Source: a bacterium (lineage in GTDB: Bacteria; UBA10199; JACPAL01; GCA-016699445). Taken from it: a stretch of DNA of 44,649 nucleotides. Of this stretch, positions 1-44,649 are shown in pieces (the stretch's first letter is position 1; every line of letters starts with the position of its first letter). The stretch lies in NCBI GenBank assembly GCA_035454885.1, contig DATIGE010000005.1, positions 1 through 44,649 on the forward strand. Reading direction: 5' to 3'. The position numbers and the translations under genes were made by a program. The notes beneath the pieces were generated by a model, which worked only from the letters and a program-made list of their open reading frames with translations, had not been told where the DNA came from and made no database searches.

Positions 1-246
1 GAGGCCCGTCTTGTTGGCTTTTTTGAGGATCTGTTTGGGGGTCACGGGGTCTTCATAGAGACAGACGGCCTCACCGCTTTGGATGTCGAGCGTCAAGTCC
101 TTGCAGAGGGAGGACAGCTCTTCCTTGAACTTGTCGGCGCAACGCAGGCACGCCAAGTGATCGACCTTCATTTTGAGCACTTGGCCTTCCGAGGCGCCGG
201 CGGGAATGGAGGTCACGAGAAAAAGAATGGTCAAGATCCGCTTCAT
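1..246 (-). CDS. Secreted or periplasmic heavy-metal-associated (HMA) domain protein, partial
   Basis: The gene runs leftward off the window edge; 82 residues are visible from an ATG at 244-246. Residues 1-19 form a signal peptide (MKR, a hydrophobic run, then PAGAS). The mature part begins with a beta strand followed by a Cys-Leu-Arg-Cys pair at residues 33 and 36, placed as in the CxxC metal-binding loop of HMA domains (CopZ, MerP, CopA N-termini). HMA folds of this type bind Cu(I), Hg(II) or similar soft metals. The usual consensus is GMxCxxC; here the Met is replaced (DHLACLRC), so binding could be altered. The gene is divergent from the histidine kinase that starts at 408. Metal identity cannot be told from the sequence, and the C-terminus is missing, so it may be longer than a single HMA domain. 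Confidence 0.7.
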   Translation of the reverse strand, partial: MKRILTILFLVTSIPAGASEGQVLKMKVDHLACLRCADKFKEELSSLCKDLTLDIQSGEAVCLYEDPVTPKQILKKANKTGL

Positions 247-407
247 GGTTCCTGGAGTACCCCAGGGAACCAGCCGACGCAAGGCGATCCGTTGCGGCCG
301 GCCGGTCCGATCATCGTACGCAACCTTTTGACAAGGGGGTCGAAGTCCCCCATAAGCCTTTTGTCGGATCGGGCCTTGATTGACGTAAAAGTCGGGACGC
401 CGCGGCT

Positions 408-2429
408 ATGATCAGCATTCCAACCGCCCACCTGCGTCTGCTCGTGAACCAGCTGGTGTTCTCCGCATCGCAATTGGGGGCGGGCAGTCCGGTTTCGTCG
501 GTCCTCCGCAATCTCGAGCAGCCAGTTCAATATGCATTGACCAACGAGGGTTTCGCGCCGCCGCTCGACCCCCTGAATCGGCTGATCGAGCGAAATGCTT
601 TGACCGCCTTGCTCGAAGACTCCCATGAGGAAGTCGTCTCGGCTCTCGGTCAAGCGGTCGAAGGCCTTCGACCCATCGCGGCCGCAAGCGACCGAGAGTC
701 GGCTCGGCTCCTCGAATACATGCATGGACGCTGGGAGCAGCTGGTTCGAACCGAATCGAGCGCCCTTCGCAGGCATCCTCTCGTGGCCGGCGCCCCCCCG
801 GTTTCCTCTCCCGACCGCCCCGTTCGCCGGCAACATCACACGCTCCAGACGAGCATCTACCGGCTGATCCTTGAGAATTCCAATCAACCGCTGAGCATTT
901 TCGAATTCGACGAAAACGATCGCCCCACCCTTATTCTGCACAGCCAGGCCCTGGAGAGGGAATTGGGATACGACCCCGAGGAACTCAAACAGGCGCCGAC
1001 CGATCAGCTTTTCTCGCCGGCGGTGGCCGATCAGTTTCTCGTCAAGTTGGGGCGCGCCCGGCGGACGGGGGAGCTGGATTGGCCCAGCGTGCACATGGCG
1101 CGCAAGAATGGCGCCGTGCACCTCATGGATATCCGGGCCACAATCAGCCGAACACGGGACAGGACCTACGCGCTCGTGTTTTATGCGGATACGGAAAGAC
1201 GTCTTCAGACGGAGCAATATGCCATCCAGGCACAGCGCTGGGATGCCATCCGATGTCTCATTTCGGGGCTCTCTCACAACATGAACAACGCGCTCATGAT
1301 CCCCATGGGTCACTTGAGCTACTTGGAACTGGAGCTTCGACGGGGGAATCTCAGCCCGGAACGCGTTCAGGATTTCGTCAATGACATGACGCGGGACATT
1401 CGGCTCATCGTCGAGCACATTCGTTATCTCCGGGGCGGACTCGGGGACACGCGGGGTGACGTCCAACCCTTTGATCTTCACGAGCTGCTGGCCGAAAGGA
1501 CGCTCCAGGCGATCACGAAGGGCCAGATCCCGTTGGAGATCAACCTGCCGATGATCCCGAGACGGATCATGGGTCCTCCCGCCGACATTCAGCAGGTTGT
1601 CCTGAATCTGATCACGAATGCCGTCGATGCCATGGAAGGGCGGGCAGCGCGGTTTCTGCGGATCTCGACCGATCGCAAGACGGTCAGCGAGCAGGAACTC
1701 GTCCGTCTCAATGTGCGACCGAACTTTCCGAATGCCGTTCCCGGGATCTACGTGCTCCTGAGCGTGAGCGATACCGGAACGGGAATCTCGCCGGACGTGC
1801 TGCCGAAGATTTTTGACCCCTATATGAGCACCAAGGCGCCCTTCTCGATCGTCAATCAAACCGGGAACAGCGGCCTGGGATTGAGCACGGCGCGTCATAT
1901 CGTCATGAATCAGGGCGGGTTCATTGCCGTGGAAACCGAGGAGAACGTCGGCACGACGTTTCATGTCTATCTCCCCGAGGCCGCCCGCCGCACCAGTTCA
2001 ACGCAGATGATGGCGGCCAATACCTCGCTCGAAAGTCGGGGCAACGAGGTCCTCCTTCTGGTCGACGACGACGATTTGGTCAGGCGCTCCCTCATCCGTA
2101 TGCTGGCGATCTACAAATATGGTCAGATTCTCGAGGCCAACAGCGGCGATCAGGCGTTGAAGATCCTCGAGAGGCACCCCGAAATCACGGTCATGATCAC
2201 CGATTTGAAAATGCCTCAAATGGGCGGGGACGAATTGATCGCGCGAGTACGGCGAAGCCATTCGAAGCTGCCGATCATCGCGATATCCGGTGACTATGAC
2301 GCGACGAAGGATCTCGGAACCGATGTGGCCGTTCTCCACAAGCCGCTGGTCGACCATGTCGTTCTGGCGCGGCTTCTGCGCGGTTTGATAGATGGCGAGC
2401 CTCCGAGGCCGGCCCGAAAGCCACGATAA
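408..2429 (+). CDS. Hybrid sensor histidine kinase with PAS domain and C-terminal receiver
   Basis: A 673-residue cytoplasmic sensor kinase with no membrane segment. The order is: an unrecognised N-terminal region (1-150), a PAS-like sensor (about 153-265), a dimerisation/phosphoacceptor helix pair with His290 in the motif SHNMNN, and an HATPase_c domain (about 350-525) with the N-box around Asn404, a DTGTGI G1 box and a GLGLS G2 box. A REC domain follows (about 545-665) with the acidic pocket VDDDD, phosphoacceptor Asp599 in ITDLKMP, and the conserved Lys in LHKP. Phosphate would pass from His290 to Asp599, perhaps onward to an external phosphotransfer protein. No DNA-binding output domain is attached and no partner regulator lies next door. 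The start is the first ATG; no clear Shine-Dalgarno sequence precedes it. The signal sensed by the PAS domain is unknown. Confidence 0.9.
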   Translation: MISIPTAHLRLLVNQLVFSASQLGAGSPVSSVLRNLEQPVQYALTNEGFAPPLDPLNRLIERNALTALLEDSHEEVVSALGQAVEGLRPIAAASDRESARLLEYMHGRWEQLVRTESSALRRHPLVAGAPPVSSPDRPVRRQHHTLQTSIYRLILENSNQPLSIFEFDENDRPTLILHSQALERELGYDPEELKQAPTDQLFSPAVADQFLVKLGRARRTGELDWPSVHMARKNGAVHLMDIRATISRTRDRTYALVFYADTERRLQTEQYAIQAQRWDAIRCLISGLSHNMNNALMIPMGHLSYLELELRRGNLSPERVQDFVNDMTRDIRLIVEHIRYLRGGLGDTRGDVQPFDLHELLAERTLQAITKGQIPLEINLPMIPRRIMGPPADIQQVVLNLITNAVDAMEGRAARFLRISTDRKTVSEQELVRLNVRPNFPNAVPGIYVLLSVSDTGTGISPDVLPKIFDPYMSTKAPFSIVNQTGNSGLGLSTARHIVMNQGGFIAVETEENVGTTFHVYLPEAARRTSSTQMMAANTSLESRGNEVLLLVDDDDLVRRSLIRMLAIYKYGQILEANSGDQALKILERHPEITVMITDLKMPQMGGDELIARVRRSHSKLPIIAISGDYDATKDLGTDVAVLHKPLVDHVVLARLLRGLIDGEPPRPARKPR

Positions 2430-2508
2430 CCGCGTCGGGAGCCTCCGGGAAGAAGAAGGCCGTGGAAATCCAGATTCCTGATACCGTTCCGCGAATGGCG
2501 ACCACGAC

Positions 2509-3081
2509 ATGAAGACACCGACCCGCTGCCCCTGGCCGAACGACGACCCCCTCATGATGGCCTATCACGACGAGGAATGGGGCGTCCCCGTCCACGACGA
2601 CCGGAAACTCTTCGAATTTCTAATTTTGGAAGGCGCCCAGGCGGGCCTGAGCTGGAGCACGATCCTGAAGAAGCGCGAAAACTACCGACGCGCCTTCGCC
2701 GGCTTCGACGCGGTCAAGGTTGCGCGCTTCGGCCCCAAGGACGTCGCGAGGCTCTTGAAGGACGCAGGCATCGTCCGCAACCGCCTCAAGATCGAGGCGG
2801 CGATCGGCAACGCGCGGGCCTTTCTCAAGGTGCGGGCCACGTTTGGAAGCTTCGATGCCTACAGCTGGTGCTTCGTCGGCGGGCGGCCCGTGGTCAACCG
2901 CTGGAAACACCTCAAGCAACTCCCCGTCACCACCCCCGCCTCCGACGCCTTCAGCAAGGACTTGAAACAGCGCGGCTTCCGGTTCGTGGGCTCCACCATC
3001 ATCTACGCCCACATGCAGGCCGTGGGCATGGTGAACGACCACCTCGTGACCTGTTGCCGGCACAAGGCCGTCCAACGGTGA
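2509..3081 (+). CDS. tag: DNA-3-methyladenine glycosylase I
   Basis: A 190-residue monofunctional glycosylase that removes 3-methyladenine from alkylated DNA by base flipping, starting base excision repair. All family landmarks are present: the zinc-snap ligands Cys7, His20, His178 and Cys182, equivalent to Cys4/His17/His175/Cys179 of the E. coli enzyme; the catalytic-site Glu41 in LEGAQAGLSW; and the C-terminal GMVNDH motif. The length is normal for the family. It follows the histidine kinase on the same strand after about 80 bases, with no obvious shared function. A short ORF continues in the same frame directly after its TGA stop (separate entry). Confidence 0.95.
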   Translation: MKTPTRCPWPNDDPLMMAYHDEEWGVPVHDDRKLFEFLILEGAQAGLSWSTILKKRENYRRAFAGFDAVKVARFGPKDVARLLKDAGIVRNRLKIEAAIGNARAFLKVRATFGSFDAYSWCFVGGRPVVNRWKHLKQLPVTTPASDAFSKDLKQRGFRFVGSTIIYAHMQAVGMVNDHLVTCCRHKAVQR

Positions 3082-3090
3082 TTGTCGTCC

Positions 3091-3210
3091 GTGGATGCCA
3101 AGATCGACCAAGTTGACGACTCTCTCTCCCAAGACATCCAGATCTTTACGGAAGACCTGCGTCAAGTGAAACGCCGGGTGACCCTCCTCGAAAAGAAATC
3201 GCTCCCCTAA
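3091..3210 (+). CDS. Possible small coiled-coil protein downstream of tag
   Basis: An open frame follows the tag stop codon immediately and in the same frame, ending with TAA at 3208-3210. There is no ATG. A GTG at 3091 gives 39 residues and a TTG at 3082 gives 42. The peptide is amphipathic, with heptad-like spacing of I, V, L and F and many charged residues (it begins VDAKIDQVDDS and ends VTLLEKKSLP). This looks more like a real coiled-coil protein than random frame noise. No Shine-Dalgarno sequence is visible, so it may depend on tag translation or on read-through. It resembles short SlyX-like coiled coils in general style only. This is a tentative call. Confidence 0.35.
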   Translation: MDAKIDQVDDSLSQDIQIFTEDLRQVKRRVTLLEKKSLP

Positions 3211-3211
3211 G

Positions 3212-3829
3212 CTATTTCATTTGGACAGATTTCGCGGTGATTTTTCCGTCCAGTTTGTCGTAGATGCACCGATAGTCGAATTGCCTTTCCTCCTCACGAT
3301 TGTCCTTGAACGAGCCGTCTCCTTCCAAGAGTTTTCCCTCTTTCCCCGCCTGAAATTCTTTGGGCGAATGGAAGGCAAGATTCGATATTTGGGGGTTTTT
3401 CTTCCTGATCTCCGACGTGACGGCGTCTTGGCATTCACTCGCCGCGGCTTTATCGGCCACGGCATCGTCTTTCGTGGCCCGCGTACCCGCGGCGGGCGCG
3501 TCGGCCTTCGAAACCGAGTAGTAGAGGTTGGCCGGTTTCCCCGAGGCGCCGTTGATATCGCAGAACCATTCGAATTCCGTCCGATCTCCGCCGGGCATCA
3601 CGTAAGAACCTTTGCCGGCGTAATGCGTCAGGGGGCCGTGGGGGATGGCCCTTCTCGCATCTCTTGCGAAAACGACCTTTTTCGCCTTGTTCGCCCCCTT
3701 CACTTCCTGAGCGATGGCCTCCTCGCATTGAGCCCCGCCCGTCTGGGCCGCCTTGGCCATGAGACGGCCCGAAACGGCGGCGCAGGTCAGCGAGACCATC
3801 AACGTGACAAGAACTTTTCTGTGGCTCAT
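3212..3829 (-). CDS. Secreted protein with two copies of a ~56-residue Cys-bracketed module
   Basis: 205 residues from the ATG at 3827-3829, chosen because AAGGAG lies six bases upstream; a longer frame exists but lacks this. Residues 1-25 are a signal peptide. The mature protein holds two repeats that both start with Cys-[EQ]-[ED]-A-[IV] and end with an aromatic-x-Cys-[DI] motif: Cys35 to Cys90 and Cys133 to Cys188. The Cys spacing is exactly 55 in both, and a shared pattern of basic then aromatic residues supports an internal duplication. A disulfide inside each module in the periplasm is likely. An Ala/Asp/Lys-rich linker joins them. I do not recognise the family and assign no function. 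The gene is convergent with tag and separated from the AhpD-like gene by about 130 bases. Confidence 0.75.
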   Translation of the reverse strand: MSHRKVLVTLMVSLTCAAVSGRLMAKAAQTGGAQCEEAIAQEVKGANKAKKVVFARDARRAIPHGPLTHYAGKGSYVMPGGDRTEFEWFCDINGASGKPANLYYSVSKADAPAAGTRATKDDAVADKAAASECQDAVTSEIRKKNPQISNLAFHSPKEFQAGKEGKLLEGDGSFKDNREEERQFDYRCIYDKLDGKITAKSVQMK

Positions 3830-3956
3830 AGAGATCTCCTTATCCACGGAGTCGGTTGTTAGCGCCGATGCACTTCTTTTGAAACTGAATGCGCGCCACC
3901 CCAACTTGAAATCACAAGATGATGCCGAAGATCTGCCCGTGGAAATCGGCCCTCGG

Positions 3957-4499
3957 CTACGCCGCTGACCTTGCCGTCTCGATCCTCGGGAAGTCGATCT
4001 CCGTCCCCGCCACGTGGTTGACGTAGTTCGTGAAGATGTTGAACACCGTCACAGTGACCAGATCCAGGATCTCCCCGTCGCTGTATCCCGCCTTCCGCAC
4101 TTCCTCCAGGTCGGCGTCCGAGACGCGGCCCCGCAGGTCCACGAGCTTCCGCGCGAACGTGAGCGCCGCCTGGGTCTTGCGGTCGCCGGAGAGGGCACCC
4201 AGGTTCCGCGAAAGCTCACTTTCGGCCACCTTGTGCATCTTCCCCAGGGCCGTGTGGGCCGAGGCGCAGTAAGCGCAGGCGTTGGCGCCGGCCACCGTCA
4301 GAGCGACCTGCTCGCGCAGGGCTGGCGACAGTTTGCTTTCGCCGAAGCCGGTAAACCCGGCCACCGCGAAGCCCAGGGAAGAGGACGAATGCGCCAAGGT
4401 CGTGAACAGGTTTGGCGTAAACCCGAGCATCTTTTTCACGCCGACGAGAAGCACCTTGGATTTGGCGTCGGGGGTGGGGTTGGGTGGGATGCGTTCCAT
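3957..4499 (-). CDS. AhpD-like / carboxymuconolactone decarboxylase family protein
   Basis: A 180-residue all-helical protein of the AhpD/CMD superfamily. The active-site signature is Cys75-x-x-Cys78-x3-His82 (ACAYCASAH), which marks the peroxidase/disulfide-reducing type rather than the decarboxylase type. Members pair with peroxiredoxins or act on alkyl hydroperoxides and other reactive compounds. The gene starts with an ATG preceded by AAAGGAGG on the minus strand, a strong ribosome site. It is divergent from the TetR gene at 4611, and two 20-bp operators sit in the shared promoter region, so it is very probably the regulated target. The inducer is unknown. Confidence 0.9.
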   Translation of the reverse strand: MERIPPNPTPDAKSKVLLVGVKKMLGFTPNLFTTLAHSSSSLGFAVAGFTGFGESKLSPALREQVALTVAGANACAYCASAHTALGKMHKVAESELSRNLGALSGDRKTQAALTFARKLVDLRGRVSDADLEEVRKAGYSDGEILDLVTVTVFNIFTNYVNHVAGTEIDFPRIETARSAA

Positions 4500-4526
4500 A
4501 AATCCTCCTTTGTTGAAAGTGACTGA

Positions 4527-4546
4527 TGTAAACCGTTCTGTTTACA
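4527..4546. promoter_or_regulatory. TetR-family operator, copy 1
   Basis: The 20-bp site TGTAAACCGTTCTGTTTACA has 8-bp arms around a 4-bp centre with one mismatch. It shares the arm core GTAAACC with copy 2, 23 bp away centre to centre. It lies between the divergent AhpD-like and TetR genes, as expected of an autoregulated TetR repressor. That the site is bound is inferred from symmetry and position. Confidence 0.8.
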
Positions 4547-4549
4547 TTA

Positions 4550-4569
4550 AGTAAACCTATCGGTTTACT
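4550..4569. promoter_or_regulatory. TetR-family operator, copy 2 (perfect palindrome)
   Basis: The site AGTAAACCTATCGGTTTACT has perfect 8-bp arms around the centre TATC. It is the same motif as copy 1. The 23-bp centre spacing (about two helical turns) would put two repressor dimers on nearly the same DNA face, allowing cooperative binding. It sits about 40 bp upstream of the TetR start. Confidence 0.85.
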
Positions 4570-4610
4570 TCGTCAAGTCTTTTTGTTATAAGAAGGCTGT
4601 CCCGGGAGGA

Positions 4611-5192
4611 ATGAGCTTGGAACCCCTGAATAAGCGTGAGGAAATCATCCAACGGGCCTTCAAGATTTTTTACGACGGAGGCTTTCATGCGACGGGCGTG
4701 GACACCCTCCTCGCCGATTCCGGCATTTCGAAACGCACCCTCTACAAGTACTTTCGCTCCAAGGAGGAGCTGATCGCCGCGATCGTGGAGCACTATCAAA
4801 ACCTGCTTTTTCAGGACGTCTCCAAGGAGATGGTCAAACGGAGCAGCGACCCCAAGGAGCAGATTCTGTACCTCTTCGATCAGAAGCGGGAAGAGTTCGA
4901 GGCGAAGAACTACAACGGATGTTTCGCCGTCAACGCCAAGCTCGAGTTCGAGGGCAAGGACAAACAGATTGAGGCCGCCTGCAAGACGCTCTATGAGAAG
5001 CTCGAGGAGTTCGTGGCGGCTCTCTGCACCCAGGCGAAATGCAAGCAGCCCAAGAAAGTCGCGCGCCAGATCATGATCTTATTCGAGGGCGCCGTCGTCC
5101 TGGGGCAGATGCATCGCGATCCTTCCATCCCCGAGACCGCCAAGAAGCTGGCTCGCGAGCTCTTGAGGGAGACGGTCGAGGCAAGCCGCTAG
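4611..5192 (+). CDS. TetR/AcrR family transcriptional repressor
   Basis: A 193-residue one-component repressor. The N-terminal TetR DNA-binding domain spans about residues 8-55, with the helix-turn-helix at about 30-50 (GVDTLLADSGISKRTLYKYF). The C-terminal ligand-binding domain resembles those of AcrR/YcdC-like regulators. The annotated ATG at 4611 has GGAGG only one base upstream; the in-frame TTG at 4617 (third codon) has the same GGAGG at an ideal seven-base spacing and may be the true start. The promoter region holds two tandem operators, so it probably represses itself and the divergent AhpD-like gene. The ligand is unknown; an electrophile or oxidant would fit the target. Confidence 0.92.
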   Translation: MSLEPLNKREEIIQRAFKIFYDGGFHATGVDTLLADSGISKRTLYKYFRSKEELIAAIVEHYQNLLFQDVSKEMVKRSSDPKEQILYLFDQKREEFEAKNYNGCFAVNAKLEFEGKDKQIEAACKTLYEKLEEFVAALCTQAKCKQPKKVARQIMILFEGAVVLGQMHRDPSIPETAKKLARELLRETVEASR

Positions 5193-5363
5193 GCCGGCTT
5201 CTTTAGGAAAAAGTGGCGCGTCGAACACCATATTTCCAAAATCCTTACCCTACCTTGTAATCGATCCTGAACCACCGCTCGAGCATTTTCTCGGTTTAAG
5301 AGCATCTCCATCGGAACGAAACCATTTCCGGCTTCCGCCGATAAACTCTTTGAGGAGCTGAAC

Positions 5364-5855
5364 ATGGCCAGCGAGATCGATTTTCGGGTCATCCCGATCG
5401 GCAACATTTTCGAAAAGTCGGCTTGGACCAAGCTGGACAAGTCGTTCAAAATCTCGAAGGTCGTCGACCGTGACGCGGAGTCCCTCGGCGGAACGGCGGC
5501 GGGGGTCGCGCTGGAGAAGGAGGTCCCCTTCCGGAAACTTCCGGGACGGCGGGCCGCCGTTGCGGCGGCGGTCGAGGGAACCCGGGAGTCCTACCACTTG
5601 GTCTTCACGATTTCGTACAACGCCGATTACCTCGACCGGGCTTGCGGTCAACGGAAATACTTCTATTCGCCGGACATCTGGGAGGGAGCGGTCGAGGGCG
5701 TGGCCGGGCCGGCCTCGGTGGCGGTGATCCTGTCCGGAAATTACAATCGCGACCGCAAGACCGACCTTCTGGTGATCCTCTCAACCGGGGCGGCCTACGT
5801 CTTCCAGCAGATCCCGGGACCCTTGCCCCCCACCACCTGCGAAGCGGGGGATTAG
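5364..5855 (+). CDS. Hypothetical protein, 163 aa
   Basis: An ATG at 5364 preceded by GAGGAG seven bases upstream supports translation. The product has no signal peptide or membrane helix. It contains mixed alpha/beta-looking sequence, a central Ala-rich stretch, and a C-terminal beta-rich section ending with Pro-rich residues. No catalytic motif or family is recognised. The 170 bases between TetR and this gene hold no evident promoter palindrome, so co-transcription with TetR is possible. It is followed by a very short reading frame with a good ribosome site (5929) and then by the convergent porin gene. Codon use looks like that of its neighbours. Confidence 0.6.
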   Translation: MASEIDFRVIPIGNIFEKSAWTKLDKSFKISKVVDRDAESLGGTAAGVALEKEVPFRKLPGRRAAVAAAVEGTRESYHLVFTISYNADYLDRACGQRKYFYSPDIWEGAVEGVAGPASVAVILSGNYNRDRKTDLLVILSTGAAYVFQQIPGPLPPTTCEAGD

Positions 5856-5928
5856 GGGGATTCCCTTCGACGGTATGCGCATGTTCTGGGAGGGTCGGTA
5901 AGATCGTCAACCTCTAGAGGAGGAGCCC

Positions 5929-5967
5929 ATGAAATTCGTGTTTCATGATTTTCCCTCCCGTCAGTAA
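5929..5967 (+). other. Twelve-codon ORF with strong ribosome site, possible gene remnant
   Basis: AGAGGAGGAG precedes an ATG at 5929 that opens only 12 codons before two TAA stops in a row. The peptide begins MKFVFHDF, which resembles the N-terminus of histone-deacetylase-family (AcuC-like) proteins (typically M-K-[IVF]-V-F-H-E-D-F). It could be the stump of a deleted gene or a chance hit; the likeness rests on eight residues. It overlaps the last codons of the convergent porin. Confidence 0.2.
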
Positions 5968-7223
5968 TAAAACCCGACGCCCAGGTTGAACTGGTCGACG
6001 CCGGCGTTCGCGCGGTTCCAATTGAACATGTAGTCCGCCTTGATGGCCACCTGCGGGATCGGCAGGTACGAAATGCCGGCCGTCACCGTGTTGCGATCGT
6101 TGGCCGGATCCTTGGCGAATCCGGTGGGCATGCGGAATTGCGTGTCGAAATCCTCAAACCGTCCGAAGACAACCACGTCGTGCTTGGTCTCCGGCAAGAG
6201 GTGGTGAAGGAGGTGATAGGCCCCTTCCACGTAGAAACCGAGCATTTGCCTTCCGACAAAGTCGCTGAAGGTCGGATCGGCGGCGATCAGGACGTTGTTG
6301 ATGTTACCGGAGTCGCTCAAATTCGTGAAGGCGAAGGCCCCGTCCAAGTCGATCCCTTGAAAGCTGTACTTCGCATCGGCCTCCAGCATGGTCAGCAGAC
6401 CGCCTCCGATGGCGCCGTTGCCCTGGCCGGTATTGCCGACAAAAAAGGACGTGCCGAGCCTCAGGCCGGGGACGCCCTTGTATTGCAGCCGGCCGGCGGC
6501 GCCGAAGTCGCGGCCCGGGGCCTCGCCGATGCTGTGATCGTCATGAAATCCTTCGCTCCCGCTGAAGCTTTGATCGATCGCCCCCGTGTCATCCAGATTG
6601 ACCGCCGTCAGGCTCGAGAGTCCGTAGAGTTCGTAGTCGAACCCGGCCCCGAATTTTCCATGCACCCCCGCCCCGGCGCCCTGCCAGGAGGTCGGGATGA
6701 TGACGCGATAGAGCTCGGGCCGCTCGACGCTGTAGAAGAGCGGCGGCTCGTGATGCTCATTGAGCACGCCCATCGGCACCAGAATGGCCCCCAGGCGGAC
6801 GCTCGCCCAGGGTTTGATGAGAAAATCCAAATAGGCGAACTCAAGCTCTGGCTCCTTGAAGGCGTGCTCGAAATCCAATTCGGAACGGAAAATCAGCCAA
6901 TCGGCAAAATCATAGCCGACGCCCAGCACCAGCCGGTGAAAGTCGATCTCATTGCCCGTGGGACCGATCTTTCCGTTGTAGTGGAGCTCTCCATACCCGA
7001 AGAGATGAAAACGCCCGAAATTGCCGAGGCGCTTGAGCCCTTCCTCCCCGCCCTGCGCCTCCTTCTCCAGCTCCTCGTCGGTGGCCTCGATTCTGGGGCC
7101 ACCCTCCGGTTGGACCGCCCCGGAGTCCGTTTTCTTCGACGGGGCCCGGGCCTCGGCTGCAAGAGACACGGCCGCGAGAACGGCCGCCAGGGCGACGCTG
7201 AGGAACGAGGCTTTGCGATTCAT
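5961..7223 (-). CDS. Outer-membrane beta-barrel porin, phosphate-selective porin O/P-like
   Basis: 420 residues. The signal peptide (1-25, ending AEARA) is followed by a charged, glutamate-rich stretch (about 45-65) that may form a periplasmic helix. The rest is a run of amphipathic beta strands alternating with Gly/Asp-rich turns, ending in an aromatic residue (FYY), which is the outer-membrane insertion signal. Patterns such as the GYGELHY strand, the RLVLGVGYDF strand and the late FGRFEDFDTQ strand resemble the OprO/OprP and related porin family. The ligand cannot be told. AGGAG lies upstream of the ATG. A Fur-like palindrome sits 28 bases upstream of the start (7251-7267). The G3E gene lies upstream on the same strand, which suggests a metal link. 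Confidence 0.8.
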   Translation of the reverse strand: MNRKASFLSVALAAVLAAVSLAAEARAPSKKTDSGAVQPEGGPRIEATDEELEKEAQGGEEGLKRLGNFGRFHLFGYGELHYNGKIGPTGNEIDFHRLVLGVGYDFADWLIFRSELDFEHAFKEPELEFAYLDFLIKPWASVRLGAILVPMGVLNEHHEPPLFYSVERPELYRVIIPTSWQGAGAGVHGKFGAGFDYELYGLSSLTAVNLDDTGAIDQSFSGSEGFHDDHSIGEAPGRDFGAAGRLQYKGVPGLRLGTSFFVGNTGQGNGAIGGGLLTMLEADAKYSFQGIDLDGAFAFTNLSDSGNINNVLIAADPTFSDFVGRQMLGFYVEGAYHLLHHLLPETKHDVVVFGRFEDFDTQFRMPTGFAKDPANDRNTVTAGISYLPIPQVAIKADYMFNWNRANAGVDQFNLGVGFYY

Positions 7224-7250
7224 GGGGGTCTCCTTCGTGCTTAATTAATT

Positions 7251-7267
7251 TTGAAATTCATTTTCAA
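7251..7267. promoter_or_regulatory. Fur-family-like operator upstream of the porin gene
   Basis: The sequence TTGAAATTCATTTTCAA on the plus strand contains a 7-1-7 inverted repeat (TGAAATT / ATTTTCA with one mismatch), the geometry of Fur, Zur and related boxes. It lies just upstream of the porin start in an AT-rich gap of a GC-rich region. The family assignment is inference; many AT-rich palindromes look similar. Confidence 0.4.
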
Positions 7268-7290
7268 TATCAGCCCGGCTTCACTGATAT
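7267..7290. repeat. Inverted repeat with 7-bp arms in the porin upstream region
   Basis: ATATCAG at 7267-7273 is complementary to CTGATAT at 7284-7290. It lies between the end of the G3E gene and the porin start, next to the Fur-like box. It could be a second operator or a weak hairpin; no T-run follows on either strand. Confidence 0.4.
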
Positions 7291-7328
7291 CCAGGAACGG
7301 AAGACCCCGTCAATGTTTTTTTGCGGCC

Positions 7329-8465
7329 TCAGGAAGCGGGCGTGGGATCGTGATGGGGAGAATCCTCCGGATCCTCGTCGGGCGGGTCGATCCATTCGGA
7401 AAGCGGGTCGTCAAACCGCGACCAGTCCTGGCGCATTTCGATGTCCGAGAGAAGGCAGCGGTCCAGCTCCGCCTCCAGGTCCTTGACGGGCAGGTCATCC
7501 CCGACGAAGGCGATTTCGTTCCGCCGGTCTCCCCACTTGGAGTCCCACACCTCCTTGAGGCGCGGGTCCTGTTGAAAGGCGAAGGCGACGTCGAATGGGT
7601 CCGCGCCGGCCAGCCATGGCTCGTCGGGCGACATCATGAGAAAAGCGGGCGCGATGTAGTTCAAGCGAAAGGCTTCCTCGGGACGGGTCGCGATCCACAC
7701 CAGGCCCGTCGCGCGAATCACCGCCTCCGGCAGATGGGCCAGAAACTCGTCCAGGCGGGCGGGGTGAAACGGGCGCTTGCGCGCGTAGGTCCACGTGGGC
7801 GATCGGTCCACGACCGCCGAGCGGAAGGTCTCGTCATAATCGAAGCGCTTCTGTCCCATGAGAAGAAGCAGGAGATCGTCGTCGCGGCCTCGACGCAAAA
7901 TCTCCACACGCCTCTGGAGCTTGCGGATGTAGGACTCGATCTCCTGAAGCTCGCCCTCCTCCACCTCGCCCGCGTTGGTCAGAACGATCAGATCCGTGAA
8001 TTCGATGCCCTCGACGAGCGTCTCCGCGGCCGAAACGGAATCGTAAAACGTCTCCGGCGCCTCCAAGTCCTCCCAAAAATAACGGGCGTCCACGACCGAG
8101 ACAACCGCCTGCTGTTCGGGCAGGACCCGCGGATCGCCCCCCGTCTCCTCCAACTCCTCCAGCATTTCGGCCGCCTCCACCGCGCTCCAAGCGCAGGGAA
8201 CCTCCATGAACACCACCCGGGCCTCGCGATTCGCGGCTTCCGTCAGGAGTTTTTTCATCTGGTTGCGGAGCGCGCAGGAATAGCAGGCGTGCCGGTCGTC
8301 CTTGGGGGGAAGCGTCAGCGTATGGACCATCGCTCCGCCATCCGTCCAGCGGGAGACCAGGTCGCGCAGGAATTCCGATTTGCCCGAGCCCGGTGCGCCG
8401 TGAACGGACACGATCCGAAGCCTTCGGGACCGTTCCGGGTAACGCAGGATGGAGACTTTGGACAT
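7329..8465 (-). CDS. Divergent G3E-type P-loop protein (CobW/COG0523-like metallochaperone relative)
   Basis: 378 residues from the ATG at 8465 (a second ATG lies two codons upstream at 8471). Walker A is at residues 23-30 (GAPGSGKS). A Cys61-Tyr-Ser-Cys64 pair follows where COG0523 GTPases carry their CxCC metal motif. The protein has the Val-Glu-Val-Pro-Cys and VVDARYFW segments of the family core. The guanine-specificity motif NKxD is degraded to TNAGE, so nucleotide choice is doubtful. A His/Asp-rich tail (HHDPTPAS) is typical of metal-handling members. TATAAT lies at 8472-8477, exactly where a transcript would start at the second ATG, so a leaderless mRNA is plausible. Its porin neighbour has a Fur-like box. 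The metal and the client protein are unknown. Confidence 0.7.
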   Translation of the reverse strand: MSKVSILRYPERSRRLRIVSVHGAPGSGKSEFLRDLVSRWTDGGAMVHTLTLPPKDDRHACYSCALRNQMKKLLTEAANREARVVFMEVPCAWSAVEAAEMLEELEETGGDPRVLPEQQAVVSVVDARYFWEDLEAPETFYDSVSAAETLVEGIEFTDLIVLTNAGEVEEGELQEIESYIRKLQRRVEILRRGRDDDLLLLLMGQKRFDYDETFRSAVVDRSPTWTYARKRPFHPARLDEFLAHLPEAVIRATGLVWIATRPEEAFRLNYIAPAFLMMSPDEPWLAGADPFDVAFAFQQDPRLKEVWDSKWGDRRNEIAFVGDDLPVKDLEAELDRCLLSDIEMRQDWSRFDDPLSEWIDPPDEDPEDSPHHDPTPAS

Positions 8466-8486
8466 AGTCATATTATACCCGTCTGG

Positions 8487-9446
8487 CTACCGCGCGAACA
8501 GGAGTCGCATGGGATTGCCGGTGACCGCGATCCCCACCAGCCACCAGGCAAGCGTCCGGAGCCTCAGAACGAAAACGACCGCCACGCCCACCGGGGCCAG
8601 GGGAAGGCCGAAGGTCAGGGCCAAGACGAGGGCGACCGCCCCCTCCAAGACGCCCAAGGCGGCGGGCACGAAAGACACGCCGAGGCGCATGACCGGTATC
8701 AAGGCGGCCAAACCCAGGGCCAAGGCCCCGGGGAAATACCCATCAATCGCGCGCCCGATCGCAAAGATCTCCAAGGCGGACAATCCAAAGACGGCCAAAT
8801 GGATCAAGAGGGCCGTAAAAAAGGCCGCAGGCCGCGCCGCTCGGAAGCGGCTCAAGAATCGGTCCCTCTCCTGGAATCGTCCCCGCACGGCCGGTGAAAG
8901 GATCCGCGTCGGAACCCCTTCGAGAAGGGCCGTAAAGAATCCCCGCCGGCCTCGCGCCGCGGCGATCGCGTAGCCCAATCCTCCCAAGGCGGCGATCACC
9001 ATGAGGCCCCGGACGAGGCCGTTGCCGGGGACCAACAGAAACCCGAAAAAAAGGCCCAGACCGGCGAAGACCAAGCCCGCCACCGATCTCACCGACTGAT
9101 CGGTCACGACCGAGCCCGCCCCGTCGGCGACGCCGGCCCTCTTCTTGAGGAGGGCCAGGCGAACGGGCGTGCCCCCGATCCCCAAGAAGGACACGAGCAC
9201 CGCGGTGAGAGGCACCCGAGCCTTCCCCTCCTGGGCGAGGGCGATCTTCCAAGCCGCCGACCGAAAGGCCAGGGCCGCCGCGGAAAGGGCCAAAACCGTG
9301 CCGATCGCCCAGAGTCCCCCGCCGATGGAGGCGAAGACGGCGGACGGCCCCGCGAGGAGACAAACGGCGAGCCAAAGAAGAACGCCCATCCCCAAAAAGG
9401 CCAACGCCCTTCGCGGCAAGAGTTTTTTGAGGTCGATGCCCTTCAT
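8487..9446 (-). CDS. UPF0104 / lysylphosphatidylglycerol synthase TM-domain family membrane protein
   Basis: 319 residues, almost entirely hydrophobic, with about seven to eight membrane helices beginning at residue 14 (ALAFLGMGVLLW). The FLGIGGTPVRLALLKKRAG segment and the later RLGVSFVPAALGVLEGAVALV segment match the conserved motifs of the UPF0104/AglD-like family (inner-membrane proteins related to the flippase half of MprF). The ATG at 9446 was chosen because the frame upstream lacks hydrophobic character and overlaps the aldo-keto reductase region. It lies 34 bases after the aldo-keto reductase stop and 21 bases before the G3E gene, so all may be one transcript. No substrate can be assigned. 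Confidence 0.8.
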   Translation of the reverse strand: MKGIDLKKLLPRRALAFLGMGVLLWLAVCLLAGPSAVFASIGGGLWAIGTVLALSAAALAFRSAAWKIALAQEGKARVPLTAVLVSFLGIGGTPVRLALLKKRAGVADGAGSVVTDQSVRSVAGLVFAGLGLFFGFLLVPGNGLVRGLMVIAALGGLGYAIAAARGRRGFFTALLEGVPTRILSPAVRGRFQERDRFLSRFRAARPAAFFTALLIHLAVFGLSALEIFAIGRAIDGYFPGALALGLAALIPVMRLGVSFVPAALGVLEGAVALVLALTFGLPLAPVGVAVVFVLRLRTLAWWLVGIAVTGNPMRLLFAR

Positions 9447-9480
9447 GAAGCCTTTGGATTGCGCCTCAGTGCCGCGCGAG

Positions 9481-10350
9481 TCAAGGCAGTTGACGGTCGA
9501 TTTTCTCCACGTCCTCCGGCGAAAGCGCGAGATCGGCCGCCGCGACGGAGTCCTCGAGGTTGTGCTTTTTCGAGGCGCCGGGGATCGGCAGGATCGCGGG
9601 CGAGCGGGCCAGCATCCAGGCAAGCACGATCCTCTGCGGAGAAACGCCCCTCTCCTGGGACAGGGTCCTCAGGACCGGAATATCGTTCAACCGCCGCACC
9701 CGGTCGCTGCCTCCCAGCGGGCTCCACGGCAGAAAGGTCAATTTCTCCCTCTCGCAATACGCCAAGATACCGTCCTTCTCCGCGGTTCGCCGCCAGGGAT
9801 TGTACTGGTTTTGGACCGAGACGATCTCGACGATCTCCCGCGCCTGCTCGACTTGTTGAACGTCCACGTTCGACAGGCCCACGAAACGGACGAGTCCCGA
9901 GCCAACCGCCTCGCGCACGGGCTTGAGCGTCTCGCTCAAGTCAAAGCGGGGATCCGGCGCATGAAGCTGCCAAAGGGGGATCGGCCTCTGCCCTCCCAAG
10001 GCCTGGTAGCTTTCGTGGATCGTCTTGTGGATATGCCTGGGGTCGCCATTGGAGACCCAATCGCCGTTCGGGCGCATGAGACCGCCCTTGGTGGCCACGA
10101 TGACCCCTCCCGTGTTCCCCTTGTACAAGGACAAGGCCTTGGCGATCAGACGCTCGTTATGGTGTTTGTCGCGCTCGTCGATGCAGTAGGCGTCGGCGGT
10201 GTCGATGAGAGTGACGCCCAGGTCGAGCGCGCGGTGAATGACGGCGAGAGCCTGCTCCTCCGGAGGGCGCCCGTCCAGAGAGAGCGGCATGGCACCCAGG
10301 CCGATCGCCCCCACCTCCACGCTGGTCCTCCCCAACTTTTTTTGTTTCAT
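9481..10350 (-). CDS. Aldo/keto reductase family oxidoreductase
   Basis: A 289-residue cytosolic NADPH-dependent reductase with a (beta/alpha)8 barrel. The full catalytic tetrad is visible: Asp50 and Tyr55 (IDTADAY), Lys88 (VATKGG) and His130 (LWQLHAP). The NADP-binding C-terminal segment (IPGASKKHNLEDSVAAADL) is intact. It resembles the AKR11/YdhF-type general reductases that act on aldehydes and ketones; the substrate is not predictable. It is the first gene of a leftward run (reductase, UPF0104, G3E, porin) and is divergent from the DsbA-like gene, with 30 bases between the two start codons. Confidence 0.93.
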   Translation of the reverse strand: MKQKKLGRTSVEVGAIGLGAMPLSLDGRPPEEQALAVIHRALDLGVTLIDTADAYCIDERDKHHNERLIAKALSLYKGNTGGVIVATKGGLMRPNGDWVSNGDPRHIHKTIHESYQALGGQRPIPLWQLHAPDPRFDLSETLKPVREAVGSGLVRFVGLSNVDVQQVEQAREIVEIVSVQNQYNPWRRTAEKDGILAYCEREKLTFLPWSPLGGSDRVRRLNDIPVLRTLSQERGVSPQRIVLAWMLARSPAILPIPGASKKHNLEDSVAAADLALSPEDVEKIDRQLP

Positions 10351-10380
10351 TTACGTCCCTCATCCAGTAGAAAGGCGGGC

Positions 10381-11178
10381 ATGAAAACAAATAAACTTAT
10401 TCTCCCCGCTTTGGCAATCCTTCTCGCCGTTCCGGCGTTCACGGCGTGCGAGCCGTCTCCGAGCCAGATGGAGAAGTCGATCCAGACCTTCTTCGACAAG
10501 AATCCTCAGTTCCTGGAGAAACAATTCCAGGACATGATGCGCAAGCGGAATCCCGAGGCCGAACCGCTCGAGGACCGCATCAAGAAGGCGATCACCGTCG
10601 ACCTCAACAACGCCCCGACGATGGGACCGGACGACGCGCCCGTCACGATGGTAATCTTCTCCGACTTCCAATGCCCCTTCTGCAAGCGGGCCGCGGAAAC
10701 GCCCAAACAGCTCGTGGAGCAGTACAAAGGCAAGGTCCGCATCGCCTTCCGCCAGCATCCGCTCCCCATGCACAAGAACGCCCTGCCCGCGGCCAAGGCC
10801 GCGCTCGCCGCCCATGAACAGGGCAAGTTCTGGCAGTATCACGACCTGCTCTTCGCGAATCAGCAGGACTTAAGCGAACCAAACCTCATTAAGCTCGCCC
10901 AGCAGGCCGGACTCAACGTGCCCAAATTCACGAAGGCGATGAAATCGACCCAGTTCGACAAGCAGATTCAGGACGATACCAATTTCGCCATGAAGAACGG
11001 CGCGTCGGGCACGCCGGCCTTCTTCATCAACGGCGTCTCACTCAAGGGCGCCAAGCCGATCGCCGCCTTCCAAGAGGTCATCGATAAGATCCTCGAGATG
11101 AAAGGCCTCAAAACCCCGGCGGCGGCCCCGGCTCCCGGAACGCAGCCGCCCGAGCCCGCCCCGGCGCCCAAGGGCTGA
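10381..11178 (+). CDS. DsbA-family thioredoxin-fold lipoprotein
   Basis: 265 residues from the ATG at 10381 (AAAGGCGGGC just upstream); the frame is open far upstream but this is the only start giving an export signal. Signal peptide II ends at the lipobox FTAC with Cys23. A helical stretch (30-70) precedes a thioredoxin fold of the DsbA/Thioredoxin_4 type with the active site Cys98-Pro-Phe-Cys101, a cis-Pro loop in SGTPAFFING, and a Pro/Ala-rich tail. It is probably a membrane-anchored periplasmic disulfide oxidase or isomerase. No DsbB partner is nearby. The downstream small gene and PBP4-like gene are close on the same strand and may be co-transcribed. Confidence 0.92.
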   Translation: MKTNKLILPALAILLAVPAFTACEPSPSQMEKSIQTFFDKNPQFLEKQFQDMMRKRNPEAEPLEDRIKKAITVDLNNAPTMGPDDAPVTMVIFSDFQCPFCKRAAETPKQLVEQYKGKVRIAFRQHPLPMHKNALPAAKAALAAHEQGKFWQYHDLLFANQQDLSEPNLIKLAQQAGLNVPKFTKAMKSTQFDKQIQDDTNFAMKNGASGTPAFFINGVSLKGAKPIAAFQEVIDKILEMKGLKTPAAAPAPGTQPPEPAPAPKG

Positions 11179-11228
11179 TCGTCCGCCCACTTCTAGCCCA
11201 TCTCTGACCGTCCTCAAGGGAGGTGCCC

Positions 11229-11573
11229 ATGGATCGTGATGAAATCCGCGACGTCGTACGCGCCGTCCTGGCTGAGCTCGAAAGCAACGTCGCCATGGCC
11301 GACAAGTGGGAAGGGGGAACGGTGATCCTCAAACCGGGCCTTTCCTCCCTGCAAACGAAAGAGATTCCGATCGAGACGTTCTTTCACAAGGTCGTCATGG
11401 TGAGGGACAAACTCCGCGTGCTGGAGCAGAAGATCAACGGCCACCCCAAGCTCTCCGACGTCGACAAGGCCGAGATGCAACAGTACGTCACCCGATGCTA
11501 CGGCAGTCTCACGACGCTGAACGTCTTCTTCAAGCACGAAGAGGACAAGTTTAAGGGAATGGGGGGAGACTAA
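11229..11573 (+). CDS. Small acidic helical protein, 114 aa, unknown function
   Basis: The ATG at 11229 has AAGGGAGG five bases upstream; a GTG two codons earlier overlaps that site and is less likely. The product is predicted mostly helical (DEIRDVVRAVLAELE at the start, later KVVMVRDKLRVLEQKIN) with one Gly-rich beta turn (WEGGTVILKPG). It has no signal peptide and no recognised domain. Its TAA stop is directly followed by the GTG start of the PBP4-like gene with no gap, so the two are translationally coupled. That suggests a role tied to envelope or peptidoglycan work, but nothing in the sequence proves it. Confidence 0.75.
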   Translation: MDRDEIRDVVRAVLAELESNVAMADKWEGGTVILKPGLSSLQTKEIPIETFFHKVVMVRDKLRVLEQKINGHPKLSDVDKAEMQQYVTRCYGSLTTLNVFFKHEEDKFKGMGGD

Positions 11574-12785
11574 GTGAAACGGCTTTTTCTCCCTCTCCTT
11601 CTGTTGCTGGCCTGTTCCCCCCTTTCAGCGGGAGACAGCTGGCAGGTTCATCTGACGGTGGCCCTCAAAAACGGCGGGGCTTACGCGGAGACGGAGGACG
11701 GCAAGGTCCTCTTCGACCACAGGAGCCGGGATTACTTCATTCCCGCCTCTACGATGAAGATCGCCACGGCCGCGTGCGCCATCGACCGGCTGGGCAGGGA
11801 TTTCCGGTTTGCCACGGATTTCTTCATCACGCAGGACAAGCGGCTGATCGTGAAAGGCTACGGCGACCCTTTCCTCGTTTCGGAGGAACTGGCCGTCGCC
11901 GCGGCCGCGCTCGCCTCGAAGGGCGTGAAGGAGGTCAAGGGCATCCTCCTCGACACCACCTATTTCGAACCGGACATCAAGATCGACGGGACCTCGAACT
12001 CGACCAATCCCTACGACGCCCTGAACGGGGCGCTCATCGCCAACTTCAACACGGTGAACGTGCATAAGATGGGCTCCGGCCCGCGCGCGGCGGTTTATTC
12101 CGCCGAGACCCAGACGCCGATCACGCCCATCGCCGTGGAAAGCGCGGAGGGGCTGCCCCCGGGTCAACAGCGGATCAACATCGGCCAGGATCCCCTCAAG
12201 GGCGCGCGTTACGTGGGGGAACTCCTGAGCGAGTTCCTCAAGAAGGAAGGGGTCCGCGTCGAAGGCCCGATCGTGCCGGGCGCGGCGCCGAAGAACGCTC
12301 AACCGGTCTACCGCCATCTCTCTTCGCGGCGCGCCGAAGACGTGGTCCGGGAGCTTTTGAAATTCTCGACCAACTTCATGGCCAATCAGGTTTTCCTGGT
12401 CCTGGGCGCCGAACGGTTCGGTCCTCCCGCGAACGTCGAGAAGGCCCAGACCGTCTTGAGGGATTGTCTCAAGAACGACGCGGGCTGGACGAATTTTCAC
12501 GTCCATGAAGGCGCGGGGCTGTCCCGGAAGAACGCGGTGACTCCGCGTCAGATGGTGGATCTTCTCCGCCACTTCGAGCCTCACCTCGACCTGTTGCCCC
12601 GCGAAGAAGGAGTTTTCCGCGCCAAGACGGGGACGCTGACGGGCGTCAACACCTTGGCCGGATTTTTTCCGATGAGCGACGGAAAGATGGCCCGCTTCGC
12701 CATCCTGGTGAACTCACCCGTCCCGTTCGACTACAAATTCAAATTGGCGAAGATGTTATACGACGGGGTCAATGCGTCCCCATAG
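11574..12785 (+). CDS. dacB: D-alanyl-D-alanine carboxypeptidase/endopeptidase, PBP4 family (peptidase S13)
   Basis: 403 residues with a GTG start adjoining the previous stop. A signal peptide (1-20) exports it to the periplasm. All three penicillin-binding motifs are present: Ser59-Thr-Met-Lys62 (SxxK, acyl-enzyme serine), Ser265-Thr-Asn267 (SxN) and Lys351-Thr-Gly353. The family YxDP-like region and the DG(T)SN segment are also visible. It trims or cleaves cross-links in peptidoglycan. It is about 70 residues shorter than E. coli PBP4, so the extra domain inserted between motifs 1 and 2 is reduced. Its TAG stop forms the left edge of a palindromic repeat (12783-12834). Confidence 0.9.
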   Translation: MKRLFLPLLLLLACSPLSAGDSWQVHLTVALKNGGAYAETEDGKVLFDHRSRDYFIPASTMKIATAACAIDRLGRDFRFATDFFITQDKRLIVKGYGDPFLVSEELAVAAAALASKGVKEVKGILLDTTYFEPDIKIDGTSNSTNPYDALNGALIANFNTVNVHKMGSGPRAAVYSAETQTPITPIAVESAEGLPPGQQRINIGQDPLKGARYVGELLSEFLKKEGVRVEGPIVPGAAPKNAQPVYRHLSSRRAEDVVRELLKFSTNFMANQVFLVLGAERFGPPANVEKAQTVLRDCLKNDAGWTNFHVHEGAGLSRKNAVTPRQMVDLLRHFEPHLDLLPREEGVFRAKTGTLTGVNTLAGFFPMSDGKMARFAILVNSPVPFDYKFKLAKMLYDGVNASP

Positions 12786-12834
12786 GGCGAACACGAGGTC
12801 AGCGCAGCAGCACCGTCGTTAGGTGTCGCCCCTA
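12783..12834. repeat. REP-like imperfect palindrome between convergent genes
   Basis: The ends TAGGGCGAACACGAGGT and AGGTGTCGCCCCTA are inverted copies with one indel, around a central GC-rich loop. It resembles the GTAGGGGCGA-type intergenic palindromes common in GC-rich proteobacteria. The TAG at its left end is the dacB stop, and the CTA at its right end is the stop of the convergent FKBP gene on the minus strand. It may act as a bidirectional terminator. Confidence 0.6.
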
Positions 12835-13245
12835 CTTCACACCAACAAGTTCCACGTCAAAGATGAGGTCCGCGTTCGGCGGGATCGCGTCGCCGGCGCC
12901 GCGCGCTCCATAGCCGAGTTTGGCGGGAATCAAGAGTGTCCGCGTCCCGCCCACCTTCATGCCGGAAATGCCTTCCTCCCAGCCGGGGATCACCTTGCCC
13001 ATTCCCAAGGGAAATTCGATCGGCACCCCGCGGTCACGCGAGCTGTCGAACTTCTTGCCTTTGGCGCCCTTTTCGTCCAACCAACCCGTGTATTGGACGG
13101 AGACAATCTTTCCTTTCACCGCCTCCGCGCCCGTCCCCGCCTTGTGGTCTTCGTATTTGAGACCCGTGGGCGAAGTCACCACCGCCGCCCCGGCCGCCGT
13201 CGTCATGGTCATTAGAACCCCCAATGTCAGAAGAACGCGTTTCAT
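12832..13245 (-). CDS. FKBP-type peptidyl-prolyl cis-trans isomerase, exported
   Basis: 137 residues from the ATG at 13243-13245, which has GGAGGGG at a good distance upstream; the longer open frame runs through the divergent promoter and ferredoxin gene and is not credible. The signal peptide spans 1-20. One FKBP domain follows, with the conserved VSVQYTGWL strand, a KFDSSRDRG loop, the [23 protein letters not shown] core and the final FDVELVGV strand. The active-site aromatic and Asp residues are present. It speeds folding of periplasmic proteins by isomerising Xaa-Pro bonds. It is divergent from the ferredoxin gene with 54 bases between starts. Confidence 0.95.
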
Positions 13246-13263
13246 CTGAGCCCCTCCGTTTGT

Positions 13264-13292
13264 TTGACAGCTTCTTATCAGAGATCTAGAAA
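13264..13292 (+). promoter_or_regulatory. Sigma70-type promoter of the ferredoxin gene
   Basis: A perfect -35 TTGACA (13264-13269), a 17-bp spacer and a -10 TAGAAA (13287-13292). Transcription would start about seven bases on, at 13299-13300, which is the first base of the ferredoxin ATG. The mRNA would therefore be leaderless, in agreement with the lack of a Shine-Dalgarno sequence there. Confidence 0.65.
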
Positions 13293-13299
13293 AAACTCC

Positions 13300-13653
13300 A
13301 TGGTCTCCGATCCGACCGAACTCAAGAAAATCGCCGAGACGATGGGGGTCCCCAAGATCCGTCGTCACATCTTCCTGTGCTGCGACCAGACCAAGCCCAA
13401 GTGTTGCTCCAAGGAGGCCGGACTTGAATCCTGGGAGTACCTCAAGAAGCGGCTCCGGGAACTGAATCTCCTGGGCGCGGGCGGCATCTACCGCACCAAG
13501 GCCAACTGCCTCCAAATCTGCCAAAACGGCCCCATCGCCGTCGTCTACCCGGAGGGGACCTGGTATCACTCCTGCACCCCGGCGGTGCTGGAGAGGATCA
13601 TTCAAGAACACCTTCTGGGGGGACGGCCGGTCCTGGATTATTTGATCCTCTAA
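13300..13653 (+). CDS. Thioredoxin-like [2Fe-2S] ferredoxin
   Basis: 117 residues with a thioredoxin-like 2Fe-2S ferredoxin fold (the family of Clostridium pasteurianum 2Fe-2S ferredoxin and NuoE C-terminal domains). Candidate ligands are Cys27/28, Cys35/36, Cys70 and Cys74; the CLQICQNGP motif carrying the last two is diagnostic. The strand AVVYPEG and the tail HLLGGRPV also fit the family. It likely carries single electrons for a soluble enzyme; no partner redox gene is adjacent. The ATG at 13300 is chosen over the upstream TTG at 13264 because that TTG is part of the -35 element. The start appears leaderless. Confidence 0.92.
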
Positions 13654-13696
13654 AGAGGCCCGAAACTACTCAAAAAACAACATAATAGAACACTTT

Positions 13697-13714
13697 AGGA
13701 CAAACTATTGTCCT
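13697..13714. repeat. Perfect 7-bp inverted repeat upstream of the GGDEF gene
   Basis: AGGACAA-ACTA-TTGTCCT lies in an AT-rich gap 45 bases before the GTG at 13759. Position and symmetry suggest a regulator binding site. No T-run follows, so it does not look like a terminator of the ferredoxin gene. Confidence 0.5.
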
Positions 13715-13758
13715 TTAGACCCGCAACTTTTGACGCACTTCGTCGATAGGGTGTCGAA

Positions 13759-16104
13759 GTGACACTCACGACCCCACTACCCTACACCGTCCTCATGAAT
13801 CAGGCCTTGCCGGGGTTCACCCCCCACTTGAGGGCCTTTGATTTCATGGCCGTCGGCTGGGACGGACACCCCCTCGAGGCGAGGATCCAGGCCCTGGACG
13901 ACACCGTCGGAATCCTCAAGGCGGAGCCGGACGGCAATGAGACCCTCATCCACCGCGTGGAAAGGGAGGTTGTCCGTCTGGTCACGCGCCCGTCTCAGGC
14001 AAAAAAAGACACGCGGCTCCTCTCGGACATTTCTCAGGCCCTTCGTGCCCTCCGCGCGGCGAGGATCGACCTGACGCCCCGCCGTGCATCCCTGGAACTC
14101 TCGCGCCTCATCACACGTCCTTTGAACTCCGAGACACAGCCGGGCCTCATGATCCGCGGTCCCGCGCGTCTCTTCAAAGTCCACCGGCCTCACGTCGACC
14201 CGATGGAGGATTTCGGTCGGATGGTCCACGCCATTTGGAGTTCGGATCCGGACAGGGCCAGAGAAATCTTTCAGGCCGCGGCATTTCGCGACCGGCCGGG
14301 GGAGGCCATGCACGTCCAGACCTTCGCCATCACGCCGGAGGAACTGGAACGCAAGACCCGGGCGCTCGCGGAAGCCCGTTTCGAAGTTCACGCCGCTCCG
14401 ATCCCCTTTGACATGATGCCCGCGCGCCCTGCGGGGGAGACCCTCTCCGAATCCCCGGAAACCGCTCATTGGATCGTCGGTAGGCGGACCGACACGCCTC
14501 TCGAGCTGTGGTTTCGGGAATTCGTCGACAAGGCCGACAAGAAAAACGACCCGCCGATCGGCCAACTGGACGTCTTGGATCGGACCGGAATCCCCCCGGA
14601 CGACTCCTCCCTGCAAGGCGATTTGCGGGGGCTGTTCGGCAGGCCGCTGTCATGGGAAGACATCCGCAAGGGCTTCGCCATTGACGTTCCCAAGTACGTT
14701 ACGCGCCGCATCTCCCTCCGGAGACACGATGAGTCGGGAGGCGTGTCGATCCTCACCGAAATCGCGACCCGCCGCGGAGGCGAGATCGCCGCGCGCCTCT
14801 ATGGATGGCTCCCCCCACCCCCCGCGGATGGCCAGCCCTGGATCGCCTGGGGCGAAGACCTGAATGAGCAGCTCTACGGCTTGTATCCCTCCCGACGGAT
14901 CCTTCAGCACATCCAACAAGGCATCGGCCGGCGCGCCCTGACGCGCACCCTCGTTTTCCTGCACCGCCTCGGTGTCAATGCCCTGGACATGAACGCCCGC
15001 GGCCATGGCCTGACCTTCATGCCCGGCATCGGATTCGACTTCCGGGACGATTCGGTCCGCCGCAAGGTCCTCGACGACTTCCACGACTACGTGAAGGAAC
15101 ACGACTCAAGCCCGACGAAAAAGACGCTCAGCGACCTCCTGAAGGTCCGCCAGGCCTCGGACATCCTCGATTATCAAAACGATCGTGGCGAACCTTTGGG
15201 AAGGGCCTTCCTCGAGCACTACGCTCAAACGCGGAAGGAAACCGTCTCTCTCCGATTCTGGCTGAACGGCACCTTCGGCGGTTGGAGACGGCTGTTCAGC
15301 CGTCAGCTCGCCCTGCGCGCGGAGCTCGATTTCGAGGAAGTCTCCCAATCGGACAGGGTGCTCGCGCACCGCAACCTCATGGAGGAGGCGGAGTCCCTGA
15401 CCAAGGCGCAACCATCCATTGACTTGGACGTTCCGGAGGACCTCCGGCGCCTGGCCGCTCGACGAAACGACTTGATCCTGCACCTCCTGGGCGAGCTGGA
15501 ACAGGCGCGGACCAACGCGGACCTGGACAGCCTGACCCAGCTCCTCAACCGGCGCGCCTTGATGCGGCACAATGCCGAACTGGAGCGGAGTCTTTCCGCC
15601 AACCGGAAAGGGGACGCGCCGAACGGCCACTACGTGCTCATGGTGGACATCGACTTTTTCAAGAAGGTCAACGACACGTTCAGTTACAAGGCCGGCGATC
15701 AAGCGATCGCCCGCGTCGCGCAAGTCCTCAAGGAGTCGATCCGGGACGGAGACCTTGTCTGCCGCTGGGGCGGCGAGGAATTCGTGCTGATCCTGAAGCA
15801 TTCGGGGCGCGACGGCGCTGCCAACGTGGCCGAGAGGATCCGCCAGGAAGTCGAGAGAAAACCCCTGAAGGTCAATGGAGGGACGGAACACCCGCTGACC
15901 GTCAGCATCGGCTTCGCCCCTTTCCAACTGGTCGCGCCGCGCCGGCGGAGTTCCGGGGAATTCAATCCGCACGAGGAAGAGCCCGTCGACGTCGAGAACT
16001 CCCTCACGACATCGATCGCGGCGGCGGAAACAGGACTCAAGACGGCCAAGAGAACAGGCCGGAACCGCGTGGTCCATCAGGACGAAACGGCCGTCGTCCT
16101 CTAG
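13759..16104 (+). CDS. Diguanylate cyclase with a large uncharacterised N-terminal region
   Basis: 781 residues if started at GTG 13759; an in-frame ATG at 13795 would remove 12. Neither has a Shine-Dalgarno sequence. Residues about 590-775 form a GGDEF domain that makes cyclic di-GMP from two GTP: LDSLTQLLNRRAL near its start, VDIDFFKKVNDTF, the active-site GGEEF at 671-675, and an inhibitory I-site RDGD (662-665) five residues upstream. The first ~550 residues are soluble and unrecognised. About 395-445 (IGRRALTRTLVFLHRLGV then GIGFDF) looks faintly like a GNAT fold, but I would not rely on this. No transmembrane segment is present, so the signal should be cytoplasmic. Confidence 0.88.
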   Translation: MTLTTPLPYTVLMNQALPGFTPHLRAFDFMAVGWDGHPLEARIQALDDTVGILKAEPDGNETLIHRVEREVVRLVTRPSQAKKDTRLLSDISQALRALRAARIDLTPRRASLELSRLITRPLNSETQPGLMIRGPARLFKVHRPHVDPMEDFGRMVHAIWSSDPDRAREIFQAAAFRDRPGEAMHVQTFAITPEELERKTRALAEARFEVHAAPIPFDMMPARPAGETLSESPETAHWIVGRRTDTPLELWFREFVDKADKKNDPPIGQLDVLDRTGIPPDDSSLQGDLRGLFGRPLSWEDIRKGFAIDVPKYVTRRISLRRHDESGGVSILTEIATRRGGEIAARLYGWLPPPPADGQPWIAWGEDLNEQLYGLYPSRRILQHIQQGIGRRALTRTLVFLHRLGVNALDMNARGHGLTFMPGIGFDFRDDSVRRKVLDDFHDYVKEHDSSPTKKTLSDLLKVRQASDILDYQNDRGEPLGRAFLEHYAQTRKETVSLRFWLNGTFGGWRRLFSRQLALRAELDFEEVSQSDRVLAHRNLMEEAESLTKAQPSIDLDVPEDLRRLAARRNDLILHLLGELEQARTNADLDSLTQLLNRRALMRHNAELERSLSANRKGDAPNGHYVLMVDIDFFKKVNDTFSYKAGDQAIARVAQVLKESIRDGDLVCRWGGEEFVLILKHSGRDGAANVAERIRQEVERKPLKVNGGTEHPLTVSIGFAPFQLVAPRRRSSGEFNPHEEEPVDVENSLTTSIAAAETGLKTAKRTGRNRVVHQDETAVVL

Positions 16105-16110
16105 TTTTCT

Positions 16111-16557
16111 TCACGAGCGGACCAAGATGGCTTTGAGCTTGTCCTGCCGGTAGTCGAAGAGCTTCTTCAGGTCGGGCGCGATGAGAAAACGGTTCACAAA
16201 CTCGCCCCCCAAGACGGCGTATTTCACGATATCCTCGCAGACGGTCCCGTCCCGTTCCTCGCGAAAACGATGTTCGTGCCGCCACAGGCGGTACGGCCCT
16301 TTCTTCTGCTCGTCCACGAATCCGTAGGGCGGATCCCATTCCGTGATCTCGCTCACCCAGGTAACGGGAATGCCCCGGATCTTGAGCTTGTGCTTGATGC
16401 ATGCGCCTTCCACCATCGGTTCGGGCCGTTTCATGCTCCCGATCTTCAGCCACTTGGGCGTGATGCGCTCGAGGTTACGGGCGTCGGAAAAAAACGAAAA
16501 GACCTCGTCCAGGGGTTTGGGCACCCAGAGGGAGCGGCGAAGGGTGAAGGTCTTCAT
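16111..16557 (-). CDS. SRPBCC (START/Bet v 1-like) family protein
   Basis: 148 residues from the ATG at 16555-16557. It has the helix-grip fold signature of the polyketide cyclase/dehydrase-like SRPBCC family (COG4276 type): an opening strand with PKPLDEVFSFFSDARNLERITP, a WVSEITEWDPPYGFVDEQ strand pair, and a C-terminal helix ending DKLKAIL. Such proteins bind hydrophobic ligands in a cavity; small stand-alone members like this are often found with oxidoreductases and cell-surface genes. The ligand is unknown. It is convergent with the GGDEF gene (six bases between stop codons) and follows the rhomboid gene on the minus strand with 56 bases between. Confidence 0.85.
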   Translation of the reverse strand: MKTFTLRRSLWVPKPLDEVFSFFSDARNLERITPKWLKIGSMKRPEPMVEGACIKHKLKIRGIPVTWVSEITEWDPPYGFVDEQKKGPYRLWRHEHRFREERDGTVCEDIVKYAVLGGEFVNRFLIAPDLKKLFDYRQDKLKAILVRS

Positions 16558-16613
16558 CGCGATCTTCCTTTTGCCCGACAATCCCGCGAATGTAAAGATT
16601 CTAGGAACCGGAC

Positions 16614-17354
16614 CTAATGCAGGGTCCCGCCGGGTCTGGGCAGGATTCTCGGCCGTGGCGGCGACGGCGGAGCCGCCCGATCCTTTTTGAGAGCGATGGC
16701 CCCGTAAATGGCGCCCGCCGCGAGCCCGACGGCCAGACCGATGTAATGCGTCCGGTAGCTCACGTTGGATTGAAACTGGGACGGGATGAACATCACGAGT
16801 CCAAACCCGACCACGCGCATGAGCTTGTTCGTCCAACGCAGATGCGTCTCGGCCTTGAAGTACAAACTGAGCCAGAGCCCGAAGAGGACGTAGAGCAGAC
16901 CCGACGCCCCCAACAGGTTCGCCTCGTCCGGATACGTCTTGAGCGAGAGTGCCTGGGTCGCCGTCCCCAGCACGAGCCCCAGCCAGGGGAAGACCCGCCA
17001 ACCAAAATAGCTGGTGAGAAGCCCCCCGAACGGGATCAAGAAGAGAAGATTGGAGAGCAGGTGTTCGATATCGGAGTGGAGCAGCATGCTCGTGAAGAGC
17101 CTCCACCATTCGCCCCCGGAAAAGATCTTTTCGGGATTCCCGATCCAGTCCGCCTTGAAGCCGGAATCATTCCATGCCGCGACGCTCGCCGCCGCCGCCA
17201 TCAGCGCGAACACAACGCCCGGCCAAAATGCCCTCCGCGACGGACGCTCCGACAGAAAGCTGTGCGACGGCCTCGCGATCGGCTCTTGAACTTCTTCAAG
17301 AAGCCCCTCGGGGTCCAAATCCTCCGGATCAAAGTCGTCGCCTCGATCGTTCAC
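16614..17354 (-). CDS. Rhomboid-family intramembrane serine protease
   Basis: 246 residues. An acidic cytoplasmic N-terminus (1-40) precedes six membrane helices. The rhomboid signatures are complete: EWWRLFTSMLLH with His93, His98 and Asn102 (HxxxxHxxxN), the nucleophile Ser151 in GASG, and the base His203 in helix six (THYIGLAVG). The enzyme would cleave single-pass membrane proteins inside the bilayer. Substrates are unknown. Its start overlaps the end of the acyltransferase gene by four bases (ATGA), so the two are co-translated, hinting at a shared membrane theme. Confidence 0.93.
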   Translation of the reverse strand: MNDRGDDFDPEDLDPEGLLEEVQEPIARPSHSFLSERPSRRAFWPGVVFALMAAAASVAAWNDSGFKADWIGNPEKIFSGGEWWRLFTSMLLHSDIEHLLSNLLFLIPFGGLLTSYFGWRVFPWLGLVLGTATQALSLKTYPDEANLLGASGLLYVLFGLWLSLYFKAETHLRWTNKLMRVVGFGLVMFIPSQFQSNVSYRTHYIGLAVGLAAGAIYGAIALKKDRAAPPSPPRPRILPRPGGTLH

Positions 17355-18253
17355 GGTTTTTGAAAACTCCCTCGTTCATAGTAACCCGTCAAGAGTTCGT
17401 CTTTTTCCTCAAAGACGCGAATGAGCCATCGGGAGAGACCGTCGTCCTCCGGGGGAAGATCGGCGATCGGGAATCGCCTCACATGCACGTGCACGCGACG
17501 GACGTCCCCGCGAATCCACTGCCAAATCGTGGGAACGCCCTCCACGTAACCGATCGTGAGGTCATAAACGGCGGCCACGTGGCCGCGAAGCGATCGAACG
17601 GAGGCCACGAGACCCTTCGTCCGCGGGATCAACACGTGTTCCGGAGGTCTGAGACCGCTTTCCTGGGCGTACTTCCGGCTCTGGGCGAGCTTGGGGGGCC
17701 GGACGCGCGTCCCTTCCACGAAAGAGACGAGCCAGATCGGAATGGAATGGCTCAGGATTTTTTGGAAGACGCGCAAAACGTAGTTTCTATCCTCGGTCCA
17801 GTCCCTCTTGATGAAAAGACAGTCCAAGAAGAGCATGCCCCAGCCGATGCCCGGCACGTACTTGACGACGTCCTTCACGAACCACTTGAGATCGCCGAGC
17901 CGACCCTTGTCCTTTGCGAAGGCCAGGACCACGGGGATGTCCGTCATGGATTGATGATTGAGAATGATCACGGCGTTTTCATCGCGCGGGACGTCGTCTC
18001 CGGTGAGCACGAGCCTCGTCCCGTAAAAATACTCGGAGAGAAGGACGCAAAATCCCCACCACGTGTCGGCCGCCCATGAATTGAACCGCCGAAAGGCTTG
18101 ATGGGAAAACGGCCTCAGGACGAGGCTCAGTATCTGAAGGCCGTTGAAGACGATGATCGTGACGCCGAGAAAGACGGAGCCCAGGGCCCCCTGAAGGGTT
18201 CCCATGACAAGGGAGATCCCGCGCCGGCGGTTGACCAGGGGGCCAAGGGGCAT
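17351..18253 (-). CDS. 1-acyl-sn-glycerol-3-phosphate acyltransferase (PlsC family, YihG-like)
   Basis: About 300 residues. One or two N-terminal membrane helices are followed by the acyltransferase core: motif I NHQSMTD (His100 to Asp105, the HX4D catalytic pair), motif II around the FLDCLFIKRDW segment, motif III FVEGTR, and the VP-containing motif IV. It transfers acyl chains to lysophospholipid. Long N-terminal extensions and an LPA-type core match the YihG/YihG-like branch. The start is uncertain: ATG at 18253, 18205 and 18331 are all in frame, and none has a convincing ribosome site; the first lies nearest the conserved region without overlapping the divergent promoter. Confidence 0.85.
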   Translation of the reverse strand: MPLGPLVNRRRGISLVMGTLQGALGSVFLGVTIIVFNGLQILSLVLRPFSHQAFRRFNSWAADTWWGFCVLLSEYFYGTRLVLTGDDVPRDENAVIILNHQSMTDIPVVLAFAKDKGRLGDLKWFVKDVVKYVPGIGWGMLFLDCLFIKRDWTEDRNYVLRVFQKILSHSIPIWLVSFVEGTRVRPPKLAQSRKYAQESGLRPPEHVLIPRTKGLVASVRSLRGHVAAVYDLTIGYVEGVPTIWQWIRGDVRRVHVHVRRFPIADLPPEDDGLSRWLIRVFEEKDELLTGYYERGSFQKP

Positions 18254-18346
18254 CGAGGGCCTATGACATGAAGGTTCCCGGGACGCCACGACTTTGAGGC
18301 CGCATTCTCTTGAATACGGAAAGTCCGCCAAGAACGGTCCCTTGCG

Positions 18347-18374
18347 TTGACTCTCCGCGCGGGAGGTTTAGACT
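18347..18374 (+). promoter_or_regulatory. Possible sigma70 promoter for the small ORF and hpt
   Basis: TTGACT at 18347-18352, a 16-bp spacer and TAGACT at 18369-18374. It lies just before the small membrane ORF at 18394 and hpt. The elements are moderate matches and no other promoter is visible here. Confidence 0.4.
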
Positions 18375-18393
18375 GCCGGCTAGAGAGTTATTT

Positions 18394-18534
18394 ATGCAAT
18401 CCATTCCCTGGGGAGTCGTTTCGATGATCGTCCTCTTCGCGATCCTGGCCGTACCCTTTCTTTCATCGAAAGACTCTTCCTCGTTTCCGCCCAAGGAGCT
18501 CAAGACCCGGACCCGCGGCGTCGGGCCTCGCTGA
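18394..18534 (+). CDS. Possible small single-pass membrane protein, 46 aa
   Basis: An ATG at 18394 opens 46 codons. Residues 5-24 form a clear hydrophobic helix (WGVVSMIVLFAILAVPFL), followed by a Ser/Lys/Arg-rich tail. The orientation would put the basic tail in the cytoplasm. It lies 12 bases before hpt and behind a candidate promoter, so it may be a leader gene of the same transcript. The ribosome site is poor (TAGAGAGTT). Small hydrophobic ORFs like this can be real or chance; the clear amphipathic boundary and spacing favour a real gene. Confidence 0.45.
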   Translation: MQSIPWGVVSMIVLFAILAVPFLSSKDSSSFPPKELKTRTRGVGPR

Positions 18535-18546
18535 TATCCTGCCTCG

Positions 18547-19062
18547 ATGAAGGTCTTGATTGCACAGGAAGTGATCCGCGAACGAGTCCGCGAGATCGGC
18601 AGTCTCATCTCGAAGGAATACGATGGCAAAGACCTCGTCGTCGTCGGCGTCCTCAAGGGCGCCTTCGTCTTCATGGCGGACCTGATCCGGGCCATTTCCG
18701 TCCCGCTCCACTGCGAATTTCTGCACGTCTCGAGCTACGAAAAGAATAGGTCGACCGGCAACGTCCGCATCGACTTCGATCTCACCCAATCGGTCGCCGG
18801 AAAGCATGTTCTCCTGGTGGAGGACATCGTCGATACCGGCCGGACGCTCAGATTCCTTCTCGATCACCTCAAATCCAAGAAGCCGGCCTCGGTGACGGTG
18901 TGCTCTTTGCTCTATAAGGAAATCGACCCGGCGATCCGCCCTCTCATCGATTATCTGGGGTTCACGATCCCGAAAGAGTACGTCGTCGGCTACGGAATGG
19001 ATGACGGTGGGATGCTGCGGTCCCTGCCTGATATCCGAATTGTTCAGAAGGGGCCAGCGTAG
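18547..19062 (+). CDS. hpt: Hypoxanthine phosphoribosyltransferase
   Basis: A 171-residue purine salvage enzyme that joins hypoxanthine (and often guanine) to PRPP to form IMP or GMP. The PRPP-binding motif is at about 88-101 (VLLVEDIVDTGRTL) with the paired acidic residues Glu92 and Asp93. The GVLKGAFVFMADL loop (pyrophosphate binding) and the C-terminal purine-contact segment (PKEYVVGYGMDD) are intact. Length and motif spacing are normal. It ends near a 7-bp hairpin at 19068-19085 and is convergent with the DUF924 gene. Confidence 0.96.
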   Translation: MKVLIAQEVIRERVREIGSLISKEYDGKDLVVVGVLKGAFVFMADLIRAISVPLHCEFLHVSSYEKNRSTGNVRIDFDLTQSVAGKHVLLVEDIVDTGRTLRFLLDHLKSKKPASVTVCSLLYKEIDPAIRPLIDYLGFTIPKEYVVGYGMDDGGMLRSLPDIRIVQKGPA

Positions 19063-19067
19063 CGCGG

Positions 19068-19085
19068 TCCCTTCGCTAGAAGGGA
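19068..19085. repeat. Hairpin between convergent hpt and DUF924 gene
   Basis: TCCCTTC-GCTA-GAAGGGA has perfect 7-bp arms. The DUF924 stop codon (CTA at 19076-19078) lies in its loop. It lacks a T-run, so it would be at best a weak or factor-dependent terminator. Confidence 0.5.
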
Positions 19086-19687
19086 TAATCCCTAAGAACT
19101 TCAATCTCCTCCGCCGTAGAGACCCGGCCGAGCATCTCGTTCCGGTCGGGGAATCTCCCGAAGCGCGCGATCATGTCGCGGTGAAGCTCCGCGTACCGCC
19201 GGAAATTCTCGAACGTGGGCTTCCAGTCGGGGGAGACCTCATTCACCAGACGCGTGAAGAGCTCGACTCCGCGGTTCTGTACCGCCAGTTCCTCCGAATG
19301 CTCGTAGGGCAGATACAGAAAGGCCCGCTCCAAGGGCGGCACATCCCGGTCTTGCCCGGCCGACACCGTCGCGAACGCGATCTCGCGCGCCAAAGGGTCG
19401 AACCAAATGCCGCGCGGCTGGTCGCGGTAGATGTTGCGCGGGAACTGGTCGAAGAGGACCACGAGCGCCAGCTTTCCGCGCGCGGTCTTCATCCATTCTT
19501 CATGATCCCCAAGGGCCGCCTTCAGGAGGTCCTTTTCGAATCGCTTTCGGATCTCCGCGTCGATCTCCGGGGTGCCGGCGAACCAGAGACGCATCCGGTG
19601 GTCGACATAGGGACGGATGTCCTCGGCCCTGACGGGGATGTTGCCGAACCAAAAGTGCAGGACGTCTTCCAGGGAGTGCTTGCTCAT
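19076..19687 (-). CDS. DUF924 family protein
   Basis: 203 residues from the ATG at 19685-19687. The family signature is clear: an N-terminal VLHFWFG motif, the VVLFDQFPRNIYRD motif in the middle, and the LPYEHSEELAVQNRGVELF motif towards the C-terminus. DUF924 proteins are all-helical, with a tetratricopeptide-like fold, widespread in proteobacteria and without an assigned biochemical role. It follows the thioesterase gene after eight bases and is likely the last gene of a polX, thioesterase, DUF924 transcript. No signal peptide or membrane segment is present. Confidence 0.93.
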   Translation of the reverse strand: MSKHSLEDVLHFWFGNIPVRAEDIRPYVDHRMRLWFAGTPEIDAEIRKRFEKDLLKAALGDHEEWMKTARGKLALVVLFDQFPRNIYRDQPRGIWFDPLAREIAFATVSAGQDRDVPPLERAFLYLPYEHSEELAVQNRGVELFTRLVNEVSPDWKPTFENFRRYAELHRDMIARFGRFPDRNEMLGRVSTAEEIEVLRDYPF

Positions 19688-19695
19688 CGCGCGGT

Positions 19696-20103
19696 TCACT
19701 CTTCCTTGTCCATCGGCGTGATCGCCACCGTGCAACGGCCGATGGCGATCATCTTCCTGTCCTCGTCGTAGACCTTCACGTCCCACACATGCGTGCGCCG
19801 TCCCCGATGGACGGGCACGCCGACGGCCTCGACGTACCCTTCCTTCTTGCCGCGAAGGTGATTGCAATTGACCTCGATGCCGACGGGCATCGTCCCTTTC
19901 GGGCATTGAATGGCGCTCCCGAGCGAGGCCACGGTCTCGACCAAAGCCGCCGTCGCGCCGCCGTGCAGGAGACCCGCCGGCTGGCGGGAGGCGTCCGTCA
20001 CCCTCATGCGGATCACCATCCGCTCGGGCGTAATCTCGATCGGTTCCATACTCAGCGCCTCGCCCATGGTTTTTTCAAACCGGTAAGGAAGCTCCTTGGT
20101 CAT
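19696..20103 (-). CDS. Hotdog-fold thioesterase (PaaI/YdiI-like)
   Basis: 135 residues. The hotdog core contains the LLHGGATAALVETVAS motif: the HGG turn at the end of the first strand and the downstream Glu in ETVAS act together on the thioester in the PaaI/4HBT-II group. The GIEVNCNHL strand and the final CTVAITP strand complete the fold. It probably hydrolyses acyl- or aryl-CoA; the exact substrate is unknown. Its ATG overlaps the PolX stop (ATGA), indicating translational coupling to PolX, although no functional link is obvious. Confidence 0.9.
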   Translation of the reverse strand: MTKELPYRFEKTMGEALSMEPIEITPERMVIRMRVTDASRQPAGLLHGGATAALVETVASLGSAIQCPKGTMPVGIEVNCNHLRGKKEGYVEAVGVPVHRGRRTHVWDVKVYDEDRKMIAIGRCTVAITPMDKEE

Positions 20104-21830
20104 GTCGTGCGCTCCAGGTATTTTTCGATTTGTCCCAGCGTCATCGCCGTGATGACGTCCGACTTGGTCATCCATGCCTTTCGGGCGATTCCCACGCCGT
20201 ACTTGTAATACCTGATCTCGTTCAGCGCGTGCGCGTCGGGATTGATGGACACCTTGACGCCCTTGTCCTTGGCGTACGGACCGAGTCTCCAGTCGAGATC
20301 GAACCGATATGGATGGGCGTTGATTTCAATCGCCTTGCCCTGACCGCCGGCGACGTCGATCACCTTCTTCATGTCGACCCGGTATGCCTCGCGGGACAGC
20401 AGCAGCCGCCCCGTCGCGTGCCCCAGCATGGTCGTGAATTTGTTCTTCAGCGCCTTGACGATCCGCGCCGTCATCTCCTTCTCCGGCATCGTGAAGGACG
20501 AATGGACCGAAGCGATCACAAAATCGAAGCGCTCCAGAAGGTCGTCCCGGTAATCAAGCGATCCGTCGGCGAGGATGTCCGACTCGATGCCCCAAAAAAT
20601 CCGGATCTTGAACTTCTTGCGGAGCTTGTCGATCTCCTTTTCCTGTTTCAACACCCGTTCCGGATCCATTCCGTGGGCATACTTGGCCGTCTGGCTGTGG
20701 TCCGAGATGCCGACGTATTCGAGGCCTTCGTTTTCCGCCTCCGCGATCATTTCCTCCAAGGTCGCGGTCCCGTCGCTCCAGTTGGAGTGGACATGAAAGA
20801 CGCCGCGAATGTCCTTTTCCTCCACCAATCGCGGAATCTTGTGCCTCTCGGCCGCCTCGATCTCCCCCTGGGCCTCGCGAAGTTCCGGAGGGATGTAGTC
20901 AAGATCGAGCGTCCGGAAGATCCCCTCTTCCGACTCGCAGGGGATCCGCGTCTCTTTTCCGCCCTTTTCCTCCTTGAAGAGCCCGTACTCATTGAGCTTC
21001 ATCGCCATCGATTGGGCGCGCTGGCGCATGAGGATGTTGTGCTCCTTGGAGCCGGTGAAGTAATGAAGGGCGAACGGGAATTCGTTCGCGGCGATGACGC
21101 GAAGATCGACCTGAAGCCCGTTCTCCTTGAGACTCACCGAACTCTTGGTCTCGCCCTTCGACAAGACCGTCTCCACCTCCGGCATCCGGGTAAAGTAGTC
21201 CATCACTCCCCCCGGGGCCTTGGAACTGACCAGGATATCGACGTCGCCGATCGTCTCGCGGCATCGGCGAAGGCTCCCCGCGATCTCACACTTTTGAACG
21301 TCCTTTCTCTTCCTCAACTTTGAAACGATCCCCTGCGCGGCGGTCCATGCCTCATCGTAGAGGTGCCGCTCCGAATACTTTTTGGCGTGTTCGATGCCTT
21401 CCAGGATCTTCTGGGCGCTCTTCTCGCCAAAGCCTTCCACCTGGGCGACCTTGCCATCCCGGCAAGCCTTCTCGAGTTTTTCCACCGTATCGACCTTGAG
21501 ATGTTCGTAGAGCGACCTGGCCTTTTTGGGGCCCAGGCCCGGGATGCGGATCATTTCCAGGAGGCCGTGCGGGATCTTTTTTTTGAGATCTTCGTAGTAC
21601 TTGAGACGTCCTTCATTGACCAGGATCGTGATCTTTTCGCGGATGTGCTCCCCGATGCCCGGCAACTCGCCCAGTTTGCCCGACGCAATAAGGTCTTCGA
21701 TCGCTTCCGAGCGGCCCTCGAGGCTTCGCGCGGCGTTTTGGTAGGCCCGGACCTTGAAGGGATTCTCCCCGGTCAGCTCCAGGAGTTCGGAGATTTCGTA
21801 GAGGACGGCGACGACGTCGGTTCTGGTCAC
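20100..21830 (-). CDS. polX: DNA polymerase/3'-5' exonuclease PolX
   Basis: 576 residues from a GTG at 21828-21830, chosen because GGGAGG lies seven bases upstream; the frame also permits a TTG at 21845. The order is: an 8-kDa-like helix-hairpin-helix region (about 1-90), the fingers with further HhH motifs (IPGLGPKKA), the palm with the catalytic aspartates in IGDVDILVSS, and a C-terminal PHP domain beginning with HVHSNWSDG. The PHP part has the metal-binding His/Asp clusters (SDHSQTAKYAHG and later NPDAH) and gives 3'-5' exonuclease. It fills short gaps in base excision repair. The length is typical of the family. Confidence 0.96.
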   Translation of the reverse strand: MTRTDVVAVLYEISELLELTGENPFKVRAYQNAARSLEGRSEAIEDLIASGKLGELPGIGEHIREKITILVNEGRLKYYEDLKKKIPHGLLEMIRIPGLGPKKARSLYEHLKVDTVEKLEKACRDGKVAQVEGFGEKSAQKILEGIEHAKKYSERHLYDEAWTAAQGIVSKLRKRKDVQKCEIAGSLRRCRETIGDVDILVSSKAPGGVMDYFTRMPEVETVLSKGETKSSVSLKENGLQVDLRVIAANEFPFALHYFTGSKEHNILMRQRAQSMAMKLNEYGLFKEEKGGKETRIPCESEEGIFRTLDLDYIPPELREAQGEIEAAERHKIPRLVEEKDIRGVFHVHSNWSDGTATLEEMIAEAENEGLEYVGISDHSQTAKYAHGMDPERVLKQEKEIDKLRKKFKIRIFWGIESDILADGSLDYRDDLLERFDFVIASVHSSFTMPEKEMTARIVKALKNKFTTMLGHATGRLLLSREAYRVDMKKVIDVAGGQGKAIEINAHPYRFDLDWRLGPYAKDKGVKVSINPDAHALNEIRYYKYGVGIARKAWMTKSDVITAMTLGQIEKYLERTT

Positions 21831-21994
21831 GATGAAGCCTCCCAAAAATCAATGTCCGAATCGTACCCTTGGTGTGAGGTCCTAAATTTTAGTGTATTCG
21901 GCGGTTTTCACAAGATGATCTTGCCCCCTTGCCGTGGCGTTTCCCTTATGCTTTCCTTCCCTGGAACAGACAAACGAGCAGGAGGTCACGAATC

Positions 21995-22948
21995 ATGAGC
22001 GGTCTTCTCAAGTCCAAAAAGGCGATGGTCACCGGCGCGGCCCTGATCCTGGTCGCAGGGACCCTTTTCGCCGTCCGTCATTCGATTTTCCGGGAAGAAA
22101 AGCCGGCCCCGGCCAAGGCAGAGGCCAAGGCGGGGCCACGCGAACGGCTGCCGCTGCCCCCGCCGGCCTTCAACGAGACGTGGGACTGGTCCCAAAAGGC
22201 CGAGCCGAAAGCCCCCGCGCGCGTCTCCAACGCCTCGATCCCCAAGGACACCCTGTCTTCGCTCCGGAAGGCGCTCGCGGGGATGGGACAATGGAAGGGC
22301 AAGGACCGGTCCAAGGACAAGAGCCAAAGGCCGGATAAGGCGGAAAAGGAAGAAATCTCGAAAAAAATCAAGGAGCTCCGTCGCGAAGTGAGCCCCCTCC
22401 TGCGCGAATCGGAGGTGGCGCGGCAAGAGCTCCTGGCGGCCATCAAGGAGGAGAGCGATCCGTACGTCAAAAAAGAGCTCGCCCGGCTCCTGAACGTCGC
22501 TGACGCCGAGTCCCAGTCCAAGTATTACGCCGAGCTCGCCCAAGACCGGTCCCCCGACAACCAAAAGGTGGCGGTGGAGATGCTGGGCAACCTGCGCACC
22601 CCGGACGCCCTGACCCGCCTGACCGACATGGCCGAAAGCCCCTCGATCGACGCGGAGGTCCGGTCGGAGGCGGTCATGGGGATCGGGAGGTCGGTCACGT
22701 TCGCCGCCGGGGACGAAAAGTACCAGGCGGAAGGGCGCCAGACCCTGCTGGAACTGACCCAAGGGAAGTTCGAGCCCGAGATCCGCGAAAAGGCCTACCG
22801 GGCGATCGCCATGCAGCCCTCGTTGACCGCGGAGGACGAGGCCTTCCTCGCGAAGGCGATCGAGCAGGAATCGGACCCCAAGGTGAAGAGAATCGCCGAA
22901 TTCACGCAGAGCGTCATCGAGGCACGCCAGCGGTCCGCGCAGCACTGA
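21995..22948 (+). CDS. Membrane-anchored helical-repeat (HEAT-like) protein
   Basis: 317 residues from the ATG at 21995, with AGGAGG at a nine-base spacing. A membrane anchor at about residues 10-29 (MVTGAALILVAGTLFAV) is followed by a Lys/Pro/Ala-rich linker (30-120). The C-terminal half consists of paired helices (SPDNQKVAVEMLGNLRTPDALTRL and similar units) typical of HEAT/armadillo repeats. Such repeats serve as protein-binding scaffolds; the body would lie in the periplasm. Partners are unknown. Its last 35 bases overlap the end of the convergent VWA gene. It shares no promoter with the polX operon, which it faces away from. Confidence 0.8.
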   Translation: MSGLLKSKKAMVTGAALILVAGTLFAVRHSIFREEKPAPAKAEAKAGPRERLPLPPPAFNETWDWSQKAEPKAPARVSNASIPKDTLSSLRKALAGMGQWKGKDRSKDKSQRPDKAEKEEISKKIKELRREVSPLLRESEVARQELLAAIKEESDPYVKKELARLLNVADAESQSKYYAELAQDRSPDNQKVAVEMLGNLRTPDALTRLTDMAESPSIDAEVRSEAVMGIGRSVTFAAGDEKYQAEGRQTLLELTQGKFEPEIREKAYRAIAMQPSLTAEDEAFLAKAIEQESDPKVKRIAEFTQSVIEARQRSAQH

Positions 22949-24113
22949 AGCGCCTCAAATCGTCCACCGCCCCCGTCAGACCCTCGACGCTCAGCGGATA
23001 CATCTTGAACAACTTCGCGATGGCCTGAATCGTGGGGTGATAACTCCAAGTCCTCTCGGGTTCCGGATTGAGCCACACGGACCGCGCAAAGTGCCGCCGG
23101 ATCCGCTTCAACCATTCGATGCCGGGAGTGTCGTTGTGGTCGAAGTAGTCGATCATCCCGCCCACGGCGAACAGCTCGTACGGACTCATGCAGGCGTCCC
23201 CCACGAAGATGACGTGAAAGGTCTCCCGGAACCTCCGGAACAGCTCCTCGGTGGGGATCGTCTTCCGCTGCTCCATGTCGGTGTAGACCTTCGAATAAAT
23301 GCAGTTGTGAAAGTAAAAATGATGGAAGGCCTTGAAGTGCGTCGAGGCGTTCGCGGCGGAAAACAGGTTTTCGCAGAGGCGCGCGTACGGGTCCATGCTG
23401 CCGCCGACGTCCATCAGCAACAGCAGCTCGGTTTGGTTCTTGCGCGGCGGCTCGATCACAAGTTCGATCTCTCCGGCGTTCTTGCATGTCCTGTCGATCG
23501 TCTTGTCGATATTGAGTTCTTCTTGGAGGCCGACTCGATCGAGCCGGCGGAGACGTTTGAGCGCCACGTTCAATTGGCGCGTATCCAAGACCCGGTCGTG
23601 GCGGTAATTGGCGAATCGCCTCTCCTCCGCAACCTTCACGGCCGACCGCCCTCCGCCGGGCCCGCCGATCCGGATTCCCGATGGATGCGCGCCGGAATGC
23701 CCGAACGGCGAGGTCCCGCCGGTGCCGATCCAATAGTTCCCGCCGTGATGCTGTTCCAGCTGCTCTTTCAGGCGCTCCAAGAAACGCCGTCGAAGCTCCT
23801 CCAAGTCGAGCTTCCCGGCATCCGGAGGCAGTTCGGGGCGCTGCGAGGGATCGATGAAACGGTTGAGCCAGTCGAAGATCTCCTTCTTGATGTCGGCGTC
23901 GCCCGCGCGCTCGCCGAAGCACATGAGGAAGGCCTGATCGAAGAGGTCGTAGAGGGCCTCGGATTTGACGAGAATCGAGCGGGCCAGGTAGTAAAAGCGC
24001 GTCAGCGAGGCCTCGTGCAGGTCCTTGGCGAGCGCCTCCATCAGGTAGAGCCACTCCTGGGTCCCGACCGGGACCTTCAACGCGCGAAGTGTATAGAAGA
24101 ACGCGAGGAACAC
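22914..24113 (-). CDS. VWA domain protein, CoxE-like (MoxR partner)
   Basis: 399 residues from a GTG, overlapping the MoxR gene by 36 bases. The N-terminal half is helical, with a Gly/His-rich spacer (about 140-170, GGPGGGRS). The C-terminal half is a von Willebrand A domain with a MIDAS metal site: DVGGSM in place of the usual DxSxS, and a later GDACMSP segment. Such CoxE-like proteins act with MoxR AAA+ ATPases in chaperone-like insertion or activation of metal enzymes. Here the pair stands alone with no dehydrogenase nearby, so the client is unknown. The third residue of the MIDAS motif being Gly rather than Ser may change metal affinity. Confidence 0.9.
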   Translation of the reverse strand: MFLAFFYTLRALKVPVGTQEWLYLMEALAKDLHEASLTRFYYLARSILVKSEALYDLFDQAFLMCFGERAGDADIKKEIFDWLNRFIDPSQRPELPPDAGKLDLEELRRRFLERLKEQLEQHHGGNYWIGTGGTSPFGHSGAHPSGIRIGGPGGGRSAVKVAEERRFANYRHDRVLDTRQLNVALKRLRRLDRVGLQEELNIDKTIDRTCKNAGEIELVIEPPRKNQTELLLLMDVGGSMDPYARLCENLFSAANASTHFKAFHHFYFHNCIYSKVYTDMEQRKTIPTEELFRRFRETFHVIFVGDACMSPYELFAVGGMIDYFDHNDTPGIEWLKRIRRHFARSVWLNPEPERTWSYHPTIQAIAKLFKMYPLSVEGLTGAVDDLRRFSAARTAGVPR

Positions 24114-24907
24114 CCGAAATCCTGCTCTTTCTTCAGAAGGACGCCCAGGAGGGGGACCTCCTCCTGCAGGGACTTGGCGTCGACGCCGAGGGCCAGGAGG
24201 GCGTGCAGCCAGTCGATCAGCTCGGAAGTGGACGGCTTCTTGGCGAGGCTCGGACGCGCCCGCACCTCGTAAAATTTCTTGATGGCCTCATCCACGATCT
24301 TCTTCTCCAAATCGGGAAAATGGACCTTCACAATCTTCCGCATCATGGCTTCATCGGGGAACTCGATGAAATGAAAGACGCAGCGACGCAGGAACGCATC
24401 CGGCAATTCCTTTTCGGAGTTGGACGTGATGACGACCATTGGCCTTTGCCTGGCGACGATCTCCTCCTTCGTCTCCGGAATAGAGAACCTCATCTCGTCG
24501 AGTTCGGCCAACAAGTCGTTTGGGAACTCCAGGTCGGCCTTGTCGATCTCGTCGATCAGGACGACGACGGGCTCGTCTGCCGTGAAGGCTTCCCCGAGTT
24601 TCCCCAGCTTGATGTAGTGCTTGATGTTGCCGACGTCCCCGCCGCCAAAGCGGCTGTCGTTCAACCTCTGGACCGTGTCGTAGATGTAGAGGCCTTCCAC
24701 CGCCTTCGTCGTCGACTTGATGTTCCAGCGGAGCAGCGGACGGCCGATCGACTTGGCGATGGACTGGGCGAGGAGCGTCTTGCCCGTCCCCGGCTCTCCC
24801 TTCAGGAGCAGCGGACGGCCGATGGACAGGGCCACGTTCACGACCTCTTGGAGTTCGTCGGAGGCGACGTAATCGTCCGTTCCTCGATAATTCACTTTGT
24901 TTTTCAC
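24077..24907 (-). CDS. MoxR-family AAA+ ATPase
   Basis: 276 residues from the GTG at 24905-24907, selected because GAGGG lies eight bases upstream; a GTG at 24922 is also in frame. Walker A is at about 37-44 (GEPGTGKT), Walker B is VVLIDEIDKAD, sensor 1 is in VVITSNSEKELPDAFLRRC (which also holds the arginine finger), and a helical lid domain follows. MoxR ATPases form hexamers that act as chaperones with VWA partners. Overlap with the VWA gene shows co-translation. The two divergent genes here (this and mtaB) share a 76-base region containing a palindrome (24937-24956). Confidence 0.95.
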   Translation of the reverse strand: MKNKVNYRGTDDYVASDELQEVVNVALSIGRPLLLKGEPGTGKTLLAQSIAKSIGRPLLRWNIKSTTKAVEGLYIYDTVQRLNDSRFGGGDVGNIKHYIKLGKLGEAFTADEPVVVLIDEIDKADLEFPNDLLAELDEMRFSIPETKEEIVARQRPMVVITSNSEKELPDAFLRRCVFHFIEFPDEAMMRKIVKVHFPDLEKKIVDEAIKKFYEVRARPSLAKKPSTSELIDWLHALLALGVDAKSLQEEVPLLGVLLKKEQDFGCSSRSSIHFAR

Positions 24908-24936
24908 GATGAAAACCCTCACAAAATAAAGTATGA

Positions 24937-24956
24937 ATCGTACCTATCGGTATGAT
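24937..24956. promoter_or_regulatory. Palindrome between divergent moxR and mtaB
   Basis: ATCGTACC-TATC-GGTATGAT has 8-bp arms with one mismatch and a TATC centre. The middle ten bases (ACCTATCGGT) match those of TetR operator copy 2 at 4550-4569. It is a candidate repressor or activator site. TACAAT at 24964-24969 could be the mtaB -10 element. Confidence 0.5.
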
Positions 24957-24983
24957 GTTTTTCTACAATAAGGCCCGCGAAAG

Positions 24984-26324
24984 ATGCAAACGACGATTCA
25001 AACCGTCAGCTTCAAGACCCTGGGCTGCCGACTCAACCAGGCGGAAACCGACGCCCTGGAAGTCCGGCTTCGAGAGCGAGGCTACCGGGTCCGCAAGTTC
25101 GGAGAGCCGGTCGACCTGACCGTCATCAACACTTGCACGGTGACGGGCGACGCCGACCGGGACAGCCGCTACGCCATCCGGCAGGCCGTCAAGAAATCGC
25201 AAGGCGGACGGGTCGTCGTGACCGGTTGTTACGCGCAGATGAGCCCGGAGGCGGTGCGCACGATCGACGGCGTCGACCTGGTTCTCGGCAATCACGAAAA
25301 GTACCGGCTAATCGAATTTCTGGATCACGTCCGCGACGGCAAGCTCAAAGAGCCGATCGCCTTCCTCACCCACGGTCGGGGCGGCGCGATATGGTCGGAA
25401 GAGAGCCTTGTCTCTTCAGGCGCCAGCGCATCCAGGACGCGAGCATCTCTGAAGATCCAGGACGGCTGCGATTACGTCTGTTCTTTCTGTATCATCCCTT
25501 TCGCGCGCGGTCGCGCGCGGAGCCGGCCACAGGAAGACGTTCTAAAGGAGGCCGACGCATTCATCGACCGAGGCTTTCGCGAAATCGTCCTCACCGGCGT
25601 CAATATCGGCACTTACTATGACCGGACTTCGAATGCCCGCTTCGCGGACCTTCTTGACAAGCTGTCGACTTTGAAAGGGCAATTCCGCCTCCGCATCAGT
25701 TCGATCGAACCGAACACGGTGACGACCCGTGTCCTCAGGCTCATGGCGGAACGCGAAAAGATCTGCCCTCATCTGCACATGCCCATCCAGTCGGGGTCGG
25801 ATCCGATCTTGGCCGTCATGCGAAGAAAATACCGCCGCGCCCGCCTTGAACGCCTGGCGAATGAATTTCACAAGTTGATGCCGGAGGGAGCGCTGGGCAC
25901 CGATGTCGTTGTGGGATTTCCGGGTGAGACCGATCGGGACTTCCGCGGAACGCGTCGCCTCGTCCAAGACGCCGCATTCTCATACTTGCACGTCTTTCCT
26001 TTCAGCGCCCGCGCGGGAACGGCGGCATCCAAGCTGTCAGCATCGGTTCCTCCCGAGGTCGTCCATGACCGCGCAAGCGACCTTCGAACTCTCTCTTCGG
26101 ATCTATGGACCTCATTTGCCCGCCGTTTTGAGGGTCATCGGATGCCGGTCCTTTTTGAGGATTCGAAAGAAGATCTCTGTCAAGAGGGCCTGACTCCCAA
26201 TTATCTTCGTGTCCGGGTCAGCACACATAAGGACCTGCGGGGTCAAGTCTGGCCGATAAGATTGGGTGCCCTGGAAGATGCCAGTCCTTTGATGACCGGC
26301 GTCTTACCCGAAATGAACGATTGA
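24984..26324 (+). CDS. mtaB: tRNA t6A37 methylthiotransferase MtaB
   Basis: 446 residues, radical SAM, converting t6A at position 37 to ms2t6A in tRNAs that read ANN codons. The N-terminal UPF0004 domain carries conserved cysteines (Cys15 in TLGCRLNQAE, then NTCTV and VTGCYAQ) that hold the auxiliary 4Fe-4S cluster. The radical SAM cluster is Cys162-x3-Cys166-x2-Cys169. The HMPIQSGSD motif and the VGFPGETD motif follow, then a TRAM-like end. The absence of the longer MiaB-type linker and the sequence TLGCRLNQAETD point to MtaB rather than MiaB or RimO. No Shine-Dalgarno sequence is visible; a TACAAT at 24964 would give a very short leader. Confidence 0.95.
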   Translation: MQTTIQTVSFKTLGCRLNQAETDALEVRLRERGYRVRKFGEPVDLTVINTCTVTGDADRDSRYAIRQAVKKSQGGRVVVTGCYAQMSPEAVRTIDGVDLVLGNHEKYRLIEFLDHVRDGKLKEPIAFLTHGRGGAIWSEESLVSSGASASRTRASLKIQDGCDYVCSFCIIPFARGRARSRPQEDVLKEADAFIDRGFREIVLTGVNIGTYYDRTSNARFADLLDKLSTLKGQFRLRISSIEPNTVTTRVLRLMAEREKICPHLHMPIQSGSDPILAVMRRKYRRARLERLANEFHKLMPEGALGTDVVVGFPGETDRDFRGTRRLVQDAAFSYLHVFPFSARAGTAASKLSASVPPEVVHDRASDLRTLSSDLWTSFARRFEGHRMPVLFEDSKEDLCQEGLTPNYLRVRVSTHKDLRGQVWPIRLGALEDASPLMTGVLPEMND

Positions 26325-26599
26325 GGACGAGATCAAAAATATCATTAATTTAGTATAAATATATCAGAGTTATAATAATTTATATGTTTTTAGAACGATC
26401 CTATGAGTCACTACGATCCTGTTTTATATGACCATATGTTTATCCAAATGAGACCATTTCTGATGAAAAGTTTTCGCCTGCAATCTTATAAATATAATTA
26501 AAAACAATATGTTATATTCATTCCCACCTCGAGCCAGTTGATCCATTCCAAAAAGTCTTTTCATACAGTGTTACTTTAGGTATACAAAGCTATCTTCAT
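26325..26599. other. AT-rich intergenic gap with promoter-like sequence
   Basis: A 275-base gap much richer in A and T than the genes either side. It holds an 8-bp direct repeat (ACGATCCT at 26395-26402 and 26413-26420), and no ORF of note. A TTTTCA (26558-26563), 17-base spacer and TATACA (26581-26586) would give a transcript starting about six bases before the ATG at 26600. No terminator for mtaB is evident. AT-richness of this kind is common in H-NS-like silenced or horizontally acquired promoters, but this is inference. Confidence 0.5.
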
Positions 26600-27256
26600 A
26601 TGTCTCCGACATTACCCGGAATTTTGAGCATCGGGTCATCGCAACTGTCGTCTTACATAAGTGCCTGGGCGGGCCTGCGGCTCCATCAGGTGGACGCCGA
26701 CCCCCTCCTCCTGGATCCCACTCGGATTGAGGTCACCGGCCGTTGCCATGGCGACGCCCTACGCTTCCGGCTGGCCAATGCCTATCTCCATCGGGGTTAC
26801 CGGCATGAGGCGGCCCTTTTTGACGCCTTGGGGGTCAATCGGGACGACTTGAAAACGGCCCTCCGCTCGGGTGTGCCCTTTCGGGCGTGGTTTTTTGAAC
26901 GCCGTCAGAACTTGCCCTGGATGAACGAGAACCCGGATCACGGAACACTGGTGGTCGACGAGCTGTTTCAATTGCGACGCTCCCTCGAACCGACGGCGCA
27001 TCGAACGGATTTATGGCAGGAGGCCGATTTCAGTCATATGCCGTCCGGAATGGTGCAACACTTCGCCTGGCTGCGGCACCTGTTTTCCACCCGCGTCCGT
27101 CTCGCTCAAGATGCCGATTTTTTTCCGGCGCTCATGTCCATCAATACCTACTTCGGCCATGACAAAAGAGAGATCTTCGAAGCGATCGGGCTCGATGAGT
27201 CTCTGCGTCGCTTCTTCCACATCAGAACCCCGCTCCCGCTCGCGAGGAGCGCGTGA
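26600..27256 (+). CDS. Unknown protein A of a tandem paralogous pair
   Basis: 218 residues with no signal peptide or membrane helix. It is homologous to the next gene: shared features in order are a Leu-Pro-x2-Leu-x-[IV]-Gly-Ser-[SA]-Gln-Leu start, a Tyr-x3-Trp region, Leu-Thr/Pro-Thr-Arg-Ile, an Asn-x-Tyr-Leu helix, a Leu-Gly-Val loop, an [AT]-x-Trp-Phe-x4 motif then Leu-Pro-Trp, Val-[VI]-Asp-[ED]-Leu-Phe-Gln-Leu, a second PSG/PGT loop with a HF-x-Trp-Leu-Arg helix, and the tail RTPLPLARSA. The ATG at 26600 has no Shine-Dalgarno sequence. Its TGA overlaps the GTG of gene B. No family is recognised and no function assigned. The Trp/Arg/His conservation hints at a binding pocket or interface. 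Confidence 0.8.
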   Translation: MSPTLPGILSIGSSQLSSYISAWAGLRLHQVDADPLLLDPTRIEVTGRCHGDALRFRLANAYLHRGYRHEAALFDALGVNRDDLKTALRSGVPFRAWFFERRQNLPWMNENPDHGTLVVDELFQLRRSLEPTAHRTDLWQEADFSHMPSGMVQHFAWLRHLFSTRVRLAQDADFFPALMSINTYFGHDKREIFEAIGLDESLRRFFHIRTPLPLARSA

Positions 27257-27942
27257 CCGCGACTTCCACTTTACCCGCCGCCCTCAATGTGGGCTCGGCC
27301 CAACTATTCAGCTACGTTCAAACATGGGCCAACGCCCGCTACCATCAATTCGACACCAACCCCATGGCCGAGGATCTCACACGGATCGACGTCACGCGCG
27401 TAGCCGATCTCGATCGCGTCCGTCTCCGGATCACGAACAATTACCTGCAAGGCGGCAACAATCACTACAGACGCTTACTGGACCTCTTGGGCGTAGAGGA
27501 AGGCTCTCAGAAGGAGGCGTGGGCGGGCGGCGTCGGATACACGGCTTGGTTTTGGCAAGAACAGCACCGATTGCCCTGGTATCATGTCGATCGCAAGCGG
27601 GCCGATTGGGTTATCGACGACCTCTTTCAGTTGAACCGGTGCCTCGAACAGACCGCCGTCCGCATCAAGTCCTGGGAAAAGGGCGGTCTCCGACGCATCC
27701 CTCCCGGGACGGAAGAACATTTCCTTTGGCTGCGCCGTCTCCTCACGAGCCGCGCCCGCCTGGCCCGCGAAGCCCTCGGCATTAAATGGGACGCCGTGAG
27801 TGAGATGCGCGCAAGTCAGATGTCTCTCAGCGTTTTCTTCGACGAGGATAAGCGAAAGCTGTTCGGGGTCGCGGGCATCAGGGCCTCTTTGGAGGAATTC
27901 TTCAGGATCCGAACCCCGATTCCCTTGGCGCGCTCGGCGTAA
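27253..27942 (+). CDS. Unknown protein B of a tandem paralogous pair
   Basis: 229 residues from a GTG at 27253 that overlaps the stop of gene A (GTGA). The two proteins align end to end: same start motif (LNVGSAQLFSY), LTRIDVT, an [NY]-YLQ helix, LGVEEG, a WFWQEQ/LPW motif, VIDDLFQLNRCLEQTA and the tail RTPIPLARSA. Gene B has a short insertion (about 10 residues) before the last segment. Paralogy with a coupled start suggests the two products work together, probably as a heteromer. No enzyme motif is visible. Gene B ends three bases before the gamma carbonic anhydrase gene, so all three could be one transcript. The family is unknown to me. Confidence 0.8.
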   Translation: MTATSTLPAALNVGSAQLFSYVQTWANARYHQFDTNPMAEDLTRIDVTRVADLDRVRLRITNNYLQGGNNHYRRLLDLLGVEEGSQKEAWAGGVGYTAWFWQEQHRLPWYHVDRKRADWVIDDLFQLNRCLEQTAVRIKSWEKGGLRRIPPGTEEHFLWLRRLLTSRARLAREALGIKWDAVSEMRASQMSLSVFFDEDKRKLFGVAGIRASLEEFFRIRTPIPLARSA

Positions 27943-27945
27943 TCC

Positions 27946-28458
27946 ATGATCCTTCGGCCCTACCAAGGCAAGTCCCCCAAGATCGATCCGACCGCCTTCA
28001 TCGCGGAAAACGCCGTGATCATCGGCGACGTCGAGATCGGCGCGCGCGCGAGCGTCTGGTACAACTGCGTGATCCGCGGCGACGTCAATTTCATCCGCAT
28101 CGGCGAGGAGACAAGCATCCAGGACGGGACCGTCGTCCACGCGGAGACCGTGCAGGGACCGACGCTCATCGGCCGGCGCGTGACCGTCGGTCACAACGCC
28201 ATCATCCACGGCTGCGTGATCGAGGATGAATGCCTGATCGGGATGGGGGCGATCGTCTTGAGCTATTCGAAGATCGGAAAGGGATCCCTCATCGCCGCCG
28301 GGGCCTTGGTGACGGAACACGAAATCGTCCCGCCGGGGACGATCATGGTGGGAGTCCCCGCCAAGCCGCGGGGCCAGGTCACGCCGGAGATGGCCCAGCG
28401 GGCCTCGATCGGGTGTGATCATTATCTCGAATTGGCCGAACAGTACCGGAAAGGCTAG
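27946..28458 (+). CDS. Gamma carbonic anhydrase family protein (YrdA/PaaY-like)
   Basis: 170 residues with a left-handed beta-helix of hexapeptide repeats ([LIV]-G-x4 units such as VIIGDVEIGARASVW). The three zinc-ligand histidines are where expected: one in VVHAET and two in VGHNAIIHG. The Arg and Gln that anchor the active site (IRGDVNFI and SIQDGT) are present. The enzyme likely forms a trimer and hydrates CO2 or serves as a thioester-processing accessory. It starts three bases after the paralogous gene B. Its TAG stop is supplied by the first bases of the palindromic repeat at 28454. Confidence 0.95.
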   Translation: MILRPYQGKSPKIDPTAFIAENAVIIGDVEIGARASVWYNCVIRGDVNFIRIGEETSIQDGTVVHAETVQGPTLIGRRVTVGHNAIIHGCVIEDECLIGMGAIVLSYSKIGKGSLIAAGALVTEHEIVPPGTIMVGVPAKPRGQVTPEMAQRASIGCDHYLELAEQYRKG

Positions 28459-28537
28459 CCCCGCTTCCCGCGGGAGGGCGTCGACAGCCTCGGAAGGGCT
28501 TCCGACAGCGCTCGCTACGGCTCGTAATGGAAGCTAG
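28454..28537. repeat. Palindrome-ended repeat element, copy A
   Basis: It begins GCTAGCCCCGCTTCCCGCGG and ends with ACAGCGCTCGCTACGGCTCG then a GCTAG. Copy B at 29621-29674 matches both parts; copy A has about 28 extra bases in the middle. The terminal GCTAG/CTAGC form inverted ends. Both genes next to it stop inside its ends: the carbonic anhydrase TAG (28456-28458) and the lipoprotein TAG (28534-28536 on the minus strand). Confidence 0.75.
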
Positions 28538-29598
28538 AACCGCACGTTGTTCGCGTCGCCGATCATCCGGTTGTACTGATCCACGAACGATTGGGCCTCG
28601 CTCCGCGGGTCCTTGCCTTCATCCAAAGCACGCCGCAGGAACTTGGCGGCCGTGTTGAACTCCTTGGCGGAGCTTAAGAACGCGCTGCCCCAAAAGGCCT
28701 TGTCCAACTCCTCCTTGTGGGCCGCGGCGTAGTCGTCGAGGGTCTGGAAGTTCTTTTCCACCTCGAGGCATTTCGGCGAATAGACGTCCTTGGCGACGAT
28801 CGGTCCCTGGCCGGACGTGTTGAGCGTCTTGAGGAGTTCCCGCGCTCCCAGCATCAATTTCAGCGTGTGGAGACGGAAGCTCTGTCCCTGCTGCTCCAAC
28901 CTGGCGATCTCGCGGCGGTCGGCCTCGGCCTTGAGTTTATCCACTCCATCGCCCAGGACCTTGGCCGACGCAAAGCATCGCTCGAACGTTGAGATCAACT
29001 GCGGATGCATCTCCTTGCCCTTGGCGCAGGCATCGTCCTTAAAGTCCTGCTGGTCGTAGTAATCGGACGCCTTCTTCACGAGAGGAATCAGCTCCGCATT
29101 GCACTTGGCGAGGTCCGCCGAGGCCTTTTCCAGATCGGGGAGGCTGGGAGCGCCTTCCGCCCCGCGCTTGGCGGCCTGGTTACACTTCTCGATCGAGTCA
29201 TCGTAGAGCGAATAGAGGCCGTAGGTGATGTAACGCTCGTTGCAGTTCGGTCCCGCGGCCTTGCTCACCCAGGAGAGATACCGGTTGTAGCTGTCTTCCG
29301 CGCGCGGCTGGGAGCGGTTGATGCACTCGACGTATCCGTTGAGCTCATCCCTCATATCGCGATCCGGATCCTCGGAGGCCTTGAGAACGGCGGGGGCCTC
29401 GGGGGTTGCCACTCCCGGCTGGGAGGGCGGCGTCCCGGACTTCAGATCCGGAATCTTCTCACCGATCTTTTCCTCGATCGTTTTCTTGACGGCCCCCTGC
29501 ACCATCTCGGCGGCCTTCCGGTCGAGTTCGTTCAATTTTCCACAACCGGAGGCGACGACGGAGATGATGATTGAAACGGTTAAGATCGATTCTTTCAC
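28534..29598 (-). CDS. DUF3829-like lipoprotein
   Basis: 354 residues with signal peptide II and the lipobox VASGC (Cys19). A Lys/Glu-rich stretch and a Pro-rich linker (50-75) lead into a long helical domain. It begins with the NGYVECINRSQPRAEDSY segment followed by RYLSWV, as in DUF3829 proteins (E. coli YiiG relatives), and continues with alternating helices. Five Cys residues in the body may form disulfides in the periplasm. It would sit on the outer or inner membrane. Function is unknown. The gene is flanked by two copies of the same repeat, one at its 3' end and one upstream of its start. Confidence 0.75.
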   Translation of the reverse strand: MKESILTVSIIISVVASGCGKLNELDRKAAEMVQGAVKKTIEEKIGEKIPDLKSGTPPSQPGVATPEAPAVLKASEDPDRDMRDELNGYVECINRSQPRAEDSYNRYLSWVSKAAGPNCNERYITYGLYSLYDDSIEKCNQAAKRGAEGAPSLPDLEKASADLAKCNAELIPLVKKASDYYDQQDFKDDACAKGKEMHPQLISTFERCFASAKVLGDGVDKLKAEADRREIARLEQQGQSFRLHTLKLMLGARELLKTLNTSGQGPIVAKDVYSPKCLEVEKNFQTLDDYAAAHKEELDKAFWGSAFLSSAKEFNTAAKFLRRALDEGKDPRSEAQSFVDQYNRMIGDANNVRF

Positions 29599-29620
29599 GG
29601 TTCCCCCTTTATGCCGCGAA

Positions 29621-29674
29621 GCTAGCCCCGTTTCCCGCGGGACAGCGCTCGCTACGGCTCGTCGTGGTAGCTAG
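29621..29674. repeat. Palindrome-ended repeat element, copy B
   Basis: The same sequence as copy A without the ~28-base insert: GCTAGCCCCGTTTCCCGCGG followed by GACAGCGCTCGCTACGGCTC and a terminal GCTAG. The terminal CTAG provides the TAG stop of ilvD (29671-29673 on the minus strand). It lies between the lipoprotein start and the ilvD end. Confidence 0.75.
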
Positions 29675-31350
29675 TCGTCCGTCGTACAGCCTTCAGACGC
29701 CGAAGATACGTTTTTGATGAATTTTCTCAAGGTCCCTTTCGCCGCCTTGAACGGCGGCGCCTTCCAGGTCTTCAAACGCTCGGAAATCACGGCCTCCGGG
29801 GCGTTCACAGTGAGAACACGCTTTTCGGCGTCGATGGTGATCTCGTCCCCATCCTGCAAAATTGCGATGACGCCGCCCTCCTGGGCCTCCGGCGTGACGT
29901 GGCCGACGACGAAACCGTGCGTCCCGCCCGAAAACCGCCCGTCGGTGATGAGGGCCACGTCCTTGCCGAGACCCAGTCCCATAACGACGGCGGTCACCTT
30001 CAGCATCTCGCTCATCCCCGGCCCGCCCTTGGGGCCTTCGTAGCGGATGACGATGACCTCGCCCTTCCGAATTTTCTTGGCTTCCAACGCGGCGATCGCG
30101 TCCTCCTCGCTGTCGAAGACCTTGGCCTTTCCGGTGAACGAAAGACCTTCCTTGCCCGTGATCTTCGCGACGGCCCCGCCCCTGGCGAGGTTGCCGTAGA
30201 GGATCTGGATGTGGCCGGACTTTTTGATGGGGTCCGAGAGCGGGGCGATCACCTTTTGGCCCGAGGAGAGCCCCGGCAACGATTCCAAATTCTCGGCCAA
30301 GGTCTTGCCGGTGATGGTGAGACAATCGCCGTGCAGAAGTCCCGCCTTGAGCAGCAGCTTCTGAACCGCCGGCACCCCGCCGACGTTGCAGAGGTCCTCC
30401 ATCACGTACTTTCCGGACGGCTTGAGGTCGGCAAGGAAGGGCACCTTGTCGCTGATCCTTTGGAAGTCGTCGATGACGAGCTTGACCCCCACGGCCTTGG
30501 CCATGGCGATCAAATGCAAGACCGCGTTGGTGGATCCGCCGAGGGCCATGACGATCGTCATCGCGTTCTCGAAGGCCTTCCGCGTCATGATGTCCCGCGG
30601 CTTGATGTCCCTTTCCAAGAGATTTCGGATCGCCGCGCCCACGTTTTTGCATTCCTCGAGCTTGCCCTTGTGAACGGCCGGGTGAGAGGAGCTGTAGGGC
30701 AGCGACATTCCGAGCGTCTCGATCGCCGAGGCCATCGTGTTCGCCGTGTACATCCCCCCGCAGGCGCCCGCCCCCGGGCAGGCGTTCTGCAGGACGCCCT
30801 TGAACTCTTTCTCGTCGATCTTGCCTCCCACGAACTGGCCGAGCGCCTCGAAGGCGCTGACGATGTCGAGGGTCTTGTCCTTGTAATGGCCGGGCTGGAT
30901 CGTTCCGCCGTAAATCATGATGCTGGGGCGGTTGATGCGCCCCATGGCGATGACCGACCCCGGCATGTTCTTGTCGCAGCCGACGACGGAGATATTCGCG
31001 TCGTACCAATGGGCGTTCATGACGGTCTCGATGGAATCCGCGATGATCTCGCGGCTCTGCAACGAATAGTTCATCCCGTCGGTGCCCATCGAGATGCCGT
31101 CGGAGACGCCGATCGCATGAAAGACGAGACCGACCAATCCCGCGTCTTTACAACTCTGCTTCGCGATCTTCGCGAGTTCGTTTAGGTGCATGTTGCAGGG
31201 GTTGCCGTCGTAGCCGGTGGAGGCGATGCCGATGAAGGGCTTGTGCAGGTCTTCTTCCTTAAGGCCCAGGGCGTAGAGCATGGCCTGGGAGGCCGGCTGA
31301 TCGCGGTCCTCCGTGATACGGGCGCTGAAGGCGTTGAGCTTGCGTGTCAC
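29671..31350 (-). CDS. ilvD: Dihydroxy-acid dehydratase
   Basis: 559 residues from the GTG at 31348-31350, chosen for the GGGAGG eight bases upstream. It catalyses dehydration of 2,3-dihydroxy acids, the third step of valine, leucine and isoleucine synthesis. The three Fe-S cysteines are present: [20 protein letters not shown] and [15 protein letters not shown]. The C-terminal swivelling domain with the [21 protein letters not shown] motif (active-site serine) is intact. The length is standard. Other ilv genes are not adjacent. Its stop codon is formed by the end of repeat copy B. Confidence 0.97.
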
Positions 31351-31396
31351 GATGAAGACCTCCCGCGGCGGAACTTTGCCCAATTCCGGACGGAAA

Positions 31397-32461
31397 TCAA
31401 GAAAGGAGGTTTTTCAGATAAGCGGCGACATAAGCGCGGCGCGACTCATGGACAAAGGGTTCCCACGCGGCATGGACCTCCGCGAGAAACCGGCGATGGA
31501 GATCGGAGGCCTGATTTTGCCGGATGTCGTCGCGCACGTAGAAAAAGGCGCCTGTGACAAGGTCATCGGTCGCGCCTCTTGGCAATTCCTTGTCGGACAG
31601 AAAATCCATCATGGGATCGACGAAGGGAAGTCCCCTCAACTCCGGCGGCAAGCCTCGAACCGCCTCGTAGAGGCCGGCCGCCATGGTCCGGAGCGGCACC
31701 GGGAGCGTCGCTACGAGGACGGCGTGGTAGACGTCATGCTTGGCGAAGATGAATGGATGCACCAGACACCCCGCATGCGACAGGTAGATGAGATCCGTCG
31801 GCAAGGCGATCGCCTGACGCCCCTCCAAGTGCTCACGATTGAAGTCGTCCCGGGGCATTTCTCCGAGCGCATAGCTCCATTCCGCACTCCCGCCGGCGCC
31901 GAAGGAGGCCATCCTCCCAAGACGGTTGGCTTCGCCCTCGAGAAAACCGAGGGTTGGAATACGTACGGTTGCCTCGTCCCGCGCTTCCTCATAGAGGGCG
32001 TACGGAAGGTTCAGGAATCTCCCGATCGCTTGAAGGCGGTCCGAGAAGAAAATCGTCGGAGACTTCAGGAACGTGGCTCGGCAGCGAAATTCGAGGATCC
32101 CGTCTTGGGCGTCGTAACCGACGGAAGAGCCGGGAACGGCCGTGAAAAAGTCCAGGGCGAGCGTCTGCCAAAGAAAATCCGCAGCCCTTCCCGCGGGAAT
32201 CGCTCCCAGGCGGGCGGCATCGAGGGCCCCCCCGACGGTTTTCCGGAGATCCTCGGACAAGAGCGAGGCGGCCAGCCCCTGTCTCGCTCCCATCAGGAAC
32301 GGACGATGCCTCTCATTGGCCGTGAACCAGGGGGATGGGCCAATCACGGAAGATCCGGCGATTGAGGTCGAATCCGTCGCTAACCCTTCGAAGAGAAGGG
32401 CCGTCATCGGCAAAAAAGTCGCTCTTTGGATAGGATTCATAACGGCATCGTCCCGCGTCAT
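31397..32461 (-). CDS. Unknown protein, 354 aa
   Basis: An ATG at 32461 gives 354 residues; an ATG seven codons on (32440) is an alternative. It has no signal peptide, no membrane helix and no known motif. The sequence is mixed, with several His/Asp/Glu-containing helices ([24 protein letters not shown] is notable for four histidines close together), and a helical end ([14 protein letters not shown]). The histidine cluster could be a metal site, as in other metal-dependent helical proteins, but that is speculation. It is divergent from the SCP2-like gene with an AT-rich gap, and sits 46 bases upstream of ilvD on the same strand. The Shine-Dalgarno sequence is weak (AAGGG too close). Confidence 0.7.
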
Positions 32462-32634
32462 TTCCCTTATCGGCCGCAGTCATGACAAGTTGTTTGCCCA
32501 CAAGGATGGTCACAAAGAAATCCAAACAGTTACATCTTGTGTTTATTCTGTAACCATCGACGATCGGACTTGTTAAATCAATAAATGATATCAACTACTT
32601 ATATTTGGCTCATCGCTTGCAAATAGACTCAGCC

Positions 32635-33318
32635 ATGGGCATTCGAGGCGCCAGCATCAAGCTCAGCGACGGGACCCAAGTCACGGTGGAATCGTCCGAC
32701 GACGACTTCACGGGCGAGTTGGACGCCCGCGACCGGAAAAAGCTCGTCCGGGAACTGATCCGCAAGATCCGCGACGATTACGACGGACCGGTCGAGCTCG
32801 CGCGCGGCGCCCGCATCGTCATGTATGAAAGCGCGGATCATGCACGTGCGTCGTTGAAGTCCTCCTTCTGGGATTTGTTTCGTCCAGGCGTCAAACGATA
32901 CGAAGAGATTTATATGGATCCGTCCGCAACCCGTCTGCTGGAAAGCGGGTCCGCCCTCCTCTACGGCAAGTCTCCGGATACGGCGACGCCCGAAAACTTC
33001 TTCACTCAACGACTTCCAAAACTCCTGAAGGATCACGCCGGGGACTTCGCGTCACTCCAGGGAACCTTCAAAATCAACATCGAGGGTGAGGGAGGTTCCA
33101 GCGAAACCTGGTTCGTTAAATTCCCCGATGGGATCATCGATCGCGCCATGCCCGGCGTGACGCCCGACTGCACCATCTCCCTCTCGGAGTCCGCCGCCCG
33201 AAAGGCGTTCTCGGGCGACTTGGATCCCCTCTCGTATGTCTTCGACAAACCCTCTTTTCAGGGAAACTGGAACTTGGCCAAGAGACTGGCAAGTCTCCTG
33301 AAAGGACGCATGACCTAG
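32635..33318 (+). CDS. SCP2-like (sterol carrier domain) protein with unknown N-terminal half
   Basis: 227 residues from the ATG at 32635; an in-frame TTG at 32605 has no support. The C-terminal ~105 residues match the SCP2 pattern: [12 protein letters not shown] strand, [11 protein letters not shown] strand, [24 protein letters not shown] helix-turn (the usual DxTIxxS motif) and [13 protein letters not shown], which correspond to the lipid-binding half. The N-terminal 110 residues (charged, helical) are unknown. It may bind a lipid or acyl group. No Shine-Dalgarno sequence precedes the start, and the upstream region is AT-rich. Its TAG stop overlaps the glycerol kinase stop on the other strand (CTAG at 33315-33318). 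Confidence 0.7.
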
Positions 33319-34793
33319 GCCCTCTTCACCGCCGCGTTCCAGCGTTCGAACTGAAAGGCCACCTGCTTCTTCGGCATGAGCGGCAGGAAGGTCTTGTCTT
33401 CCCTCCAATGCGACGAAATCTCCTTCTCGTCCTTCCAGAGGCCGACCGCAAGCCCTGCCAGGAAGGCGGCGCCCAGGCCCGTCGTCTCGATCATCTTGGG
33501 ACGCACGAGCTTGACGCCTAAGATGTCCGATTGGAACTGCATCAGCAAGTTGTTGACGCAGGCCCCGCCGTCGACCCTCAAGACCTTGAGCTTCATCCCC
33601 ACGTCCTTCTGCATCGCGTCCACGATGTCTTTTTGCAGGAAGGCGATGCCCTCGAGGCAAGCGCGGGCGATGTGGGCGGCGGTCGTCCCACGGGTCAGCC
33701 CGGAGATCGTCCCGCGCGCGTCGGGGTTCCAATGCGGGGCGCCCAGCCCGACAAAGGCCGGGACGAACACAACCCCGGCCGAATCGGCGACGGTTGAGGC
33801 GAGAGCCTCAATCTCCGAAGATCTGTGAATGATCTTGAGCCCGTCCCGGAGCCACTGGACGGCCGCGCCCGCGATGAAGGCGCTGCCTTCGATGGCGTAG
33901 GAAACCTGCCCGTTGAGCTTCCACGCCACGGTCGTCAACATCCCGAACTTCGAGTGAACGATCTTCTTGCCCGTGTTCATCACGAGAAAAGAGCCCGTCC
34001 CGTAGGTGCACTTGGCCTCTCCCGCCGAGAAGCAGGCCTGGCCGAAGAGTGCCGCCTGTTGGTCGCCCGCGATCCCCGCCACGGGGATTCCGTCCGGGAG
34101 CCCGTCGACGCCGGAGGTGTGGCCGTAGACCTCGGAGGACGATTGAATGAGCGGCAGGATCGACGCGGGGATGCGGAAGATCTGGAGCAATTCCCTGTCC
34201 CATTCGAGCGTCTTCAGGTTCATCAGGAGTGTCCGCGAGGCGTTGGAGACGTCCGTCACGTGCACCTTGCCGCCGGTGAGCCTCCAGGTCAGAAACGTGT
34301 CGATCGTGCCGAAGGCGAGCTCCCCATTCGTCGCGCGCTGGCGGGCGCCGGGGACGTGGTCCAACAACCAGGCGATCTTCGTCCCGGAGAAATAGGCGTC
34401 GAGCACCAATCCCGTCTTGCCCTTGATCTTGGGCTCCAGCTTCCTCTTCTTGAGTTTTTCGCAGAGGGGCGCGGTGCGGCGGTCCTGCCAGACGATGGCC
34501 TTGTGGATGGGCTGGCCCGTCGTGCGGTCCCACACGACCGTCGTCTCCCGCTGGTTGGTGATGCCGATCGCCGCGATGCGGCCGGGATCGACGTCCGCGG
34601 CGCGGACGGCCTCTTCGATCGTTTTCACCGTGCTCGCCCAGATCTCCTCCGGATCGTGCTCGACCCAGCCGGGCTGGGGGTAGTGTTGGGGAAACTCGTT
34701 GTTGACCTTGGCGAGGATGTTGATGTCGCGGTCGACCAGGAGGACCGTCGTCCCCGTCGTTCCCTGGTCGATCGCCATGACGATGTCTTTCAC
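33315..34793 (-). CDS. glpK: Glycerol kinase
   Basis: 492 residues, FGGY carbohydrate kinase. It phosphorylates glycerol with ATP to sn-glycerol 3-phosphate. The N-terminal [11 protein letters not shown] phosphate loop, the [11 protein letters not shown] segment, the [11 protein letters not shown] motif, and the ATP-binding C-terminal half with [18 protein letters not shown] are all intact. The length fits closely. The start codon overlaps the stop of the upstream lipase-like gene by four bases (ATGA), so the two are co-translated. No glpF or glpD is nearby, so glycerol uptake and oxidation would be encoded elsewhere. Confidence 0.97.
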
Positions 34794-35512
34794 CTTGTGC
34801 CTCCGAAGAAATTGATGACCTCGCGCGCGACGAGGTCCTTCTCGTAATCCAGGGTCAATACGTGATTGGATCTCTCGAGCGTGACGGTCCGAACCGTCTT
34901 CGAACCGAGATGTTTTTCCAAATACGCCACACTCGCATAGGGCGCGGTGGTATCACGCGGGGAATGGACGATCAAGGCCGGAGCCGTCACGGACCCAAGC
35001 CGCGGGCGTACGTCATCTTGAAGGCGCAAGATCTCCATCACGCCCGCGACCGGCATCCAAAAGTAGCTCTCGAACACCTTCCGCCCTTCCGGATCGCCGA
35101 TGGCGGGCCCCAGAAGCTTCGGTTGATAGGCGTACAGGTGCCGGAGCGGCGACGTTGCGATGAACGGCAACAGCCGGTTGAGAACAAATCCCTCGAAGAG
35201 AATCGGGGTCGCGAGCAGGGCCAGGCGCCGGACGCGGCGTTCGGAGGCAAGCTTCAAGGCAAGCAATCCCCCGAGGGATTGGCCGGCCACGCACACATCG
35301 TCCGTCTTCTTCTCCAGCGCCCCATACGCCGCGAGAACGCCCTGGTACCACTGGCGCCAGGTCGTCCGGCGGAGGTCCCGGGCGCTCGTCCCGTGACCGG
35401 CCAGGAGCGGCGCCTCGACGAGGAAACCCGTTTCCTCGAGGGGCCGGCGCAACGAATCCAGACAGGCGGGCGTGGCCGTAAAGCCGTGAATGAGTAGGAC
35501 GCCGCGAGGCAT
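34790..35512 (-). CDS. Alpha/beta-hydrolase, esterase/monoacylglycerol lipase-like
   Basis: 240 residues, cytosolic. The alpha/beta-hydrolase fold shows [10 protein letters not shown] (oxyanion loop), the nucleophile Ser79 in GQSLGG, the acid in [10 protein letters not shown] and the base in SNHVLTLD. The sequence around SxxG and the cap resemble carboxylesterase Est30/monoacylglycerol lipase proteins. The gene overlaps glpK, strongly suggesting that the ester it splits yields glycerol. The start is ATG with no Shine-Dalgarno sequence; TATTCT at about 35524-35529 (minus) would place transcription start within three or four bases of the ATG. Confidence 0.9.
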
Positions 35513-35541
35513 GGTGGGCGGGAGAATAGCCGGGAATTACA

Positions 35542-35576
35542 GGTCAGACCATGAAATTCATTTAACCAATCTGACC
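35542..35576. promoter_or_regulatory. Inverted repeat in the lipase-glpK promoter region
   Basis: GGTCAGA (35542-35548) and TCTGACC (35570-35576) are complementary 7-bp arms. The palindrome ATGAAATTCAT (35551-35561) sits between them. The left arm overlaps the -35 region expected for the lipase promoter, so a repressor could act here. Binding is inference. Confidence 0.45.
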
Positions 35577-35578
35577 AG

Positions 35579-35606
35579 TATTAATCAGGCATTGGCCTGA
35601 TTAATA
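35579..35606. promoter_or_regulatory. Perfect 12-bp inverted repeat upstream of the polyprenyl synthase
   Basis: TATTAATCAGGC-ATTG-GCCTGATTAATA, with perfect arms. TTGACA at 35611-35616 (a -35 hexamer) follows four bases later, so it reads as an upstream activator or operator site. It could also fold as a hairpin; T-rich bases follow only loosely. Confidence 0.65.
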
Positions 35607-35646
35607 GCTTTTGACAAGAATTCATCGGAAAAGCTAAGTCCGCCAC

Positions 35647-35663
35647 CGCACCCTACGGGTGCG
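35647..35663 (+). promoter_or_regulatory. Small 5' UTR hairpin before the polyprenyl synthase
   Basis: CGCACCC-TAC-GGGTGCG has perfect 7-bp arms and a three-base loop, 37 bases before the GTG. A transcript from the TTGACA at 35611 would include it. It could stabilise the mRNA or be part of an attenuator; it lacks a T-run. Confidence 0.4.
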
Positions 35664-35699
35664 ATTCAGGGCATTGTGATGTATTGGAGGTTCTGAAAC

Positions 35700-36671
35700 G
35701 TGCATCTCGAGGAAATCTGTCTGCCGATCAAGAAGGACCTGGCCGACGTGGAGGCCGTCATCCAGCGTCATACGGCCTCGACGGTGGCCTACGTCACCTC
35801 CATCGCCGAGTACGTCATCAAAAACGGCGGCAAGAGGCTTCGCCCCATGCTCTGTCTCTTTTCCTCGCGGCTCGCGGGCGCCTCGGGGCCGAAGGTGACC
35901 GACTGCGCCGCGGCCATGGAGTTCTTTCACACGGCGACGCTCATGCACGACGACGTCATCGACAATGCCAAGCTCCGCCGCGGCAAGTCTTCGGCCAACA
36001 ACAAGTGGGGCAACCAGGTCGCCGTCCTCGTGGGAGACTTTTTCTACTGCCAGGCCTCGGCGCTCCTCGTTGGGACGGGCAATTTGAAGATCATTCACTT
36101 GGTCACCAAGGCCATGCTCTCCACCACCGAAGGCGAAATTTTGGAGATCGCCAAGTCAAACGATCTCGGCACGAGCGAGGAGGATTACCTCAAGATCGTC
36201 ACCGACAAGACGGCCGTCCTCATGGCCACGGCCTGCGCCATCGGCGGCATTTTGGGGAACGTCTCGGAGGAGTACGTCGCGGCCCTGGGCGAATACGGAC
36301 GGAGCCTCGGCGTGGCGTTCCAGTTGGCCGACGACGTGCTGGACTACGTCTCCGACGACGATTTCGGCAAAACGCAAGGCACCGACCTGCGCGAGGGGAA
36401 ACTCACGCTCCCCCTGATCACCGCCCTCCGGCATTGCAGCAACGACGAGAGGCGCCATATCAAGGACGTGCTCATCGCCGAAAACCTGGACGACGCCCGT
36501 CTCCGGGACGTCATCGGCATCATCAACCGCTACGGTGGCATCGAGAACACCTTGAACTTCGCACGTTCCTACGTCCAAAAGGCCAAGGACGCCCTCCACC
36601 CTTTCAAGCCCAGCATGGAAAAAGAGGCCCTCCTCGCGCTGGCCTCGTACGTGATCGACCGGAAACAGTAA
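35700..36671 (+). CDS. Polyprenyl diphosphate synthase (octaprenyl/heptaprenyl type)
   Basis: 323 residues from a GTG at 35700, with GGAGG nine bases upstream. It is a trans-prenyltransferase of the IspA/IspB superfamily that elongates allylic diphosphates with isopentenyl diphosphate to make quinone side chains or undecaprenyl precursors. The first Asp-rich motif is Asp84-Asp85-Val-Ile-Asp88, preceded by LMH; the second is in ADDVLDYVSDDDFGKTQGTDLREGK, which has the typical KxxGxD. The KNGGKRLRP signature is present. The residues before the first motif (HTATLMH) suit medium-to-long chain products. It likely uses IPP from the MEP pathway enzymes at 39751-40897. Confidence 0.93.
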   Translation: MHLEEICLPIKKDLADVEAVIQRHTASTVAYVTSIAEYVIKNGGKRLRPMLCLFSSRLAGASGPKVTDCAAAMEFFHTATLMHDDVIDNAKLRRGKSSANNKWGNQVAVLVGDFFYCQASALLVGTGNLKIIHLVTKAMLSTTEGEILEIAKSNDLGTSEEDYLKIVTDKTAVLMATACAIGGILGNVSEEYVAALGEYGRSLGVAFQLADDVLDYVSDDDFGKTQGTDLREGKLTLPLITALRHCSNDERRHIKDVLIAENLDDARLRDVIGIINRYGGIENTLNFARSYVQKAKDALHPFKPSMEKEALLALASYVIDRKQ

Positions 36672-36725
36672 CGCCCCCGTCCGATTTTCCGAACCCCTTT
36701 CCCGTCCGCCACGCTTGAAAAACCC

Positions 36726-36741
36726 TGGCACGCGTCTTGCT
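36726..36741 (+). promoter_or_regulatory. Sigma54 (RpoN) promoter
   Basis: TGGCAC, five bases (GCGTC), then TTGCT: an exact match to the -24/-12 consensus TGGCAC-N5-TTGC(A/T). Transcription would begin about 12 bases beyond the GC, near 36751-36752. The 42-base leader runs to the ATG at 36794, which has a TAGGAGAT ribosome site. An enhancer-binding protein is required for such promoters; none is seen here. Confidence 0.85.
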
Positions 36742-36793
36742 CCTACGCCTGTCGGTCTCACCGCGGGGGGCCAAAACAATCGTAGGAGATCGT

Positions 36794-37012
36794 ATGAAAG
36801 AATCGATCACATTGAAGGACGTCTTCACCATCGTGGATCGTCCGCAGAACACGCCGGAGGGGAAGGACCGCTGGACCAAGGTCGGCATCGGATTCGTCAA
36901 TCGGGACAATTCGATCAACGTCGTCCTGGACGCGATTCCTTTGAACGGCCGACTGCAGATCCGCGACCGGAAGGCATTCCCTCAAAAAACCCAACAACCG
37001 TCCGAATCATAG
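36794..37012 (+). CDS. Small conserved-looking protein downstream of a sigma54 promoter, 72 aa
   Basis: 72 residues from the ATG at 36794 with a TAGGAGAT ribosome site; a longer frame upstream is ignored because it would run through the promoter. It begins with an amphipathic helix (MKESITLKDVFTIVDRP). It then has two strands rich in hydrophobic/charged alternation (WTKVGIGFVNRDNSINVVLDAIPLNGRLQI) and a charged tail. This looks like a small beta-rich fold; I do not recognise the family. It shares a transcript with the ComEA-like gene, eight bases later. Control by sigma54 suggests a role in nitrogen, motility, stress or development. Confidence 0.75.
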   Translation: MKESITLKDVFTIVDRPQNTPEGKDRWTKVGIGFVNRDNSINVVLDAIPLNGRLQIRDRKAFPQKTQQPSES

Positions 37013-37020
37013 GAGATGTT

Positions 37021-37350
37021 ATGAAAAAGCTATTCTCGTTCCTGGCCGTCCTCACCGTCCTCGTGCCCTTGATCGCGTCCGCCTCCGGCGGAAAGAAGGC
37101 CCCGGACCACAGCATCAACCTCAACACGGCCTCCGCCGAAGAACTGATGCAGCTTCCCGGCATCGGCAAGTCCAAGGCCGACGCGATCGTGACCTACCGC
37201 CAGGCCCATCCATTCAAGGCCGTGTCGGAGCTGACGGAAGTCAAGGGCATCGGCCCCAAGATGCTCGAAAAACTCCAACCGCACGTGACGGTGGACGGTT
37301 CGGCTCCCGCCGCCGCAAAGCCGACGGCGTCGGCCGCGACGGTTCGATAG
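37021..37350 (+). CDS. ComEA-like helix-hairpin-helix protein, exported
   Basis: 109 residues from the ATG at 37021, with AGGAGA at a good distance. The signal peptide (1-22) is followed by a short charged region and two HhH motifs (LMQLPGIGKSKADAIV and LTEVKGIGPKMLEKL), the non-specific DNA-binding module of ComEA. The Ala/Pro-rich tail is the usual linker end. ComEA proteins bind incoming DNA in the periplasm during natural transformation. No other competence gene is present; stand-alone exported HhH proteins may have other uses. It is driven by the sigma54 promoter together with the upstream small gene. A strong terminator follows. Confidence 0.85.
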   Translation: MKKLFSFLAVLTVLVPLIASASGGKKAPDHSINLNTASAEELMQLPGIGKSKADAIVTYRQAHPFKAVSELTEVKGIGPKMLEKLQPHVTVDGSAPAAAKPTASAATVR

Positions 37351-37374
37351 CTGTTGCCAGTTGAGTTCGTTGAG

Positions 37375-37414
37375 AAAGCCCCTGGGAGAGCCCCCTCTCT
37401 CGGGGGCTTTTTTA
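37375..37414. terminator. Rho-independent terminator after the ComEA-like gene
   Basis: AAAGCCCC, TG, GGAGAG, loop, CTCTC, then GGGGGCTTTTTTA: a long stem with a T-run on the plus strand. The matching A-run at the left makes it serve the convergent protease too, whose stop codon (37412-37414) lies in its T-run. Confidence 0.85.
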
Positions 37415-38815
37415 TTCCTGGATCAGGCTGCACCCGCCCGCTGGAAACGCGAAGGCTCGCGAGGGAGACGGGGAAAACGCGGAAGAGGCACCGTCAACCG
37501 TCGGCGAAACCGAAGGCGCCGGGGCCGGGATCGCTTCTCCCGTCGCGGCCACAAGCGCATTGGCGAGGTTGAGATATCCCTGAGACGCGATCTTGCCGTT
37601 GAGGGAGGCCTCCCCTTCGACGGAATCCACCAAGATCGACTTTACCTGATACCAGTCCAGATCCGGGGCCACCGAAAGGATCAGGGCCGCAGCGCCGGAG
37701 ACAAAGGCCGTGGCAATGGAGGTGCCGCTCATCACAACGTATTGCCCGTTGGCGCCGGTCGAATAGATGCCGCTTCCCGGTGCCGCGATATCGACCGTGA
37801 CCGGTCCGTAGTTGGAATAGGCCGCCAGAGCGCCCTCGGAATCCAACGCGGCGACGGTCATCATATTGTCCGTGTCGAAACTCGCCGGGTAGACGGGCTG
37901 GGAATCGATGTCGAGCCCTTGATACGTCTTGAACTGGTTGCCCGCCGCGGTCACGAAGAGGATGCCCGCCTCGCCGGCCTTGTCGATCGCCTGGCGGAGG
38001 AGATTGCTGCTCTCCCATCCGCTCCCCTTCACGCCGTCCAGCTTGAGCGTCCAGCTCGCGTTGATGACGCGCGCGCCGTTTTGGATTGCGTAGTCGATCG
38101 CCTCGATGGCAAGTGCGCTCGAGCCGGTGCCGGCCGCGTCCGTGAATTTGAGCGGCAGAATCCGGACGTTCCAATTGATTCCGGCGACGCCGAAGCCGTC
38201 GTTGCCCGCGGCGCCGATGATGCCAGCCAAATGGCTTCCATGACCGTTCTCGTCCGTGACGTCGCCCTCATCGCCCCAGAAATCAAAACCATGCACGTCG
38301 TCCACGTAGCCGTTCCCGTCATCGTCCCTGCCGTTGCCGGGGATCTCGCCCTCGTTGATCCAGAGGTTGGGAATCAAATCGGGGTGATTGGCGGAAATTC
38401 CGGTGTCGATGACCGCGACGACGACTGACTTGCTGCCCGTCGTGACCTCCCAGGCCTCTTGGGCGCCGATATCGACGTGAAAGCCTTCGATCCATCCCTG
38501 GGAATCGGCCATCGGGTCGTTCGGAAGGGTCTCAAGCTGGATGTCGGCGTCTTCTTCCCGCTCTTCCACCGAGCCGTCCGCGTCGAGGGCGTTCAAGTGA
38601 TCGCGGCCCCGTTCGTCGACGATATAGAGGTCAAGGGCGGGGAGGTATTTCCACCCCTCGGGCAGGTCCTCCGCCGAGGCGATGGAAAGGGCGGCTGCGG
38701 AAGACTCCAAGGGCGCCAACTTGACGATGCTGGAGGCGTTCAGAGGACCCGCCGTCAGGCATGTCAGGGACGCTAGGACCAGGGAGGCGAAGGGTAGAGA
38801 AGTCTTATGCTGCAC
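37412..38815 (-). CDS. Subtilisin-like serine protease (peptidase S8)
   Basis: 467 residues from a GTG at 38813-38815; a TTG at 38842 is also in frame but would break the signal peptide. Signal peptide (1-28), a pro-region (about 30-120, including the WKYLPALDLYIVDE stretch), and the S8 catalytic domain. The triad is Asp137 (VIDTG), His192 (NGHGSHLAG) and Ser366 (SGTSIATA), with oxyanion Asn293. An insertion GNGRDDDGNGYVDD (161-174) looks like a calcium loop. A Pro/Ser-rich C-terminus ends in GGCSLIQE. It is probably secreted or cell-surface. The pre-part must be cleaved for activity. Confidence 0.92.
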   Translation of the reverse strand: MQHKTSLPFASLVLASLTCLTAGPLNASSIVKLAPLESSAAALSIASAEDLPEGWKYLPALDLYIVDERGRDHLNALDADGSVEEREEDADIQLETLPNDPMADSQGWIEGFHVDIGAQEAWEVTTGSKSVVVAVIDTGISANHPDLIPNLWINEGEIPGNGRDDDGNGYVDDVHGFDFWGDEGDVTDENGHGSHLAGIIGAAGNDGFGVAGINWNVRILPLKFTDAAGTGSSALAIEAIDYAIQNGARVINASWTLKLDGVKGSGWESSNLLRQAIDKAGEAGILFVTAAGNQFKTYQGLDIDSQPVYPASFDTDNMMTVAALDSEGALAAYSNYGPVTVDIAAPGSGIYSTGANGQYVVMSGTSIATAFVSGAAALILSVAPDLDWYQVKSILVDSVEGEASLNGKIASQGYLNLANALVAATGEAIPAPAPSVSPTVDGASSAFSPSPSRAFAFPAGGCSLIQE

Positions 38816-38938
38816 TTGGGCCTTGTCGGCCGGGTACGTCAAATGTTGTGCTTTTGAGACGAAAAAACGGCAAAAAAAGGGAGCAACAAATCCGCCCCTG
38901 AACCGAGAAATCTTATGCAGCGTGCGCTGTCTTGGATG

Positions 38939-38970
38939 GGGGATCCGGGCTCGGATCCCCTTTTCTTTTT
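38939..38970 (+). terminator. Orphan rho-independent terminator between the protease and tRNA-Phe
   Basis: GGGGATCCG-GGCT-CGGATCCCC with a perfect 9-bp stem and TTTTCTTTTT. It points to the plus strand, but both neighbouring genes are on the minus strand. It would end a plus-strand RNA beginning somewhere after 38816. Confidence 0.75.
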
Positions 38971-38978
38971 GGCGGTTG

Positions 38979-39051
38979 TGGCCAGGGAGGGAATCGAACC
39001 CCCGACGCGCAGATTTTCAGTCTGCCGCTCTACCGACTGAGCTACCTGGCC
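38979..39051 (-). tRNA. tRNA-Phe (anticodon GAA)
   Basis: 73 bases read on the minus strand. Acceptor GGCCAGG pairs with CCTGGCC and A as discriminator. The D-arm (GCTCAGTCGGTAGAGC) and anticodon loop CTGAAAA (anticodon GAA, phenylalanine) are present. The T-arm includes GGTTCGATTCC. CCA is not encoded in the DNA. No SeC or suppressor feature is seen. Confidence 0.97.
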
Positions 39052-39124
39052 GGTAATGCTCAGGAATTTAGGAACGGCAGAGGTATTACAAGCTGCCGCA
39101 GAGTGTCAACGAGGGAAAAACTTT

Positions 39125-39153
39125 TTGACCATATGCGTCAATCGTGATATACG
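39125..39153 (+). promoter_or_regulatory. Sigma70 promoter of carD
   Basis: TTGACC (39125-39130), a 17-bp spacer, then TATACG (39148-39153) preceded by TGA as an extended -10. Transcription would start near 39160, giving a leader of about 38 bases with the strong ribosome site GAGGAGG. Confidence 0.75.
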
Positions 39154-39197
39154 GCTCGACTAATTTTCATATTCGGTTTCACTGAGGAGGCCCCCAC

Positions 39198-39686
39198 ATG
39201 ATGCAATTCAAGCCCGGCGACAAGGCCGTCTACCCCGCTCACGGAGTCGGTGAGGTCAAGGCGATCGAGACCCGCGAAATTTCCGGGAACAAACAGACCT
39301 TTTACATCCTGCGCATTCTGGACAACGGGATGACGATCATGGTTCCGACGCAGAACGTTAAGTCGGTGGGCTTGCGCGAGATCATCGGGGAGGACCAGGT
39401 GGAGGAAGTCTACGAAATCCTCCAGGAGCGCGACATCACGGTCGACAACCAGACCTGGAACCGCCGCTACCGGGAGTACATGGACAAGATCAAGAGCGGT
39501 TCGGTCTACGAGATCGCCGAAGTCCTCCGCGACCTGTCCCTCCTCAAGTTCGAGAAGGAGCTCTCCTTCGGCGAGCGCAAGATGCTGGACACCGCCCGCA
39601 CGCTTCTCGTCAAGGAACTGGCGATCGCCCAGGGCCTCGGGGAGGAAGACGTCCTCAAGGAGATCCAGAAGATCTTCAAGTCCTAA
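39198..39686 (+). CDS. carD: CarD-family transcription regulator (CdnL-like)
   Basis: 162 residues. The N-terminal RNA polymerase-interaction domain (about 1-65; FKPGDKAVYPAHGVGEVKAIE is the family signature) binds the beta subunit; the C-terminal helical domain (66-162) with EVLRDLSLLKFEKELSFGERKML touches promoter DNA. CarD/CdnL stabilise RNA polymerase open complexes and are often essential, notably for rRNA promoters. The start has GGAGG seven bases upstream and MM as the first residues. It heads the carD-ispD-ispF-cysS cluster, the same order as in mycobacteria. A terminator follows directly. Confidence 0.96.
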   Translation: MMQFKPGDKAVYPAHGVGEVKAIETREISGNKQTFYILRILDNGMTIMVPTQNVKSVGLREIIGEDQVEEVYEILQERDITVDNQTWNRRYREYMDKIKSGSVYEIAEVLRDLSLLKFEKELSFGERKMLDTARTLLVKELAIAQGLGEEDVLKEIQKIFKS

Positions 39687-39711
39687 GCGAAATTCGACCT
39701 TGAACTACTGA

Positions 39712-39745
39712 GGGCCTGACTCGTAAAAGAGTCAGGCCCTTTTTA
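39712..39745 (+). terminator. Rho-independent terminator after carD
   Basis: GGGCCTGACTC-GTAAAA-GAGTCAGGCCC with a perfect 11-bp stem and T-run TTTTT. It ends five bases before the ispD ATG. The leading A's and G-C rich stem make it strong. Confidence 0.9.
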
Positions 39746-39750
39746 TTTGC

Positions 39751-40425
39751 ATGAAAACCTTCGCGATCATCCCCGCCGCGGGTCTCGGCAAGCGCTTCGG
39801 CGCCAAGAAGCAGTTCCTCGAACTGGCCGGAACGCCCGTTCTCGTCCATACCCTTCGGGCCTTCGAGGAAACACCCTCCGTTCAGGTCGTCTGCGTCGCG
39901 TCGCCGGAAACCGAAGTGGAGGCCGTGCGAAGCCTGGCAACCCAATTCGGCCTGAGGAAGGTCCTGAAAGTCGTGCCCGGCGGAAAAGAGAGGCAGGATT
40001 CGGTCCGTTTGGGATTTGAAACGGCGGGGGTCTGCGACATCGTCGTGGTTCATGACGGCGTGCGCCCTCTCGTCACGCCGGAGATCATTCAACGGACGAT
40101 CGACGGAGCCGTGGAATGCGGAGGCTGTATCGCGGCCCTTCCCGTCAAGGAGACGACGAAACGCACCGATCCCGACGGCTTCGTCGTCGACACCGTCGAC
40201 CGGAACGGCCTTTGGAGCGTTCAAACGCCGCAGGCCTTCCGCCATGAGATTTTCCGCCGGGCGGTCGAACAATCCGCCCGGGATGGATTCTTGGGGACCG
40301 ACGAAGCGATGCTGGTCGAACGGATCGGCGCGAAGGTAAAAGTCGTGACGGGGAGCCCTTATAATATTAAGATCACCACGCCCGAAGACCTCGCCATCGC
40401 CGAGGCCTTTTTGAAACTGAGGTAA
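39751..40425 (+). CDS. ispD: 2-C-methyl-D-erythritol 4-phosphate cytidylyltransferase
   Basis: 224 residues. Third step of the MEP isoprenoid pathway, joining CTP with MEP. The nucleotide loop PAAGLGKRFGAKKQF and the VVVHDGVRPLVTP motif are intact, as are TKRTDPDG and WSVQTPQAFR (MEP contact region). The ATG follows the carD terminator by five bases, with no room for a standard ribosome site or promoter in between. A promoter overlapping the terminator (TTGAAC at about 39700) or read-through from carD would be needed. The ispF gene follows with one base between. Confidence 0.96.
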   Translation: MKTFAIIPAAGLGKRFGAKKQFLELAGTPVLVHTLRAFEETPSVQVVCVASPETEVEAVRSLATQFGLRKVLKVVPGGKERQDSVRLGFETAGVCDIVVVHDGVRPLVTPEIIQRTIDGAVECGGCIAALPVKETTKRTDPDGFVVDTVDRNGLWSVQTPQAFRHEIFRRAVEQSARDGFLGTDEAMLVERIGAKVKVVTGSPYNIKITTPEDLAIAEAFLKLR

Positions 40426-40426
40426 T

Positions 40427-40897
40427 ATGCGCGTCGGACTGGGTTACGACATTCATCCGCTGGTGACGGGTCGAAGATTCATCTTGGGCGGCGTTCTACT
40501 CCCCCTCGACAAGGGGCCCAAAGGCCATTCCGACGGCGACTGCCTCAATCACGCCCTGACCGACGCCATCTTGGGAGCCTTGGGCCTGGGCGACATCGGG
40601 CGTCATTTTCCCGACAGCGACCCCCAGTGGAAGGACGCCGACTCGGCCGTCTTTCTCAAGGAGGCCCGGCGTCTTCTCGAAGAAAACAAGCTGAAGGTCG
40701 AAAACATCGACGTCAACCTTCTCTTGGAGGCTCCAAAGCTCGTCCCGCACATGCGGGCGATGACGGACAACATTGCCACGCTTCTGGGAATTTCCGTCGA
40801 TCGAATCAACCTGAAGGCAAAACGCGGAGAAGGCATGGACGCCGTCGGCCGGGGCGAGGCTGTCGCCGCCCATGTTGTCGTTCTGTTATGTCCCTAA
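40427..40897 (+). CDS. ispF: 2-C-methyl-D-erythritol 2,4-cyclodiphosphate synthase
   Basis: 156 residues, trimeric, with the zinc site at Asp8 and His10 (GYDIHP) and the later His42-type (SDGDCLNHALTDAILG). It removes CMP from CDP-ME phosphate to form MEcPP, the fifth MEP step. The C-terminal KRGEGMDAVGRGEAVAAH loop, which contacts the cytidine phosphate, is intact. It starts one base after the ispD stop, and its end overlaps the cysS start by ten bases. Missing IspE must be encoded elsewhere. Confidence 0.97.
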   Translation: MRVGLGYDIHPLVTGRRFILGGVLLPLDKGPKGHSDGDCLNHALTDAILGALGLGDIGRHFPDSDPQWKDADSAVFLKEARRLLEENKLKVENIDVNLLLEAPKLVPHMRAMTDNIATLLGISVDRINLKAKRGEGMDAVGRGEAVAAHVVVLLCP

Positions 40898-42315
40898 AAA
40901 TCTACAACGTCCTCGCGCACAAGAAAGAAGAGTTTCAGCCCCTCACGCCCGGCAAGGTCAAGATGTACGTCTGCGGCATCACACCCTATGACGAATGCCA
41001 CCTGGGGCATGCCCGCGCGGCCGTCGTCTTCGACGTCATTTTTCGCTACCTCAAATATGCGGGTTACGAGGTCACCTACGTCCGCAACTACACGGACGTC
41101 GACGACAAGATCATCAAGCGCGCGAACGAGACGGGGCAGAAGTGGTCCGATATTTCCAAAAAATACATCGCGTCCTATCAGGCCGCTATGGAGAAACTGG
41201 GCGTCCAGACCCCGTCTCAAGAACCGCTCTGCACCGAGAATATCCCGGCCATGACGGAGCTGATCCAAAGGCTCATGGACCGCGGGCTCGCCTACGTCTC
41301 CGGGGCCGACGTCCTCTATCGGGTCCGCAAGTTCGGCGGTTATGGCAGGCTCTCTGGCAAGAGGTTGGACGAACTGGAGGCCGGCGCTCGCATCGAGGTC
41401 GACGAAAAGAAGGAAGACCCCCTCGACTTCGCGCTGTGGAAGGGCGCCAAGCCGGGAGAGCCGTCCTGGGACTCTCCCTGGGGCAAGGGGCGGCCGGGCT
41501 GGCACATTGAGTGCAGCGCGATGAGCATGAAGATTCTGGGCGAACAATTCGACATCCACGGCGGCGGACGGGATCTGGCCTTCCCCCACCACGAGAACGA
41601 GATCGCTCAGTCCGAAGGCGCCACCGGCAAAGATCCCTTCGCCCGCTTTTGGATCCACAATGGTTTCGTGAACATCAACGCGGAGAAGATGAGCAAGTCA
41701 CTCGGGAATTTCCGGTCGATCCCGGCGATCTTGGAGCAGTGGGACCCGGAGGTCGTGCGCTATTTTCTACTCTCCGCCCACTACGCCTCTCCCCTGGACT
41801 TCACCGAAGATGCCATGACGAATGCCCGGGAAGCGCTCGCGCGCGTCTATGAAACCCTCGCCCGCTTTTACGACGCGCCGGAAGGACCCGACGCCGGCCC
41901 GATCCTGGAAGCCGATGAGATCCTTCGCGAGGGGATGGACGACGATTTCAACACCACGGTCGTCTTGGGACGCCTCTTCGATACGGTTCGCGAGCTCAAC
42001 AAGTTTCTGGATCAGGGAAAGAAACCATCGGTCGACGCCAAGGCGTCTCTCTGGAGCGAACTTCGAAAAATTGCGGAGACGACGGGGCTCTTTGGTTCGC
42101 AACCGAAGGAGTTCTTGGAGCGCCAGAAGAAGATCGGCCTCAAGACGGCCGCCATTTCCGAGGAAGAGATCCTCAAGCTCATCGAGGACCGAAAGGCCGC
42201 CCGCAAGGCCAAGGACTTCAAGCGTTCCGATGCGATCCGGGACGAACTCTCCTCCAAGGGCGTCCGGATCAAGGACAACCCTGACGGAACCACCTCTTGG
42301 GAGATCAAAGGCTAG
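40888..42315 (+). CDS. cysS: Cysteinyl-tRNA synthetase
   Basis: 475 residues from the ATG at 40888 overlapping ispF; the longer open frame is ispF in another frame. The class I HIGH-like motif is in [13 protein letters not shown] in EKMSKSLGN, and the zinc-binding Cys in YVCGITPYD with the later [12 protein letters not shown] and HHENE. The anticodon-binding C-terminal helices end with the [25 protein letters not shown] pattern typical of CysRS. The length is normal. It ends at TAG overlapping the stop of the convergent beta-propeller gene (CTAG). Confidence 0.98.
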
Positions 42316-44177
42316 AGAGGTACGGGACACGCACAAACGTCTCCTGCGCAGTCGCAGCCGTAGATGGGCGGCGTAAAGCCCGGGAACATCTCCTCGAAGA
42401 GGTCCGTCGTGAGCGCCGAGAAGCCGTTCACCTTGAGTCCCGCCTCCGAAACCGAATACAGAAGGCCGCCGATTTCCAGCGAGCGGCGCATCGCGGGCGA
42501 GTAGCCGCCGAAGTCGCCCAGGTCGTCGTGATGGACGGCGCCCAGACGCGTAAATCCCGTGTCGCGGTTGACCAAGTAGACATCCAGCTCGGAACCGGTG
42601 TTCGTTCCGACGGGGACGGCCAGGATGTCTTGATCCTCGAAGAATGAGAAGGCCAGGTGCTCGTACTGGGCCTCCGAGTAGTAGGAGTTCGGGATCGTCT
42701 CCTGCTCGACGAGCTGCGGATTCGCGAGGTCCGCGATGTTGAAGAGGTTCAACACCACGCCACTCCAACCGTCCGCGGAACCGATCGCGATCAAACGGTC
42801 TGCGCCCCAGGCCTGGAGGTAATCGGTCCGGCCGGGCAGGTGAAGTTCGCCCACGACCCGCGGCGACGCCGGATCCGAAACGTCGATCGTCACGAGAGGA
42901 TCGGTGGCGACAAAGGTCGTGACGAAGGCCCGGTCGCCCAAGAAGCGCGCCGCGGTGACGGATTCGTTCGGAACGATCGAATCGATCTGCCCCAACTGCG
43001 CCAGGGAGCCATCGCCCGCCCGGAAGGTCGTCAGGTAGTTTGTCGTCGTCGGAGGAGGAGGAGGGACGGCGTCCAGAGCCGGGGCCGCGACGCCTACGAC
43101 TCCGCCCTCCGCCCAACCCCAGATCCAGGCCGCCCGGTTCGTCGAGACGATCCGGAAGACGCCGTCTGTCTCATCCATCGAGAACTGGTTGACGATCGAG
43201 CCGGGCACCCGCGCGGTCGCCCGCGGCGCCACACCGGCCGTCGCGGGGTCGAGGTCGAAGAGATAAACGCCGGTCTCGTTGTTCTCGTAGAAATGATTGG
43301 TCAGGTAGAAATGGTCGGGCGTCGCGGTGATGGTCGACCCCCAGGATCCGACCACGGACACCTGGTTCGGATCGGAGGCCAGGGCGTTCAGGTTGATGCC
43401 AATGACGTCCCACGTGATGAAGGATGAGAAATCGCCGTCGATCTCCTCGGGCACGTAGACCTGGTCGCACGGGTCGCGGTCGTCCAACTGGTCCTTCAAG
43501 GGAACGGGGCCCTCCGAAATCCACCGCTGCAGGGCCAGATAGAGCGCCCCGCCCACCTTGCGCGAATCGCCGTAGCTCCCCTTGAAATCGAACTGGCGCG
43601 CGACCGTGGGCGCGGAGGCATCGGCGAAGTCGTAAACCGTGACGCGAGTGACCGGCTCATAATAATACGGGGAATCCGAGGAAACCGTGCCATCTCCTCC
43701 GGCGGGGACGACGGGGACGCCGATGACCGCGACCTTGGTTCCCCCCGTTCCAGAGACGTACATTTCGATGGGATAGATCGCCGGCGTCGCCTCGCCGATC
43801 CGGTGAGGGACCGCAGGATTCGAGACGTCGTAAGCGAATAGTTTCCCGAACGCGGTCATGGCGTAGAGGCGGTTCCCCTCCTGCTTGACGATGTCCGCCT
43901 CCTCGACCGTGACCGCCTCGTCCGCGGGCGCCGCCGCCGGTTGCCCGAACGTGCCATCCGACTCGGCGCCACCCGTCCCTCCGCCGGCGGGAACTTCATT
44001 GGCGCCGGACTTCGATTCGAGAAAGTCCCCCAGCGCCTCGCAGCTCTCAAAGGCCGTCAGGCCGGCAACGGTGGTCTTCACCCCGGGCTTGCCGCCCGGG
44101 CCGCTGTTGGAACTACAACCTCCGGCGGCGAGTGCGGCGAGGACGGCTGCGAAGATGGTTGCGAGGGATTTGGTCAT
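42312..44177 (-). CDS. Beta-propeller lipoprotein (COG4880/PF09826-like)
   Basis: 621 residues from the ATG at 44175-44177, with GGAGG upstream; a longer frame reaches 44267. The signal peptide has the lipobox AAGGC (Cys around residue 20). A Gly/Thr-rich linker leads to a large beta-rich domain. Successive blocks with Asp/Tyr/Val strands (VEEADIVKQEGNRLYAM, VTVYDFADAS, GVYLFDLDP, LVTIDVSDPASPRVVGELH, and LNLFNIADLANPQLVEQE) make up the propeller blades. These match the secreted C-terminal beta-propeller family, often linked to extracellular or cell-surface proteins. No catalytic residue can be assigned. Divergence or co-transcription with the Cys-rich gene at the right edge is possible. Confidence 0.85.
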   Translation of the reverse strand: MTKSLATIFAAVLAALAAGGCSSNSGPGGKPGVKTTVAGLTAFESCEALGDFLESKSGANEVPAGGGTGGAESDGTFGQPAAAPADEAVTVEEADIVKQEGNRLYAMTAFGKLFAYDVSNPAVPHRIGEATPAIYPIEMYVSGTGGTKVAVIGVPVVPAGGDGTVSSDSPYYYEPVTRVTVYDFADASAPTVARQFDFKGSYGDSRKVGGALYLALQRWISEGPVPLKDQLDDRDPCDQVYVPEEIDGDFSSFITWDVIGINLNALASDPNQVSVVGSWGSTITATPDHFYLTNHFYENNETGVYLFDLDPATAGVAPRATARVPGSIVNQFSMDETDGVFRIVSTNRAAWIWGWAEGGVVGVAAPALDAVPPPPPTTTNYLTTFRAGDGSLAQLGQIDSIVPNESVTAARFLGDRAFVTTFVATDPLVTIDVSDPASPRVVGELHLPGRTDYLQAWGADRLIAIGSADGWSGVVLNLFNIADLANPQLVEQETIPNSYYSEAQYEHLAFSFFEDQDILAVPVGTNTGSELDVYLVNRDTGFTRLGAVHHDDLGDFGGYSPAMRRSLEIGGLLYSVSEAGLKVNGFSALTTDLFEEMFPGFTPPIYGCDCAGDVCACPVPL

Positions 44178-44267
44178 ACGGGCCTCCATGTTTCTGCGCC
44201 GAGTATCGGACGAAGCGTCAAGAAGGTCCACGCGGAGAGGCGCCTTTTCGTATTCCTTGGAATACAA

Positions 44268-44648
44268 CTACGGACACTCGCTGGAGGGTGCGGCGCCGGA
44301 GTCACTGACGGCGAAAATCGCCGCGCAGGTCACCGGAATGAAATTCTCCGTGCCGGAAAAATCACCGGAGGAAACATTCGCGCCGACATCCGTGCAGTCG
44401 GCCGATCCGATGGCCGTCTCGCAAGGCGAAACTTGCGAGGAATCGGCAAGGATCTCTCCGGCATTCAGGGCCGCGCGAAGCTGCGTGACGGTCAACGCGC
44501 CCTCGGCAAGTCCGAATTCGTCCGTCATCCGGTCGCCGTCCGGCCCGTTCAGGGCGTTGAAACAGGTGTCGGTCGTCGTGGGCACCCCGCAGAGAATGAT
44601 CTTGCTGCAGAGGGCGGAAATGAGATCGTCGACGACGATGTCCGAAGC
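44268..44648 (-). CDS. Cys-rich exported-looking protein, C-terminal part only
   Basis: The gene continues past the right edge; the last 126 codons are visible, ending with a stop at 44268-44270. The visible part has many Cys residues (for example LCSKIILCGV, TDTCFNAL, SPCETAIGSADCTDVG, PVTCAAIF and SECP) spaced like disulfide-bonded extracellular domains, and is rich in Asp, Ser, Thr and Gly. It fits the exported repertoire of the adjacent beta-propeller gene, with which it lies in the same direction (91 bases apart). No family is recognised. Confidence 0.6.
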   Translation of the reverse strand, partial: ASDIVVDDLISALCSKIILCGVPTTTDTCFNALNGPDGDRMTDEFGLAEGALTVTQLRAALNAGEILADSSQVSPCETAIGSADCTDVGANVSSGDFSGTENFIPVTCAAIFAVSDSGAAPSSECP

Positions 44649-44649
44649 T

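What the first reader, a model, noticed from the sequence alone, without database searches (positions are those of the whole stretch)
26325..27942. Tandem paralogous genes of unknown family behind an AT-rich promoter gap
Two unknown genes (218 and 229 residues) with a GTGA overlap align end to end and share the tail RTP[LI]PLARSA, plus a conserved Trp/Leu-Pro-Trp/DELFQL core. They follow a 275-base AT-rich gap in an otherwise GC-rich window. The coupled pair may form a heteromer and could be an unrecognised two-component protein system. They lie three bases from a gamma carbonic anhydrase gene, which could give a clue to their role.
Basis: partly seen in the sequence, partly recalled or inferred. 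Interest (0 to 1): 0.62.

Follow-up and report, generated by a model that had tools for sequence, protein, structure and literature searches.

The report
Orphan helical protein family, possibly exported
Two overlapping bacterial genes are a local duplication within a previously unlisted family of all-helical proteins; their charge-free beginnings, together with a type III secretion machine in the same genome, make them candidates for proteins that the cell exports into other cells, which is not yet proven.

Summary
Gene A (26600-27256, 218 aa) and gene B (27253-27942, 229 aa) overlap by GTGA and are 42% identical end to end. They follow a 275-bp gap of 29% GC in a 61% GC window. No Pfam, NCBIfam, PHROG, PADLOC or PDB model matches. 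The interpretation needs changing. A and B are not a unique pair: the genome has five more dispersed relatives, and a second genome of the class (MAG OFTM19, 'Deltaproteobacteria') has four. Copies occur singly (4 loci), as pairs (2) or as a triple (1); 2 of 46 genomes searched have the family. A and B are each other's closest relatives, so a conserved A-plus-B heteromer is not supported. The carbonic anhydrase link is not conserved (13 of 13 relatives examined). AlphaFold gives confident all-alpha models without a fold match. The unexpected feature is the N-terminus: no charged residue at positions 2-17 in 9 of 11 members, against 16 of 294 control genes, most of which look like orphans. The genome has a non-flagellar-type type III secretion cluster, and SctV is found in 44 of 46 class genomes. 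Best reading: a lineage-specific family of candidate type III substrates; export is inferred, not shown.

The parts
26600..27256 (+). Gene A, 218 aa, member of the orphan all-helical family; residues 1-26 carry no D/E/K/R
27253..27942 (+). Gene B, 229 aa, tandem paralog of A (42% identity); residues 1-28 carry no D/E/K/R; AlphaFold pLDDT 84.9, pTM 0.83, all alpha
27244..27256 (+). GAGGAG Shine-Dalgarno-like stretch (27244-27249) inside the end of A, then the GTGA stop/start overlap (27253-27256): likely translational coupling of B to A
   Evidence: read directly from the sequence
26325..26599 (.). AT-rich intergenic gap (29% GC) upstream of A, probable promoter/regulatory region; no sigma-70 consensus match above chance, no Rfam match, no repeats
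26490..26517 (-). 28-bp element (ATATAACATATTG.T.TTAA.TATATTT on the - strand), 89% identical to one other place in the genome, upstream of a 1270-aa orphan gene on contig C6
24984..26324 (+). Upstream neighbour: MtaB-type tRNA methylthiotransferase (TIGR01579, 415 bits, above cut-off); not part of the system
27946..28458 (+). Downstream neighbour: hexapeptide-repeat protein, gamma carbonic anhydrase-like (NF050158 170 bits, below its 250-bit cut-off); linkage to A/B not conserved

Best explanation
A and B are a recent tandem duplication inside a fast-diverging, lineage-restricted family of about 200-235 aa all-helical proteins. Shown: the family, its dispersion, its tandem loci, its predicted all-alpha fold and its charge-free N-terminus. 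Inferred: (1) B is translated by coupling to A; (2) the uncharged, S/T/A/L/I-rich first ~25 residues act as a type III export signal; (3) the proteins leave the cytoplasm through the non-flagellar-type type III machine encoded in the same genome and act as binding or scaffold-type effectors on a partner cell (host or prey). No catalytic residue is conserved: the nearly invariant positions are L, W and R. In this view tandem copies are variants of one effector type, not two subunits.
For: Seven members in this genome and four in OFTM19, found by profile. Nearly invariant columns are L18, W25, L75, L79, L124, W141 and R167, with no conserved catalytic-type H/C/D/E/K. All-alpha models in two members only about 21% identical. 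No D/E/K/R at positions 2-17 in 9 of 11 members (1 each in the other two) versus 16 of 294 non-membrane-like control genes, Fisher p 2e-9; using only the 8 members whose start is the least ambiguous, 6 of 8, p 2e-6 (rows are related, so these p-values overstate). In 10 of 11 members the longest uncharged run of the whole protein starts at residue 1; median first charged residue 29 versus 4 in controls. T3 signals are described as rich in polar residues, especially serine, with few charged residues (PMC2668754). Type III cluster on contig C13: SctV 816 bits over its cut-off with FlhA below its own, SctR and SctS over cut-off, a SctN/FliI ATPase, SctL/FliH-, FliM- and FliJ-like parts; only one FHIPEP gene in the genome, so no separate flagellar FlhA was found. 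SctV in 44 of 46 class genomes, including OFTM19. Of the other genes with such N-termini, 8 of 10 tested and both orphans beside the C66 copy have no Pfam match at the limits used; one has an HPr domain and one a sub-threshold DnaJ hit. Several lie together in one unidirectional run, C38:9714-17287.
Against: Export was not and could not be tested. The uncharged stretch overlaps the first predicted helix (13-26, pLDDT about 92), so a fold constraint could explain part of it, and known T3 signals are mostly coil and exposed (PMC3617162). The family is in only 2 of 46 genomes while SctV is in 44, so presence does not discriminate. No T3 chaperone-like gene is next to A/B, and the copies are not near the T3SS cluster. 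The 11 members are related, not independent samples. Two small proteins of the T3SS cluster that could be substrates do not obviously share the charge-free start. The start codon is ambiguous in three members (C14, C35a, C38).
Confidence: 0.45

Rival explanations
1. A cytoplasmic family of helical scaffold or regulatory proteins. The charge-free N-terminus is simply a buried first helix with the GxxQLxxYxxxW pattern, and the resemblance to T3 signals is incidental.
For: Helix 13-26 is predicted with high confidence and its pattern is shared across the family. Family presence does not track with the T3SS. No export evidence.
Against: Residues 2-12, outside helix 1 and of low confidence in B, are uncharged too, and about a dozen unrelated orphans of the same genome share the same kind of start.
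Confidence: 0.33
2. One reading: A and B form a dedicated two-subunit (heteromeric) protein system.
For: GTGA overlap with an AGGAG-type site inside A suggests balanced synthesis. Tandem copies recur: a second pair on C35 and a triple in OFTM19.
Against: Four of seven loci have one copy. A and B are sisters in the tree, with no A-type and B-type lineages. C35 partners are only 23% identical, no closer than other members. The complex could not be modelled here.
Confidence: 0.15
3. A and B work with the neighbouring gamma carbonic anhydrase or MtaB as a metabolic operon.
For: Three-base spacing to the carbonic anhydrase gene, same strand.
Against: Carbonic anhydrase lies after miaB-type and DUF151-like genes in 13 of 13 relatives without the pair. 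The other family loci have quite different neighbours.
Confidence: 0.03

Closest known systems
Type III secretion effectors (as a functional class)
   Same: Lineage-specific and fast-diverging, with polar uncharged N-terminus, no Sec signal or membrane-like N-terminus, dispersed and tandem paralogs, and a type III machine in the same genome
   Different: No sequence or fold relation to any effector in the libraries searched; secretion untested; first helix begins by residue 13; no neighbouring chaperone seen
Myxococcus 'needleless' T3SS* / early-branching Myxococcales NF-T3SS (PMC3459982, PMC12075869)
   Same: A non-flagellar-type type III apparatus in a deltaproteobacterial-type lineage
   Different: Only the machine is comparable, not A/B. 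Whether this genome's system has a secretin, needle and translocon was not determined, and its place in the NF-T3SS tree was not computed
DUF6389 (PF19926), DUF6657 (PF20362)
   Same: Best sub-threshold Pfam hits of single members (E 0.2 and 0.014)
   Different: Far below curated cut-offs and not shared between members; treated as chance

Membership tests
Type III secreted effector | N-terminal signal region, few charged and many polar residues | tested here: met
   0 charged in positions 2-17 in 9 of 11; first charged residue median 29; composition only, not function
Type III secreted effector | Type III export apparatus in the same genome | tested here: met
   SctV, SctR, SctS over NCBIfam cut-offs, plus ATPase, SctL-, FliM-, FliJ-like parts on C13
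Type III secreted effector | Disordered, exposed N-terminus | tested here: inconclusive
   B residues 1-8 pLDDT below 50, but helix 13-26 is confident
Type III secreted effector | No Sec signal peptide or N-terminal membrane helix | tested here: met
   Maximum 15-residue hydropathy in the first 45 residues 0.3-1.3, below the 1.8 limit used
Type III secreted effector | T3SS-dependent secretion or translocation | not testable with these tools
   Needs an experiment
Type III secreted effector | Cognate chaperone gene nearby (common, not obligatory) | tested here: not met
   Neighbours of A/B are mtaB and a carbonic anhydrase-like gene; no chaperone-like gene was evident in ORF lists at the other loci
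Known protein family (Pfam, NCBIfam, PHROGs, PADLOC, PDB) | Profile match over the curated cut-off | tested here: not met
Known fold (PDB, BFVD) | Significant Foldseek match | tested here: not met
   Best E 0.59 and 0.16 against PDB, 1.3 against BFVD, with low TM-scores; AlphaFold DB of cellular proteins not available
Obligate two-component (A+B) system | Conserved side-by-side A-type and B-type genes | tested here: not met
   Four single, two pair, one triple loci; A and B are sisters
Obligate two-component (A+B) system | Confident heterodimer interface | not testable with these tools
   Only single chains can be predicted

The most novel reading that the evidence does not exclude
An uncultured bacterial class in which nearly every genome has SctV may export a large, unrecognised repertoire of orphan proteins marked by a charge-free ~17-30 residue N-terminus, perhaps several dozen per genome by extrapolation. 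The A/B family, with no detected fold relative, would be one multi-copy member of that repertoire, used against a host or prey.
Probability: 0.38. Interest if true: 0.72.

Novelty: new member of a known kind. Interest (0 to 1): 0.5.

Why it matters
If the charge-free N-terminus is an export signal, it turns a set of nameless orphans into a testable list of type III substrates in a lineage for which no paper linking it to T3SS was found (class identity itself was not established). It would ask what these bacteria inject and into whom, in a setting possibly comparable to the early-branching Myxococcales T3SS. Even without that, the work defines a new protein family with a confidently modelled fold that matches nothing in the libraries searched.

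Tried and rejected
Direct protein searches in phages, plasmids and IMG/VR gave nothing. The genome-contig scan with B found nothing; the scan with an OFTM19 copy returned only OFTM19 itself. G006 and G017 hits with the single-protein query vanished with the profile. G016, G014 and G010 hits with A3 are weak (E 0.001-0.3), mostly with stops inside, and were discarded. Rfam search of the gap and pair found nothing. AT-rich gap as a family or orphan hallmark: rejected, since upstream GC of charge-free genes is not lower than that of others (p 0.36). A regulon behind the 28-bp element: only two perfect core copies in the genome and seven 3-mismatch sites versus two for the reversed control; left open. 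Carbonic anhydrase linkage: rejected. PADLOC defence role: no match.

Full report
Observation. A spans 26600-27256 and B 27253-27942; A's stop and B's GTG start share GTGA, and GAGGAG at 27244-27249 lies just upstream of B's start. BLASTP aligns them end to end at 42% identity, E 1e-62. The 275-bp gap before A is 29% GC in a 60.6% GC window and is its most AT-rich stretch.

A family, not a pair. Single-protein and profile searches of the window's own genome (2.76 Mb, 82 contigs) find five more members: C66, C38, C14 and a tandem pair on C35. A profile of seven members finds four in another genome of the class: three in a row on one contig and one elsewhere. A genome-collection scan with one of these returns the record 'Deltaproteobacteria bacterium isolate OFTM19'. 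Family presence is 2 of 46 genomes held for this class; a phylum-wide query returned the same 46 genomes. OFTM19's assembly has 8% estimated contamination, so its copies could in principle come from another organism. Outside the A-B pair, identities are 14-28%. No library of families, defence genes, solved sequences, phages or plasmids contains a relative.

Pair or duplication. The seven loci carry 2 (this window), 1, 1, 1 and 2 copies in this genome and 3 and 1 in OFTM19. In the tree A and B join each other (88/94) and C14 joins an OFTM19 copy (94/93); other forks are unresolved and many branches are long. Nothing supports two conserved subunit types. The shared tail RTPxPLARSA is therefore recent common ancestry, not a family motif.

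Neighbourhood. The gene three bases downstream is a hexapeptide-repeat protein that matches the gamma carbonic anhydrase model below its strict cut-off. In 13 of 13 relatives examined its upstream neighbours are a MiaB/MtaB-type gene and a gene carrying the VTGLTIDPFTNMPIIILKD sequence (which I read as DUF151), usually with a VanZ-like gene, and often a tilS-like gene after it (gene names beyond MiaB/MtaB are my reading of the translations). The A-B insertion and the mtaB neighbour are specific to this genome among those examined, so the neighbour gives no clue. Other family loci have unrelated neighbours.

Structure. With an 11-row alignment AlphaFold2 models B at pLDDT 84.9, pTM 0.83, all alpha, with long helices 50-78, 114-143 and 153-175; only residues 1-8 and 224-229 are below 50. 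An OFTM19 member with 21% identity also gives an all-alpha model with a similar helix order (81.4, 0.77). Foldseek finds no significant match. Nearly invariant residues are L, W and R, which argues against a conserved catalytic centre and for a binding or scaffold role (inference).

The unexpected feature. Nine of eleven members have no D, E, K or R at positions 2-17 and the other two have one, although the whole proteins are 17-26% charged. In ten of eleven the longest uncharged run of the protein starts at residue 1; the first charged residue is at median position 29 versus 4 in control genes. Among 294 called non-membrane-like genes from about 566 kb of the same genome, 16 (5.4%) have none. 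The members are related and the gene calls are home-made, so the p-values (2e-9, or 2e-6 for the eight with the least ambiguous starts) overstate the case, but the effect is large. Most of the 16 look like orphans: of ten such genes scanned (chosen from the first, cruder gene set), eight have no Pfam match, one has an HPr domain and one a sub-threshold DnaJ hit; both orphans flanking the C66 copy also have none. Nine genes in one run on C38 (9714-17287), several of them paralogous and overlapping, mostly begin this way. One more such gene reads as a protein kinase after the stretch (L119:8262-9557; its kinase nature is my reading of the translation).

Why type III. Type III signals are described as rich in polar residues, especially serine, with few charged residues (PMC2668754) and as serine-rich coil (PMC3617162). 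I therefore looked for a machine. The only FHIPEP gene in the genome passes the SctV model (816 over 692) and fails FlhA (699 under 772). Beside it are SctR and SctS over their cut-offs, an ATPase that passes both a SctN and a FliI model, SctL/FliH-, FliJ- and FliM-like genes and an FHA protein with a weak SctD match. SctV is found in 44 of 46 genomes of the class, 38 over the strict cut-off. Myxococcales keep an early-branching NF-T3SS that lacks some core genes (PMC3459982), and in Myxococcus xanthus a needleless T3SS works in prey killing (PMC12075869). No paper linking UBA10199 (my unverified guess for the class) to type III secretion was found.

Judgement. Solid: a new orphan family, tandem duplication, a confident fold without a known match, a strikingly uncharged N-terminus, and a type III machine in the genome. 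Inferred: translational coupling, export and effector role. The main rival is that the start is a buried first helix of a cytoplasmic protein. I give export 0.45. The AT-rich gap is real but not shared by other copies; it contains a 28-bp element 89% identical to one site upstream of a 1270-aa orphan on C6, which may be a shared regulatory site or chance.

Noticed in passing
G000 contig C38:9714-17287 (L118): A unidirectional run of nine orphan-looking genes, some overlapping and some paralogous, most with charge-free N-termini; looks like an island of candidate type III substrates.
   Followed up: partly
G000 contig C13 (L079, L081): Type III secretion cluster with SctV, SctR, SctS, a SctN/FliI ATPase, SctL/FliH-, FliJ-, FliM-like genes and an FHA protein with a weak SctD match; SctV found in 44 of 46 genomes of the class.
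   Followed up: partly
window 26490-26517 and G000:C6:45647-45674 (L048): A 28-bp AT-rich element shared at 89% identity between the gap before gene A and the promoter region of a 1270-aa orphan gene.
   Followed up: partly
window 408-2426 and 31400-32461: Two further orphan-looking genes of the window with similar starts (MISIPTAHLRLLVNQ..., and [16 protein letters not shown]... from an internal ATG); the second has no Pfam match.
   Followed up: no
L119:8262-9557 and L031:4322-5542 (OFTM19): Proteins that read as kinases preceded by a charge-free stretch (MPITSVMLPAFPFVLGPAHSG..., MSALVFLQPSVMALQGIVTSG... from an internal ATG); candidate exported kinases.
   Followed up: no
L054-L066: Class-wide conserved order miaB-type, DUF151-like, usually VanZ-like, gamma carbonic anhydrase-like, often tilS-like, from which the window's genome departs.
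   Followed up: partly
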